Assembly: GCA_035529075.1 (NCBI GenBank)
Contig: DATKXK010000021.1
Span: 1 to 52,388, forward strand
Origin: Acidobacteriota bacterium
Lineage (GTDB): Bacteria; Zixibacteria; MSB-5A5; GN15; FEB-12
Length of the DNA: 52,388 nucleotides
Reading direction: 5' to 3'
Below are positions 1-52,388 of the stretch, one piece after another. A program made the translations under genes and the position numbers. The notes below the pieces were generated by a model that was not told where the DNA came from, made no database searches, and saw only the letters and a program-made list of their open reading frames with translations. Every line of letters starts with the position of its first letter. Position 1 is the stretch's first letter.

Positions 1-347
1 GCAAACAGAACTGCCCCGCTGTCGTATCTCAAATCCCGGCCCATGTGTTGAAGGCTGTCCCTGTGCATGTAGAATATTTCTATAGTGAACAGCGTATCAG
101 GAGCAACCGCATCGTCAGGGAAAGGGTCGCAGTATGGTGTCCAACACCTGTCATCCAGTGTCGACGGCTTGACTCTATCTAAGACAAGTACGAATTCCCA
201 ACCGGCCCGACTGGCCTCGCAGCCAGCATAATAGTATTTGGTATAGGTGCAACCACTCAGAAACAGAAAACAGGTAGTCACGGTTGCCAGTTTCAACAGC
301 TGCCAAGCTATCAAGCCAGTGTGATCTCCTTTTAAGACACTACCCAT
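1..347 (-). CDS. lipoprotein, N-terminal part (runs off left edge)
   Basis: This is an open frame of 115 complete codons read on the minus strand and cut by the window edge. It starts at an ATG (347-345) preceded by a strong AGGAAGG ribosome-binding site. The N-terminus has a hydrophobic stretch ending in a lipobox (LSGC, lipidated Cys33), so the product should be an exported lipoprotein. The mature part is Tyr- and Cys-containing (TKYYYAGCEAS) and matches no family I recognise. The gene lies downstream of the acetyltransferase gene on the same strand, separated by about 200 bases that hold a perfect hairpin. The C-terminus and function cannot be judged from here. Confidence 0.7.
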   Translation of the reverse strand, partial: MGSVLKGDHTGLIAWQLLKLATVTTCFLFLSGCTYTKYYYAGCEASRAGWEFVLVLDRVKPSTLDDRCWTPYCDPFPDDAVAPDTLFTIEIFYMHRDSLQHMGRDLRYDSGAVLF

Positions 348-415
348 AATTCCTTCCTGAACAGACGTTGTTTTCGCATTTCATGACCGGCGTTGACTTT
401 ACATATGTCGTAAGC

Positions 416-438
416 GGCAGAACCACAGGGGTTCTGCC
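416..438. terminator. perfect 9-bp hairpin, possible terminator
   Basis: GGCAGAACC (416-424) pairs with GGTTCTGCC (430-438) around a 5-nt loop. It sits between two minus-strand genes, 106 bases past the stop of the acetyltransferase gene. There is no clear U-run on either side, so a factor-independent terminator is not certain. It could instead be a dispersed palindromic element. Confidence 0.4.
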
Positions 439-543
439 CTACGGGGCTGCAAAGGTGTACGTGTAATTGTGTATGCCCCGCTGTGGAACCCCGGTGTAGT
501 TAAGCCCGAATATAGATAGCCCGGTCGGAATTGGCAAGCAGAA

Positions 544-1239
544 TCATGCCCGGCGGCGGGCGGGGACAGAGCGGCGGGCGGTTACGGTACGCCGGGCCGG
601 TGCAGTGCGGCGCGTGGTTACAATGCGGCGCGGGGTTTTGGTGCGAGAGGCCGTGGAACGCCTGGCTTTGGGACGCGTCGGTTTCCCAGTCGGGGGACGC
701 CAGTCCTGCTTGAGAATGGCGTACAGGTGGCTGTCCTGCCACCGGCGGCGGTGGAAGTACGACCTGCGGAGGTATCCCTCGCGTTTGAAGCCGACCCTCC
801 TTAGCACCCGCACCGAGGCATCGTTGCTGACAAAGACGTGCCCGTAGACGCGCTCGAATTTCAATTCCCGGAACGCAAACGCGAGGATGAGGTGCACGGC
901 CTCGGTCATGACGCCGCGTCCCCGGTATCGCTTGTTGAGCCAGTAGCCGAGTTCAGCGTTTTTGTGCAGGAAGTTGATCCTGTGCAGGCCGATGCCGCCG
1001 ACGACGCGGCCGGTGCGGCGGTCCTCGATGGAGAAAGGGAACGCGGTTTTCTTGCGCCACTGTTCCTGCGACCACGCGATGAACCGTCGGGCATCCTTGC
1101 GCCCGTATGGATAGGGTATAAAGGTCTGGCGGCTGATGTCGCGGTCCCCGATATGGCGCACGAGATCATCAGCGTCCGCCGGTGTGATCCGGCGCAGGTT
1201 GACCTGGGTGCCTTCGAATCGGGATTTCATAGCGCCCAT
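544..1239 (-). CDS. GNAT family N-acetyltransferase (RimJ/RimL type) with basic tail
   Basis: The first ~175 residues form a RimJ/RimL-like acetyltransferase domain: [12 protein letters not shown] near the start, the ELGYWL strand, and the acetyl-CoA pyrophosphate loop [10 protein letters not shown]. Such enzymes transfer an acetyl group from acetyl-CoA to an N-terminal or small-molecule amine; the substrate here is unknown. The last ~45 residues are an Arg/Pro/Ala/Thr-rich tail with PARR- and TARR-type repeats, unusual for the family and likely to bind nucleic acid or another polyanion. Two nearby ATGs (1239 and 1230) are possible starts; neither has a good ribosome-binding site. A more upstream in-frame ATG at 1266 would add an implausible N-terminus. 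Confidence 0.85.
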
Positions 1240-1282
1240 TATACGTGCAGGCGCCGGCCAACACAAGGGTTTGAGAGATCGT

Positions 1283-1311
1283 TTGACTGCCGGGTCCTGC
1301 GTGCCTATATT
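1283..1311 (+). promoter_or_regulatory. promoter of the hut operon
   Basis: TTGACT (1283-1288), 17-nt spacer, TATATT (1306-1311). The predicted transcription start is near 1318, about 20 bases before the hutU ATG. The -10 box matches the other promoters in this window. Confidence 0.65.
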
Positions 1312-1338
1312 CGGGCTGACATTACCAGAGGTGAGGAC

Positions 1339-2997
1339 ATGAAACCGAAATCCGTCAAAGCTGCGCGCGGCCTGAAACTGTCATGCCAGGGATGGCACCA
1401 GGAAGCCGCCCTGAGAATGCTCAATAACAACCTTGACGCCGAAGTCGCGGAGAAGCCCCAGGAACTGATCGTCTACGGCGGTTCCGGCAAGGCGGCCCGC
1501 TCCTGGGAGGCCTACGACGGTATCGTCAAAGCGCTCAAGGTCCTCAAGAACGACGAAACGCTGCTTATCCAGTCGGGCAAGCCGGTGGGCGTTTTTCAAA
1601 CCCACGAGTACTCGCCGAGGGTGCTGATCGCCAATTCGCACCTGGTGCCGCGCTGGGCGACTTGGGAGAAGTTCCGCGAACTGGAAAAGCTGGGGCTGAT
1701 CATGTTCGGGCAGATGACGGCGGGAAGCTGGATATATATCGGGACGCAGGGGATAATCCAGGGGACCTACGAGACATTCGCGGCGGCCGGTGACAAGCAT
1801 TACAACGGCGACCTGGGCGGCAAGTGGATTCTGACCGGCGGCATGGGCGGCATGGGCGGCGCGCAGCCGCTGGCCGGCAAGATGGCCGATGCCTCGGTGC
1901 TCTGCGTGGAGGTGGACGAAGCGCGGATCAACCGACGCGTCCAACTCGGTTTCTGCGACGTCAAGGTCAAAACGCTCGACAAGGCCATGAAGCTCATGAA
2001 GGAGCACACCAAGGCCTGCAATCCCATCTCGATCGGTCTCGTCGGCAACTGCGCCGAGGTGTTTCCGGAAATCTACCGGCGCGGCCTGGTGCCTGATATC
2101 GTCACGGACCAGACCTCGGCCCATGATGAGCTGAACGGATACATTCCGGAGGGGCTGACGGTGACCGAAGCGGCGCGGCTTCGCCGTCGCGATCCCAAGG
2201 ATTATATCGGGCGGTCGTACGAGTCGATGGTCACGCACTGCGAAGCCATGGTGAGGTTTCAAAAAGCCGGATCGGTGGTGTTTGACTACGGCAACAACCT
2301 TCGCGGGCAGGCGGAGACCGGCGGCCTGAAAAGCGCTTTTGAGTATCCCGGCTTCGTGACCGCATACGTGCGTCCGCTGTTCTTCCAGGGCCGGGGGCCG
2401 TTCAGGTGGGTGGCGCTGTCCGGCAATCCGCAGGACATCGCGGTCACCGATGAGATCGTCCTGCAGCAGTTCAGCCACAACAAATCACTGGTGCGCTGGA
2501 TTACCAAGGCGCGTGAGAAAATTCCGTGGCAGGGGCTTCCGGCCCGCGTCTGCTGGCTCGGTTACGGCGAACGGGCGGAGTTCGGCGACATAATCAACAC
2601 GTACGTCAAGAACGGCAAGATATCGGCGCCGATTGTCATCGGCCGCGACCACCTCGACTGCGGCTCCGTGGCCTCACCATACCGCGAGACAGAGGGGATG
2701 ATCGACGGTTCGGACGCCATCGCTGACTGGCCCCTGCTCAACGGCCTGCTCAACTGCGCCTCCGGGGCCAGCTGGGTCTCGGTGCACCACGGCGGCGGGG
2801 TGGGTATCGGCAACTCCATCCATGCCGGGATGGTGATTGTCGCCGACGGTAGCAAAGAGATGGCCGTCCGTCTGAACCGCGTGTTGACCAATGATCCCGG
2901 CACGGGCGTGGCACGGCACGTCGACGCCGGCTACAAGGACGCTGTCGCTTTTGCCCGGAAGCACAAGGTCAATATCCCGGGCATGAAAAACAGGTAG
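1339..2997 (+). CDS. hutU: urocanate hydratase (urocanase)
   Basis: At 552 residues this has the normal family length. It converts urocanate to 4-imidazolone-5-propionate using tightly bound NAD+ as an electrophile, the second step of histidine degradation in the cytosol. Visible landmarks are the glycine-rich NAD+ site [17 protein letters not shown] and the urocanase signature [15 protein letters not shown] containing the conserved Cys405. The start at 1339 is chosen because GAGGTGAGG lies just upstream; the frame stays open further upstream but that part has no family similarity. It is the first gene of an operon with hutI 24 bases downstream. No hutH (histidine ammonia-lyase) or hutG is present in this window. 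Confidence 0.97.
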
Positions 2998-3021
2998 CCG
3001 GAAAGCGCGCACATTTTCGCC

Positions 3022-4290
3022 ATGGCTCCAAAGAAGAAAGCGACGCTTCTCATAAAGAACATTGGCCAGCTCATTACCATGAGCGGTCCGGTGCCCCGTC
3101 TCGGCGGGCAGATGAGCGATATCGGCCTGATCGAGAACGGCGGGGTCGCGGTGGCGGCCGATGAGATTCTGCTTGTGGGGAAATCCGATGAAGTTGAGGG
3201 TCGCGCTACGCTGGCCGAGAGCTGCACGGTGATAGACGCCGGTGGTGCGGTCGTGACTCCGGGACTGATCGATCCTCATACCCATCCCGTGTTCGCCCGG
3301 ACCCGCGAGAAAGAGTTCGAGATGCGGATTGCCGGCAAATCCTACATGGAAATCGCGCAGGCGGGGGGCGGCATCCGATCATCCGTCCGCGACCTGCGCA
3401 CGGCTCCCGCCGAGCTTTTGCTCCAGAGCAGCAAACGGCGGCTCGACCGGCTCCTGGCGCACGGCGTCACCACGATCGAGGCCAAGTCCGGTTACGGGCT
3501 GTCGACCGAATCGGAGATCAAGTCGCTGGAGGTGATACGGGATCTCGATCAGATGCACGCGGTTGACCTGGTGCCGACCTTTCTCGGCGCTCACGAGATT
3601 CCCGACGAATACCGCGACCGGCGCGAGGAGTACATTGGCGTGATCATCAACGAGATGATTCCGGCCGTGGTTGAAAGCAACCTGGCCGAGTACTCCGACG
3701 TTTTCTGCGAGAAAGGTGTTTTCGATATCGAGGAATCGCGGCGGATTCAGCAGGCGGCCGTCGATGCGGGATTGAAACTGCGGTTTCATGCCGATGAACT
3801 GGAGTCGACCGGCGGGGCCGAACTGGCCGCCTCGATGGGTGCGGTCACGGCTGACCACCTTGTCTATATATCCGACGCCGGTATCAAAGCGTTGGCGGCT
3901 TCCGGCACCGTGGCGGTGCTGCTGCCGGGGACGACTTTTTCGCTGGGCGGTGATCGCTACGCGCCCGCCCGGAAGATGATCGAAGAAGGCGTAGCGGTGG
4001 CTCTTTCCACTGACTGTAATCCCGGGTCCAGCTATACCGAATCGCTCCCGATGATAATCTCGCTGGCGGCGGTGCAAATGAAACTTACGGCCGCCGAATC
4101 TCTGAGCGCCGTGACCGTAAACGCCGCCAAGGCCGTAAACCGGGAGAGCAGGATCGGGCGCCTCGAGCCGGGCATGCAGGGCGATATCGTGATCTGGGAG
4201 ATGGGCGACTACCGGGAGTTGCCGTATCATTACGGCGTCAACCTGGCCGGCAAAGTCGTCAAGCGCGGCAAGGTGGTCGTTGACAGGTAG
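3022..4290 (+). CDS. hutI: imidazolonepropionase
   Basis: A 422-residue amidohydrolase-superfamily enzyme that hydrolyses 4-imidazolone-5-propionate to N-formimino-L-glutamate, following urocanase. The metal-binding HxH lies in DPHTHPVFARTRE near residue 85. Further His/Asp ligands lie in RFHADE, ADHL and STDCNPGSS, as in other HutI proteins. It follows hutU at 24 bases and precedes the LptE-like gene at 5 bases, so the three are almost certainly cotranscribed. The start has only a weak, distant ribosome-binding sequence, and the basic MAPKKK N-terminus is slightly longer than usual. Confidence 0.96.
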   Translation: MAPKKKATLLIKNIGQLITMSGPVPRLGGQMSDIGLIENGGVAVAADEILLVGKSDEVEGRATLAESCTVIDAGGAVVTPGLIDPHTHPVFARTREKEFEMRIAGKSYMEIAQAGGGIRSSVRDLRTAPAELLLQSSKRRLDRLLAHGVTTIEAKSGYGLSTESEIKSLEVIRDLDQMHAVDLVPTFLGAHEIPDEYRDRREEYIGVIINEMIPAVVESNLAEYSDVFCEKGVFDIEESRRIQQAAVDAGLKLRFHADELESTGGAELAASMGAVTADHLVYISDAGIKALAASGTVAVLLPGTTFSLGGDRYAPARKMIEEGVAVALSTDCNPGSSYTESLPMIISLAAVQMKLTAAESLSAVTVNAAKAVNRESRIGRLEPGMQGDIVIWEMGDYRELPYHYGVNLAGKVVKRGKVVVDR

Positions 4291-4295
4291 ACCGG

Positions 4296-4835
4296 ATGGA
4301 ACGTACGCTGTTGCGGGCTGTTAAAGTGATGATGACGGCGAGACGGACGGGACGGTTCTTGTGCGCGCCGGCGCTGGCGGCGGTTCTGCTGTGTTCGGCG
4401 TGCGCTATCTACACGCTTAACCCGAGAGGGGAATCGGAGATAAGCACGATAGCGGTGGAGCCGCTCGAGAATGAAACGGCCGAGTTCGGGCTGGCTGACC
4501 GCCTGACGGAAATTATCATCGACGCCCTGATTGCTGACGGCAACCTGAAGGTGGTGTCGCCGGCCGAGGCGGATGCGATTCTGGTCGGAAGTCTGACCTA
4601 CTATGACCGGGTGGCCGAGGCTTTTGACCAAAACGACCAGGTTCAATCGTATAAAGTGAGAATGGATTTCAATCTTACATTGCGCAATTCCAGGAGTGGA
4701 GAGGATTTTTGGACTCTCAAGACACGCCAGGAAGGCATTTACACGGCAGACGAAGGCACCGAAGAGGACGGCCAGCGGGATGCAGGCACCAGGCTGGTCG
4801 AGGTTATCATAGACAAGACCACTAAATCGTGGTAG
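4296..4835 (+). CDS. lptE: LptE-like LPS-assembly lipoprotein
   Basis: A 179-residue lipoprotein: signal peptide with lipobox CSAC and lipidated Cys36, then the LptE pattern IAVEPLENETAEFGLADRLTE, a LKVVSPAEADAILVGSL segment, and a YKVRMDFNLTLRN strand. LptE is the outer-membrane lipoprotein that plugs the LptD barrel for lipopolysaccharide insertion. It sits 5 bases after hutI, so it is translationally linked to histidine catabolism genes, which is an odd context. The LptD partner is not in the window. Internal Met codons at residues 12 and 13 are alternative starts giving a more usual signal peptide. Confidence 0.75.
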   Translation: MERTLLRAVKVMMTARRTGRFLCAPALAAVLLCSACAIYTLNPRGESEISTIAVEPLENETAEFGLADRLTEIIIDALIADGNLKVVSPAEADAILVGSLTYYDRVAEAFDQNDQVQSYKVRMDFNLTLRNSRSGEDFWTLKTRQEGIYTADEGTEEDGQRDAGTRLVEVIIDKTTKSW

Positions 4836-4897
4836 GTCACGGCGGCAGCCGTGACGATAGACAGCATAGAGACGGACTATTATATAAGGCTGGTTCA

Positions 4898-5854
4898 GTG
4901 AAAGACATTGTCAAATACGTGAGTTGTAGCCTCGTCCTGGCGGGCGCGGTCATGCCGACCGGCCTGCTGACGGCCGGAGGAATCAACGGCGGCGCCGGGA
5001 CCTCGGCCTTTTCTTTTCTGAAGATCAATGTCGGGGCAAGGCCGGTGGCCCTGGGCGGAGCCTTTACCGGCGTGGCCGATGATGAGAACTCTCTGTATTA
5101 CAACCCGGCCGGGATCGCGTCTCTGGAGCGCCACGGAATTATTGCGGGTTATCACAACTACTTCGTTGACCTTCAATCCGGGCTGGTCGGATACGTCCAC
5201 CAGTCCCGTGAGAAACATTTCCTGGCCGGCTATATCAGCTACCTTAACTACGGTGAATTCACCCAGACCGACAACCTCGGCACCATCACCGGCGAGTTCG
5301 GAGGCGGAGACGTGCTGTTCGGGGTCACCTTTGCCACGCGCTACCGGGAGAACATTTACGCCGGAGCGACGGGTAAGCTGATTTACGAGAAGATTCAGGG
5401 TTTTTCGGCCTCCGGAATGGCGCTGGATGTAGGGCTCAAGTATCGAAGCAACCGGGGCCGGTACACGGCCGGCCTGATGCTGCAGAACCTGGGCATACAG
5501 CTTTCAAACTTCACGGACGCCGACCATGAGCCCCTTCCGCTGATGCTGAGGGTTGGCGGCGGGATTCGTCCGCGCGGTCTGCCCATGCTGTTCTCGGCCG
5601 ATGTCATGGTGCCGCGTGACAATGATGTCGATGTCGCCGTGGGTGGGGAATACTATGAGTTGAAGCCGCTGTATCTTCGTATCGGCTGGAACAGCTTTGG
5701 CTCGAACTACCGGGCCACAAGCTCGGACGACAGCATGGCCGGGGTGTCGCTCGGCTTCGGTCTGGACTGGAAGGAACTTCATATCGCCTATGCTTTTTCG
5801 CCCGGGGCCGAACTGGGTGAAAGTCATCGCATAACCATAACCGGGGGAGTATGA
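4898..5854 (+). CDS. PorV/PorQ-type outer-membrane beta-barrel protein
   Basis: A 318-residue protein with a signal peptide and a repeated amphipathic beta-strand pattern. The N-terminal block FLKINVGARPVALGGAFTGVADDENSLYYNPAG is recognisable in the PorV/PorQ (UPF0164) family. In Bacteroidetes, PorV is an outer-membrane component of type IX secretion that shuttles cargo. The presence of a T9SS-style sorting tail on the protein at 44.3-47 kb fits such a role, but PorV-like paralogues also exist outside T9SS. I chose the GTG at 4898, preceded by AAGG, because it places a proper signal peptide (hydrophobic SLVLAGAVMPTGLL) at the N-terminus. An upstream GTG at 4829 would add 23 polar residues. 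Confidence 0.8.
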   Translation: MKDIVKYVSCSLVLAGAVMPTGLLTAGGINGGAGTSAFSFLKINVGARPVALGGAFTGVADDENSLYYNPAGIASLERHGIIAGYHNYFVDLQSGLVGYVHQSREKHFLAGYISYLNYGEFTQTDNLGTITGEFGGGDVLFGVTFATRYRENIYAGATGKLIYEKIQGFSASGMALDVGLKYRSNRGRYTAGLMLQNLGIQLSNFTDADHEPLPLMLRVGGGIRPRGLPMLFSADVMVPRDNDVDVAVGGEYYELKPLYLRIGWNSFGSNYRATSSDDSMAGVSLGFGLDWKELHIAYAFSPGAELGESHRITITGGV

Positions 5855-6315
5855 GTATGGCCCGTCGATACTTTAAAGGAGCCGCACTGCTTCTTGCGCT
5901 GCTGATCTTCGTGCTGGCCAGTGCCTGTTCCACGTCCGATACGGACGACCCCAGGCAGGTAGTGATAGCGTTGTTCGGCGCCATGGAGAAAAACGATCAG
6001 GCCGCGCTGGCGCATTTGCTGGATCTCGCAGAACTCATGAAGAGCACCGGTGGCGACTATGCCCTGCAGGGAGGCGAACCGCGCGTCTTTACCAATCCCC
6101 AGCAGATCCTTGACGACCTGACGAACGATGGCGAGACGAAACGCCGCTGGTTCTCGCTCCAGCGAATCGTCAACACGGCTGAGGTCATAGGTGAGTCCGC
6201 CACTGTCGAGGTGACTTTTGTGGACAAGGATTCATCCCGCGGGTACCGTACCAAGTTCGGGCTTACGAGAACAAACGGTAAGTGGCGGATTTACAGTTTC
6301 AACACAATGCGGTAG
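5851..6315 (+). CDS. small lipoprotein with DUF4878/NTF2-like fold
   Basis: A 154-residue lipoprotein with lipobox LASAC. The mature region follows the pattern of DUF4878-like lipoproteins: an early DDPRQVVIALFGAMEKNDQAAL helix and a closing strand GKWRIYSFN, suggestive of an NTF2/SnoaL-like cone. Its start overlaps the PorV-like stop by 4 bases (ATGA), so the two are translationally coupled. It closes the hutU-hutI-lptE-porV operon. Function unknown; an envelope role is inferred from location only. A second ATG at 5857 is possible. Confidence 0.7.
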   Translation: MSMARRYFKGAALLLALLIFVLASACSTSDTDDPRQVVIALFGAMEKNDQAALAHLLDLAELMKSTGGDYALQGGEPRVFTNPQQILDDLTNDGETKRRWFSLQRIVNTAEVIGESATVEVTFVDKDSSRGYRTKFGLTRTNGKWRIYSFNTMR

Positions 6316-6818
6316 GCGACCTGCCGGCCCGGAGGCTCGGTGTTCCACACGCCGGCCGTCGGCGAAATTACGAGGCTGGGCGAGCCGACGGCGGTTTTGG
6401 GACGCCCCGTTGCCCGTAAAAAAGAAGTTTACCACCGGCATCGGAAGGGGTAGAGGGGGAACCCCCAGGTCGACGCAAATGATAAACTTCTTTCTGCTTC
6501 CATTTTAATTTACCTAATCCGAGTCGATTTGTCAATTATCTTCGGCGGCTTATTCCGGGAGGCTGCCGGCGACCTGGCCTCGGTCGATCCGGCCAACCCA
6601 GCAGGTTGTCCTGAATCGCCCGCTCGGCGCCCTTAAGTTGTTGTCTTTCATGGCGAAGCGCGCGCGCCGCCGGCCGGGACTCTCGATAACGCAGTCCTCC
6701 CGGGACCTCACGCGAAAATTCACTTGCCGGGGGTGCGGGCACGCCGTATATATGAGTAGCGACGATGCCTGATTCACCAGGTGTCTGTTAAGGGATTTTG
6801 GGACCGTGTCCGGATTCT
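6316..6818. other. gene-poor interval
   Basis: About 500 bases between the porV operon and the next lipoprotein. It holds the 6421-6493 inverted repeat and ends at a strong orphan terminator. Short open frames here (for example 6550-6777 on the minus strand) have no ribosome-binding site or protein-like composition. A weak TTGTCA-N16-TATTCC promoter-like pair at 6529-6556 could start a ~290-nt RNA ending at the terminator. Confidence 0.4.
6421..6493. repeat. 11-bp inverted repeat enclosing a G/C hairpin
   Basis: AAAGAAGTTTA (6421-6431) is perfectly complementary to TAAACTTCTTT (6483-6493), 51 bases apart. Between them is a GGGGGAACCCCC element (around 6455-6466). The unit could fold as a long hairpin in RNA. 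No gene is convincing in this interval. Confidence 0.5.
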
Positions 6819-6849
6819 AACCCTCGCGCAACGGCGAGGGTTACTTTTT
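6819..6849 (+). terminator. strong intrinsic terminator
   Basis: AACCCTCGC (6819-6827) pairs with GCGAGGGTT (6834-6842) around a 6-nt loop and is followed by ACTTTTT. It is oriented for plus-strand transcripts and lies 500 bases after the nearest plus-strand gene. Confidence 0.85.
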
Positions 6850-6910
6850 GGCTCTTGCACGGGACCGGCAAGTTACTCGTCTGGTAGTGGAAGCGGCGGC
6901 GATTTTTCTG

Positions 6911-6939
6911 TTGTGCCGGGGCTTCAGGAGCGATATATT
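6911..6939 (+). promoter_or_regulatory. promoter of the lipoprotein gene at 6983
   Basis: TTGTGC (6911-6916), 17-nt spacer, TATATT (6934-6939), giving a start near 6946 and a ~37-nt leader containing AGGGAG. Confidence 0.55.
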
Positions 6940-6982
6940 GCGAGCCGATTTGTTTGTGAGAGTCACTAGGGAGATTGGCGAG

Positions 6983-7456
6983 ATGAAGAAGGGTGCAGGC
7001 TTTTTTTTCATACTGGTGCTTCTGGCGGCTGTTCTCGTGTGGTTGCCAGCGTGTCGAAACGACATCAACGTGCCGTATCCAGACACGTTGGCCAATGACT
7101 ACGAGGGCATCTATGCGTACATGGAGATCGACGGCATTGACACCGTGGTAGATACCGCCAACTACGTGATTTTCAGGTTTACGAAGGTGGCCTACTTCCT
7201 GACCGTCAATCCCAAGCTTGAAAGCGAGGAGTCCAGCTACTTCTGTGACTGTGAGGGACTATACGAGCTGGAAAACGGAGTTCAGTTTCTTGAGGAAGAC
7301 GGCAACCGAACCAACAAGGTTTGTACGCCGGATAACAATCCCCAGGGCTCCTTCGGCCTTAATCAGAATACGGGGACCGATACCATGCTCATCAAGCAGG
7401 ACAACACGGAAGGCGGGATTCGCAAGATCAAGGTATTGAAGCTGGTAGTCAAGTAG
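6983..7456 (+). CDS. lipoprotein of unknown function
   Basis: A 157-residue product beginning MKKGAGFFFILVLLAAVLVW with lipobox LPAC. The start at 6983 has AGGGAG nine bases upstream and follows a promoter with a TATATT -10 box. The mature part opens PYPDTLANDYEGIYAYMEID and contains three further cysteines (two in FCDCEG), possibly a disulfide pair. The beginning 'ANDYEGIY...' resembles small lipocalin-like lipoproteins in which a single beta sheet follows the acyl anchor, but I cannot name a family. It is monocistronic, flanked by terminators on both sides. Confidence 0.65.
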   Translation: MKKGAGFFFILVLLAAVLVWLPACRNDINVPYPDTLANDYEGIYAYMEIDGIDTVVDTANYVIFRFTKVAYFLTVNPKLESEESSYFCDCEGLYELENGVQFLEEDGNRTNKVCTPDNNPQGSFGLNQNTGTDTMLIKQDNTEGGIRKIKVLKLVVK

Positions 7457-7481
7457 GTCCCGGATATCCCAGGAAAACGTC

Positions 7482-7507
7482 ACCGGCCGCAAGGCCGGTT
7501 TTTTTTT
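7482..7507 (+). terminator. intrinsic terminator
   Basis: ACCGGCC (7482-7488), GCAA tetraloop, GGCCGGT (7493-7499), then a run of nine T. It ends the lipoprotein transcript 26 bases after its stop codon. Confidence 0.9.
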
Positions 7508-7744
7508 GGGGTGACATCGGGCGGATGAAGCCTCGCGAGTCTGCGCGGCCCGCCTGAATCGAGATTTTGCCTGACGTCGGCTGTCAGTCACCGGGTTAAT
7601 ACTGTGTTTGGGAGCAGCGGCAGCATTGTTGCTCCGGGGGCTGCAGGCGAACCACCTGCTTGCGGTGCAAGAGGGGTCCGTGCGCAGGGCCCCTTTTCGC
7701 CTCGGCGAGAAGGCCGGGCAGGGTTGAACGGGAGGATCCGGCGC

Positions 7745-9283
7745 ATGCTTTCAAAAATCGTATCGTCCGCCACCCTTGGGGTTGAGGCCTATGTGGTTGA
7801 AGTGGAGGCTGATATTCAGCAGCAACTGCCGGCATTTATCACAGTCGGCCTGCCCGACGGCGCGGTCAGAGAATCCAAGGAACGCGTGACATCGGCGATC
7901 AGGAACTCTGATTTCGTGTTCCCGACCAAGAAAGTGACCATCAATCTCGCACCGGCTGACATCCGCAAGGAGGGATCGGCCTTTGACCTGCCGATCGCTA
8001 TCGGCATTCTGGCGGCCACCGGACAGATCATGCGCGATGGGTTTGGCGATCATGTCATGCTCGGTGAACTTTCGCTCGACGGGGCGGTGCGGCCGGTGCC
8101 CGGAGTGCTTCCGATGGTCATGCACTTCAAAGGCAACGACGGGATAAAGGGCATCCTGGTGCCGAAGGAGAACGCCCGCGAGGCGGCCATGGCCGGGACA
8201 GTCCCGGTCTATCCGGTGAGATCGCTAAAAGAGGCCGTGCACTTCCTCGAGGATGAGTCTACCATCCACCGTTACAATATCAGCATCGAGACTGTTTTTA
8301 GCGAGGCTCGCAAGTACAGTGTTGACTTTTCCGACGTGAAGGGTCAGGAGTCGGCGAAGCGGGCGTTGGAGATCGCGGCGGCCGGCGGGCATAACATCAT
8401 CATGATCGGTCCGCCGGGGTCCGGCAAGACGATGCTCGCCCGTCGTATGTCGACTATCCTGCCCGACATAAGCCTTGACGAGGCGCTGGAGACAACCAAG
8501 ATCCACTCGGTCGCGGGTCGGCTGCCGTCGGGGTCGGCCCTGGTGGCCACCCGTCCGTATCGTTCACCCCACCACACTATCTCTTACGCCGGGTTGATCG
8601 GCGGCGGGACGATTCCCAAACCGGGTGAAGTGTCGTTAGCCCATCACGGCGTCCTGTTTCTGGACGAGTTGCCCGAGTTCAAGAAAGACATCCTGGAGAT
8701 GCTCCGGCAGCCGATGGAAGACAACCAGGTGACAATCTCTCGGGCCTCGACAACGCTGACCTACCCGGCCGGATTTATGCTCGTGGCTGCTATGAATCCG
8801 TGTCCCTGCGGCTACCACGGTGACCTCAATCACGAGTGCAAGTGCACCTCCGGTGAGATCCAGCGGTACATGTCAAGAATCTCCGGGCCGCTCTTGGATC
8901 GAATCGACATCCACATAACGGTGCCGTCGGTGAAGTTCAAGGAGCTGTCGTCGGATATGCGCGGCGAGGATTCGGCGGCCATTCGCGTGCGCGTGAACCT
9001 TGCCCGGGAGCGACAGCTGGCCAGGTTCAAGGGTGAAAAGAAAATCTACTGCAACGCCCATATGGAATCGCGCGACACCCGCAGGTACTGCCATATCGAT
9101 GACAAGACGCAGTCGCTTCTGGGGGTGGCGATCAAGACGCAGGGTCTGTCGGCCCGTGCTTACGATCGGATTCTCAAGGTGGCTCGCACTATTGCCGACC
9201 TGACGGCCAGCGACAATATCGAAATGTCGCACGTCGCCGAAGCAATCCATTACCGCAGCCTTGACCGGCAACTCTGGATGTAG
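7745..9283 (+). CDS. comM: ComM/YifB-family Mg-chelatase-like AAA+ ATPase
   Basis: A 512-residue protein with the full ComM layout: N-terminal Lon-like fold (SSATLGVEAYVVEVEADI...LPAFITVGLPDGAVRESKERV), AAA+ core with Walker A GPPGSGKT (about residue 221) and Walker B VLFLDELPEF, then the zinc-like loop AAMNPCPCGYHGD and a C-terminal helical lid. ComM is a hexameric helicase that promotes branch migration during natural transformation; many non-competent bacteria also carry it. The start at 7745 has GGGAGGA eight to ten bases upstream; the frame is open upstream but without family similarity. Confidence 0.93.
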   Translation: MLSKIVSSATLGVEAYVVEVEADIQQQLPAFITVGLPDGAVRESKERVTSAIRNSDFVFPTKKVTINLAPADIRKEGSAFDLPIAIGILAATGQIMRDGFGDHVMLGELSLDGAVRPVPGVLPMVMHFKGNDGIKGILVPKENAREAAMAGTVPVYPVRSLKEAVHFLEDESTIHRYNISIETVFSEARKYSVDFSDVKGQESAKRALEIAAAGGHNIIMIGPPGSGKTMLARRMSTILPDISLDEALETTKIHSVAGRLPSGSALVATRPYRSPHHTISYAGLIGGGTIPKPGEVSLAHHGVLFLDELPEFKKDILEMLRQPMEDNQVTISRASTTLTYPAGFMLVAAMNPCPCGYHGDLNHECKCTSGEIQRYMSRISGPLLDRIDIHITVPSVKFKELSSDMRGEDSAAIRVRVNLARERQLARFKGEKKIYCNAHMESRDTRRYCHIDDKTQSLLGVAIKTQGLSARAYDRILKVARTIADLTASDNIEMSHVAEAIHYRSLDRQLWM

Positions 9284-9407
9284 GCGGTTTGCGCCCGGGG
9301 CCGCCGGTCGCGGTTGGCGAGGGTCCGCTTTTCAAGGCATGGTCAAGAGCATCTCGGCCATTAAACCGATTGACAATAGTCCAGTTTCATATAGTTTGCA
9401 TAGGCCT

Positions 9408-11159
9408 ATGCCTGAAAATAACCAGCCAACGCGGATAGAGAAGCTGCTTCTCGAAGCAGCGCATGTCTTTAATTCCACCCTCGAATACGACGAGTTGATT
9501 CGGCTTGTTCTCGGCCTGGTCATGAAGGCGGTCAATGCCGAGGCTGCGCTGGTCTTCCGGATCGACCACAACCGGACCGAGATGAGAATTCGTCTCATGA
9601 AGGCCGGTGATTCGGAGATGACGGTCTTTAGTCGCGAGCTTGGAGAGAGTGTTGTCGGATGGGTGGCAAAGTACAGGGAGCCCGCTATCGTTGCCGATCC
9701 GGCCGGCGATCCACGGGTGGAACCTGAACTAGTCCGCCAGGCGGGAATCGAGATTCGCTCGCTGGTATCGGTGCCCCTGATCGGGAAGGGCCAGATGATA
9801 GGCGTTGTCGAAGCGATCAACAAGTCGGACGGCGACTTCACGGAGACGGACCTTGACATTCTGACCGGGTTGAACAACCAGATCGCGGTGGCTATCGATA
9901 ACGCACACCTTTACCGCGAGGTAAAGAGAGAGGCCTTTGAACGGCACGCGCTTTACGAGATCGGCAAGAAACTGTCCAGTTCGCTGGAGCTTGACGAACT
10001 CTTGCGAGAGATACTCGACTCGCTTCGCCAGGTGGTCAGTTTTGACTCCGGTGGTGTGTTCCTCATCGATCCCGAAACGGGCGACATGAAATCCATTTAC
10101 GCGGTGGGGTATGATCCGACCCGGCAGGACAGCCTGCAACTGAAAATCGGGCAGGGGCTGATCGGTAACGTTGCCACCACCGGTCAACCCGTTATCGTGC
10201 CAGACGTTTCCTCCAATGACCAGTATGTCGAGGCCGAGGCCGCCACCCGGAGTGAAATTGTCGTGCCCATCAAGGTGGATGACCGGATGATAGGTGTGCT
10301 CAACCTCGAGTCCCGTCAGCTCAACGCCTACGATCATCGATCACTGGTGCTCATGGAAGCGTTTGCCTCGCAGGCGGCGATATCGCTGGAGCGGGCCCGC
10401 CTGCACGAGTCGATTCTCCAGGCCAGGAAGCTCGAAGAGCAACTCAATATTGCCCGTGAGATACAGCGCAGTTTCCTGCCGAAGTCCGATCCGGTGTTTC
10501 CCGGGTACGACATCTGCGGGACCAACATCTCTTCCGGCCAGGTTGGCGGCGACTATTATGATTTCGTTCGCATTGTCGACGGCCATCTGGGCCTGGTTAT
10601 CGGTGACGTCTCCGGCAAGGGGATGGCGGCCGCGCTTATCATGGCAGCCTACCGTGCCTCGCTTATCGCGGAGATTCGCAACAACTACTCCATCCGGACT
10701 ATTTGTACGAAGGTTAACTCGCTCATGTGCGAGTCACTGGAACCCGGCAATTTCGTCACCTCTGTCTACGGTGTCCTTGACTTCAGGAACCACATACTTA
10801 CGTTTGCCAACTGTGGCCATAATCCGCCGGTGCTGCTGCGGCAGACGGGTGCTATTGAGTACCTCCGCGAGGGCGGCCCGGTGATGGGCGTAGCCCAGTT
10901 AAGCACTTACGAGGAACGGGCCTTCCTGGTCAACCCCGGTGATACCTGCGTTCTGTACACTGACGGCGTTACGGAGGTATTCGACGGCGATGGCAACGAA
11001 TTCGGTCTGGAGCGACTCGTTGACGTAATTCGGTCCAACAGCGCCGGATCCGCCGCTGATATCAAGGCGGCCATCCTCGAGGCGGTGAGACGCTTTGCGT
11101 CGCCGGAGCACGTCTTTGATGACCTGACGCTGCTGATATTCAAACGGTTGGTCGTATAA
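9408..11159 (+). CDS. GAF-GAF-SpoIIE serine phosphatase (RsbU-like)
   Basis: A 583-residue cytosolic signalling protein. GAF domain 1 covers about residues 10-165, GAF 2 about 180-335, a short coiled linker EEQLNIAREIQRSFLP follows, and a PP2C/SpoIIE phosphatase fills 350-580. The metal-binding acidic motifs GGDYYDF, GDVSGKGMAAAL and LYTDGVTEV are intact. Such proteins sense small molecules through the GAF domains and dephosphorylate anti-sigma-factor antagonists in partner-switching systems; no RsbV/RsbW homologue is adjacent. A TTGACA at 9370 suggests a promoter in front of this ATG; a longer start at 9339 cannot be excluded. Confidence 0.88.
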   Translation: MPENNQPTRIEKLLLEAAHVFNSTLEYDELIRLVLGLVMKAVNAEAALVFRIDHNRTEMRIRLMKAGDSEMTVFSRELGESVVGWVAKYREPAIVADPAGDPRVEPELVRQAGIEIRSLVSVPLIGKGQMIGVVEAINKSDGDFTETDLDILTGLNNQIAVAIDNAHLYREVKREAFERHALYEIGKKLSSSLELDELLREILDSLRQVVSFDSGGVFLIDPETGDMKSIYAVGYDPTRQDSLQLKIGQGLIGNVATTGQPVIVPDVSSNDQYVEAEAATRSEIVVPIKVDDRMIGVLNLESRQLNAYDHRSLVLMEAFASQAAISLERARLHESILQARKLEEQLNIAREIQRSFLPKSDPVFPGYDICGTNISSGQVGGDYYDFVRIVDGHLGLVIGDVSGKGMAAALIMAAYRASLIAEIRNNYSIRTICTKVNSLMCESLEPGNFVTSVYGVLDFRNHILTFANCGHNPPVLLRQTGAIEYLREGGPVMGVAQLSTYEERAFLVNPGDTCVLYTDGVTEVFDGDGNEFGLERLVDVIRSNSAGSAADIKAAILEAVRRFASPEHVFDDLTLLIFKRLVV

Positions 11160-11166
11160 AAGGGCT

Positions 11167-11194
11167 TTGGAATAATCAGCGGGTGAATTATATT
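11167..11194 (+). promoter_or_regulatory. promoter of the haem-domain lipoprotein gene
   Basis: TTGGAA (11167-11172), 16-nt spacer, TATATT (11189-11194). The start would be near 11201, and an AGGAGAG ribosome-binding site follows. Confidence 0.6.
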
Positions 11195-11231
11195 TATAGG
11201 ATCACGTAATTGTAAATCCAGGAGAGCAAGT

Positions 11232-12245
11232 ATGAGGAAAATTGCGTTTTCGGCATTGCTCTTGTTGCTGACCTTGGCGCTGGCCTGCTCTGACGACGAA
11301 GGGGATGACAGTAACGGCCCGGGTCCCACGGGTCCCCCCAGAGTAATCGCCTTCCAGGCTGCGTCATCTCCCACCCTCGACAGTGTCGCCGACCCTCTGT
11401 GGGATAGCGCGACCGCGAAAACGATCGAGGTCACCACAAGTGCGCTGGGCCCGCAGCTTCCGCGAGAGGAACGCCAGGCGGCGCTGGCTGTTTCGGACCA
11501 GGTGCTGGTCGAGGCCATACGGTATGAAAACGATCTGTACCTCCGGCTGACGTGGGACGATGAATCCCATGATGTCTGGCCCAAGCGCTGGGTAGTGGAC
11601 AGTCTGGTCAGCGGCTTTCCGGATTTTTCGCAGGGCACTACTGCCTCGGAAGATCAACTTCTGTTCATGTTTGCCGGGCTCGCCGAGGACGGGTGGGATA
11701 CCTGGCACTGGCGCGCCCTGACGACAGCTATCGAAGAATTCGCCCCGAATGAGGTCAGAGGCTTCGCCGAGGGAGCGACGCTTCGGGGCATCGCTCTGCA
11801 GGCGGATTCCGGTAACCTGGAGATCGCCTTACCCAACCTAAATGACGGTTTCAATCAGCCGACATATTTCCATCCCGACTCGTCTGAATTCACGGGCTAT
11901 ATTCTGTACCAGCACATAGCCGTCGATCCCCCGACTCCGACTGCCGGCTGGTCAGCAGGCCAGTATGTGCCGGGTTACCGAATCGACAGCTCGATGGCCA
12001 CGCCGGCGAAGGCGGAGGCGCGGGCCAGCCGCTGGGATATTCGTGCGGTCTCGCGATGGAGCGGCGGAGCGCAGTACCAGGTGGTCCTCAGCCGTCCCAT
12101 GACCAGCGGTTTTTCCGACGATCTGGAAATGGTCGGTCAGGACTCCGTCAAGGTACGAGTGGGCATTGCCAACGACTTTGACTTCAGGTTCGACATCGGA
12201 AGCACCAGGCAAGGTTTCACGTCTGAATTCTGGCTGATCCTGTAA
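11232..12245 (+). CDS. ethylbenzene-dehydrogenase-like haem-domain lipoprotein
   Basis: A 337-residue lipoprotein (MRKIAFSALLLLLTLALAC, lipobox LALAC). The mature protein has the look of the EB_dh/carbohydrate-binding-9-like haem-binding beta sandwich: an opening DPLWDSATAKTIEV, a middle LRLTWDDESHDVWPKRW block, and a closing strand set VRVGIANDFDFRFDIGS. In ethylbenzene dehydrogenase and related DMSO-reductase-family enzymes this fold is the gamma subunit carrying haem b; free-standing lipoproteins of this type occur next to electron-transfer genes. No molybdopterin partner is in this window, so the electron-carrying role is inference. Monocistronic, with its own promoter and a perfect terminator. 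Confidence 0.6.
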   Translation: MRKIAFSALLLLLTLALACSDDEGDDSNGPGPTGPPRVIAFQAASSPTLDSVADPLWDSATAKTIEVTTSALGPQLPREERQAALAVSDQVLVEAIRYENDLYLRLTWDDESHDVWPKRWVVDSLVSGFPDFSQGTTASEDQLLFMFAGLAEDGWDTWHWRALTTAIEEFAPNEVRGFAEGATLRGIALQADSGNLEIALPNLNDGFNQPTYFHPDSSEFTGYILYQHIAVDPPTPTAGWSAGQYVPGYRIDSSMATPAKAEARASRWDIRAVSRWSGGAQYQVVLSRPMTSGFSDDLEMVGQDSVKVRVGIANDFDFRFDIGSTRQGFTSEFWLIL

Positions 12246-12270
12246 AGTCACGCGGACATCGAATGAGCGC

Positions 12271-12296
12271 AAAAGCCGGCCCGGAGCCGGCTTTTG
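12271..12296 (+). terminator. intrinsic terminator
   Basis: AAAAGCCGGC (12271-12280), 5-nt loop, GCCGGCTTTT (12286-12295): a perfect 10-bp stem with its own A/T tracts, usable in both directions. Confidence 0.88.
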
Positions 12297-12329
12297 TCGT
12301 AATGTCCGCTTCTGCCGGGCCGTTTCGGC

Positions 12330-12357
12330 TTGTTATTCTTTTCACGTTCCGTATATT
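12330..12357 (+). promoter_or_regulatory. promoter of the dehydratase-family gene
   Basis: TTGTTA (12330-12335), 16-nt spacer, TATATT (12352-12357). The gene start at 12400 follows a GGAGAGG ribosome-binding site. Confidence 0.6.
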
Positions 12358-12399
12358 CCGTGTAATGAGGAAAAGATAATCTTTTTTGGAGAGGTTTCT

Positions 12400-13863
12400 A
12401 TGGCCCTGAGGACCTGCGAGGAATACCTGGGTTCACTTAAGAAGATGCGCCCCAACATTTTCAAGTTCGACCAGCCCATTGCCGATGTCACGACCCATCC
12501 CGCCACTCGCAGGACGGTGAGCGGCCACGGCTGGACCTTTCGGGCGGCGGCCGATGAGCGCTATCGGGATATGGTAACCACGACCTCTCATCTGACGGGC
12601 GAGCCGATCAGCCGGTACCTGTCGATCATTCGTGAGCCGGAAGACATGTACGCCAACTCGCAGATGAAGCGGCTGATGTTTCACCTTACCGGCACCTGTA
12701 CCGGCGGGCGCTGTGCCGGCTGGACCGCTCTCAACGCCATGTTTGTCACTACATGGGAGATGGATAAGGAGATCGGCACTGATTACCACGAACGCTTCCT
12801 TGCCTGGTTGAAGCAGGCACAGACCAATGACATCACCATTTCCGGAGCGCTGACCGACGCCAAGGGTGATCGGAGCAAACCGCCGTCGCAGCAGGATGAC
12901 GAGGATGTGCATCTGCACGTGGTTGAGAGGCGCGATGACGGCATTGTTGTCCGTGGCGCCAAGGTCATGATTTGCGGGGTCGCCGCGGCCAACGAGATCT
13001 TTGTCCTGCCCGGCAGCGCTTATCGTGAGGCCGACGCCGATTACTGCATTGCCTTTGTCATCCCCCGCGACACCGAGGGTCTGACCATCGTGGAGACCCG
13101 TCACCCGAACGACACGCGTGACGAAGAAGAGGGGTTTGATAATCCGGTGGTGGAAGGTGGGATTACGCAGGCATTTCTCTTTTTCGAGGACGTTTTTGTG
13201 CCCAGCGAGCGCGTGTTCATGTGCGGCGAACACCAGTATACCGGCAAGGCGGTCGGCTACTTTATCATGCCGTACCGGTCGGCCATCGGCGGGTGCGTGG
13301 CGGGGCAAGGGGATGTCAAGATCGGTGCCGCCGTGCTGACGGCGCGGGCGAACGGCCTGTCGTCGAGGGTGTTCAACGACAAGCTCGTCCAGATGCACAT
13401 AAACAACGAGACGACTTACGGTCTCGGGATCGCGGCGGCCGCGCTGGGCACCAAGCACCCCTCCGGGGCGTGGTTGTGCGACCCGCTGTTGTCAAACGTC
13501 ACCAAGGTGCACGTTGCCTCCCTGCCGTACGACACGTCCAGACTGGCCCAGGACATTGGCGGCGGGATAGCCGAGACCGGCTGCATGCCTTCCAGCAAGG
13601 ACTTTGACTCGAAGAAGTACGGGCACCTGATAAAGAAGTACCTGACGGCGGGCCGCTCCAGTGAGTCCCGAGCCCGTGCCGCCCGCCTCGTTGAGTGGAG
13701 CACCATCGGCTCGGGCGTCCCCGGCTGCATGCATGGCGGGGGCTCCCCGGATGGAGCGAAGCTTATGATAAGAGCGCACGGTCGAATCGAGGAAAAGGTT
13801 GAGATAGCGCGCCGTCTGGCGCAGATATCTGAGGAAATCCCTGATCCGCCGAGGCAAAAATAG
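12400..13863 (+). CDS. 4-hydroxybutyryl-CoA dehydratase / HpaB-family flavoprotein
   Basis: A 487-residue protein colinear with 4-hydroxybutyryl-CoA dehydratase/vinylacetyl-CoA isomerase (AbfD, ~490 residues) and the related 4-hydroxyphenylacetate 3-hydroxylases. Family blocks include HLTGT, TISGALTDAKGDRSKPP, FFEDVFVPSERVFM and QGDVKIGAA. AbfD is an FAD plus [4Fe-4S] enzyme whose ligands are Cys99, Cys103, His292 and Cys299. Here Cys299 is kept exactly, but position 292 is Tyr, and positions 296 and 300 (catalytic Tyr and Lys in AbfD) are Ile and Val. The N-terminal pair is C100-x4-C105, not Cx3C. The reaction is therefore uncertain: a CoA-ester paralogue or flavin hydroxylase is possible. 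It stands alone, transcribed from its own promoter. Confidence 0.75.
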   Translation: MALRTCEEYLGSLKKMRPNIFKFDQPIADVTTHPATRRTVSGHGWTFRAAADERYRDMVTTTSHLTGEPISRYLSIIREPEDMYANSQMKRLMFHLTGTCTGGRCAGWTALNAMFVTTWEMDKEIGTDYHERFLAWLKQAQTNDITISGALTDAKGDRSKPPSQQDDEDVHLHVVERRDDGIVVRGAKVMICGVAAANEIFVLPGSAYREADADYCIAFVIPRDTEGLTIVETRHPNDTRDEEEGFDNPVVEGGITQAFLFFEDVFVPSERVFMCGEHQYTGKAVGYFIMPYRSAIGGCVAGQGDVKIGAAVLTARANGLSSRVFNDKLVQMHINNETTYGLGIAAAALGTKHPSGAWLCDPLLSNVTKVHVASLPYDTSRLAQDIGGGIAETGCMPSSKDFDSKKYGHLIKKYLTAGRSSESRARAARLVEWSTIGSGVPGCMHGGGSPDGAKLMIRAHGRIEEKVEIARRLAQISEEIPDPPRQK

Positions 13864-13937
13864 GCCGCGAGGGTTCAGGCGGAAAGACCGGATCGGCCAT
13901 TCTTTCGGGGCCGTGGCGCAGAAAGTGGAGATTGGGC

Positions 13938-13966
13938 TTGACGATTATGCTCATAGTGTTTAAGTT
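13938..13966 (+). promoter_or_regulatory. promoter of the tRNA pair
   Basis: TTGACG (13938-13943), 17-nt spacer, TAAGTT (13961-13966), about 19 bases before the first tRNA. Confidence 0.55.
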
Positions 13967-13984
13967 GAAAAGTTAAACTGGACC

Positions 13985-14058
13985 GGGCCCTTAGCTCAGT
14001 TGGTTAGAGCAGCTGACTCATAATCAGCGGGTCGCAGGTTCGAGTCCTGCAGGGCCCA
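13985..14058 (+). tRNA. tRNA with CAU anticodon (Ile2 or elongator Met)
   Basis: A 74-nt cloverleaf. The acceptor GGGCCCT pairs with AGGGCCC, the D arm has AGCTCAGTTGGTTAGAGC, the anticodon arm GCTGA/TCAGC has loop CTCATAA (anticodon CAT), and the T arm contains GGTTCGAGTCC. The discriminator is A58 and CCA is not encoded. The GGGCCC acceptor and overall sequence resemble the tRNA-Ile2 whose C34 is modified to lysidine, but elongator Met cannot be excluded by eye. Confidence 0.93.
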
Positions 14059-14091
14059 TAGGCTGAGGGGAGCCTGAGGCATGTAAGTTGC

Positions 14092-14165
14092 GGGCAATTA
14101 GCTCAGTTGGTTAGAGCGTTCGGTTCACATCCGAGAGGTCACTGGTTCGAGCCCAGTATTGCCCA
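14092..14165 (+). tRNA. tRNA-Val (anticodon CAC)
   Basis: A 74-nt cloverleaf. The acceptor GGGCAAT pairs with ATTGCCC, the D arm has AGCTCAGTTGGTTAGAGC, the anticodon arm TCGG/CCGA has loop TTCACAT (anticodon CAC), and the T arm contains GGTTCGAGCCC. CCA is not encoded. It lies 33 bases after the CAU tRNA and is presumably cotranscribed with it. Confidence 0.93.
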
Positions 14166-14210
14166 TTTGAAATATGAGTTGTTTGAAACGAAAAATAATC
14201 TATTACGCTG

Positions 14211-14242
14211 CCGTTTTTGGTCTTGGACCGGACCGAAAACGG
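14211..14242. repeat. 12-bp perfect hairpin downstream of the tRNAs
   Basis: CCGTTTTTGGTC (14211-14222) pairs with GACCGAAAACGG (14231-14242) with one G-U pair and an 8-nt loop. It lacks a following U-run, so it is probably a processing or stability element, or a palindromic repeat, ahead of the true terminator. Confidence 0.5.
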
Positions 14243-14265
14243 CCGGGTAGTGACACGGTCAAGAG

Positions 14266-14304
14266 GCGCATTTCCTACGAAATGGTTGGGAATGCGCTTT
14301 TTTT
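14266..14304 (+). terminator. intrinsic terminator of the tRNA transcript
   Basis: GCGCATTTCC (14266-14275) pairs with GGAATGCGC (14289-14297) with a single bulged base, followed by seven T. Confidence 0.8.
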
Positions 14305-14345
14305 CATGCCAGCCGACCAATGCCGGCCCCGCGGAGGTAGTTGAT

Positions 14346-15062
14346 ATGCATCCCCATCTCGAAAAGCTGTTGAAACTTCAGGTTATTGACTACGACCTTG
14401 GTGAACTCGAGCGATCCAAGGACTACTTGCCCGACATGATGGAAAACCTCCAGCGCGAGATGAAGGAAGTAAAGCAGAAACTTGACGATGCCACCAAGCA
14501 GTTGGAAGAGGCGAAAACCAGGCAAAAGAGGCTGGAACTGGAGATCAAGGGCAAAGAGACGGCCTTGCAGAAATACCAGCAGCAGATGATGTCAATCAAG
14601 ACCAACAAGGAATACGACGCGCTGGTGGCCGAGATTGACGCCATCAAGGAAGCCATCTCCTCGAGGGAGACGGAACTGCTGGAGACGATAGAGCTGGTCT
14701 CGACGCTGGAAAAGGACATCGTCCAGTTGACCGAAAAGGATGACCAGACCAATGAGAACAATACGAGGCAACTGGAGATCCTTCAGGAGAAAGTTGACTC
14801 GATCGGGTCCAAGGTCTCCGACAAGCAGGACTCGCGTCGTGAGATAGTTGATTCCATACCGAGGGCTGTCCTGTCCACGTACGAGCGGGTTCGGCGGGGC
14901 AAGGGAGGCCGAGCGGTAGTCGTGGTCAAGAAAAGGGCCTGCAGTGCCTGTTTCAAGGCACTCACTCCAAAGAAGACACAGGAGATCAAGCGAGCCGACA
15001 GGCTGTATAGCTGCGACAGCTGCGGTTCGCTCCTGTACTGGAACAATGAGGAATCCAACTGA
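14346..15062 (+). CDS. coiled-coil protein with C-terminal zinc ribbon (DUF164/CT398-like)
   Basis: A 238-residue protein. About 170 residues are a highly charged helical hairpin (for example KQKLDDATKQLEEAKTRQKRL and a TNKEYDALVAEIDAIK turn). A C4 zinc ribbon follows near the end: CSACF...CDSCG. This matches the conserved family typified by chlamydial CT398 and HP0958, proposed to act as an RNA- or partner-binding chaperone of type III/flagellar or sigma-54 components. The exact role here is unknown. The start at 14346 is supported by GGAGGTAG. It precedes guaB by 58 bases on the same strand. Confidence 0.85.
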   Translation: MHPHLEKLLKLQVIDYDLGELERSKDYLPDMMENLQREMKEVKQKLDDATKQLEEAKTRQKRLELEIKGKETALQKYQQQMMSIKTNKEYDALVAEIDAIKEAISSRETELLETIELVSTLEKDIVQLTEKDDQTNENNTRQLEILQEKVDSIGSKVSDKQDSRREIVDSIPRAVLSTYERVRRGKGGRAVVVVKKRACSACFKALTPKKTQEIKRADRLYSCDSCGSLLYWNNEESN

Positions 15063-15120
15063 GGCACCCGCAGCCGGCTGGTCGGCCGGGCGGCTGGGGT
15101 AACGGGAGTACCGGTTCAGA

Positions 15121-16587
15121 ATGGCAGAGATTTATCAGGAGACGGCGCTGACGTTTGACGACGTATTGCTGGTTCCGGGCTACTCCCGGATTCTGCCGCG
15201 TGACGTCGACATCAGCACCGAAATCGCGCCCGGAATCGCGCTCAACATACCGCTGGTGTCGGCTGCGATGGACACGGTCACGGAAGCTCGGCTGGCCATC
15301 GCGCTGGCCCGCCAGGGGGGGGTCGGCTTCATCCACAAGAATCTGACTCCGCAAGCCCAGGCCGCCGAGGTGGACAAGGTCAAGCGGTCCGAGTCCGGAA
15401 TGATCGTTGATCCGATCACGCTCAATCCCCAAAAGACCATCGGCGACGCTCTGGAGGTTATGCACAAATTCTCCATCTCCGGGATTCCGATTACTGAAAA
15501 GGGGAAGCTGGTAGGAATTCTCACCAACCGGGACCTGCGTTTTCAAAAGGAGACTTCGCTTCCGATCAGCGACGTGATGACCAAGGAGAACCTGGTCACG
15601 TTAAAAGAGGGTGCCGAACTGGACACGGCGAAGGAAATTCTGCACAAGCATCGGATCGAGAAAGTCCTGATCGTGGATGACAACTACATGCTCAAGGGAA
15701 TGATCACGGTCAAGGACATCATGAAGAAGATACAGTATCCGTTGGCCGCCAAGGATGAGCGGGGGCGGTTGCGCGTCGCGGCGGCGGTCGGTGTCGGGCC
15801 CGATCTTGAGGAACGGGCCGCCGCCCTGATCGGCGCGGGCGTGGACCTTCTGGCCGTGGATAGTTCGCACGGGCACAGCGAGGGCGTGCTCAAAGCGGTT
15901 GCATTACTCAAAAAGAAGTACGGCGGCATACCCGTGATAGCCGGCAACGTGGCCACGGCCGACGGAGCCAAGGCCCTGGTTGATGCCGGCGCCGATTCGG
16001 TGAAGGTGGGTATCGGGCCGGGGTCGATCTGTACCACCCGGGTGGTAACCGGCGCCGGCATGCCTCAGGTGACGGCCATTCTAAACGTCGTTGAAGCGCT
16101 TGCCGGCACAGGGGTTCGCGTCATCGGCGACGGTGGCATCCGTTTTTCCGGCGACATCACCAAGTCGCTCGCCTGCGGCGCGGACGCGGTGATGATCGGC
16201 TCGCTTTTGGCCGGTACCGAGGAATCTCCCGGGGAATCGATTCTCTTTGAAGGTCGTTCGTATAAGGCATACAGGGGGATGGGTTCGGTGGAGGCGATGC
16301 AGGCCGGCAGTTCCGACCGATATTTCCAGGAGCACACGGACCGGGCCAGCAAATTTGTCGCCGAGGGGGTCGAAGGCCGGGTTCCGTTCAAAGGCAAGCT
16401 GACCGACCTGGTCTACCAGTTGCTCGGGGGAGTGCGGTCAGGAATGGGACTGTGCGGAGCGACATCTCTTGCCGATCTTAAGAGTAAGGCCCGGATGGTT
16501 CGGATAACCAGTGCCGGGCTGATTGAGTCGCATCCGCATTCGGTGCCGATTAGCAAGGATGCGCCCAACTACCGGCGAAATATGTGA
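15121..16587 (+). CDS. guaB: inosine-5'-monophosphate dehydrogenase
   Basis: A 488-residue IMP dehydrogenase, the NAD+-dependent, rate-limiting step of GMP synthesis. The catalytic (beta/alpha)8 barrel ([11 protein letters not shown]..., [23 protein letters not shown]) is interrupted at about residues 95-205 by a CBS pair ([20 protein letters not shown] and [15 protein letters not shown]). The active-site loop [13 protein letters not shown] carries the nucleophilic Cys near residue 304, and the mobile flap is YRGMGS. Length and motifs are entirely standard. A GGGAG lies upstream of the ATG, which starts [13 protein letters not shown]. Confidence 0.97.
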
Positions 16588-16611
16588 GGACGTGCCGGAG
16601 TGAACCTGGTG

Positions 16612-16639
16612 TTGAAGATTGTTGTTGTCGTGATATATT
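16612..16639 (+). promoter_or_regulatory. promoter of rnpB
   Basis: TTGAAG (16612-16617), 16-nt spacer, TATATT (16634-16639). The predicted start at 16645-16647 coincides with the 5' strand of RNase P helix P1. Confidence 0.75.
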
Positions 16640-16644
16640 AACTT

Positions 16645-17014
16645 GGCATGTATAAGCAGGAGGAACAGTCGCGCTCTAAGATTCAGTTAGAGTGAGGAAA
16701 GTCCGAGCTCCACAGAATCAGGGTGCCCGGTAACGCCGGGGCGGAGCGATCCGACGGAAAGTGCCGCAGAAACGATACCGCCTCAACAGAGGTAAGGGTG
16801 AAATCGTGGTGTAAGAGACCACGGCTTTCGGCAGTAATGTCGGAGGCGGGTAAACCCCACCTGGAGCAAGGCCAAATACAGGAAGAGGGTTGATTCGGCC
16901 CGTTACTATTCCGGGGTAGGCCGCATGAGCAGCCGGGTAACCGGCGGCCAAGATAAATGACTGTTGGCTCCTCGTGAGCACACAGAACTCGGCTTATCTC
17001 CTGCTTTGCATGCC
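16645..17014 (+). ncRNA. rnpB: RNase P RNA (bacterial type A)
   Basis: The catalytic RNA that trims tRNA 5' leaders. Helix P1 is formed by GGCATG plus AAGCAGGAG (16645-16662) and CTCCTGCTTTGCATGCC (to 17014). The conserved core is present: GAGGAAAGTCCGAGCTCC, AGGGTGCCCGGTAACG, and the GGAGGCGGGTAAACCCCACC and GGAGCAAGGCCAAATACA segments, ending with a GAACTCGGCTTA block. Length is about 370 nt. It lies between guaB and recJ, close upstream of the recJ start. Confidence 0.95.
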
Positions 17015-17034
17015 TCCAACAAATGGAGTCTGCT

Positions 17035-18783
17035 ATGAACTGGGCTCAACGGCCAACGTCGGTCCAGTGGGTTCTGGCCCCCGAGCCTGACCGGTCGGTG
17101 GTTTCCGGGCTGGCGGAGGAGACGGGTTTAAAGGGGGATATCCTCAGGATACTCATAAATCGTCAGCTTGACACTCCGGACCTTATCCAGAAGTTCCTGC
17201 ATCCTGAGCTTTCGGACCTGCATGATCCGTTCACGATGTCCGGCATGGCGGAAGGCGTGGAGCGGGCCGTTCGGGCATTGATGGAAAACGAGCGGATCAT
17301 GATCTACGGCGACTACGACGTGGACGGCATTACGGCCACGGCGCTGCTGTACATGGTCTTCAACAAACTGGGAGCGCAGGTCAGTTTTTACCTGCCGAAC
17401 CGTCTGACCCACGGCTACGGCCTGTCTGTCGACGGAATCAACGAGGCGAAGTCACAGGGAGTATCACTCGTTATCACTGTTGATACCGGGATCACGGCCG
17501 TCGAGGAGGTGGGCTTTGCCGCCTCCCAGGGTATCGACGTCGTTGTCACGGATCACCACGAACCCGGCGAGACCATTCCCAAGGCCTACGCGGTTATCAA
17601 CCCCAAGCAGCCGGACTGTGAGTACGGCGGTGAACTCTCAGGCGTGGGGGTGGCGTTTAAATTCACTCAGGCGCTGTACCATCGGCTGGCCCAGGATGAG
17701 AGCGAACTGTATGAGCACCTCGATCTGGTCGCGCTGGGGACCTCGGCGGATATCGTGCCGCTGGTCGGGGAGAACCGCATTCTGACAAAGTACGGCATCA
17801 AGCAAATCCCGCGCACCACCAAGCCGGGCTTGAAATCGCTCGCCTTCGTGTCGGGTCTGATGGGCAAGGAGATCAGTACCGGGCAGATAGTGTTCGTCCT
17901 GGCTCCCCGGATCAATGCGCTGGGGCGGCTGGGGGACGCACGGGAGGCGATCCGTTTACTGTCGACGCGCGACGAGCGAGTCGCGTCGGACATCGCCCGT
18001 AAGCTCGACAGCGAGAACAAGCGGCGCAAGGAAATCGACGAGCAGACGCTGGAGGAGGCTCTCGAGCAAATGCACGAGTTGGTCGACACGGAGAACGACA
18101 AGGCCATCGTGCTGGCCGCCGAAGGCTGGCACCAGGGGGTGATCGGTATCGTGGCCAGCCGCCTCGTCGAGAAGTATCACCTGCCGACGGTCATGATCGC
18201 CATATCCGACGGCGAAGGCAAGGGGTCGGCCCGCTCCATCCCCGGGTTTCACCTGTGCGAGGCGCTCAAGGAGTGCGAGGACCTCCTGATTCGCTATGGC
18301 GGCCACAAGTATGCCGCCGGCCTGTCTATCAAGCAGGAGCACATACCCGAATTCCGCGAACGGTTCAAGGCCGTTTCACGGCGTGAACTCACTACCGAGG
18401 ATACCATTCCCAAGCTCAATATCGACCTGGAAATAGAACTGTCTGACATCGATGATGAGTTTGTCAGGTCAATCGAGGCCTTCTCGCCGTTCGGCCCTCA
18501 GAACATGCGGCCGATCCTCCTGACGCGTAACTGCGAGTTGGTCCGGCAGCCTTACGTGGTGGGGAAAAACCATCTCAAGATGCGCGTGCGCAAAGGCGAG
18601 ACGTTATTTGACGTTATCGGGTTCGGGTTCGGCCATATGGCCAAGGTGATTTCCGACAAGGGCTGTCTGGTTGACATTGTATACGCCGTCGAATACAACA
18701 CCTTCCATGACCGTACCTACATTCAACTTCGCCTGCGCGACATCAAGCTCACCGCCGGCGATATGTCCCCGGGTTACAGGTAG
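17035..18783 (+). CDS. recJ: single-stranded-DNA-specific 5'-3' exonuclease RecJ
   Basis: A 582-residue DHH-family nuclease acting in recombination and repair. The DHH domain has GDYDVDG (about residue 93), then VITVDTGIT and VVTDHHEPG. DHHA1 follows with GWHQGVIGIVASRL and the GGHKYAAGLSI motif, and an OB-like C-terminus ends near FHDRTYIQLRLRDIKL. I prefer the ATG at 17035 because GGAG lies six bases upstream; the ATG at 17023 overlaps that sequence and has no ribosome-binding site. It is 3 bases ahead of meaB, so the two genes are probably cotranscribed. Confidence 0.95.
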   Translation: MNWAQRPTSVQWVLAPEPDRSVVSGLAEETGLKGDILRILINRQLDTPDLIQKFLHPELSDLHDPFTMSGMAEGVERAVRALMENERIMIYGDYDVDGITATALLYMVFNKLGAQVSFYLPNRLTHGYGLSVDGINEAKSQGVSLVITVDTGITAVEEVGFAASQGIDVVVTDHHEPGETIPKAYAVINPKQPDCEYGGELSGVGVAFKFTQALYHRLAQDESELYEHLDLVALGTSADIVPLVGENRILTKYGIKQIPRTTKPGLKSLAFVSGLMGKEISTGQIVFVLAPRINALGRLGDAREAIRLLSTRDERVASDIARKLDSENKRRKEIDEQTLEEALEQMHELVDTENDKAIVLAAEGWHQGVIGIVASRLVEKYHLPTVMIAISDGEGKGSARSIPGFHLCEALKECEDLLIRYGGHKYAAGLSIKQEHIPEFRERFKAVSRRELTTEDTIPKLNIDLEIELSDIDDEFVRSIEAFSPFGPQNMRPILLTRNCELVRQPYVVGKNHLKMRVRKGETLFDVIGFGFGHMAKVISDKGCLVDIVYAVEYNTFHDRTYIQLRLRDIKLTAGDMSPGYR

Positions 18784-18786
18784 CTC

Positions 18787-19731
18787 ATGACGATGCTCGA
18801 GAGGTTTTATGCCGGTGACGTCCGGTCGCTGTCCAGGCTCATCAGCATCGTCGAAAACCGCAGCGACGGTTACCGGGAACTTCTCGCCCGGCTGTACGAG
18901 CGGGTCGGCGGCTCGGTTCGCATCGGCCTGACCGGTCCGCCGGGGGCCGGCAAGTCAACGCTGCTCAACAGCCTGGCCCGGCAGTATCTGTCCGATGGCA
19001 GGAAGGTCGGTGTCATCGCGGTGGACCCCACGTCGCCATTCAGCGGGGGGGCCCTCCTCGGCGACCGGGTGCGGATGCAGGAGTTTCCGTCCGACGGCAG
19101 TTTCTACTTCCGGTCCATGGCGACGCGCGGAGCCACCGGGGGGCTGGCTTCGGCCACCGACAACGTGGGCATTGTGTACGATGCCTTCGGATTCGACATC
19201 ACCCTCATAGAGACGGTCGGCGTGGGTCAGGTGGAGCTTGACATCATTGACTCCTGCGATACCGTGGTGGTGGTGCTCGTGCCCGAGTCGGGCGACGCCG
19301 TGCAGACCATGAAGGCCGGCTTGATGGAGATCGCCGACCTGTTCTGTGTCAACAAGGCAGACCGCCCGGGAGCCGACCGCATCGTCTCGGAGCTGCGGCA
19401 GACTCTCGATACGCGGAAAAGACTCGCGGCGGAGTGGGAGGTGCCGATCATCCCGACCCAGGCCGTTACCGGCAAGAACGTCGATGCTCTGTATGCCGCT
19501 ATTCTCAAGCACGTTGAGGTGATGCAGGCCGCTGGCCAGTTCGAGGCGCACCGCCGGGAACAGGTCAGGAGGAAGATCCTGAATATCCTGAAGAACCGGT
19601 TCCAGCGCGAGTTCATCGAGCGGGTTGTCGGTCGCACGGAATTCGACCGCATTATTGACGACGTCCGCAACGGCCGGACCAACCCGTTCCTGATCGGTGA
19701 CAGGCTGTACGAAGAGTTTTGCCGGGATTGA
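18787..19731 (+). CDS. meaB: MeaB/ArgK-family G-protein chaperone of an acyl-CoA mutase
   Basis: A 314-residue P-loop GTPase with Walker A GPPGAGKST at about residue 50, VDPTSPFSGGALLGDRVRM, the Walker B/switch region ETVGVGQVE, and the G4 motif NKAD. MeaB loads cobalamin into B12-dependent mutases and guards them from inactivation using GTP hydrolysis. It is encoded 4 bases after recJ and 143 bases before an isobutyryl-CoA-mutase-like large subunit. Its client may be that mutase, the methylmalonyl-CoA mutase 8 kb away, or both. Confidence 0.93.
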   Translation: MTMLERFYAGDVRSLSRLISIVENRSDGYRELLARLYERVGGSVRIGLTGPPGAGKSTLLNSLARQYLSDGRKVGVIAVDPTSPFSGGALLGDRVRMQEFPSDGSFYFRSMATRGATGGLASATDNVGIVYDAFGFDITLIETVGVGQVELDIIDSCDTVVVVLVPESGDAVQTMKAGLMEIADLFCVNKADRPGADRIVSELRQTLDTRKRLAAEWEVPIIPTQAVTGKNVDALYAAILKHVEVMQAAGQFEAHRREQVRRKILNILKNRFQREFIERVVGRTEFDRIIDDVRNGRTNPFLIGDRLYEEFCRD

Positions 19732-19874
19732 CGCGCTCTTGCCGTTGCGGCTGACGGGTCCGGGGCCAAAGCGTTGCGGCGTGGCCCGGGGATCGGGGCC
19801 GGTTGCGCGCTGCTTGATTTTCTTACCCCCCTGTATTATCTTGGAACTCAATTCAGACTCGGAGACAATCGCAA

Positions 19875-21572
19875 ATGTTCAGTAAAGGCTTTCTTAAGTC
19901 GTTGAATGACAGGCTGGCCCGGTGGAACAAGGAGGCGGCCAAATCCCGGGCCAGGAGGTCGCTGCCGCGGTTCTTCACCGTCTCGGGCAGCGAGATCGAC
20001 GAGCTTTATACTCCCGGGTCTGTTCACGGAGCGGACCAGGAGAATTACCACTGGGAGAAGATCGGACTGCCCGGCGAGTACCCGTATACCAGGGGTGTGC
20101 ATCACACGATGTACCGCACGCGGCTCTGGACGATGCGGCAATTCGCCGGGATGGGCACACCAAAGCAGACTCACGACCGGTTCAAGTACATTCTGGAGCA
20201 GGGCGGGACCGGCCTGTCGACGGCGTTCGATCTGCCTACCCTGATGGGCTATGATTCGGATCATCCCCGGTCGTTGGGCGAGGTCGGCAAATGCGGCGTG
20301 GCGGTCGATACCCTGGCCGACATGGAGATTATTTTCGGGGATATTGACCTGTCCAAGGTCTCGGTGTCGATGACGATCAACTCGACGGCCTCGATGGCCC
20401 TGGCCATGTTGCTGGCGGTGGCCGAGAAGCAGGGCGTGCCGTTTGAGAAGGTTCGCGGGACGCTGCAAAACGACATCCTCAAGGAGTACATTGCGCAGAA
20501 GGAATTCATTTTCCCGCCGAAGCCCTCGATCCGACTGATCACCGACATGATGGCGTACTGCACGAAGCACGTGCCCCAGTGGAACACCATATCGATATCC
20601 GGCTACCACATACGCGAGGCGGGCGCGACGGCCGCGCAGGAACTGGCCTACACGCTGGCTGACGGTTTCTGTTATATCGAGGCGGCGATACAGGCCGGGC
20701 TGAGCATCGATGACTTCGCCCCCCGGCTGTCGTTCTTCTTCAACGCCCACTCGGATTTCTTTGAGGAGATCGCCAAGTACCGGGCCGCCCGGCGCATTTA
20801 CGCCAGGCGGATGAAGAACAAGTACGGGGCCAAGGACCCGCGAAGCTGGCTGCTGCGGTTTCACACGCAGACGGCCGGGTGTTCGCTGACGGCCCAGCAA
20901 CCGGAGAACAACATCGTTCGAACGGCCATCCAGGCGCTTTCCGGCGTGCTCGGCGGAACGCAATCCCTGCACACCAACTCCATGGACGAGACGCTCGCCT
21001 TGCCGTCGGAAAAGGCAGCCCTGATCGCCCTGCGTACCCAGCAGGTTATTGCCTATGAAACGGGCGTGGCCAATACGATTGATCCGCTGGCCGGGTCGTA
21101 CTTTGTCGAGTCGCTGACTGACCGAATGGAGGCCGAGGCGGAGGAGATCTTCGAGGAGATCGAGCGCCAGGGCGGGGTCGTGGCCAGCATCGAAGAAGGG
21201 TATTTCCAGCGTGAGATAGCCCGCTCCGCCTACAGGTACCAGCGGGAGATCGAGAAGAACGAACGCAAGGTTGTGGGTGTCAACGACTTCGTCCTCGAGG
21301 ATGAAAAGATCGACATCCCCGTGCTCAGGATCGACCGCCAGGTGGAGCTTGACCAGGTGGCGAACCTGAAGAAGGTCAAGGCGGAGCGCGATCAGGCCGC
21401 CGTCCGGGCATCGCTGGAGAAGCTCCGTCAGGCCGCTGAAGGGGACGGCAACACGTTCGAGGCGATTCTGGAATGCAGCCGCGCGTATGTCGCCATGGGT
21501 GAGATGTGCGACGTTCTTCGCGGCGTGTGGGGTGAATGGGTGGAGAGCCAGGCGGCGATGCAGGCGTCGTGA
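19875..21572 (+). CDS. icmA: isobutyryl-CoA mutase-like large subunit (B12-dependent)
   Basis: A 565-residue acyl-CoA mutase catalytic subunit (TIM barrel with substrate channel) without a B12 domain. It has the family blocks [52 protein letters not shown] and [18 protein letters not shown]. The substrate-specificity pair is diagnostic: WTMRQF90AGM has Phe where methylmalonyl-CoA mutase has Tyr89, and KEYIAQ208KE has Gln where methylmalonyl-CoA mutase has Arg207. Phe/Gln is the isobutyryl-CoA mutase signature, so the expected reaction is isobutyryl-CoA to n-butyryl-CoA. The start has GGAG 11 bases upstream. It is followed at 78 bases by the B12-binding subunit. Substrate is inferred from residues. 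Confidence 0.85.
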
Positions 21573-21650
21573 CCGGCGATGCATCCCGCGAGGAAGCGCC
21601 CGAACGATAAAACTGTGCGCTAACACGTATCTATTAGCAGTAAAGCAGCT

Positions 21651-22070
21651 ATGACAAAAAAAATCAGAGTACTCTTAGCCAAGCCGGGGCTTGACGGCCA
21701 CGATCGCGGCATCAAGGTGATCGCCTCGGCCTTTCGTGACGCCGGGATGGAGGTAATCTATTCCGGGCTTCGGCAGACCCCGCCCATGATCGTCGATGCC
21801 GCCATCCAGGAGGACGTCGACGCTATCGGCATCTCTATCCTCTCCGGCGCCCACATGACGCTGTTTCCGGCCATTCTCGAGGAGATGAAGAGACGCGGCG
21901 CCGATGACATCATTCTTTTCGGCGGCGGGATCATCCCGGACGACGACAAGGACGAGCTGGAAAAGATGGGTGTGGCCAAGATTTTTACCCCGGGAGCCCC
22001 GACCGAGGAGGCGGTGGAGTTCCTTCGCCGGGCGATTGCCGAGAAACCGTCCGACGAGAAAATCATGTAG
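21651..22070 (+). CDS. cobalamin-binding subunit of acyl-CoA mutase
   Basis: A 139-residue stand-alone B12-binding domain with the base-off/His-on motif LDGHDRG (His17 is the expected lower cobalt ligand), then [20 protein letters not shown] and [10 protein letters not shown], which line the nucleotide-tail pocket. Its size matches the small subunit (IcmB, mcmB) of two-component mutases. It is the only B12 domain in the window although two catalytic subunits are present, so it may be shared. It sits between the isobutyryl-type large subunit and an acyl-CoA dehydrogenase. Confidence 0.93.
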
Positions 22071-22114
22071 CTAAATCAAGTCCGTTCACACTATAGGCGC
22101 TTCCGGGAGGATTT

Positions 22115-23257
22115 ATGTCGAAGAATATTGATGAAAAACAGCAGGCTGTCAGGGATGAGGTAGCGGCGTTTGCGAAGAAAGAAATTTATCCGGTGTCCGA
22201 GAAGTGGGACCGGATGGGAGAGCCGAGGGAGTTCCCCCGCGAGCTGTATCGCAAGATCGGCCAGGCGGGATTCATCGGCTACTGCATGCCGAAAGAGTAC
22301 GGCGGCCAGGGCAAGAGCCACATTGAGTACATTACCCTGGTCGAGGAGTTGTGCTACCACGACGCCGCGGTGGGGTTGCTGTGCGCCGTCGGTGAGCTGG
22401 CCACGTACCCCATCCTGTACTTCGGCAACGAGGCGCAGAAGAAGAAGTACGTGCCGGACTGTGCCAGCGGCAAGCGTATCCCGGCCTTTGTGCTGACCGA
22501 ACCGAACGCCGGTTCCGATGCGGCCAACCAGTCGACGATAGCGGTCGAGAGCGGCTCGGATTACGTGATAAACGGTGAGAAGATTTTCATCATGCACGGC
22601 GACGTGGCCGACGTGGGGGTTGTCTTCTGCAAGATCGAAGGCCAGCCGAAGCTGTCGGCGATTATCGTGGAAACGGATCAGCCCGGCTGGCAGGGCCGGA
22701 CGCTCAAGCACAAGCTGGGCATGCGGGCGGCGACCACCGGCGGCATCATCCTTAAAGACGTCAAGGCGCCGAAGGAGAACCTGCTGGGCGAGATCGGCAA
22801 GAGTTTCCGGTACGCCATGACGACGCTGGACAGCGCCCGGATCGGGGTTGCGGCTCAGGGCGTGGGCATTTCCCAGCGGGCTCTGGACGAGTCGGTGGCG
22901 TACGCCAAGAAGCGCCAGGCGTTCGGTCAGCCCATCGCCAAGCTGCAGGCGATTCAGTGGATGATTGCGGACATGGCCACCCGCCTGGAAGCGGCGCGCG
23001 GCCTGGCCTACAAGGCGGCCCAGATGCAGGATCGAGGCGAGAAGTTCTCGCTGGAGGCCTCTATGGCCAAGCTGTTCTGTTCGGAGACGGCCAGGTTCTG
23101 CGTCGATCGCGCCATGCAGATCCACGCCGGGTACGGCTACATCGGCGAGTTCTCCCCGATAGAAAAGCTGTACCGCGACCAGCGGGTGCTGGAAATCTAC
23201 GAGGGCACCTCCGAGGTCCAGCGCCTGGTCATTGCCGGCAACATCATTGGTCGTTGA
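22115..23257 (+). CDS. acyl-CoA dehydrogenase (short-chain type)
   Basis: A 380-residue FAD-dependent acyl-CoA dehydrogenase. The signatures LTEPNAGSDAANQ and IHAGYGYIGEFSPIEKLYRD are present, and the catalytic glutamate lies in LEIYEGTSEVQR. It oxidises an acyl-CoA to the trans-2-enoyl-CoA and passes electrons to ETF. Next to an isobutyryl-type mutase the likely substrate is butyryl-CoA or isobutyryl-CoA, but this is inference from context. A GGGAGGA lies upstream of the ATG. Its stop overlaps the start of the next gene (TGATG), indicating translational coupling. Confidence 0.92.
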   Translation: MSKNIDEKQQAVRDEVAAFAKKEIYPVSEKWDRMGEPREFPRELYRKIGQAGFIGYCMPKEYGGQGKSHIEYITLVEELCYHDAAVGLLCAVGELATYPILYFGNEAQKKKYVPDCASGKRIPAFVLTEPNAGSDAANQSTIAVESGSDYVINGEKIFIMHGDVADVGVVFCKIEGQPKLSAIIVETDQPGWQGRTLKHKLGMRAATTGGIILKDVKAPKENLLGEIGKSFRYAMTTLDSARIGVAAQGVGISQRALDESVAYAKKRQAFGQPIAKLQAIQWMIADMATRLEAARGLAYKAAQMQDRGEKFSLEASMAKLFCSETARFCVDRAMQIHAGYGYIGEFSPIEKLYRDQRVLEIYEGTSEVQRLVIAGNIIGR

Positions 23258-24093
23258 TGGTATTCGGGCAGTTTGAGATAGATTCCTTCGTCGAGCAGGA
23301 GTTCCGGCTCGACGGAGGAACCATGTTCGGTATTGTGCCGAAATTCCTGTGGCAGCGGTCGGTCGCGGCCGACGAGAATAATCTTATCGCGATGGTCACC
23401 AACGTTTTCGTGCTGAGAGCGCATGGCCGTGTCATAATGTTCGACGCCGGGCTCGGTGACACGCTCTCGGATAAGGAAAAGACTGTCTACGGCACGGACG
23501 GTGTCTCGGCCCTCGAGAGCGGCCTTTCGGGTCTGGGCCTGGCGTCGGATAAGGTAGACCGGGTCGTGCTGACGCACCTGCACACCGACCATGCCGGTGG
23601 GGCGGTGAAGCGGGAAAACGGCCGGTATGTCCCTCGGTTCAAAAATGCCCGGTACGTTGTCAGCCGGGACGAGTGGGCCGTGGCGCTCAGGCCTGACGAG
23701 CGAACCGCCGCCGTGTACATCCCGGAGCGGTTGCGGCCGCTCGAGGAGGCCGGCCAGGTGGAATTTATCGAGGGCGACACGGAGTTGTTTCCCGGGGTCA
23801 GGACGGTGCGAACGGGGGGGCATACGGACGCGCATTTTGCCCTGGAGCTGGAGTCGGAAGGCCGGCAGGTGTTGTACTATGCCGACATATTCTGCACCTC
23901 GGCGCACCTTCGCGTCCCGTTTGTGCCGGCCAGCGACCTGTATCCGGTGCAGACAATGGAAGTTAAGCGTCGGGTCCTGGCACGGGTTGTCGACACCGAC
24001 GTTGTTCTTGCGTTTGATCATGATCCCCGGATGCCGTTTGCCACTGTCAGGCAGACCGGGATGGCGCTGGTGGCCGAGCCGGTCACAGCATAA
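23257..24093 (+). CDS. MBL-fold metallo-hydrolase
   Basis: A 278-residue metallo-beta-lactamase-fold protein with the dinuclear-metal motif [10 protein letters not shown] at about residue 106, a later His in [14 protein letters not shown], the Asp bridging ligand in YYADIF, and a last His near the end in FDHDP. It lacks a signal peptide and resembles the quorum-quenching-lactonase/thioesterase branch. It starts inside the stop codon of the acyl-CoA dehydrogenase gene, so it should belong to the same pathway, perhaps as a thioester or lactone hydrolase. The substrate is unknown. Confidence 0.85.
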
Positions 24094-24116
24094 TACGAGC
24101 TTACACGGGTGAACAC

Positions 24117-25667
24117 GTGTCACTTGAAGAAAAACTGAACCGTCTCGAGGAGATGCGCGCGGAAGCGAGACTTGGCGGCGGCCAGGCGCGCATTGACGCC
24201 CAGCACAAGAAGGGCAAGCTGACCGCGCGCGAGCGCATCGACCTGCTGGTCGATGCCAACTCGTTCGAGGAATTCGATGCCTTTGTCACGCACCGTTCCA
24301 CCGATTTCGGCCTTGACAGGTTGAAGTTCCTCGGCGACGGTGTTATCACCGGGTGTGGCAAGATCAGGGGGCGTCCCGTCTACATTTTCTCCCAGGATTT
24401 CACCGTTCTCGGCGGGTCGCTCTCGGAGGCCCACGCGGAGAAGATCTGCAAGATCATGGATATGGCCATGAAAGTCGGTGCGCCGGTCATCGGGCTGAAC
24501 GACTCGGGCGGCGCCCGTATCCAGGAAGGGGTGGTTTCGCTCGGCGGCTACGCGGACATTTTTCTTCGGAACACCCTGGCCTCGGGGGTGGTGCCGCAGA
24601 TTTCGGTTGTCCTTGGCCCCTGCGCCGGGGGCGCCGTCTACAGCCCGGCCATAACGGATTTCGTTCTGATGACCAAGGGCACCTCCTACATGTTCGTCAC
24701 CGGGCCGAACGTGGTGAAGACGGTCACGCATGAGGCGGTCTCGTCCGAGGAGCTTGGAGGGGCGCAGGTGCACGCGGCCAAATCCGGCGTGGCCCACTTT
24801 GCCTGTGACAACGAAGCCGACGCCGTGGCGAAACTCAAACGGCTGCTGGACTTCATTCCCCAGAACAACTGTGAAGACCCGCCCAGTGCCGACTGCACCG
24901 ACCCACTTGACCGGGAGGATGAGGCGCTCGATCACATCGTGCCCGAGAACCCCAATCAGCCGTACGACATGAAGGACGTGATAAACCGGGTGGTCGACGC
25001 CGGTTCGTTTTTTGAAGTGCACGAGGAATTTGCGCCCAACCTGGTGGTCGGGTTCGCGCATCTTGGCGGCCGCTCGGTCGGTATCATCGCCAACCAGCCT
25101 GCCGTGCTGGCCGGGGTGCTGGATATCAACTCGTCGATCAAGGGCGCGAGGTTTATACGGTTCTGCGACGCCTTCAACATCCCCATCGTGACCTTCGAGG
25201 ACGTTCCGGGTTTCATGCCGGGTGTGGAACAGGAGCACGGCGGCATAATCCGCAACGGCGCCAAGCTCCTGTACGCCTACTGTGAGGCCACCGTGCCGAA
25301 GATTACCGTCATCACGCGCAAGGCGTACGGCGGTGCCTACGACGTCATGAATTCCAAGCACGTTCGCGGCGACATGAACTACGCGTGGCCGACGGCCGAG
25401 ATCGCCGTGATGGGGCCCAAGGGCGCGGTGGAGATCATCTTCAAGAAGGAAATCGCGGCGGCGGTCGACCCGGAGGCCGAGGTCCGAAAGAAGACCGAAG
25501 AGTTCCGTGAGAAATTCGCCAACCCGTTCATTGCCGCGGGACGCGGCTACGTCGATGACATTATCGAGCCGAAGACCACCCGCCCCCGCCTGATCCGCGC
25601 CTTCGAAATGCTCGAAACGAAGAAGGATACTAACCCGTTGAAGAAACACGGCAACATACCGCTGTAG
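24117..25667 (+). CDS. pccB: propionyl-CoA carboxylase, carboxyltransferase (beta) subunit
   Basis: A 516-residue acyl-CoA carboxyltransferase. N- and C-terminal crotonase-like halves carry the oxyanion-hole glycines ([22 protein letters not shown] and later [16 protein letters not shown]), plus [12 protein letters not shown] and [17 protein letters not shown]. An Asp follows FIRFC (FCDAF) in the second half, in the region where an Asp/Ile specificity residue decides propionyl-CoA versus acetyl-CoA use. It transfers CO2 from carboxybiotin to propionyl-CoA, giving (S)-methylmalonyl-CoA. It starts at a GTG (24117) with GGGTGA five bases upstream. It is followed by the biotin carboxylase and BCCP genes. 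Confidence 0.92.
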
Positions 25668-25696
25668 CGTCGCCGTGAGGTCCGTCGCAGGCTGAG

Positions 25697-27229
25697 ATGA
25701 AAGCGAGTATCAAAAAGATTCTTATCGCCAATCGAGGGGAGATCGCCGTGCGCGTGGTGCGGGCCTGCCGTGATCTCGGAATTACCTCGGTGGCCGTATA
25801 CTCGGAGTGCGACAAAACCGCCTTTCACGTTCGCATGGCGGACGAGGCGGTCTTTATCGGCGACTCACCGTCGTCCGAGAGCTACCTGGCGCAGGATAAG
25901 ATCATCGCCGCCGCGCAGCAGACCGGGGCGGACGCCATTCATCCCGGCTACGGTTTCCTTGCCGAGAACCCGGATTTTGCCGCGCGTTGTGCCGACGAGG
26001 GCATTATTTTCATCGGTCCGAAGGCTCAGACGGTTCGTCTGCTGGGCGACAAACTCCAGGCGCGCCGGATGGCGCTCAAAGCCGGGCTTTCGGTAATCCC
26101 CGGGGCTGACATTGAGGGCCGGGATTATGAGACGGCGTTGCGGGAGGCAAAAGCCCTCGGTTTTCCGGTTCTGGTCAAGGCGGCGGCCGGGGGCGGGGGC
26201 AAGGGGATGCGGGTCGTAAACTCCGAAGAGTCGTTGAGCGAGGCGCTGCAGTCGGCCGGCAGTGAGGCGCTCTCGGCGTTTGGCGACGGGCGCGTGTTCG
26301 TTGAAAAGTACCTCAGCCATCCCCGTCACGTGGAGATTCAGATTCTGAGCGACGAGCACGGCAACTGCGTTCATCTCGGCGAGCGGGAGTGTTCCATCCA
26401 GCGGCGCCATCAGAAGGTGATCGAAGAATCACCATCGCCGATCATGACCGAAGATCTGCGCTCCCGCATGGGCGAGGCGGCGGTCAAGGTAGCCCGGCAG
26501 TGCGCCTACGTGGGGGCCGGGACGGTTGAGTTCCTTGTCGACGAGGACCGTTCGTTTTACTTCCTCGAGGTCAACACGCGGCTCCAGGTCGAGCATCCGG
26601 TCACCGAAATGGTGACGGGTGTGGACATCGTCAAGAAACAAATTGCTATAGCGGAAGGCAAGCCCGTGGGTATCCGTCAGGACGAGGTCAGGCTCAACGG
26701 CCACGCCATCGAATGCCGCCTTTACGCCGAAGACCCGCTGCAGGGGTTTGTACCTTCCACCGGGACGCTGAAGAACTACCGTATACCGTCCGGTCCGGGC
26801 GTGCGGGTCGACTCGGGGGTCGTCATTTTCATGGAGATACCGATTTACTACGACCCGATAATCGCCAAGCTCATCGTGTGGGGCGCCGACCGCAAGGAGT
26901 CAATCGCCCGAATGAAACGTGCGCTCGAGGAGTTCAGGATTTCGGGCATCGAGACGACCCTCGGGTTTCATCGCGTCGTTCTGGACCACCCGCGATTTCT
27001 GGCCGGTGATTTCTCGACCAGGTTTCTTGAGGAGGAGTACCCCGAGCACGGCTACCGGTTTTTCAGCGACCAGTTGGCCCTGGAAGCGGCGCTTGCGGCC
27101 GCCCTGCACACCTTTGTCAGCGAGCGCCGAATAGCAATGCGCGGCGGGCCGGTGCCCGGGCGGGCAGCGTCGGACTGGAAATCGACTTATCGGAGAAAGA
27201 ACCTCAGCAGGTTCGGGGGAAGCCGCTGA
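25697..27229 (+). CDS. biotin carboxylase subunit of propionyl-CoA carboxylase
   Basis: A 510-residue ATP-grasp enzyme that carboxylates biotin on the carrier protein with ATP and bicarbonate. Landmarks are ILIANRGEIAVRVVRA, HPGYGFLAENPDFA, the glycine-rich ATP loop KAAAGGGGKGMR, ERECSIQRRHQKVIEESPSP and the catalytic FLEVNTRLQVEHPVTE. In most propionyl-CoA carboxylases this domain is fused to the biotin-carrier domain in one ~660-residue alpha chain. Here it stops at 510 residues and the carrier is a separate downstream gene that overlaps by one base (TGATG). Confidence 0.93.
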   Translation: MKASIKKILIANRGEIAVRVVRACRDLGITSVAVYSECDKTAFHVRMADEAVFIGDSPSSESYLAQDKIIAAAQQTGADAIHPGYGFLAENPDFAARCADEGIIFIGPKAQTVRLLGDKLQARRMALKAGLSVIPGADIEGRDYETALREAKALGFPVLVKAAAGGGGKGMRVVNSEESLSEALQSAGSEALSAFGDGRVFVEKYLSHPRHVEIQILSDEHGNCVHLGERECSIQRRHQKVIEESPSPIMTEDLRSRMGEAAVKVARQCAYVGAGTVEFLVDEDRSFYFLEVNTRLQVEHPVTEMVTGVDIVKKQIAIAEGKPVGIRQDEVRLNGHAIECRLYAEDPLQGFVPSTGTLKNYRIPSGPGVRVDSGVVIFMEIPIYYDPIIAKLIVWGADRKESIARMKRALEEFRISGIETTLGFHRVVLDHPRFLAGDFSTRFLEEEYPEHGYRFFSDQLALEAALAAALHTFVSERRIAMRGGPVPGRAASDWKSTYRRKNLSRFGGSR

Positions 27230-27741
27230 TGCCGCGCTACCAGGTGGTCGTTGAGGGCGAGGAGTTCGACATCGAGATAGAGTACCGCTCGGAGCAATAC
27301 CTGGTGACAGTCAACGGTCGTTCGCTGCGGATCACGAGCCATAGTCTGGGCGAGAGTCGGGCGCTGCTGTTGATCGGCAACGAGACCCTGGAGGTCGACG
27401 TGCGCGCCAACGGCGCCTCGGCCGAGAAGATGGTTTTCATACGCGGGCACGATATCCCCGTGACGGTCGAGGATTACCAGTTGGCGCGAATGCGAAAGAC
27501 GGCCGGTATCAGCGCGGGACCGGCGCAGGAGACGTCGCTCAGGGCGCCGATGCCCGGCCTGGTGATCGACGTCAGGGTGAAACCGGGCCAGCGCGTGACG
27601 AGAGGAGAGCCCCTGATCGTCATCGAGGCAATGAAAATGGAAAACATCATCAAAGCCCGGGCCGAGGCCGTCATAAAAGCCACGCACGTGGCGGCCGGAC
27701 AGTCGGTTGAGAAGGGCAACGTGCTGCTGGAGTTCGAGTAG
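27229..27741 (+). CDS. biotin carrier protein (BT-like plus biotinyl domain)
   Basis: A 170-residue protein. Residues 1-90 form a beta-rich region (RYQVVVEGEEFDIEIEYR, TVNGRSLRI, RALLLIGNETLEVDVR) resembling the BT domain that joins BC and CT in propionyl-CoA carboxylase. Residues ~100-170 are a biotinyl domain (APMPGLVIDVRVKPGQRV) with the biotinylation motif EAMKM, biotin on Lys136. Together with the preceding gene it reconstitutes a split alpha subunit. Translation is coupled to the biotin carboxylase by a TGATG overlap, and its stop abuts the ATG of the methylmalonyl-CoA mutase. Confidence 0.92.
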   Translation: MPRYQVVVEGEEFDIEIEYRSEQYLVTVNGRSLRITSHSLGESRALLLIGNETLEVDVRANGASAEKMVFIRGHDIPVTVEDYQLARMRKTAGISAGPAQETSLRAPMPGLVIDVRVKPGQRVTRGEPLIVIEAMKMENIIKARAEAVIKATHVAAGQSVEKGNVLLEFE

Positions 27742-29319
27742 ATGGCCGACGACAAACGGAGAACATCGTCGGGGATTGACATCCCGGTCAGCCTTGGGCC
27801 CGAAGACGTCACTGTCGACCGTCAACGACTGGGGCAGGCCGGCCGGTATCCCTTCACTCGCGGCGTGTACGCCGACATGTATCGGGGTCGGCCGTGGACC
27901 ATGCGGCAGTATGCCGGGTTCGGGACGGCCGAAGAAACCAACAAGCGATTCAAGTACCTGCTGGAACGCGGGCAGACCGGGCTGTCCGTAGCCTTCGACC
28001 TGGCCACCCAGATAGGTTACGATTCGGATCACCCGATGGCCAGGGGCGAAGTCGGCCGCACGGGGGTCGCGGTCTCCTCACTGCGTGACATGGAGACGCT
28101 GTTTGCGGGCATACCGCTTGACGAAGTGTCCACCTCGATGACGATCAACTCCACGGCCGTTGTTCTTCTGGCCATGTATGTGATTGTCGGAAAGAAGCAG
28201 GGTGTGGCGCCGGCGAAACTTGCCGGCACGTTGCAGAATGACGTTCTGAAGGAGTTCGTCGCGCGGGGGACCTACATTTTCCCGCCGCGGCCTTCGATGA
28301 AGATCGTCACGGACATCCTGGCCTATGGATCGACGCATCTGCCGCGTTACAACACCATCTCGATCTCCGGCTATCACATTCGCGAGGCCGGGGCTACGGC
28401 CGCCCAGGAGGTGGCTTTCACTCTGGCCAACGCCATCGCGTACGTCACGGCGGCGCTTTCGGCGGGACTGCTGATTGACGATATTGCACCGCGCCTGTCG
28501 TTCTTCTTCGCCTGCCACAATGAAATTCTCGAGGAGGTGGCCAGGTTTCGGGCGGCCCGGCGAATCTGGGCCGCCATAGTCAAGGAGCGGTTCAAGGCCG
28601 AAGACGAGTGCTCGATGCGGCTTCGGTTTCACACCCAGACCGGCGGGTCAACCCTGACGGCACAGCAACCGGAGAACAACATCGTCCGGACGACGCTGCA
28701 GGCGCTGGCCGCCGTGCTGGGAGGAACGCAATCGCTGCACACCAACGCCTACGATGAAGCGCTGGGGCTGCCCACCGAGAAGTCGGCCGAGATCGCCTTG
28801 CGAACGCAGCAGATCCTGGCCTGCGAGACCGGCGTGACCAGTACGGTCGATCCTCTGGCCGGGTCGTATTACGTGGAGTACCTCACAGACCGGATGGAGG
28901 AGAAAATCCGGGAGATGATGGACAGGATCGAGGAACTGGGCGGCGCGGTCAGGTGCGTGGAAACGGGTTATTTCCGCGACGAAATCGCCCGGTCTGCGTA
29001 TGCGTTTCAGAGGCGCGTGGAAGACGGGCAACAGACGGTGGTCGGCATCAACAAGTACCGTTCGGACGTGGCCGGGATACCGTCGGTTTTGAAAGTTGAC
29101 CCGCAATTGGAAAAGAAGCAGGTTGCGGCGCTGCAGGCGCTGAAGGCCGAGCGGGACAACGGCAAAGTGACAGCGTCGCTGGCGGCGCTGGAGGATGCAG
29201 CGCGGCGAGACGAGAACGTCGTCTATCCGGTGCTGGATGCAGTGGAGAATTACGCTACAACGGGAGAAATCTCAGATGTTTTCCGTCAAATCTGGGGTGA
29301 ATACAGTGAAAGAACCTAA
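27742..29319 (+). CDS. methylmalonyl-CoA mutase large (catalytic) subunit
   Basis: A 525-residue mutase catalytic domain without a B12 domain, paralogous to the gene at 19.9 kb. Here the substrate-pocket residues are those of methylmalonyl-CoA mutase: Tyr57 in WTMRQYAGF (Tyr89 in the Propionibacterium enzyme) and Arg175 in KEFVARGTY (Arg207), which salt-bridges the substrate carboxylate. It should convert (R)-methylmalonyl-CoA to succinyl-CoA with adenosylcobalamin. It starts directly after the BCCP stop codon and is followed by a lipoprotein gene overlapping its 3' end and then by the epimerase, forming a complete propionyl-CoA to succinyl-CoA route. The cobalamin subunit is presumably the 139-residue protein at 21.7 kb. 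Confidence 0.9.
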
Positions 29320-29863
29320 GCTACTCTTGACCGGTCTGCGCCTCGGGGTTGTTTTGCTGCTGGCGCTGGCCCTGGCGGCGGGCTGCTCCGGGGACAAGGA
29401 CGGATCCGGCACGCCGGGGACGGGGGACTCGGCGGGCGGGCCGGACTCGACCGACATAAGGGAAATCGCCGCCATGTTTCGGGAGGCGGCCGTCCGCTGG
29501 CACCACGGAGACAAGGCGGTGCTTTACGATCTCGAATTCGAGTACGTGCGGAACAAGTACACTTTCGATGAGTATCTCGAGTTCAAGCAGATAAAGTATC
29601 TCGAGGCCGACAGCCTGGAGATGCTGGTGCTCAAGGACATAGAATTCTTCGACTACGACTCGGCCATCGCCGTAGCCGAGGCGGTCTTTGTCGGCCCGTC
29701 GGGTGATACATCGTATTACCCGGACCGCTACCGTCTGTACTATCAGAACGACCGGTGGATACATCCGACGTTCGGCACCATCGACTACCAGCTCGAGTAC
29801 GAGGACCTGCGCCGGGTGGCCGATTCAGCCGCGGCGGCGGAGGCGGAACTGGAGGATTTCTAA
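29306..29863 (+). CDS. lipoprotein of unknown function inside the mcm operon
   Basis: A 185-residue lipoprotein: short signal peptide [26 protein letters not shown] with lipobox LAAGC. A low-complexity Gly/Ser/Asp linker follows, then a globular domain ([22 protein letters not shown]..., [20 protein letters not shown]) that resembles an NTF2/DUF4878-type cone. The GTG at 29306 is preferred because GGGGTGA lies five bases upstream; an ATG at 29276 with GGGAGA is also possible. Both overlap the mutase gene, which is unusual between two cytosolic pathway enzymes. Function unknown. Confidence 0.7.
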
Positions 29864-29867
29864 CCTC

Positions 29868-30293
29868 GTGGGCGGCCCGTTCATCTCGCACATAGGGATA
29901 GCCGTGGCCGATCTGGACGCTGCCGTCAGCCGCTGGGAGAAGTTGCTTGGCTGCCCGCCGTCCCTGGTCACCGAGGTGGCTGACCAGAGCGTGAGGGTGG
30001 CGATGTTTGCGCCTCCCGGGGCACGCGACGGTGCCTGCCGCCGCATCGAACTGATCGCGGCCACGGCTCCGGACAGTCCGGTCGGCCGCTTCGTGGAGAA
30101 AAGGGGGGAGGGCCTTCACCACCTGTGCCTGTACGTCGACGACATCGAGTCGAAGCTGAGCGAACTGAAGGCGGCGGGTGTGCCGCTCATCGATGAAACG
30201 CCGCGTGTCGGCGCGGAAGGTCGCCGGGTGGCGTTTGTGCATCCCCGGGGAACTCACGGAGTTTTGATAGAGTATGAGGAACGGCCCGCCTGA
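29868..30293 (+). CDS. mce: methylmalonyl-CoA epimerase
   Basis: A 141-residue vicinal-oxygen-chelate protein with the paired beta-alpha-beta modules. Metal ligands are visible: His in FISHIGIAVAD, His in GLHHLCLYVDD, and the terminal Glu in VLIEYEE. It interconverts (S)- and (R)-methylmalonyl-CoA between the carboxylase and the mutase. It starts at a GTG (29868) with GGAGGA about twelve bases upstream, four bases after the lipoprotein stop, and is the last gene of the operon. It converges with the minus-strand gene ending at 30303. Confidence 0.93.
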   Translation: MGGPFISHIGIAVADLDAAVSRWEKLLGCPPSLVTEVADQSVRVAMFAPPGARDGACRRIELIAATAPDSPVGRFVEKRGEGLHHLCLYVDDIESKLSELKAAGVPLIDETPRVGAEGRRVAFVHPRGTHGVLIEYEERPA

Positions 30294-30302
30294 CTCCGGC
30301 TG

Positions 30303-31082
30303 TCAGGAGCCGTCCAAGCGGGCAGCATCGCTGCCGGCGCGCGGTCGGCCGCACCGACGGCAGGTCGGCCGGCTGGTCGGGTTGGCCCGTCCGCACGGGC
30401 AGTTCCAGTAGCGGCTGCTCCGGGACGCCCCGACGGCAAGGCCCGCCCGGGGACGTCGGCGAAACACCCACAACAATCCGGCCAGCATGAGCACTAGGGG
30501 GAAAACATACCAGTAAGAGTAGCTGACACCGGCGAATACCTCGGCATCCCTGGGACCGGTGTACGCGAAACCCTGCTGGATAAGCTCCAGGCTCCCGCCC
30601 ATCTCCGGGTAGTCGTCGGCAGCGGTTCTTCCCCACAAGGTGAAGAGAACCTGCCGGCCGTCGGGAAGCCGGTAGATGATGCCGGTGAATCGGTGGCGAA
30701 GCTGGACGGCGTTGACCGTGTCGGTGGACGTGAACTCAATCGTGAAACTGGACTGGGACGCCTCCGCGTACCCGGTCGAGGTGAGCAACTTCGACTCCGG
30801 CAACTGGAGTATCACATCCTGCACAACGCGCTCAACGGACCGTCGAAGATCGTCCCGGTTACGGACGGCTTCCTGAGCGGAGATGACCGACTTGAAGACC
30901 AGAAATTGGGCGAGCGGCTCGACGTGGGCTATTTGAAATGGGTAGTCGGCTGCATCAGGGTCGAGCTGCCAGCCGTCCGGTACCGGCACCTGAATCTCCC
31001 CGGCCAGGCGGACGAAATCGTCGGCCGCCGCCGGGACGGTGATTATCGAGAACAGCAGAAGCCCAAGGAGTATTCGCTTCAT
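30303..31082 (-). CDS. exported/membrane protein with C-terminal zinc ribbon
   Basis: A 259-residue protein: signal peptide (MKRILLGLLLFSIITVPAAA), a ~170-residue extracytoplasmic domain (FVRLAGEIQVPVPDGWQL..., QLRHRFTGIIYRLPDGRQVLFTLWGR), one membrane segment (YWYVFPLVLMLAGLLWVF), then a cytosolic tail with a CPCG...CRRCG zinc ribbon. The periplasmic part looks like a DUF-type sensor fold, but I cannot name the family. It runs convergent to the epimerase gene, nine bases apart, and has no obvious operon partner. Confidence 0.7.
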   Translation of the reverse strand: MKRILLGLLLFSIITVPAAADDFVRLAGEIQVPVPDGWQLDPDAADYPFQIAHVEPLAQFLVFKSVISAQEAVRNRDDLRRSVERVVQDVILQLPESKLLTSTGYAEASQSSFTIEFTSTDTVNAVQLRHRFTGIIYRLPDGRQVLFTLWGRTAADDYPEMGGSLELIQQGFAYTGPRDAEVFAGVSYSYWYVFPLVLMLAGLLWVFRRRPRAGLAVGASRSSRYWNCPCGRANPTSRPTCRRCGRPRAGSDAARLDGS

Positions 31083-31153
31083 GGTATTTCAGGTATCGAC
31101 TGGAACCCCGCGATAGCTAATGGAGAATATGCGGAGTCCGCTCGTCTTTTGCC

Positions 31154-31489
31154 TCAGTCGCCCGACGACGAGCCGAAGCTCCTGTCCAGGCATGCCTGGA
31201 TCATGCCTATGCGCTCCCTGAGGAATCCCCGTCGGTCGACAGTCGGTCCATACTCGTACGTTCGTCCCGATCTTTTCCTGGAAAGGAGTCCCTTGTCGGT
31301 GAGGCGGTTCAGAATGGTCGATACGGTGGTGTAGGCAAGTCTGCTGTCCGGGCCGAGGTGAACGAGGGCGTTCTTTACTGTCAGCCGCCGGTGGGTCCAG
31401 GCCAGTTCCATCAGGCGGGCCTCGGTCGGGCCGAGGAATACGGCCGAACCGGCAGCCGACGGGTCGAAGTAGAATCCCGATCCCGGCAT
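31154..31489 (-). CDS. BlaI/MecI-family transcriptional repressor
   Basis: A 111-residue winged-helix protein with the Penicillinase_R pattern: LGPTEARLMELAWTHRRLTVKNALVHLG, then AYTTVSTILNRLTDKGLLSRKRSGRTYEYGP. BlaI proteins repress target promoters as dimers and are removed by a BlaR1-type protease receptor; none is adjacent. It starts two bases after the stop of a small membrane protein gene, so the pair is an operon. It may regulate that gene or unlinked targets. Confidence 0.88.
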   Translation of the reverse strand: MPGSGFYFDPSAAGSAVFLGPTEARLMELAWTHRRLTVKNALVHLGPDSRLAYTTVSTILNRLTDKGLLSRKRSGRTYEYGPTVDRRGFLRERIGMIQACLDRSFGSSSGD

Positions 31490-31491
31490 TG

Positions 31492-31647
31492 CTACATTTT
31501 CTTGCGGCGATGCTGCAGGATGAGGTGGACGCCGAGCGCGACCATGGCTACGGGAAGAAAGTAATCCCAGATATCACCGTAGATGATCCCCATCCGCTCC
31601 AGGAGCAGGAGCACGCCGAGTATTAGCAGCAGTATCCCGATAAACAT
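31492..31647 (-). CDS. small two-TM protein (DUF5668/LiaI-like)
   Basis: A 51-residue protein consisting of two hydrophobic segments (MFIGILLLILGVLLLLERM and IWDYFLPVAMVALGVHLIL) and a basic C-terminus HRRKKM, as in the DUF5668/LiaF-N-terminal type of membrane proteins. I chose ATG 31647, which has GGGCGGA just upstream; an ATG at 31680 would add 11 polar residues. It is cotranscribed with the BlaI repressor. A second protein of similar type lies at 48.1 kb. Confidence 0.7.
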   Translation of the reverse strand: MFIGILLLILGVLLLLERMGIIYGDIWDYFLPVAMVALGVHLILQHRRKKM

Positions 31648-31766
31648 GTGTCCGCCCTTGCATTGTGACTTACCGGACAAGTATACGTCGCAGCGCGGGA
31701 GGAGAAAAGCAGAAAAGCAGGCTTTAGCTCCGGCGGACGCCGGTGACGTCCTGGATGTCTGCGCGG

Positions 31767-32234
31767 TTACCGAATCTCCTTGAGCCGCTTGACAAGGACC
31801 GCCGTAATGGCTTCCAGCATCTGCCTGTCCTGGGTCGTGAAATTCGCCGGATGGTCCGAATCGATGTCGATTTCACCGAGCACCGTATCACCATCCAGCA
31901 GGGGAACGACGATTTCAGATCGGGTCGTGGGCGAGCAGGCCAGAAACCTCGGGTCGGCGGCCACGTCGTCGACGATAACGGTTTTCTTTCTTGAGGCCGC
32001 GGCGCCGCAGATGCCCTGGTTCAGCTCTATGCGAACGTGCTCGGTCGAGGGGCCGACGAACGGGCCGACCTCGAGAACCCCGCCGCGCATGATGTAGAAG
32101 CCGGTCCAGTTGAAGTTCTCGGAGAAGCCGTCAATCAACTCGGCGGCGGTTTGCAGAACGTCCGCCTCGCTGTTTTGCCGGGCTATGCCGATTCGAATGT
32201 TGTCGACCAATTGTTGGCGGTGGTTGTCCATCAT
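31767..32234 (-). CDS. GAF-domain protein, free methionine-(R)-sulfoxide reductase-like
   Basis: A 155-residue single GAF domain with the fRMsr-type pattern: FNWTGFYIMRGGVLEVGPF, NQGICGAAASRKKTVIVDDV, RFLACSPTTRSEIVVPL and GEIDIDSD. fRMsr reduces free methionine-R-sulfoxide using three cysteines (84, 94 and 118 in E. coli). Here the last two are present in GICG and FLAC, while the first, in the strand before VRIELNQG, appears to be replaced. Catalysis or recycling may therefore differ. Its ATG overlaps the stop of the UroD-like gene by 4 bases (ATGA), giving tight translational coupling. Confidence 0.75.
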   Translation of the reverse strand: MMDNHRQQLVDNIRIGIARQNSEADVLQTAAELIDGFSENFNWTGFYIMRGGVLEVGPFVGPSTEHVRIELNQGICGAAASRKKTVIVDDVAADPRFLACSPTTRSEIVVPLLDGDTVLGEIDIDSDHPANFTTQDRQMLEAITAVLVKRLKEIR

Positions 32235-33223
32235 AGTGTATCTTTCACTGCCTTCAGGTTCTCCATCGGTGTTTCCGGCGGTATCGAGCAGCCGGGGCCG
32301 ATAATCAGCCGCGATGGGTCGTTGTCAGCTTTGAGTTTTTCAATCATACGGGACACCTCGTCGGGCGTGCCCTGCAACAGCCAGCCGCGTTGATCCGCGC
32401 CGCCTACGACGGCGCCCCGTCTGAGTTGGGCCTTATCCAGGGGGAGGTTGGTGGGTTCACTGGCGTCCCAGTTGTACAGGGACGCGTTGTACTCCAAGTC
32501 CGATAGTTCCTTGAGATAGTTGCTGCCGGAGCAGACGTGCAGCAGGTTGAGCGCGTCGGCCTCCGCGGCCCTGATAACCTCGAGGTCGTAAGGAACGCCA
32601 AACCGCTCGTATTCCTGCCAGGTGAGCAGATCCCGCGACGCCCACTGGGTGGTAGCGTAGAAAAGACCGTCGGCTCCGGCGTTGCGCAGTTCGGACACGT
32701 ATCGCACAAACGTGTCGGTGATGGCCCTCAGGGCGACCTCCACCTTCTCCGGAGCGGTCCTGAGATGATCCGCGAGCAGCCCGTTTTCTTCGACCAGCCG
32801 CCCGGCAACGGCCAGGGGCGTGAATACCGTCATGAGAATCGGAAGCTCTCGATCCGAGCGCCTGCGGATTTTCGAGACCACGGTCAGGTGTTCGGCGAGC
32901 ACGGGAGCCGTCGGAGCGAGCGGCTCTATCCTGAGCCAGTCGTCCGGTGTTCTGACCGGGAAATCGGTCTTGGTGTGTTTTCTGAATTCGTCGTGGGACC
33001 AATGCTGTCTCAGCCCCCAGTCTTCCACGTGGTAGTCAGCCCGGGGGTTGATCTTCATGAAATCCCAGTCGAACCGCTTTTGAAATTCCAGCATGGCCTC
33101 GACGGTTCCCTCGGCGTGGTGCTCCAGATGGTAGAAGTGTCGCCAGAACGACGCGGCGTACCGGTCCGGGCGCTCGCCGGCTATAATCATCTGCAATCGT
33201 TCCCGGTGCGAGTATCTGGGCAT
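32231..33223 (-). CDS. uroporphyrinogen-decarboxylase-family protein (MtaA/CmuA-like)
   Basis: A 330-residue URO-D-fold protein: RYSHRERLQMIIAGERPDRYAASFWRHF at the start, then MKINPRADYHVEDWG, a TVFTPLAVAGRL strand, GLFYATTQWASRDLLTWQEYERF, and LHVCSGSNYLKEL with the His-x-Cys typical of zinc-containing corrinoid methyltransferases. True HemE residues for porphyrin decarboxylation are not evident, so it more likely moves methyl groups or belongs to an uncharacterised subgroup. The start at 33223 is preferred because of GGAAGGA upstream; ATG 33247 is an alternative. It has its own promoter and is coupled to the fRMsr-like gene. Confidence 0.75.
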   Translation of the reverse strand: MPRYSHRERLQMIIAGERPDRYAASFWRHFYHLEHHAEGTVEAMLEFQKRFDWDFMKINPRADYHVEDWGLRQHWSHDEFRKHTKTDFPVRTPDDWLRIEPLAPTAPVLAEHLTVVSKIRRRSDRELPILMTVFTPLAVAGRLVEENGLLADHLRTAPEKVEVALRAITDTFVRYVSELRNAGADGLFYATTQWASRDLLTWQEYERFGVPYDLEVIRAAEADALNLLHVCSGSNYLKELSDLEYNASLYNWDASEPTNLPLDKAQLRRGAVVGGADQRGWLLQGTPDEVSRMIEKLKADNDPSRLIIGPGCSIPPETPMENLKAVKDTL

Positions 33224-33393
33224 GGACTTAGTGATCCTTCCGGTCATATGGTTTAAACGCGAGACAGCTCAGCCGTCCATTGTCTTTGTAACAATCGTTG
33301 CTCGCCGGCGTTCTCAGAATCCCGGCGCCGGGCTGCAACGGTCTGCCTGCAGGACCTCTTGTCGGCGTCGTCGCGCCGGCGACCACGACCTCA

Positions 33394-33422
33394 AATATAT
33401 CCCGGCGTCACGCCGTGGTCAA
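33394..33422 (-). promoter_or_regulatory. promoter of the UroD/fRMsr operon
   Basis: Read on the minus strand: TTGACC (33422-33417), 17-nt spacer, TATATT (33399-33394). It gives a leader of about 160 nt before the gene start. Confidence 0.6.
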
Positions 33423-33508
33423 TGCTCTGTTAAAAGAATGAGCAATATACCCGGCAAGAGTTTAGCCGTCCGCAGGTATGCCGAAAGAGGAAATGATCAC
33501 GTGTATAG

Positions 33509-33522
33509 ACAGGTGCACCTGT
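33509..33522. promoter_or_regulatory. 14-bp palindrome before the response regulator gene
   Basis: ACAGGTGCACCTGT is a perfect palindrome with no spacer, ending 19 bases before the GTG start at 33542. It has the form of a dimeric repressor operator; the binding protein is unknown. Confidence 0.45.
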
Positions 33523-33541
33523 ATAGCTCGGAGAAGGCATA

Positions 33542-34942
33542 GTGGCAAAGATCCTCGTCATCGACGACGAAGACTCAATGTGCAGTTTCATGGAGATAAT
33601 GCTGGCCAAGGAGGGCTACGAGGTGGACACCACCTGTTCCGGTCGGGATGGAGTCGACCGTCTCCGCGAGCGGAATTACGATCTTGTCATTGCGGACCTC
33701 AACATGCCTGAGATGACCGGTCTTGACATTCTCAGGGAGGTCAAGTCGTTCAAGAGCGAGCAGGAGATCATCGTGATGACGGCCTTTGCCTCGGTCGACA
33801 CGGCCATCGAGGCAATGAAGCGGGGCGCCGCGGACTATATCACGAAGCCGTTCAAGGTCGACGAGATCAAGCTGGCCATAGACAGGTCCATCAACCGCAG
33901 GAGACTCATCCTGGAGAACTCGGAACTGAAAAAGCAGCTCCAGGGGGACAATTCCTTCGACAAGTTCCTGGGCAAGTCGGAATCGGTGGTCAGGCTCAAA
34001 AAGCTCGTGCGGCGGATCGCCTCGTCGGACTCAACCGTGCTCATCCGGGGGGAGTCGGGAACGGGGAAGGACCTGATCGCGCGCGCCCTGCATCATCACT
34101 CGCCGCGCTGCGGAGGGCCTTTCGTAACCATCAACTGCGCCGCTCTGCCGGAGACGCTTCTGGAATCGGAACTGTTCGGTCACAAGAAGGGAGCCTTCAC
34201 GGGCGCCTTCCGGGACAAGGATGGGCTCTTCAAAGTGGCCAGCAGCGGAACGTTCTTTCTCGACGAAGTCGGCAATACTACCCCGGCCATCCAGGTCAAG
34301 CTGCTGCGGGTCCTTGAGGACAAGAAGATCACCCCGCTGGGCGGCACCAAGCCGATGGACGTGGACGTGCGCCTGCTCGCAGCAACCAATTCGGACCTGG
34401 AGGAGGACGTTCGGACCGGTCGTTTCCGCGCCGATCTGTTCTATCGGCTCAACGTCATTCCCATAGTGATCCCTCCGTTGCGGGAACGGAAAGAGGATAT
34501 TGCCCTTCTGGCCGATCATTTCGCCGCCAGGTTCTCCGAGAAGCTCAACGTTCCCGCAAAGAAGCTGACGCCCGAGGCCATGCAGGTGCTCATCAACTAC
34601 CCGTGGCCGGGCAACGTTCGGGAACTCGAGAATACCATCGAGCGAGCCGTTCAGCTTGACCGTACAGGGACGCTGGAACCTTCCGACTTCCCGGAGAGGC
34701 TGACCAAACCGAAAGTGGTGTCAGTGGTTTCCGAGAGCGATCCCGTGACGCCGACGCTGGAGTCCATCGAAAAGGCGTACATCCAGTACGTCATGACCCA
34801 GACGGACGGCAGGAAAACGGAGGCAGCAAAGCTTCTTGGCATCGATACGTCAACCTTGTACCGAAAGCTTGATAGATACCGTATGAACGAGCTGACGGGG
34901 GAAAAGCCCGTTCGGCGAGGGAAGAAGGCTGCGGGGAAGTAA
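33542..34942 (+). CDS. sigma-54-dependent response regulator (NtrC family, PilR-like)
   Basis: A 466-residue activator with three domains. The receiver has phosphoacceptor Asp52 in VIADLNMPEMTG and the conserved TKPF lysine. The AAA+ core (about 145-380) has Walker A GESGTGKD, the sigma-54-contacting loop GAFTGA in ELFGHKKGAFTGAFRDKDG, and FLDEVG. The C-terminal Fis-type helix-turn-helix contains EAAKLLGIDTSTLYRKLDRY. It starts at GTG 33542 with GGAGAAGG upstream. It directly precedes two type IV pilin genes, and the second pilin has a sigma-54 promoter, so it is probably their activator (a PilR role). No histidine kinase lies beside it. Confidence 0.92.
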   Translation: MAKILVIDDEDSMCSFMEIMLAKEGYEVDTTCSGRDGVDRLRERNYDLVIADLNMPEMTGLDILREVKSFKSEQEIIVMTAFASVDTAIEAMKRGAADYITKPFKVDEIKLAIDRSINRRRLILENSELKKQLQGDNSFDKFLGKSESVVRLKKLVRRIASSDSTVLIRGESGTGKDLIARALHHHSPRCGGPFVTINCAALPETLLESELFGHKKGAFTGAFRDKDGLFKVASSGTFFLDEVGNTTPAIQVKLLRVLEDKKITPLGGTKPMDVDVRLLAATNSDLEEDVRTGRFRADLFYRLNVIPIVIPPLRERKEDIALLADHFAARFSEKLNVPAKKLTPEAMQVLINYPWPGNVRELENTIERAVQLDRTGTLEPSDFPERLTKPKVVSVVSESDPVTPTLESIEKAYIQYVMTQTDGRKTEAAKLLGIDTSTLYRKLDRYRMNELTGEKPVRRGKKAAGK

Positions 34943-34977
34943 CGGGCGTCTGAGCAGGCCTCCGTTACGACTTCCCC
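34933..34977 (+). other. hairpin spanning the regulator stop codon
   Basis: GGGGAAGT plus AACGG (34933-34945) pair with CCGTT and ACTTCCCC (34962-34966 and 34970-34977), 13 bp with a 3-nt bulge and a 16-nt loop. It lies between the regulator and the first pilin gene and lacks a U-run. It may partly terminate transcription or protect an RNA end. Confidence 0.5.
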
Positions 34978-35017
34978 GGTCATTCACGGAGAACTCTGAG
35001 CAGCAGGGAGATTTGAT

Positions 35018-35452
35018 ATGAACAGGGCCAGTCAAGCGCGACGGATGCGGGGGTTCACCCTTATCGAAATAATGATCGTGGTGGTCATCATAGGGATTCT
35101 CGCGGCCATCGCCATTCCGCGATTCATGCGTTCGACGACCAAGACAAAGCAGTCGGAGGCCAAGTTGATCCTCAAGCAGATATACACCAACGAGCGGGCC
35201 TACCGACAGCAGTCATTGTCGAACAGCTACTACATTCCAGGCGCGGCCGCGGACGCCGCGAACCCGCACGTGCTCAACGACATCTGGATCGACATCATGC
35301 CGAAGGCGAAGTACTCGTACCTGGTGACGGGGGGAGCCGATGTCTTCACCGGCACGGCGACGGCCAATATCGATGATGACCCGGCGATTGATACCTGGGT
35401 GATTGATCAGGACGGTGATTTACGAAATACGGTCGATGATGTCTTACTGTGA
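35018..35452 (+). CDS. type IV pilin (PilA-like), copy 1
   Basis: A 144-residue prepilin. The leader MNRASQARRMRG is cut before Phe13, giving FTLIEIMIVVVIIGILAAIA with the conserved Glu5 needed for assembly. The globular part is short and ends with an acidic ANIDDDPAIDTWVIDQDG stretch. It has no cysteine pair, so it lacks the usual disulfide loop. A strong GGGAG precedes the ATG. It follows the NtrC-family gene by 75 bases and probably relies partly on that transcript, since no sigma-54 site is visible in front of it. Confidence 0.93.
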   Translation: MNRASQARRMRGFTLIEIMIVVVIIGILAAIAIPRFMRSTTKTKQSEAKLILKQIYTNERAYRQQSLSNSYYIPGAAADAANPHVLNDIWIDIMPKAKYSYLVTGGADVFTGTATANIDDDPAIDTWVIDQDGDLRNTVDDVLL

Positions 35453-35759
35453 CCATACGACGGCTCGCGGCTCCGGGGTGCAGTCTCGTGATCTGCCCGG
35501 AGCGATAAGCGGGTTCTTTGCGTTTTGCGAAGATATCGGGCAATATGCGTCAGTTGCGACCGGGCGGCAGGCCCTGAGACCAGTGGGGGGATGCCGACAC
35601 CCCTGGTCGGCGGGCCGAATTCGCCTGCAGGACAAGCAGTTACCGGCGGCGGGGGTTGTTCAAAAAAAGCCGCCGGGAGAGGCACGGGCTTTGCGATTTC
35701 CTGAGTCGTGAATGACGAAAGACCTAACTCTTAACCTAGTTTTGTTGGAGGAGGCTGAC
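35453..35759 (+). other. inter-pilin region with sigma-54 promoter
   Basis: Contains no gene. It holds a small GCCGAC/GTCGGC stem (around 35592-35610) and a perfect CCGGCGGC/GCCGCCGG dyad (35644-35651 with 35670-35677, 18-nt loop) directly upstream of the sigma-54 promoter. The dyad could be an activator or bending site. Confidence 0.5.
35682..35695 (+). promoter_or_regulatory. sigma-54 (RpoN) promoter of the second pilin
   Basis: GGCACG, four bases, TTGC: the -24 GG (35682-35683) and -12 GC (35694-35695) are 12 bases apart, the canonical RpoN spacing. The predicted transcription start is near 35707, giving a ~53-nt leader with GGAGGAGG before the ATG at 35760. The NtrC-family gene two genes upstream supplies a plausible activator. 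Confidence 0.8.
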
Positions 35760-36191
35760 ATGTTTTCCAAGTTCCACAATCGCCAGAGGGGTTTCACCCT
35801 GATCGAGCTGATGATCGTGGTCGTCATCATCGGTATTCTTGCCGCGCTGGCCATTCCGCGGTTCATGCAGGCAACCACCAAGTCGAAGCAGTCCGAGGCC
35901 AAGCAGATCCTCAAGCAGATATACACCATGGAGCGCACGTACCGCCAGGCCAACGGCACGTACGGTGACAACGGCGCCGCCGCCGCGGCCAACGGTGGTG
36001 CTATCCAGACCTTCCCGCAACTTGGCGTGGAGATCATGGAAGGTAACATCTATGCTTATGGCATCGTGGCTGCGCAGAACACCTTCACCGCCACGGCGAC
36101 CGCCGACCTCGACGACGACCCGGCCATCGACACCTGGTCGATCGATGAGGATGGCAACCTGCAGTGCGTAATTGACGACGCGACTGTGTAA
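35760..36191 (+). CDS. type IV pilin (PilA-like), copy 2
   Basis: A 143-residue prepilin with leader MFSKFHNRQRG cut before Phe12 (FTLIELMIVVVIIGILAALA). The first ~60 mature residues are nearly the same as copy 1 (RFMxxTTKxKQSEAKxILKQIYTxER), and the ending DLDDDPAIDTWSIDEDG is shared; the middle is Ala-rich (GAAAAANGG) and different. The start at 35760 is set by GGAGGAGG and by the sigma-54 promoter; an ATG at 35712 would lie almost at the transcription start. It is likely the major pilin because it has its own promoter and a strong terminator. Confidence 0.94.
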   Translation: MFSKFHNRQRGFTLIELMIVVVIIGILAALAIPRFMQATTKSKQSEAKQILKQIYTMERTYRQANGTYGDNGAAAAANGGAIQTFPQLGVEIMEGNIYAYGIVAAQNTFTATATADLDDDPAIDTWSIDEDGNLQCVIDDATV

Positions 36192-36218
36192 GAACCGAAA
36201 CTGACTGTTACGCTATGG

Positions 36219-36249
36219 GCGCCCCGTTTCGACGGGGCGCTTTTTTTTT
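36219..36249 (+). terminator. strong intrinsic terminator after the pilins
   Basis: GCGCCCCGT (36219-36227), TTCG tetraloop, ACGGGGCGC (36232-36240), then nine T. Confidence 0.95.
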
Positions 36250-36339
36250 GAGGCGCACCGCCGTACCTGTGGCCGGGAACGGCGGAAGCCTGTTTAAAGT
36301 TGACCGGCAGGGCTGTACGACAGTATCATTGCGGTGTTT

Positions 36340-38280
36340 ATGAGAATGTCGCTACTTACTGCTGTGGCCCTGTTCGCGTTGCCGGTGCTCGGCTCCGCCC
36401 AGGACGGGGTCCCGGAATCGCCGGAGCGCTTTGGCCTGGAGCATCTGTCGGCCTATCTCGGCCTTAAGCCCGACGACATCTCCTTCCGGGCTGATTACAC
36501 CGAGCCGGATTCATTCCGGCTGGCTGCCGTCGCCGACCTGATGGTTCAGCCGCTGGGGATGCTTGACTATGCCGACGGGCTGAGAAAGAGCCGCCAAAAA
36601 GGACAGCCGGAGATTCTGGCCCGTATTCTCTTTACCGACCTGAGAACTGAGTACCGTGGGCGGCGACGCGGGCCGTACCAGCCGGATATCGCCGAGGTCC
36701 GGGGATCATACAACCTGTACTATACCGACGTGGCGCTGAATCAGCTCCTCACCCGTGCCGCGACCTACCTTGACGTCGTATTCCCCCGTTCCTCCGAAAT
36801 GATGCTCTCGCGGCTCGAGCCCGGGCAGAGGGACTTTCTGACGGATGAGTTCAAGGAACTGCTGGTGGCGAGTGTCGAAGAGGAGTTTATGTCGATGGAG
36901 CAGCTCGACTCGCTCGAGAAGCTCGAAGAGGAGTATACCGACAGGTTTGCGAAGTTCGGCACGAAGATTGACTCGGATCCGATCGTGGCGGCCGGGATCG
37001 ATTGTCTGCGCGACATGCTGCTGGAGGTCAAGGCAATAAGGGGCCTCCTGAAATCGACGGAAAGAACCCCGGAGATGATGCTCAAGGTGGTGGGGTATTT
37101 GCCGGATAACGTGAGCACGGACAGCTACCTGGGCAAGCAGCCGGGCTGGCGTATCGGTGGTCCGGGGAACGACTACTACGCCGGTGACTACGCCTTCATC
37201 CTCGATTTCGGCGGGGATGACATATACGATCTCACCTTTGATCCGGACCGGCCGCACGGGGTGATCATCATTGACCTCGAAGGCGACGATCACTATCGCG
37301 CGAAAAGCGACTTTGCGCTCGGTTCCGGCTGCCTGTCGGTCGGCCTGCTGCTGGACTTCGCGGGCAACGACCGGTATGACGGCCGCTCCTTCGGTCTCGG
37401 CTCCGGGTTTTTCGGGTTCGGTCTGCTTTACGACGCGGGGGGAGAGGATCGTTACGACGGAGACACGCACGTTCAGGGCGCCGGCAGTTTCGGCCTGGGA
37501 TTGCTGGTCGATGAAGGTGGACGGGACGTTTACAACGCGGCGTTGTACTCACAGGGATTCGGTTTTGTCGAAGGGATCGGCGTCATTTTTGAAACGTCCG
37601 GGGCCGACTCCTATTACGCGGGCGGCAAGTACAAGGATCACCTCCGCTACGAGGATCACTACCTCTCCCTGTCACAGGGATTCGGCTACGGTCTGCGGCC
37701 GTCGATGTCCGGCGGCATCGGCGCCATAGTCGACCTGGAAGGAAACGACTTTTTCTACGCCGATATTTTCGCCCAGGGGTGCAGTTACTGGTGGTCGCTG
37801 GGTGTCATCTACGACTCTTGCGGCAACGACAACTACCAGTGTTTTCAGTACGGGCAGGGGGCGGCCACGCACATGTCGCTCGGTATCTTGATTAACGACC
37901 TCGGCAACGACGTCTATTTCGGCAAGGGGCTGATGCAGGGATGCGGGCATGACTACTCGTGCGGGATCATACTCGACCGGGCCGGTGACGATACCTACAC
38001 CGCCTATGACCTTTCGCAGGCGGCCGGCTCGGCCAACGGAGCGGGTGTGCTGATCGACAACGGCGGCGATGACAGGTATTTCAGCAAGAATCCCAGGAAC
38101 ACGCAGGGCTACGGCAACCCGCGGCGGGATTTCGGTTCAATCGGATTGTTTATCGATCTGGGCGGAAGCGACCAGTACGCCGGTAACGGCCGCGACAACT
38201 ACTATTGGAAGACGGACTCCAAGTGGGGCGGCGGCATGGACATCGAGTTGCACCCTCCCGACAGCGCCCAGACGCAGTAG
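36340..38280 (+). CDS. secreted protein with 12 GhhhDxxGxDxY repeats
   Basis: A 646-residue exported protein (signal peptide MRMSLLTAVALFALPVLGSAQ). Residues ~20-275 are mainly helical with charged blocks. The last ~330 residues contain 12 copies of a repeat centred on a hydrophobic strand and an acidic turn, for example GLLLDFAGNDRYD, GLLVDEGGRDVYN, GILINDLGNDVYF and GVLIDNGGDDRYF. Each is followed by a QGxGxxxG segment, with a period near 28 residues. The regular Asp/Gly turns suggest a metal-binding beta-solenoid, but this is not the GGXGXDXUX nonapeptide of RTX proteins. No family recognised. ATG 36340 is favoured; GTG 36334 is possible. A HEAT-repeat gene follows at 4 bases. Confidence 0.8.
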   Translation: MRMSLLTAVALFALPVLGSAQDGVPESPERFGLEHLSAYLGLKPDDISFRADYTEPDSFRLAAVADLMVQPLGMLDYADGLRKSRQKGQPEILARILFTDLRTEYRGRRRGPYQPDIAEVRGSYNLYYTDVALNQLLTRAATYLDVVFPRSSEMMLSRLEPGQRDFLTDEFKELLVASVEEEFMSMEQLDSLEKLEEEYTDRFAKFGTKIDSDPIVAAGIDCLRDMLLEVKAIRGLLKSTERTPEMMLKVVGYLPDNVSTDSYLGKQPGWRIGGPGNDYYAGDYAFILDFGGDDIYDLTFDPDRPHGVIIIDLEGDDHYRAKSDFALGSGCLSVGLLLDFAGNDRYDGRSFGLGSGFFGFGLLYDAGGEDRYDGDTHVQGAGSFGLGLLVDEGGRDVYNAALYSQGFGFVEGIGVIFETSGADSYYAGGKYKDHLRYEDHYLSLSQGFGYGLRPSMSGGIGAIVDLEGNDFFYADIFAQGCSYWWSLGVIYDSCGNDNYQCFQYGQGAATHMSLGILINDLGNDVYFGKGLMQGCGHDYSCGIILDRAGDDTYTAYDLSQAAGSANGAGVLIDNGGDDRYFSKNPRNTQGYGNPRRDFGSIGLFIDLGGSDQYAGNGRDNYYWKTDSKWGGGMDIELHPPDSAQTQ

Positions 38281-38284
38281 TGAA

Positions 38285-39226
38285 ATGATGCAGAAAGTGA
38301 TTTGGCAACGGCTGCTTGCCCTTATACTGCTTACGGGTCTTTTATGCCCTGAGGCCCCGGCTGCCGGTGAGCTGGAGCGCAGGATTGACTCACTGTTCAT
38401 CATAGCGTCCTCCGGCGAGGTACGCTTCCGTGACCAGAACGAACCGGCGATGGACTCCGTTGCCGCTCTGGGCGCAGCCGCGGTGCCTCACCTGATTGAA
38501 AAGTTCACGACCAAGTCAGCGCGCGAGCGCTGGACGGTCATCTGGATACTTCAGCGGATAGGCTCGGCGGCCGTCCCGGACCTCGTGCGAGCCCTGGACC
38601 GCGAGGACGGCCTGGTCGTCCAGCGGATCTGCTGGGCGCTGGGGGATATCAAGGATACGGCCGCGGTACGACCGATTATGAGAGTATGTACGCATGAGCG
38701 CTGGCAGGTGCGCGACCAGGCGGTGGGTGCGCTCGGGAAAATCGGTGATGCCGAAGGCGGGCCGGCGGTGCTTCAGGCCCTGGCCGACTCCATCGGGCAG
38801 GTGCGCAAATCGGCGGCCGTGGCGTGCGGGCAGCTTGGCCTGGGCGCGTCGGTCATGCAACTGGCTCACGTTCTGGGAGACGATTTCTATGGAGCGCGGA
38901 TGTCGGCGGCGCATTCCCTGCTCACCATGGATACCGCCGTCACGGTGCGAGCACTGAGTGATTCGATGAGTTCGGAAAATCATCTCCTTGGAAACCTTGC
39001 CTGCCGTGTGCTGGGGCAGTTGGGGACGGATGAAGCGCTGGAGATTCTGCTGGAGCAGGCGGTATCCGGTGACTCCGAAAGGCGAGCTCATGCCGCCACG
39101 GCGCTCATCGCTGCCGACCCGTTGGACAATTGCGGGTTCCGCCGGTACCTGCTCGAGAACGAAACCGATCGGCTGGTCGTGCTGAAGATTCAGTCCGCCA
39201 TTCAGGCTGTCGGCGATGGCCAGTGA
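38285..39226 (+). CDS. HEAT-repeat protein with signal peptide
   Basis: A 313-residue protein with an N-terminal signal peptide (VIWQRLLALILLTGLLCPEAPAA). A series of HEAT/PBS-lyase-type helical repeats follows: AAVPHLIEKFTTKSARERWTVIWILQRIGSAAVPDLVRALDR, CWALGDIKDTAAVRPIMRV, and further ones to the end. Such solenoids bind proteins; the exported location suggests a periplasmic scaffold. It is 4 bases after the repeat-protein gene and overlaps the next gene by 11 bases, so the three are one transcription unit. Function unknown. Confidence 0.8.
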   Translation: MMQKVIWQRLLALILLTGLLCPEAPAAGELERRIDSLFIIASSGEVRFRDQNEPAMDSVAALGAAAVPHLIEKFTTKSARERWTVIWILQRIGSAAVPDLVRALDREDGLVVQRICWALGDIKDTAAVRPIMRVCTHERWQVRDQAVGALGKIGDAEGGPAVLQALADSIGQVRKSAAVACGQLGLGASVMQLAHVLGDDFYGARMSAAHSLLTMDTAVTVRALSDSMSSENHLLGNLACRVLGQLGTDEALEILLEQAVSGDSERRAHAATALIAADPLDNCGFRRYLLENETDRLVVLKIQSAIQAVGDGQ

Positions 39227-40439
39227 CAATCTCTCGGAGCGGCTTAACCGAATCAATGGCCATATTGCCGACGGATACAGGCCCGTACCGGCATCGAGCC
39301 TGCCGTCGCGATACGGGAAGCTCGCCGGCGCAGTCGGCGGAGAACTGCTCGCAGGTGAGGCCGGAGCGTTCTGCCTGGTGAGGACCGCGTATGAGGACGG
39401 TTCACGCTTCGGCAGTTGCACTCTTGAACCCCGGTCATACGACGCTCACGTTCCATATGCCTGTTTCACGGCCGGTTTGTCCGACGGCGTCGCGTGCCTG
39501 TCGGACCTCCTCTTTTTCGATATCGAAACCACCGGTCTGGGCGGAGCCGGAACAGTGCCCTTCCTGGTCGGGTTCGGCTCCCTGTCGCCCGGCGGTTTCG
39601 AACTCCGGCAATATCTGCTTCCGGATTATTCCGACGAGCGAGGCATGCTTGAGCACCTGGCAGGGGAACTGACACCGGACAAGACGCTTGTCACGTACAA
39701 CGGAGCCGCCTTCGATCTGAACCTGCTCCAGGATCGGCTCATCATCAACCGGGTAAGTCGCGAAATCGAAGTACAGGGGCACATAGATCTCCTGCACGCG
39801 ACCAGGCGACTGTTCAGGCGGCGGCTCGGCGACTGCACCCTGGCCAATGTCGAGCGCGAACTGTTCGGTTTCTTCCGGCAGGGCGATATCCCCGGCTACC
39901 TGATTCCGTCCGTCTATTTCTCGTGGCTCTCCGAGGAGCGGGCGGATGACATACTGAACGTTCTCGAGCACAATCGCCTGGACATATTCTCACTGTACTT
40001 CCTGTTGAGGCACATCGTTTCCGTGTTCGCGTCTGAAGGTCGTGAGCTTTATGACGTGGACGACGTCTATTCGCTTTCTCGGGTGTACGGTCGACGCAGG
40101 CAAAACGACCGGGTGGTCAATCTGCTCGACGGCATACAGGGGACGGGGGGAGGGGCAATCGAGGCGGACATCCTTCTGTACCAGGCGCAGGCCCTCAAGC
40201 GGGCGGGCAAGCCGGAGGCTGCCGCCCGGCTGTGGGAGCAGCTCTGCGGGGAGAAATCCAGGGAAGGTTACCGGGCGTGTATAGAGCTGGCCAAGTACTT
40301 CGAACACCAGGTGCGGGACGTATCGCGGGCGTACCGGCACGCCCAGCGGGCGGTGCAGGTTTGCCCGTACGGTGAGACGCACAAGAAAGACCTGAGACGG
40401 CGCCTGAAGCGTCTCGATTCGAAGCTGTCCCGTCGGTAG
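39216..40439 (+). CDS. YprB-like DEDD 3'-5' exonuclease with TPR-like tail
   Basis: A 407-residue protein with an RNase-H-like DEDD nuclease core (PF13482-type) at about residues 90-265: FFDIETTG (Asp/Glu), VTYNGAAFDLNLL (Asp), HIDLLHATR, and EHNRLDIFSLY (Asp). The last ~130 residues form TPR-like helices (LLYQAQALKRAGKPEAAARLWEQL, YRHAQRAVQVCPYGETHKKDL). YprB proteins are predicted nucleases often near helicases; none is here. Its ATG overlaps the 3' end of the HEAT gene by 11 bases. Cytosolic, which contrasts with the exported proteins before it. Confidence 0.85.
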   Translation: MASDNLSERLNRINGHIADGYRPVPASSLPSRYGKLAGAVGGELLAGEAGAFCLVRTAYEDGSRFGSCTLEPRSYDAHVPYACFTAGLSDGVACLSDLLFFDIETTGLGGAGTVPFLVGFGSLSPGGFELRQYLLPDYSDERGMLEHLAGELTPDKTLVTYNGAAFDLNLLQDRLIINRVSREIEVQGHIDLLHATRRLFRRRLGDCTLANVERELFGFFRQGDIPGYLIPSVYFSWLSEERADDILNVLEHNRLDIFSLYFLLRHIVSVFASEGRELYDVDDVYSLSRVYGRRRQNDRVVNLLDGIQGTGGGAIEADILLYQAQALKRAGKPEAAARLWEQLCGEKSREGYRACIELAKYFEHQVRDVSRAYRHAQRAVQVCPYGETHKKDLRRRLKRLDSKLSRR

Positions 40440-40460
40440 CATTGCCTCGACCGCACTCAA

Positions 40461-40503
40461 AAACCCGCCGTATCAGCCGATACCAAATGTGAAAGGCGGG
40501 TTT
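40461..40503 (+). promoter_or_regulatory. hairpin able to hide the ribosome-binding site of the HDOD gene
   Basis: AAACCCGCC (40461-40469) is perfectly complementary to GGCGGGTTT (40495-40503), which contains the ribosome-binding sequence directly before the ATG at 40504. A second stem GTATC/GATAC (40470-40474 with 40479-40483) stacks on the first. Alternatively it could act as a weak terminator for the upstream operon. Confidence 0.5.
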
Positions 40504-41811
40504 ATGGATATAGACATACTCCGAACGATTGTCGCGGACCGAGGGGAACTGCTGGCGCTTCCTCAGACACTCGCAGAAGTATTGCGCCTGGTGAGAGACG
40601 AGGGTTCGACGGCCGATGATCTGGCCGCGGCGATTACCAGAGATCCGGCCTTGACGGCGAAGGTTCTCCGAATAGTCAATTCCGCGTTTTACGACACGGG
40701 CCGCAGGATCGGGTCGATGACTCAGGCGGTCATGACGCTGGGGATGCGTCAGATCACGGCGCTGGCTCTCTCGACCTCGGTGTACAGACTTTTTGAAGGC
40801 TGGGGATCATCATTCGACAAGCTCCGCTTCTGGCGCCATTCGCTTGAGGTAGCCATCGCCTCACGGACTATCGCCGAGCGGGTGGGTCTGCGCGAAGTGG
40901 AAGAAGCGTTTGTGGCCGGCCTGCTGCATGACATCGGCCTGCTTGTTCTCGAACACTCCTTCCCGGAAAAATTCGCCCGCGTATGGGCCGAAGCCGCCCG
41001 CGATAACAACCTTGTTGACCTCGAGGAAGACGTCTGGGGGACAGATCACGCCCGCGTCGGGCAGTTCCTGCTCGGGCAGTGGCATCTGCCCGAGTCCATA
41101 TGCCGATCGGTCGGTTCGCATCACACCGTGTTCGTCCCGGGCACCCGCGACCCCGAACTGAAGCCGTGCCAGGTGGTCTGTCTGGCGAACCACGTCTCTC
41201 GTTTCTCGATCGCGGGCTCACCGAGGCCGGGCAGCGGCACCGACCGTGAGAATCGAGACATCCTCCAGGAGAACCTTCAGCTGACCCGGGAGGAGATCCA
41301 CAAGATCGAAAAGGACCTCTTCAGCCAAACCATAGCCGAGGCCCGGTACCTCGAGATGGACATCGGTTCGGTGGATAGTATCCTTCTGGAGGCCAACCGC
41401 CTGCTTTTCGACCAGTACCTTACGGTCGAGAGTCTTCTCAAAGAGAACCGCCAGATGCAGCAGCGGATCGTACGGGACCAGTTTCAACGCGTGTCCGTGG
41501 AGTCGTTGAAGTCCACGAGGGCGACGTTTGCACGGAACCTCGACGCTGAAGTGCTGACCATGCGCAACAAGGCGGAGGAAGTAAGGAAGGGGATCGAGGC
41601 CGGCATGGTGACTGCCCCGGCGCCATCGATTCTGCACACGCTTGACGACATCCTGAGCAGCATCGAGACGGTGCGCAGCATGACCAACGAATTGAAAAAT
41701 CTTTCCCAACTCGACGCAGGGGTCCTGAGCGAGGACCGGAAGCCGGATATGCCGGACGGCAGGGCGGAGTCAGAGGTCGGTTCGGTTGAGGAGCGGGTTC
41801 ACGTCGGATGA
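40504..41811 (+). CDS. HDOD-domain signalling protein
   Basis: A 435-residue protein with an HDOD domain at about residues 10-210: PQTLAEVLRLVRD, ITRDPALTAKVLRIVNSAFY, SMTQAVMTLGMRQITALALSTSVY, and LLHDIGLLVLEHSFPEKF retaining an HD pair. The C-terminal half is a long charged helix/coiled coil (RQMQQRIVRDQFQRVSVESLK, LDDILSSIETVRSMTNELKNL). HDOD proteins act as regulatory scaffolds in surface motility and stress signalling. The ATG 40504 is chosen over a GTG at 40489; the AAAGGCGGG before it lies in a stable hairpin. Confidence 0.88.
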   Translation: MDIDILRTIVADRGELLALPQTLAEVLRLVRDEGSTADDLAAAITRDPALTAKVLRIVNSAFYDTGRRIGSMTQAVMTLGMRQITALALSTSVYRLFEGWGSSFDKLRFWRHSLEVAIASRTIAERVGLREVEEAFVAGLLHDIGLLVLEHSFPEKFARVWAEAARDNNLVDLEEDVWGTDHARVGQFLLGQWHLPESICRSVGSHHTVFVPGTRDPELKPCQVVCLANHVSRFSIAGSPRPGSGTDRENRDILQENLQLTREEIHKIEKDLFSQTIAEARYLEMDIGSVDSILLEANRLLFDQYLTVESLLKENRQMQQRIVRDQFQRVSVESLKSTRATFARNLDAEVLTMRNKAEEVRKGIEAGMVTAPAPSILHTLDDILSSIETVRSMTNELKNLSQLDAGVLSEDRKPDMPDGRAESEVGSVEERVHVG

Positions 41812-41827
41812 TTGAGGACGGCACGCG

Positions 41828-41869
41828 GACAAACGGCCGGTCCTGGGAATCAGGATCGGCCGTTTTGTC
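41828..41869. terminator. bidirectional terminator between convergent genes
   Basis: GACAAACGGCCGGTCCTG pairs with CAGGATCGGCCGTTTTGTC around a short GGAAT loop, with one bulge and one G-U pair. T-tracts are present in both directions. It serves the HDOD gene (plus) and the exported protein gene (minus). Confidence 0.85.
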
Positions 41870-41900
41870 AGGTTAACAGTCGACAGGGGTGACCGGGATG

Positions 41901-43802
41901 TCAATCGGAGCTGCTGATCACGATTGCCGCACCGTTTGCGGAGACTGTCAGCGAATCGCGACCCTTGCCGAATCTGTGTTCCACTGATTGTTTCGCCCCT
42001 TCGCCCGTGATTCTCAGGGGCAGCAAAGTCTGGATATCTCCGTCAACGCTCGTAGCCCGTAGGTACACGTCGGAGCGATCGGCCACCGCCAGGTTGATCT
42101 TTCCGTACGAGGCGTCGATAGTTGACGCCCCCCGCAACGGCCCATCCAGTATAATCGTGGCCAGGCTGTTCACGGCGACAAGGTACAGGGGGCCGGTCAG
42201 ACCTGCCCCTCGAAACTGTCCGAAACTGCACGTGGTCGTCAGGCTGCCGCCGACGTCGAGGACGTCGATGGTGGAGTGAGTGTTGGTCAGCACGGCTGAC
42301 TCACTGACCCGGCGGACTATAATCGGCATATAGGCGTTCGTGACCGACACCTCGCCGTCGACGTCCGTGACCTCTACCGGCCCCAGGGTGTTTTCAATGG
42401 ACACCCTGCCGGTGTGATCGCTCACGCGCACGTTCCCCGAATTCTTAAGCTGTACCTGACCGCGGCAGTTGCGCAAGGTCACTGCCTCGTAGGCATTCTG
42501 AATCTGCATGTCGCCGTCGCAATCGGAGATCTCGACGGGTCCGTATGCATTTTGGGCGACGATCGGGCCTGTCACGTCCTGAAGCAGGATTGAGCCCATG
42601 GAGTTCTCAGCCGTGACGCCTCCCCTGACAAGCTCCACTTGCAACTCTGAGGAGGAGCCGGTAACGCTGAGTCCGCCCTGGAGGTCACTTATCTGCACCT
42701 GGCCGTACGCGTTCGTGCAAACGACCGGGTTGGTGCCGGGGACATCTACCGAGAGCACGGAAGTGAGAATCCTCGTGGTGGGGTCGCTGATACCGGGCAA
42801 AGTGGCAGTGACCATGTAATCACCTCCGGTCGAACTCACGTCGAGTCGTGCGCGAGAGACGAAATCCTTTTCGTCGCTGCGGGATCTTGCCTGCACCTCT
42901 ATTTCCAGCCGGGCGATCACAAGGTTGCCATCGTAACCCAGGATACGAACGTCGCCATGGGGGTTGGCGACGATTATGCGTCGGTCAGAGTCGGTGACCC
43001 TGATGCTGTCCGAGTATTCGCGTATCAGGCCGGCTTTGCCTCCAGGTTTAATCGTCCACCTGCCGCGGTCAGCAGTAATATTCGGAATGACGATTACCGG
43101 CGGCTCCGGCGGGGGCGATGGCCAGTCTTCGAGGTCGGTGTCCGGCCAGTCTTCCAGGTCGGCGTCTGTTTCCTCCACACGCCGTGCCTTCTCCATAGCT
43201 TTCAGTGTGCTCTTGAGCACTTCTTCAGCGAGTTTTTCGACATCGACAAAGCGCTTGATATTGGCTTTGAGGTACGCCTGCAGCTTGCGGTCCCCGTCCT
43301 TTTGCATGCGTGAGTGTTCGACGTACTCTTCAGTGAGGTCGACCAGGATGTTCATCTCGCGGTGAAGGTTTCGCACGATTCGGCAGCATTGCGACTCGGC
43401 CATGGCCGGGTCTGCCAGATGGGCGTTCTCCAGAGCTTTCAGATCGGCGACGAACCGGCCGATATCCTCCAGGAGCGGCTCGTAACTTTCCGCGTATTTG
43501 CCGCTCTCGAGGCCGGACGCGAATGGTTCGAAACTGATCGGGTGGGCGCGGCGTGTTTCCGGATCGAGGTCCGACAGGTAGTCGCTGTAATCCTCGACGA
43601 TCTCCTGGAGCTGTTCCAGGATGTCAAGGTATTCGTCGGCCAAATCCTGAGAGAGAGCATCCAGTTCGTCCCGCAGGTCCTCCAAGGACTCGTAGATGCG
43701 CTCGTCATCCGGGGGCACCACCTGAGCCGGGGAAGCGACCCAGGACACGAGAACAGTCAGACAGGCGGCTGCAACGGCTCTGCCAATCGCTCTTTTCCTC
43801 AT
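41901..43802 (-). CDS. exported DUF4097-like beta-repeat protein
   Basis: A 633-residue protein with a signal peptide (MRKRAIGRAVAAACLTVLVSWVASPAQ). Residues ~30-220 are acidic alpha-helical (ESLEDLRDELDALSQDLADEYLDILEQ...), ending in a duplicated DLEDWPDTDLEDWP and a Pro-rich linker PSPPPEPP. From about 240 to the end it is a beta-solenoid like DUF4097 'putative adhesin' proteins, with ~22-residue turns such as NAYGPVEISDCDGDM and NTLGPVEVTDVDGEV. ATG 43802 has AAAGGCGGTGA upstream. No partner genes are adjacent; it is divergent from the large propeller protein. Confidence 0.75.
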   Translation of the reverse strand: MRKRAIGRAVAAACLTVLVSWVASPAQVVPPDDERIYESLEDLRDELDALSQDLADEYLDILEQLQEIVEDYSDYLSDLDPETRRAHPISFEPFASGLESGKYAESYEPLLEDIGRFVADLKALENAHLADPAMAESQCCRIVRNLHREMNILVDLTEEYVEHSRMQKDGDRKLQAYLKANIKRFVDVEKLAEEVLKSTLKAMEKARRVEETDADLEDWPDTDLEDWPSPPPEPPVIVIPNITADRGRWTIKPGGKAGLIREYSDSIRVTDSDRRIIVANPHGDVRILGYDGNLVIARLEIEVQARSRSDEKDFVSRARLDVSSTGGDYMVTATLPGISDPTTRILTSVLSVDVPGTNPVVCTNAYGQVQISDLQGGLSVTGSSSELQVELVRGGVTAENSMGSILLQDVTGPIVAQNAYGPVEISDCDGDMQIQNAYEAVTLRNCRGQVQLKNSGNVRVSDHTGRVSIENTLGPVEVTDVDGEVSVTNAYMPIIVRRVSESAVLTNTHSTIDVLDVGGSLTTTCSFGQFRGAGLTGPLYLVAVNSLATIILDGPLRGASTIDASYGKINLAVADRSDVYLRATSVDGDIQTLLPLRITGEGAKQSVEHRFGKGRDSLTVSANGAAIVISSSD

Positions 43803-44256
43803 ATGGAAGTCACCGCCTTTCCGACTCCCGGAACTCCCGTTCGTCCCCCCAGGGGTGTTCGCCGACAACACAGGCTCGGGTCATCGGGCCGTACATCGAA
43901 GTCTCCTTCTCGATCCAGTCAGTCCAATAAGTAGCGGCGGTTGCAATCCCGCTGTCAACTGTTAACCTACTTATGGTTACGCAGGGCGGGGCGGAAGGTT
44001 TCGGGCGGAACGCCTGCCGGGTAAGAGATTGCTGAGCGTGGTCTGTTTTCAGAAGATTGTGAACTTACTTGCACCAGGTTTGTTCCAGAAATAGGCGAGT
44101 TCGGGCGGAGGCTGCTCGTGTTGTTCGGGCGCGTTTTATAACCGGTTGTTTGTCAGCGTCTTAACATCGTGCCTATGGGGTCGCCCTAGTATCTCCGGCC
44201 CGGGACAGATTGCCGACGGTGGGGCATCTGTTTTGCGCTGTCTAAGGCAAACCACG
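43803..44256. other. divergent intergenic region, 43.8-44.26 kb
   Basis: About 450 bases between divergent genes for two exported proteins. TTGTCA (44151-44156) with a CTATGG/TATGGG box 17-18 bases on is a weak plus-strand promoter candidate. A minus-strand TTGACA (43958-43953) has no good -10 partner. I see no RNA gene. Confidence 0.35.
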
Positions 44257-44289
44257 ATGAGGCAATCCAATGACGGGAAAACACCGGCA

Positions 44290-47028
44290 ATGAAGGTTCC
44301 GGCAGTACTGCTCTTTGCTTTACTGGCTCTTGGTTCGGTTGGTCAGGCCCACGGTTTCGACCGAGTTGCGGTGCATTCGGCCCGAATGCAGGGACTCGAC
44401 CTTGGTGAAAGGGCGGGTTCCAACGTACGCACCAGCGGGACGAGCCCCGTTGCGGCTGCGTTTTCGGATATCCTGTTGTCCCAGTATCAAGGCCCGGCCA
44501 GATTCGATCAGGAGAACCCCTGCCTTAGAGAACTGATCGACGGGGGCCGGCTGATCGCCTGGGAGGACACTCGCTGGGGAGCCCGCAAAATCTTTTACCA
44601 GCTTTTCGATGCCGACGCCAACCGGTCGGGCGGTAACCAGTTCACCGCAGGATCCGCCATGGGCACTGATTACGTTGAACCCAGCCTGGCCGTGGATACC
44701 TCAGGTCGCATCTACCTGTTCTACCGTGACAAAACGCGCGGGCTGGTTTTTGGCTCGCGGTATTTGCCGGATCTGACGGTTGATCTGCCCGAGTTCCTCG
44801 TCAACGACACCAGTTCGGGCTCGTTCGCCGGTCCCTTTGCCCTGGCCGTTTTTCCGGACGGCCGGACGGTTGTCGTCTGGGAGAACTACGACGCCACCGG
44901 CTCGAACATAGGCGTGAGAATTTACAATACCGGCGGCGTCAGTGTCTTCGGTCCGGGCAGGGTCAACTCCGACGTCAGCATTGCGCAACTCTGGGTACCT
45001 TCAGTAGCCGCCGAACCCAGCACCGGGTTTCTTGTTGCGTGGGAGGATTACCGGTCAGGAAACGCAGACATTTATGCCCGCTTGTTCGACGGTGACGGCG
45101 ATGCGGTGGGGGATGACTTCGCGGTCATCGAACCCATTGCCGGCGCTACCGACCAGTTCGCGCCTCAGATGGTCTATTCCGCCGTCGACGGTTACGTGAT
45201 CGGCTGGATTGACAGACGTGAGGGCCAGGAGGTCTTCATTCAGCAGTGGGATTCCAACAGCGGGCGGGTCGGAGAGAATCGTCGAATCTCTCTCGGAGAT
45301 ACTCTCGTCAGCAACTGGGATCTGGACCTGGCGGCATCTGACGAGGGTAAGATCCTGGCGTCGTGGGCGGCCTTCGGAGCGGCGAACTCGATACTGGCTG
45401 TCCGCTTTGATTCGGGGATGGTACCGGGCGGACCGGCGCAGGTGCACAATCTCTCGGAGTACGGCGGCCGCTGGGGTCCGTCAGGAGATTACGGCCAGGG
45501 CGGCCGGTACTCGCTGACCTGGACCGAATTCGAAGATGACGATCCCGATATTGATTTCATGGTATTTAACGATTCGGCTGAGCAGACGTTTGATCCCGAA
45601 ATACGCGTTAACCTGGACAGCAGTGGGGCGCCTTCGTTGGCGCCTTCGGTTGCCGCCTCGACGGACTGGTATGATCTGTTTGTCTGGGTTGACGAGCGGT
45701 ACGACGCCGGCGACGTTTACCTTCAGACACTTTCGGCGGCGGGAGTACGGCTGTATGGCAACCTCCGTGTCAATCAGGACACGGGCATGAGCCTGCAGGC
45801 CGAGCCGGCGATAGCTGTTTCGGAGACGCAGTCGCTGGTTGTCTGGACGGACAGCCGCCCGTTGGCCGGGATTGCGGGACAAAGAATCTTCGGGCGGTAC
45901 GCCACCCCGCTGGGCGAGTTTGAAGGCGACGAGTTTCTGGTCTCGGATACAGGTCAGGCCGCCGTAAAAGGCGTGGTCAAGGCGGTGATGGCGTCCTCGG
46001 GGCAGGCCCTGGCGGTTTGGACGGACAGGCGCGATACGGTCCCACAGGTCTGGGGACGATGGCTGACTCCTTCAGGTACGCTTGATGGCGACGAATTCCA
46101 AATATCTGATCCGGTTACCGATCGCAAGAACGCCGATCTGCACACCGGCGTCGACGCGCTCGGGCAGTTCTACGTCGTCTGGCTCGACCGTGGCGGCACC
46201 GATCCCGCGGTCAAGGGTAAGTGGTACGAGACGGGCAAGGCCGAGGGCGGCGCCTTCACGTGGATGTCGTCAGTTCCCGGGGTGACTATCGACGATATCG
46301 CCGTTGACGTCAATCAGGCCGGGGAGATCATTCTGTTCTGGAGCGGCGCCGCGGGTGGAGTGAGGGAAATATACTCGACCCGGCTTTCTTCCAGCGGTGC
46401 CGTCCTGACGCCGCCGCTCGAAGTGACGGACCATCCCGATGCCGACGCCACGCAACCGGCCGTCTCAGTCGATGAGAACGGCTACGTCGGTGCCGCCTGG
46501 GTGGATCGCCGCAACGGCGCCCGGCAAGTCTACTACCAGATACTTGACAATTCGTTCCTGCCGGTCGGCGTCAACGAACCCGTCTCTTCGGTTATTCCCG
46601 AGTTTATGGAATCGCCGGCCACCGATGCCCATCGGGGAAGGGCCTGGTTTGCCTGGGCGGACCCGCGCGCGAACGGTTTGAACGTCTATGCGTCCAGTGT
46701 CGTGTACCTGCCCACCGACGTTGAAGACGAGACCGAGGACGTGTTGCCGGCCGCGTTTGGTCTGCACCAAAACTACCCGAACCCGTTCAACCCGGCCACG
46801 ACGATTGAGTTCTCCGTCCCCGTCAGTTCCGAATTGACCCTTACCGTCTACAATCTGCTTGGTCGCCGGGTAAAGATTCTTGCGCAAGGCAGATACTCGA
46901 CCGGTACGCACAGGATTCTCTGGGACGGCACCGACGATTCAGGAGATCCCGTGGCCAGCGGAGTCTATCTGTATCGTCTCGGTAGCGACGAGTTTTCAGA
47001 GCAGCGCAAGATGCTGCTGCTGAAATAA
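44290..47028 (+). CDS. secreted propeller-like protein with T9SS sorting domain
   Basis: A 912-residue protein with signal peptide MKVPAVLLFALLALGSVGQAHG. The body has 14 repeats of a strand plus loop of the type hhWxDxRxGxxxIY (LIAWEDTRWGARKIFYQLFD, FLVAWEDYRSGNADIYARLFD, VGAAWVDRRNGARQVYYQILD), consistent with two seven-bladed beta-propellers. The final ~90 residues are a T9SS type-A/FlgD-like sorting module: LHQNYPNPFNPATTIEFSVP, VYNLLGRRVKIL, WDGTDDSGDPVASGVYLYRL and a terminal KMLLLK. It is expected to be exported across the outer membrane by a T9SS-like system. Substrate or partner unknown. An ATG at 44257 would lengthen the N-region. Confidence 0.85.
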   Translation: MKVPAVLLFALLALGSVGQAHGFDRVAVHSARMQGLDLGERAGSNVRTSGTSPVAAAFSDILLSQYQGPARFDQENPCLRELIDGGRLIAWEDTRWGARKIFYQLFDADANRSGGNQFTAGSAMGTDYVEPSLAVDTSGRIYLFYRDKTRGLVFGSRYLPDLTVDLPEFLVNDTSSGSFAGPFALAVFPDGRTVVVWENYDATGSNIGVRIYNTGGVSVFGPGRVNSDVSIAQLWVPSVAAEPSTGFLVAWEDYRSGNADIYARLFDGDGDAVGDDFAVIEPIAGATDQFAPQMVYSAVDGYVIGWIDRREGQEVFIQQWDSNSGRVGENRRISLGDTLVSNWDLDLAASDEGKILASWAAFGAANSILAVRFDSGMVPGGPAQVHNLSEYGGRWGPSGDYGQGGRYSLTWTEFEDDDPDIDFMVFNDSAEQTFDPEIRVNLDSSGAPSLAPSVAASTDWYDLFVWVDERYDAGDVYLQTLSAAGVRLYGNLRVNQDTGMSLQAEPAIAVSETQSLVVWTDSRPLAGIAGQRIFGRYATPLGEFEGDEFLVSDTGQAAVKGVVKAVMASSGQALAVWTDRRDTVPQVWGRWLTPSGTLDGDEFQISDPVTDRKNADLHTGVDALGQFYVVWLDRGGTDPAVKGKWYETGKAEGGAFTWMSSVPGVTIDDIAVDVNQAGEIILFWSGAAGGVREIYSTRLSSSGAVLTPPLEVTDHPDADATQPAVSVDENGYVGAAWVDRRNGARQVYYQILDNSFLPVGVNEPVSSVIPEFMESPATDAHRGRAWFAWADPRANGLNVYASSVVYLPTDVEDETEDVLPAAFGLHQNYPNPFNPATTIEFSVPVSSELTLTVYNLLGRRVKILAQGRYSTGTHRILWDGTDDSGDPVASGVYLYRLGSDEFSEQRKMLLLK

Positions 47029-47281
47029 GCCCGACCGGGCACCTCTCAAACGACCTGCTCCACCCGCCGATTTTTCCGCCTGCAACATCAGAATAGATCG
47101 CGACGACTCGCTCTGTTTTCCCGGGTTGCGGACGGCTCAGACGGATTTTACCCGGACCCTGCATTGTGATACGGACGGCCTCCCTCTGCTGACTGGCTAT
47201 GGCCTTGCTGGCGGAACTCTGCCGGAAGAACGGTCCGGAAGTCTCCGGGCCCGGGCGTATGGCTTACGATCCGCGCGACTG
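47029..47281. other. intergenic, no gene seen
   Basis: A 250-base gap between the convergent propeller gene and the CPBP protease. A short GCCCGACCGGGC palindrome lies just past the propeller stop, but there is no U-run. I see nothing else. Confidence 0.4.
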
Positions 47282-48013
47282 TCAGTGAGGGAAGAAGAGG
47301 GCGCCGAAATCCTGAAGGAAATGGGCGATGATGCACGGCCAGATGCTGCCGGTACGAATGTACAGAAGCGAAAACAAGACACTATAGGTGGCGATAACGA
47401 TAAACCCGGGCAGACCCTGGTAGGCGTGACACAGGCCGAATACGGCGGCCGAAACGATCGTGGGAATGATCCAGCTGCGAAACCGTCCGACGAGACGAAG
47501 GCGCGTCATCAGGTATCCCCGGAAGGCCGTCTCTTCGCAGATTCCCGCCGTCAGCGAAACCACTACCCAGACGACCTTGCCGAACGGATCGGAAGGAATC
47601 AGCAGGCCGATTTCACCCGGCATGGGCAGCCCGACCTGAGCCAGCAGCCAGGAGAGGCCCGATAGAATCAGATTTGAGACGAGCAGAAAGGCACCTGCCC
47701 AGAGAAAATCAAGACCCCGGATTCTCTTGAATCCGAGTCCCCTCAGGCCGGTGGCTTCCGTATAAGCGCCTCCATAATTCAGCAGAAACACCGCCCACTG
47801 GAAGAGCACGGTAGTGATCAAGAGGAAGATCAGCATGCCCTGGTTCAGGCTTTTGAGCAGAGAGGAAGAATCCTCACCGACGCCCAAAACGGAAATGACG
47901 GGGTAGATGAGCAGCAGGAATATGAGATTGAGCCAGGTGAGGGTAGTTCGACGGAAGTCCTGGTTGCCCGAGGCAGTGAGAAACTGGCTGGATTTGTCGC
48001 CGGGCCAGCCCAA
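47282..48013 (-). CDS. CPBP-family intramembrane glutamic endopeptidase
   Basis: A 243-residue polytopic membrane protein (about six to eight hydrophobic segments). The CPBP catalytic motifs are present: EETAFRGYL (EExxxR), FGLCHAYQG (FxxxH) and AHFLQDF (HxxxD/N). Family members cleave or process membrane-anchored peptides and include bacteriocin-immunity proteins and Rce1-like proteases. It appears to start at a TTG (48013) with GGGAG almost adjacent; the frame stays open for another ~20 codons upstream with no ATG/GTG, so the start is uncertain. It lies 64 bases after the small membrane protein gene on the same strand. Confidence 0.82.
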   Translation of the reverse strand: MGWPGDKSSQFLTASGNQDFRRTTLTWLNLIFLLLIYPVISVLGVGEDSSSLLKSLNQGMLIFLLITTVLFQWAVFLLNYGGAYTEATGLRGLGFKRIRGLDFLWAGAFLLVSNLILSGLSWLLAQVGLPMPGEIGLLIPSDPFGKVVWVVVSLTAGICEETAFRGYLMTRLRLVGRFRSWIIPTIVSAAVFGLCHAYQGLPGFIVIATYSVLFSLLYIRTGSIWPCIIAHFLQDFGALFFPH

Positions 48014-48077
48014 CTCTCCCGATTCGCTATATGCGGCAATCCGTTCGTAGGGTTGATCGTCCAGACCGGCCTCGCTT

Positions 48078-48329
48078 TCAGCTTACCGGGGGGTTCAACT
48101 GATCGTTGGTTGACCTGTTCTTCCTCGCTATAGACCCTGCGACCAGAGCCAATCCGAGTACGATGATCAGGAGAGGCCAGCTGTACTTGATCGGAGGCAG
48201 CAGGTTGGATGTATGGCCCCAGAGGTATAGGCCGATGCCCAGCAGTATCACGCCGCTGACAAGTGGCCGCCTCTTCTTCGGTCGTTTCTGCTGCGTTTTG
48301 CCCGTCATGTCTTCCCTATCGGTTTGCAT
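48078..48329 (-). CDS. small two-TM membrane protein
   Basis: An 83-residue protein with a basic N-terminus (GKTQQKRPKKRRP), two hydrophobic helices (LVSGVILLGIGLYLW and YSWPLLIIVLGLALVAGSIA) and a polar tail. It resembles the DUF5668/LiaI type and the 51-residue protein at 31.5 kb. ATG 48329 has GGAG eight bases upstream. A TATATT (48355-48350, minus strand) would start a transcript only ~14 bases before the ATG. It probably forms an operon with the CPBP protease. Confidence 0.65.
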   Translation of the reverse strand: MQTDREDMTGKTQQKRPKKRRPLVSGVILLGIGLYLWGHTSNLLPPIKYSWPLLIIVLGLALVAGSIARKNRSTNDQLNPPVS

Positions 48330-48520
48330 TCCATTAACTCCGTCTACAGAATATATGGCAAAAACTGTGCAATTGTTTAGGTAAACTTGATCTCACGGCA
48401 ATTTTCGTGGCTCGTGCCGGTCGGGTGAATCACGTGATACCGGTGTAACCCGTTGGCGCAAAACGGACGTGACGGGCTTGTGGTAGCGCAGGGCGTCACC
48501 GCCGGGTAGGTTCTGGGGCA

Positions 48521-48558
48521 ACCGCAAGGTCCCGCAGGGCGCGGGGCTGGTCGGCAGC
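48521..48558 (+). other. three stacked hairpins in the leader of the sigma/zinc gene
   Basis: ACC-GCAA-GGT, CCCGC-AGGGC-GCGGG and GCTG-GTCGG-CAGC follow one another without gaps, about 47 bases before the ATG. They do not match a riboswitch class I know. Confidence 0.4.
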
Positions 48559-48604
48559 ATACTGCAAACTCGAAACGGCCCACAGATAAAGGGGGATTCA
48601 GGAG

Positions 48605-49141
48605 ATGGCGGGAAACAGGGTGATCTACCAGAACTGGATTGCAGATACCGGCCGTGGTCGGCGGCGGGACCGCAGCGGCAGCCGGTCCGGGCTTGATGAC
48701 CGCACCTTGACGCCCGCTCAAGCGGCCGCTGATCGGGAGCGCCGGGACCTGATCGGACGGGAAGTGGCAAGGGCGCTGCTTGCGCTGACGGACGACGAGC
48801 GTGAGTTCATTGAGCGATTCTACTTCGCCGGGCAGAGTTACGCCTCTGTCCGTGAGAGTTCCGGGCGAGACGTCCACAAGCTGGAGGCGTTGCACAAGCG
48901 GGCACTCAGGAAACTCAGGAAGGAGCTTGCTCCACTGGTGGCCCGGCTTTACCACCTTCACCGGGCCCCGGAGGCTGACTGCGTAATCTGCAATTCCCCG
49001 TTTCGCCCGCAGATCGACTTGTTGATACGGTATCGCGACAAGTCCGGCACTTGGAAAGACATCATCGGGACCCTCAGGAGCCGTTACGGGATCAGGATCG
49101 GCACGCCGCAGATTCTGATCGGCCACGAGAAATACCACTGA
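48605..49141 (+). CDS. sigma-region-4-like HTH fused to a CxxC...HxxxH zinc motif
   Basis: A 178-residue protein. Residues ~40-115 look like sigma-70 region 4 (ERRDLIGREVARALLALTDDEREFIERFYFAGQSYASVRESSGRDVHKLEALHKRALRKLRKEL), a helix-turn-helix for -35 DNA. The rest has CVICNSPFRPQIDLLIRYRDKSG and ends GTPQILIGHEKYH. That C-x2-C plus H-x3-H arrangement around a helix-turn-helix-like core occurs in small regulators of mobile or phage-like regions. No sigma region 2 is present, so it is not a complete sigma factor. It is followed by an RHH protein 70 bases on. Role: DNA-binding regulator, inferred. Confidence 0.65.
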   Translation: MAGNRVIYQNWIADTGRGRRRDRSGSRSGLDDRTLTPAQAAADRERRDLIGREVARALLALTDDEREFIERFYFAGQSYASVRESSGRDVHKLEALHKRALRKLRKELAPLVARLYHLHRAPEADCVICNSPFRPQIDLLIRYRDKSGTWKDIIGTLRSRYGIRIGTPQILIGHEKYH

Positions 49142-49211
49142 ACCGTCCGGGGCTGCAGGTTATCGGGAAACGACGTTTCTGCAGCACGGCACACGTCCTG
49201 GAGGAAAGAAT

Positions 49212-49475
49212 ATGGCGGCGAAAACTGAATCGAACGTAACCCGGAAACTTCGCGGCGAGCACTGCCTGAACATCTTCGTCTCGTACGAACTGAAGAACAA
49301 GCTGAGGCAACTGGCGCAAAAGTATGACCGGACAACGGCCGACATAGTTCGGGCCGTTCTGAGGATCGGCATCCCCATGATGGAGGGCCTGTCTGCGGCT
49401 GAAGAGGTCATGGTGAAAGAATACGTGCAACTGTTTCGGAAGCTGCGGCAGGTCAAGGCGCTAAAGGAGATCTGA
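49212..49475 (+). CDS. ribbon-helix-helix (CopG/Arc-type) DNA-binding protein
   Basis: An 87-residue protein. CLNIFVSYELKNKLRQLAQKYDRTTADIVRAVLRIG has the beta-strand, helix, turn, helix layout of an RHH regulator; dimers insert the strand into the major groove. The C-terminus is a charged helix ending QLFRKLRQVKALKEI. GGAGGAAAG precedes the ATG. It pairs with the sigma/zinc protein and could be a repressor, an antitoxin or an accessory factor; no toxin gene is next to it. Confidence 0.78.
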   Translation: MAAKTESNVTRKLRGEHCLNIFVSYELKNKLRQLAQKYDRTTADIVRAVLRIGIPMMEGLSAAEEVMVKEYVQLFRKLRQVKALKEI

Positions 49476-49491
49476 GCCGAGCGGGCCGGGG

Positions 49492-50505
49492 CTACGGGCA
49501 GGGGGCCGGAAGAGGATTCGGTTCAATGAACAGGTACGAGATCAAGGCCGTAAGGTCACCGACGTCAACGATGCCGTCCGGGCCTCCGTCAACATTTGCC
49601 TCCGGCAGGCAGTCAAGCCCGGGGTAGGATCTGACAAATAGATAACCGATCAGCGCGGTCAGATCACCAATATCGATAACCTCCTCGAGGTCACCGTCGA
49701 TATTGCCGGTCAGCCCGAGGCAGCACGGTGTCTCGCTGCTCCAGCCGGTCAGTCTGGCCATCATCCACCACCAGGCTTTTCCCTTCAGGTAGCAGTTGAA
49801 ACAGTGCGAATGGGCGCAGATGTCGCAGCCCGGGCAGGTGTGGGTGGCGCACCAGTCGTAACACCAGGCGCAGTAATCGGATTCGACCGGATAGAAGTTG
49901 CCGTCGGGATCGTAGCTTTCGATATCGGCAAAGTCGTAAAGCACTTTGTCGTTAGTCGTGCAAAAATTGCGAATCTGGTTGTTCCGTGCGTAGAGGTTGC
50001 CCTCGAGGCCGGTGCTGTCCAGGTGCCCCGTCATGTAAACAAACCTGACAGCCGGGTAGTCCGCCTCCAGTTCCGCCATCTTGTTCAGGTAAATGTCGAT
50101 GCCTTCTTCGGTGTTGTCCGAAACGCCCGCGCACCAGGAGAACATGGCGACGTCGCAGTCCGGGTTGGCGTCGAGGTACGTTCGCGTGTACGGCGCCCAG
50201 GAGGTGTCGCCGGTGAGGCCGAGATCGTCGGCACGCTCATAGAAATCCGGCTTGTCATAGGAGCCGTTTTCATCGTGCAGCATGACCAGACCGGTCATGA
50301 TCTGGCTGCCGTGGGAGGTGTGCAGGTAGTAGACGTGGTAGTTGCTTCCGATAGTTGCGATAACCGAGCCGGGGATGATGCCAAACTCACCGACCGCGGA
50401 GTGATCGGCGATAATGGCTTCGCTCCAGGCAGTCGCGGGTACGGAGACCGCCGCCAGCGCAATCAACACCACGGCGACGACCGGTACTGAGAATGATCTG
50501 AGCAT
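49492..50505 (-). CDS. secreted Cys-rich protein with two dockerin repeats
   Basis: A 337-residue protein. A signal peptide (MLRSFSVPVVAVVLIALAAVSVPATAWS) is followed by an SGNH-hydrolase-like N-terminal part (NYHVYYLHTSHGSQIMTGL, DVAMFSWCAGV, RFVYMTGHLDSTG). A Cys/His-dense segment of eight Cys and two His (about residues 208-236) comes next. Two dockerin-type Ca2+ repeats end the protein: NIDGDLEEVIDIGDLTAL and NVDGGPDGIVDVGDLTAL. The hydrolase assignment is tentative. GAGGAG precedes the ATG, and a good promoter lies 170-200 bases upstream. Dockerins bind cohesins in cellulosomes, but in this lineage they are mostly an anchoring tail of unknown partner. Confidence 0.82.
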   Translation of the reverse strand: MLRSFSVPVVAVVLIALAAVSVPATAWSEAIIADHSAVGEFGIIPGSVIATIGSNYHVYYLHTSHGSQIMTGLVMLHDENGSYDKPDFYERADDLGLTGDTSWAPYTRTYLDANPDCDVAMFSWCAGVSDNTEEGIDIYLNKMAELEADYPAVRFVYMTGHLDSTGLEGNLYARNNQIRNFCTTNDKVLYDFADIESYDPDGNFYPVESDYCAWCYDWCATHTCPGCDICAHSHCFNCYLKGKAWWWMMARLTGWSSETPCCLGLTGNIDGDLEEVIDIGDLTALIGYLFVRSYPGLDCLPEANVDGGPDGIVDVGDLTALISYLFIEPNPLPAPCP

Positions 50506-50642
50506 CAGTGCTCCTCTAGTCCAGACATCGATAAGAATACCGAAGACTTCAGACAAACGATCCGGTGTAACCCTCTGCGACAACGCATGCCCCCCGGCGG
50601 CTCTTTAGCGCCGCAGGGGCCGGAAAGTACAACTCGCCCGAA

Positions 50643-50661
50643 CCACCGGCTTCCCCGGTGG
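50643..50661 (-). other. perfect 7-bp hairpin in the dockerin gene leader
   Basis: CCACCGG (50643-50649) pairs with CCGGTGG (50655-50661), 5-nt loop, inside the long untranslated leader between promoter and ATG. Confidence 0.45.
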
Positions 50662-50684
50662 CCCGGTAATGGCGTTCGATAGAA

Positions 50685-50712
50685 AGTATACTGCTTTTTC
50701 CCCTCGCGTCAA
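50685..50712 (-). promoter_or_regulatory. promoter of the dockerin gene
   Basis: Read on the minus strand: TTGACG (50712-50707), 16-nt spacer with an A-tract, TATACT (50690-50685). It gives a leader of about 170 nt before the ATG at 50505. Confidence 0.75.
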
Positions 50713-50799
50713 GGAAATCCGGGTTTGACAGCCCTGATTACCGGCTTACAACTCCGGATCGGCCTGAGCCGCAAGATCACAGAGCCGGTCGGCCGGCGA

Positions 50800-50825
50800 G
50801 CCGGACGCGCGGGCGCACGTCCGGC
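50800..50825. terminator. hairpin after the last dockerin gene
   Basis: GCCGGACG (50800-50807) pairs with CGTCCGGC (50818-50825) around a 10-nt loop, 26 bases past the stop codon at 50851. No U-run; probably an RNA 3'-end or weak terminator. Confidence 0.45.
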
Positions 50826-50850
50826 TAAAGACAGGACAGCATACTCAAAG

Positions 50851-52388
50851 CTACTGGCAGTCCGCTGGCGGCGGATTCGGCGGGATGAACAGGTACGCGA
50901 TCAACACCGTCAGGTCGCCGATGTCGATGACACCACCGGCATCACCGTCGATATTGGCCTCCTCCGGACAGGGCAGCGGCTCGGTAGGCGGTATGAACAG
51001 GTAGCGGATCAAGGCTGTCAAATCCCCTATGTCGACTTCATCGTCCGGCTTCCCGTCCACGTTGCCGGTGGTCCCCATGCAGCAGCCTTCCATCGACTCC
51101 TGCAGTATCTCCTGAGCCGTCAAAGCACGGTCGAAGATCTTGACTTCGTCGACGACGCCCTCGAACCGATCTCCTAATCCTTTGCCTACGATCAGCGGGC
51201 TTGTATAGCTGGTGTTCAGGTCGGCGTTCATCATGTATGGAAAGCTGGGATCCAGCTCACCGTCAACGTATATCTTCACTTCTCTATCCAGAAACGTAAT
51301 AGCGAGGTGGTTCCAGTCGTCGACCCGGATCGCCTTTGTGGTCAATGGCGCGTCGCGCCAGCCTCCGTTGTAATAGGCGAAGTTGACCCGCCCGGAGCCG
51401 ACAACCTGCATCTGCCAGTTGGCGTCATTCTGCCATTCCGGCGTCCTCTTGACCACCGGGCCGTACGTGCCTTCGTCGGGGAGGCGATACGGTTTTATCC
51501 AGGCCATAAGCGTGATGGCGGCAGGTCTAAGGTATGGGTCGTCCGGTACCTGCAGGTAATCGTCGATCCCGTCAAACTCGAGGCCATGGCCGAACCGGCC
51601 GTCCACCCAGCTTGGCCCGTTCACCAGCAGACCGTCGTTTCTGATAAAGCTTGAATCATGCGCAATAGTGCCGGTACCTTCCTCAAACCTCCAGTAGCCG
51701 ACAAGGGAAGACTCGCAGGCGTCTCCAACATTGTTGCTGTTGGCATCAATCTGGTCCGGATTGTAAACGGTCGGGCAGTTGTCACACGTGTCACCCACCT
51801 GATCTAGGTCCTGGTCCGACTGGCCGGGGTTATAGGTCAACGGACAGTTATCGTCCCACTCCATGACGCCGTCACAATCCTCGTCATACCACGGGCAGCC
51901 GAACAGATAATCGCATCCCGGCCGCAGGTTGTCCGCGTACCACACCCGCGCTGCCGCCATCCGGGCGTCCATGTCTGCCGACGTGCCGTTCTGCACCGAC
52001 GATACCACCGAGTAGAACGTCATCGTGTCAGCGGCTCCGAGCGTAACGTTGTGCTTGAACGTCACGACACCGTGAAGGTCCGCATTCTCGCTCTCCAGAC
52101 CGTTGTCGTACCCGGTCAGGCTGCCCATGAGTTGCCAGAACCGAGGCGGCTGCAGGGTGTCGTCGATAAACAGGTTGCTGTCGTTACGACCCGCAAACGC
52201 TCCCACGAAAGCCAGGTCGTTCACGCAGTTGTCCAGGTTGTACTCCGCGTTGGTGTACATGCCCAGGAAGGCATGAGTGCCCCACCGGTCGGCATGGTTC
52301 TGGCACCGCAGCGTGTCATCAACGTCGTCAGTACCCTGGTAGTAAATCGTCCGGTACTTGGCGTTCGGAATCCCGTTGTTGTTCGAAC
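50851..52388 (-). CDS. secreted LamG / thrombospondin-type-3 / dockerin protein (5' end missing)
   Basis: The frame runs to the right window edge, so the N-terminus lies outside. From N to C: a beta-rich region ending with YNLDNCVNDLAFVGAFAGRND; thrombospondin-type-3 Ca2+ repeats (DEDCDGVMEWDDNCPLTYNPGQ, DQDLDQVGDTCDNCP); a LamG/concanavalin-like domain (LVGYWRFEEGTGTIAHDSS..., GLEFDGIDDYLQVPD, WNHLAITF, GVVDEVKIFDRAL); and two dockerin repeats (DIGDLTALI, DIGDLTVLI). Typical of extracellular carbohydrate- or protein-binding proteins. Its dockerins are close relatives of those in the next gene, suggesting the same anchoring system. It is upstream of the other dockerin gene, in the same orientation. 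Confidence 0.88.
   Translation of the reverse strand, partial: SNNNGIPNAKYRTIYYQGTDDVDDTLRCQNHADRWGTHAFLGMYTNAEYNLDNCVNDLAFVGAFAGRNDSNLFIDDTLQPPRFWQLMGSLTGYDNGLESENADLHGVVTFKHNVTLGAADTMTFYSVVSSVQNGTSADMDARMAAARVWYADNLRPGCDYLFGCPWYDEDCDGVMEWDDNCPLTYNPGQSDQDLDQVGDTCDNCPTVYNPDQIDANSNNVGDACESSLVGYWRFEEGTGTIAHDSSFIRNDGLLVNGPSWVDGRFGHGLEFDGIDDYLQVPDDPYLRPAAITLMAWIKPYRLPDEGTYGPVVKRTPEWQNDANWQMQVVGSGRVNFAYYNGGWRDAPLTTKAIRVDDWNHLAITFLDREVKIYVDGELDPSFPYMMNADLNTSYTSPLIVGKGLGDRFEGVVDEVKIFDRALTAQEILQESMEGCCMGTTGNVDGKPDDEVDIGDLTALIRYLFIPPTEPLPCPEEANIDGDAGGVIDIGDLTVLIAYLFIPPNPPPADCQ

Follow-up and report, generated by a model that had tools for sequence, protein, structure and literature searches.

Background

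Several described systems resemble parts of the locus considered here. The SigO protein of Bacillus subtilis contains region 4 of sigma factors without region 2 (PMC8103513). Among ribbon-helix-helix (RHH) proteins, the ParR protein of plasmid R1 controls its own operon and binds direct repeats of 11 bp (PMC9426499), and omega of pSM19035 binds WATCACW, the complement of GTGAT, over promoters (PMC9499535). Short half-sites in direct repeats with a step of 7 to 11 bases over the regulator's own promoter are a known habit of RHH proteins.

The window analysed here, the whole stretch of 52,388 nucleotides, is a contig of a Zixibacteriota genome. The preliminary description of this DNA had proposed a two-protein transcription switch: a gene (ORF1) for a fusion of a sigma region-4-like helix-turn-helix (HTH) domain and a zinc-type module, followed by a gene (ORF2) for an RHH regulator. 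Region-4-only proteins and RHH iteron autoregulators are already known kinds. The novelty would lie in the fusion and its zinc module, in the fixed pairing and in the iteron array abutting the -35 box; no description of these, or of such a regulator from Zixibacteria, was found in the open-licence literature. The two-gene unit looks like a core, self-controlled regulator unique to Zixibacteriota, given that it is near-universal in single copy, that the genes are paired, and that the promoter carries a nearly unique DNA code.

Proteins encoded by the pair

ORF1 (48605-49141, plus strand; ATG start with GGAG upstream) encodes a protein of 178 aa. Its region-4-like HTH domain (aa 52-108; 48758..48928, plus strand) was identified by Pfam and NCBIfam profiles, a PDB profile match and Foldseek. 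Taken as a single sequence, ORF1 yields a sub-threshold match to Sigma70_r4 in Pfam (E=0.024) and a weak region-4 match in NCBIfam (2e-6). At the family level, Sigma70_r4_2 (PF08281) is matched at E<0.01 by 60 of the 73 members, and the family profile matches a solved sigma region 4, 6pfj, with E=6e-11. The AlphaFold model, in which pLDDT exceeds 90 at 132 of 178 residues and which is confident over approximately residues 40-178, superposes on region 4 of E. coli sigmaE (2h27) with a target TM of 0.84 at 1.4 A. The region 4 HTH fold of the sigma-70 family is thus present by both profiles and model. No profile match to region 2 was observed in ORF1 (Pfam, NCBIfam), and there is no space for it, as just some 36 mostly disordered residues precede region 4. 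ORF1 is not a complete sigma factor. The previously proposed region-4-like HTH without region 2 is therefore upheld by the family profiles and by structure prediction, which had been named in advance as the test of the fold.

The N-terminus contains a conserved motif, RVIYQNWIA (aa 5-13; 48617..48643, plus strand), seen in column conservation; its family form is R..Y.NWIV..G.DP, with W11 retained in 89 and R/K5 in 101 of 112 relatives. The model places a short helix (residues 11-15) here, with low pLDDT.

The C-terminal part (aa 118-178; 48956..49138, plus strand) is a CxxC-x44-HxxxH three-helix module that belongs to no known family; no clear counterpart was found in Pfam, PHROGs or PDB sequences. 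Among 112 aligned relatives, the zinc-type ligands C126 and C129 are present in all, H174 in 111 and H178 in 107. The near-invariant CxxC and HxxxH are what a zinc-stabilised module would show, and its junction with region 4 agrees with what had been noticed initially. The ORF1 model comprises one recognised HTH and one HTH-like zinc module. The zinc module occurs once in the window's own genome, and a separate search of 79 of the outside genomes described below found it in none of them.

ORF2 (49212-49475, plus strand) begins after a spacer of 70 bases and encodes an RHH DNA-binding protein of 87 aa with a long C-terminal helix. The profile searches gave weak support for RHH, including weak RelB-like and Arc-like matches. 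The model (pLDDT 88) has a short strand region followed by helices 25-37 and 42-85, that is, the beta-alpha-alpha fold of RHH proteins, with structural matches to CopG, Arc, AmrZ and CdbA. The expected RHH regulator 70 bases after the fusion gene is thus confirmed by the model. When the families were compared by eye, the N-terminal motif of ORF1 did not coevolve cleanly with the C-terminal helix of the RHH protein: families f7 and f8 break the pattern, and for that reason no ORF1-RHH interface is claimed. The ORF1-ORF2 spacer of the window contains an imperfect inverted repeat (GGGGCTGCAGG...TTTCTGCAGC, 49149-49190).

Distribution and inheritance

ORF1 is present in 112 of 132 Zixibacteriota genomes, nearly always as a single copy, and the RHH gene likewise in 112 of 132. 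All ten single-contig genomes contain both; the genomes without a match are mostly fragmented assemblies. In each of the 110 fetched loci having both genes, these are adjacent on one strand. The order is reversed, with the RHH gene upstream of ORF1, in one locus alone (L121 of genome G010). The preliminary description had advised looking for the fusion with its neighbours in other genomes and for paralogues in this one. Co-occurrence proved strong, and no paralogues of either gene were found in the window's genome. Together with the region-4 fold and the RHH protein, the fixed linkage supports the two-protein transcription unit.

A full-profile search of approximately 254 bacterial genomes outside Zixibacteriota did not find the full-length fusion; the matches listed are of region-4 type, extend to profile position 120 or so, and reach 1e-15 at best. 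The fusion and its zinc module belong to no curated family, yet one copy, next to the same RHH gene, has been kept by almost every member of this large uncultured phylum.

An initial leaning towards a phage-like or mobile origin was not borne out. No relatives of the pair were found in viral contigs, and tblastn against phages produced weak region-4 matches to sigma factors alone (best E=0.5); the search covered viral contigs and phages. Trees built from either protein, or from both, agree with the taxonomic families: they need 17-18 label changes, the minimum possible being 17 and shuffled labels requiring at least 55. A phage or mobile-element regulator was rejected on these grounds. By these sequence comparisons, the pair is a vertically inherited, non-mobile, single-copy core pair of Zixibacteriota.

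Promoter and candidate operator

Words common to the genomes are strong upstream of ORF1, whereas the spacers within and after the pair contain weaker shared words, e.g. ribosome-binding sites. The box GTGANTCA..TGA stands ahead of ORF1 in 37 loci. Its orientation is the same in all of them, and neither the ORF1-ORF2 spacer nor the one after ORF2 contains it.

In the window, the distal operator box 1, GTGAATCACGTGATAC (consensus ATGTGANTCAYRTGATA), occupies 48425..48440 of the plus strand, roughly between -94 and -79 relative to a putative transcription start near 48519. The proximal box 2, GTGA-N7-GTGG (48469..48483, plus strand), recognised by its rigid spacing and aligned columns, is made up of two iterons of GTGA type with an 11-base step between them, which puts them at 44 and 55 bases from box 1. 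It abuts a weak candidate -35 hexamer TAGCGC (family consensus T[AC]G[AC]CA; 48484..48489, plus strand), deduced from column conservation, which is followed after a 17-base spacer by a candidate -10 hexamer TAGGTT (family consensus T[AT]TCTT; 48507..48512, plus strand) with conserved T/W/T columns.

The distance from box 1 to GTGA-N7-GTGGTAG is 54-55 bases in 18 of 18 loci, counting those in which GTGGTAG is intact and stands where expected. In 42 aligned promoters, the G-T-R-R of the second element stands directly before T[AC]G[AC]CA, whose first T is found in all 42, and the 17-base spacer between -35 and -10 is random sequence. The alignment offset was chosen on columns 0-9, and thus the unbiased evidence is the GTGA at -11 to -8 and the -10 columns.

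Deep families f12-f14, f15 and f16 have plain tandem GTGA iterons with an 11-base pitch in the same register, the last iteron ending at the putative -35; the GTGA positions of f1 (0, 44, 55) share the phase of these arrays. In f12-f14 the same array is combined with a better -35 (TTGCTT). Distances between GTGA copies show peaks at 9, 11, 22 and 35 bases, where shuffling gives an expectation of 0.4. When each genus is represented by a single locus, a spacing of 9 bases is seen in 31 of 75 genera, 44 bases in 15 and 11 bases in 14, the shuffle maximum being 7 at any distance. Families f17, f18 and f19 have no clear GTGA array, so the GTGA operator is not universal. Box 1 also holds an inverted arrangement, TCAYRTGA/TGANTCA. 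Repeated half-sites at the unit's own promoter, as expected of an RHH regulator, are present.

RNA-based leader control was rejected, no Rfam match being found at E<=0.1 in 47800-50000. A sigma70-like promoter for the divergent LiaI-like gene (see below), TAAACA-18-TATATT, is seen at 48350-48379 on the minus strand, and box 1 sits between this promoter and that of the pair.

The sole exact match to the strict box GTGANTCAYRTGA in the window's genome is the pair's own promoter (48425). Across the phylum, the strict box gave 100 matches versus 42 for the reversed control, approximately 38 of them being promoters of the pair; the 11 non-promoter matches that were opened all fall in coding sequence, e.g. 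TSP3 repeats and secG. The box with two mismatches occurs in the window's genome at chance level (8 vs 7). In the genomes of f12 and f15, and in most of the f13 genomes that gave a match, three GTGA at 11-base pitch are seen at the pair's promoter and nowhere else. One f13 genome in which the pair was not found has a three-GTGA 11-base array (G104:C131:3051-3076), which may be what is left of a truncated locus. A regulon with intact operators elsewhere was rejected, as the strict, two-mismatch and three-iteron patterns are at chance beyond the own promoter. The target, called unknown in the preliminary description, can thus be narrowed: the own promoter carries a conserved candidate operator that, at strict stringency, is nearly unique to it. 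A regulator of itself alone would be odd for a core gene of a phylum, which hints at unrecognised targets.

Genomic neighbourhood

The pair usually stands at the head of a lipid A operon in families f1, f3 and f4. The gene order is lpxC-fabZ, lpxA, Gfo/Idh oxidoreductase, lpxB, waaA, and a CAAX-type protease gene lies divergently upstream. The start of lpxC-fabZ is on the strand of the pair and no more than 1.5 kb downstream in 28 of 48 f1 loci, 13 of 13 f4 loci and 4 of 4 f3 loci. In f2 and the deeper families the downstream genes, named by eye from sequence, are ThyX/ribonucleotide reductase, response regulator, RsmD-like, MiaA-like, GroEL, or genes on the opposite strand. Most families between f1 and f14 have the protease as the divergent neighbour of the pair, and thus the intergenic operator could also influence it. 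In the window, the genes divergent from the pair encode a small LiaI/LiaF-like membrane protein (48078-48329, minus strand) and a CAAX-type protease, Rce1-like (47282-48013, minus strand; E=6e-23).

The gene after ORF2 in the window encodes a minus-strand dockerin-type protein, and lpxC is not directly downstream. There are two such extracellular proteins (49492-50583 and 50851-52386, both minus strand), the second running off the contig end. Similar genes also follow the pair in several relatives (loci L039, L042, L044, L048, L069), and in some close relatives one stands between the pair and lpxC. The lpxC gene of the window's genome begins 778 bases into another contig (C16), behind a minus-strand gene fragment. 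The window's contig and C16 may be neighbours, and lpxC may therefore lie past the gap at the end of the window's contig. In this genome lpxC is outside the transcription unit of the pair. Its promoter, TTGAAC-17-TATACT (L151:700-780), is near-consensus sigma70 and exemplifies the Zixibacteriota housekeeping promoter.

Discussion

The explanation that we favour, at roughly even confidence, is that the two genes form a core transcription-control unit of Zixibacteriota that regulates itself, with the RHH protein acting on the iterons and ORF1 facing RNA polymerase. The pair stands behind a candidate sigma70-type promoter with phased GTGA half-sites in 11-base steps, the last touching the -35. 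RHH dimers would bind the iterons along one face of the DNA, and the resulting array would meet RNA polymerase at the -35 and set the level of both proteins, autorepression being slightly favoured over autoactivation. ORF1 would be the partner facing RNA polymerase: its region-4 and zinc/HTH modules may bind the beta flap and/or -35-proximal DNA, modulating initiation at the pair's promoter and probably also at promoters not recognised here. In f1, f3 and f4, the unit heading lpxC/fabZ-lpxA-lpxB-waaA probably also influences transcription of the lipid A operon.

In a more ambitious and clearly more tentative reading, ORF1 would be an accessory factor of RNA polymerase peculiar to the phylum: a mimic of sigma region 4 that carries a new DNA-binding zinc module and acts at many promoters, with a dedicated array of RHH iterons setting its level. 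Control of initiation by it would be confined to Zixibacteriota, with a rank comparable to that of WhiB, RbpA and CarD. There is a real chance that the pair is a phylum-specific initiation factor. If ORF1 is a region-4 mimic, this would be a lineage-specific way of controlling transcription initiation. The candidate operator was read from comparative sequence with base-level geometry relative to the -35 and -10, which makes the unit testable in vitro without culture of the host.

The direction of regulation and the reader of the half-sites admit other explanations. It is possible, although we tend to doubt it, that the array is a class II activator site and that the pair stimulates its weak promoter through an RHH-RNA polymerase contact or the region-4 domain of ORF1, with positive feedback or bistability. 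The proximal iteron lies directly upstream of a non-consensus -35 (TAGMCA) in a fixed register and at a rigid distance from box 1, and the degenerate -35 of f1 fits activation as well as repression. However, RHH operators that touch a -35 are usually repressive, and f12-f14 retain the same array with a better -35. It counts in favour of activation that AmrZ, also an RHH protein, works as an activator as well as a repressor (PMC3325190). The GTGA operator could also be read by the region-4 HTH or the zinc module of ORF1 instead of the RHH protein, which would then be a modulator or bind elsewhere. We give this a somewhat smaller chance: ORF1 has two suitable modules, non-palindromic direct repeats can suit monomeric reading heads, and the last iteron is at the usual binding place of sigma region 4, but the inverted arrangement in box 1 is typical of a symmetric dimer and short half-site iterons have clear RHH precedents. 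That the pair is a dedicated regulator of the lipid A operon is improbable. The linkage with lpxC-fabZ in f1, f3 and f4 is absent from f2, and in f5-f19 its sole instance is one unmapped f4 genome, the downstream genes being unrelated or in the opposite direction; in the window's genome, lpxC is on another contig with its own sigma70-like promoter, and the gene after ORF2 is on the minus strand.

The remaining candidates seem less probable still. An alternative sigma factor split in two, its region-2 partner being encoded elsewhere, would explain the SigO-like domain arrangement (PMC8103513), yet the -35 and -10 of the promoter are 17 bases apart in the manner of a housekeeping sigma, and the conserved partner encodes an RHH protein; a region-2 neighbour was rejected, the adjacent gene being RHH in 110 of 110 loci. 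Still less likely is a partition or centromere-like system with an RHH protein and an iteron array once per chromosome, similar to ParR/parC or MatP. The 11-base iterons, the near-unique array and the precedent of R1 ParR speak for it, but there are just 2-5 iterons, and the partner is the region-4/zinc protein rather than an actin-like or Walker motor ATPase. Linkage to origin or terminus was rejected, as the distance from dnaA varies from approximately 0.06 to 0.40 of the chromosome among eight single-contig genomes. The least probable is a toxin-antitoxin pair with an RHH antitoxin, or a phage or mobile remnant. An autoregulated bicistron and the weak RelB-like and Arc-like matches of ORF2 would be in line with it, but the pair is single-copy, phylum-wide and vertical, it has no relatives in viral contigs or phages, and ORF1 is by its fold a DNA-binding protein with no toxin fold. 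A toxin-antitoxin system was rejected, since region-4 fold and vertical inheritance were found in place of a toxin-fold partner and patchy horizontal spread.

Compared with known systems, the favoured self-regulating unit combines familiar and distinct features. ORF1 shares the four-helix fold of sigma-70/ECF region 4 (PF04545/PF08281; about 1.4 A to sigmaE region 4), but it has no region 2, carries the zinc module and the N-terminal Y.NWIV motif, and is always beside an RHH gene. SigO-RsoA of B. subtilis is similar in having region 4 without region 2 in a small autoregulated operon (PMC8103513); however, it comes from another phylum, whereas the partner of ORF1 is RHH rather than region 2 and ORF1 contains the zinc module. 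WhiB-like proteins of Actinobacteria are likewise clade-restricted small metal-binding regulators around housekeeping sigma region 4. WhiB binds sigma region 4 and carries an Fe-S cluster, whereas ORF1 itself contains a region-4-like domain, and the likeness is an analogy only. ORF2 has the RHH fold of Arc, CopG and AmrZ and differs from these regulators in its long conserved C-terminal helix, the fixed pairing with ORF1 and the phasing of the iterons to the -35. ParR/parC of R1 and omega of pSM19035 also combine an RHH protein with short direct repeats overlapping its own promoter. Unlike these, the Zixibacteriota pair is chromosomal, with no partition ATPase, few iterons and a region-4 partner; its iterons have the 11-bp pitch of R1 and the ATCAC/GTGAT core of omega.
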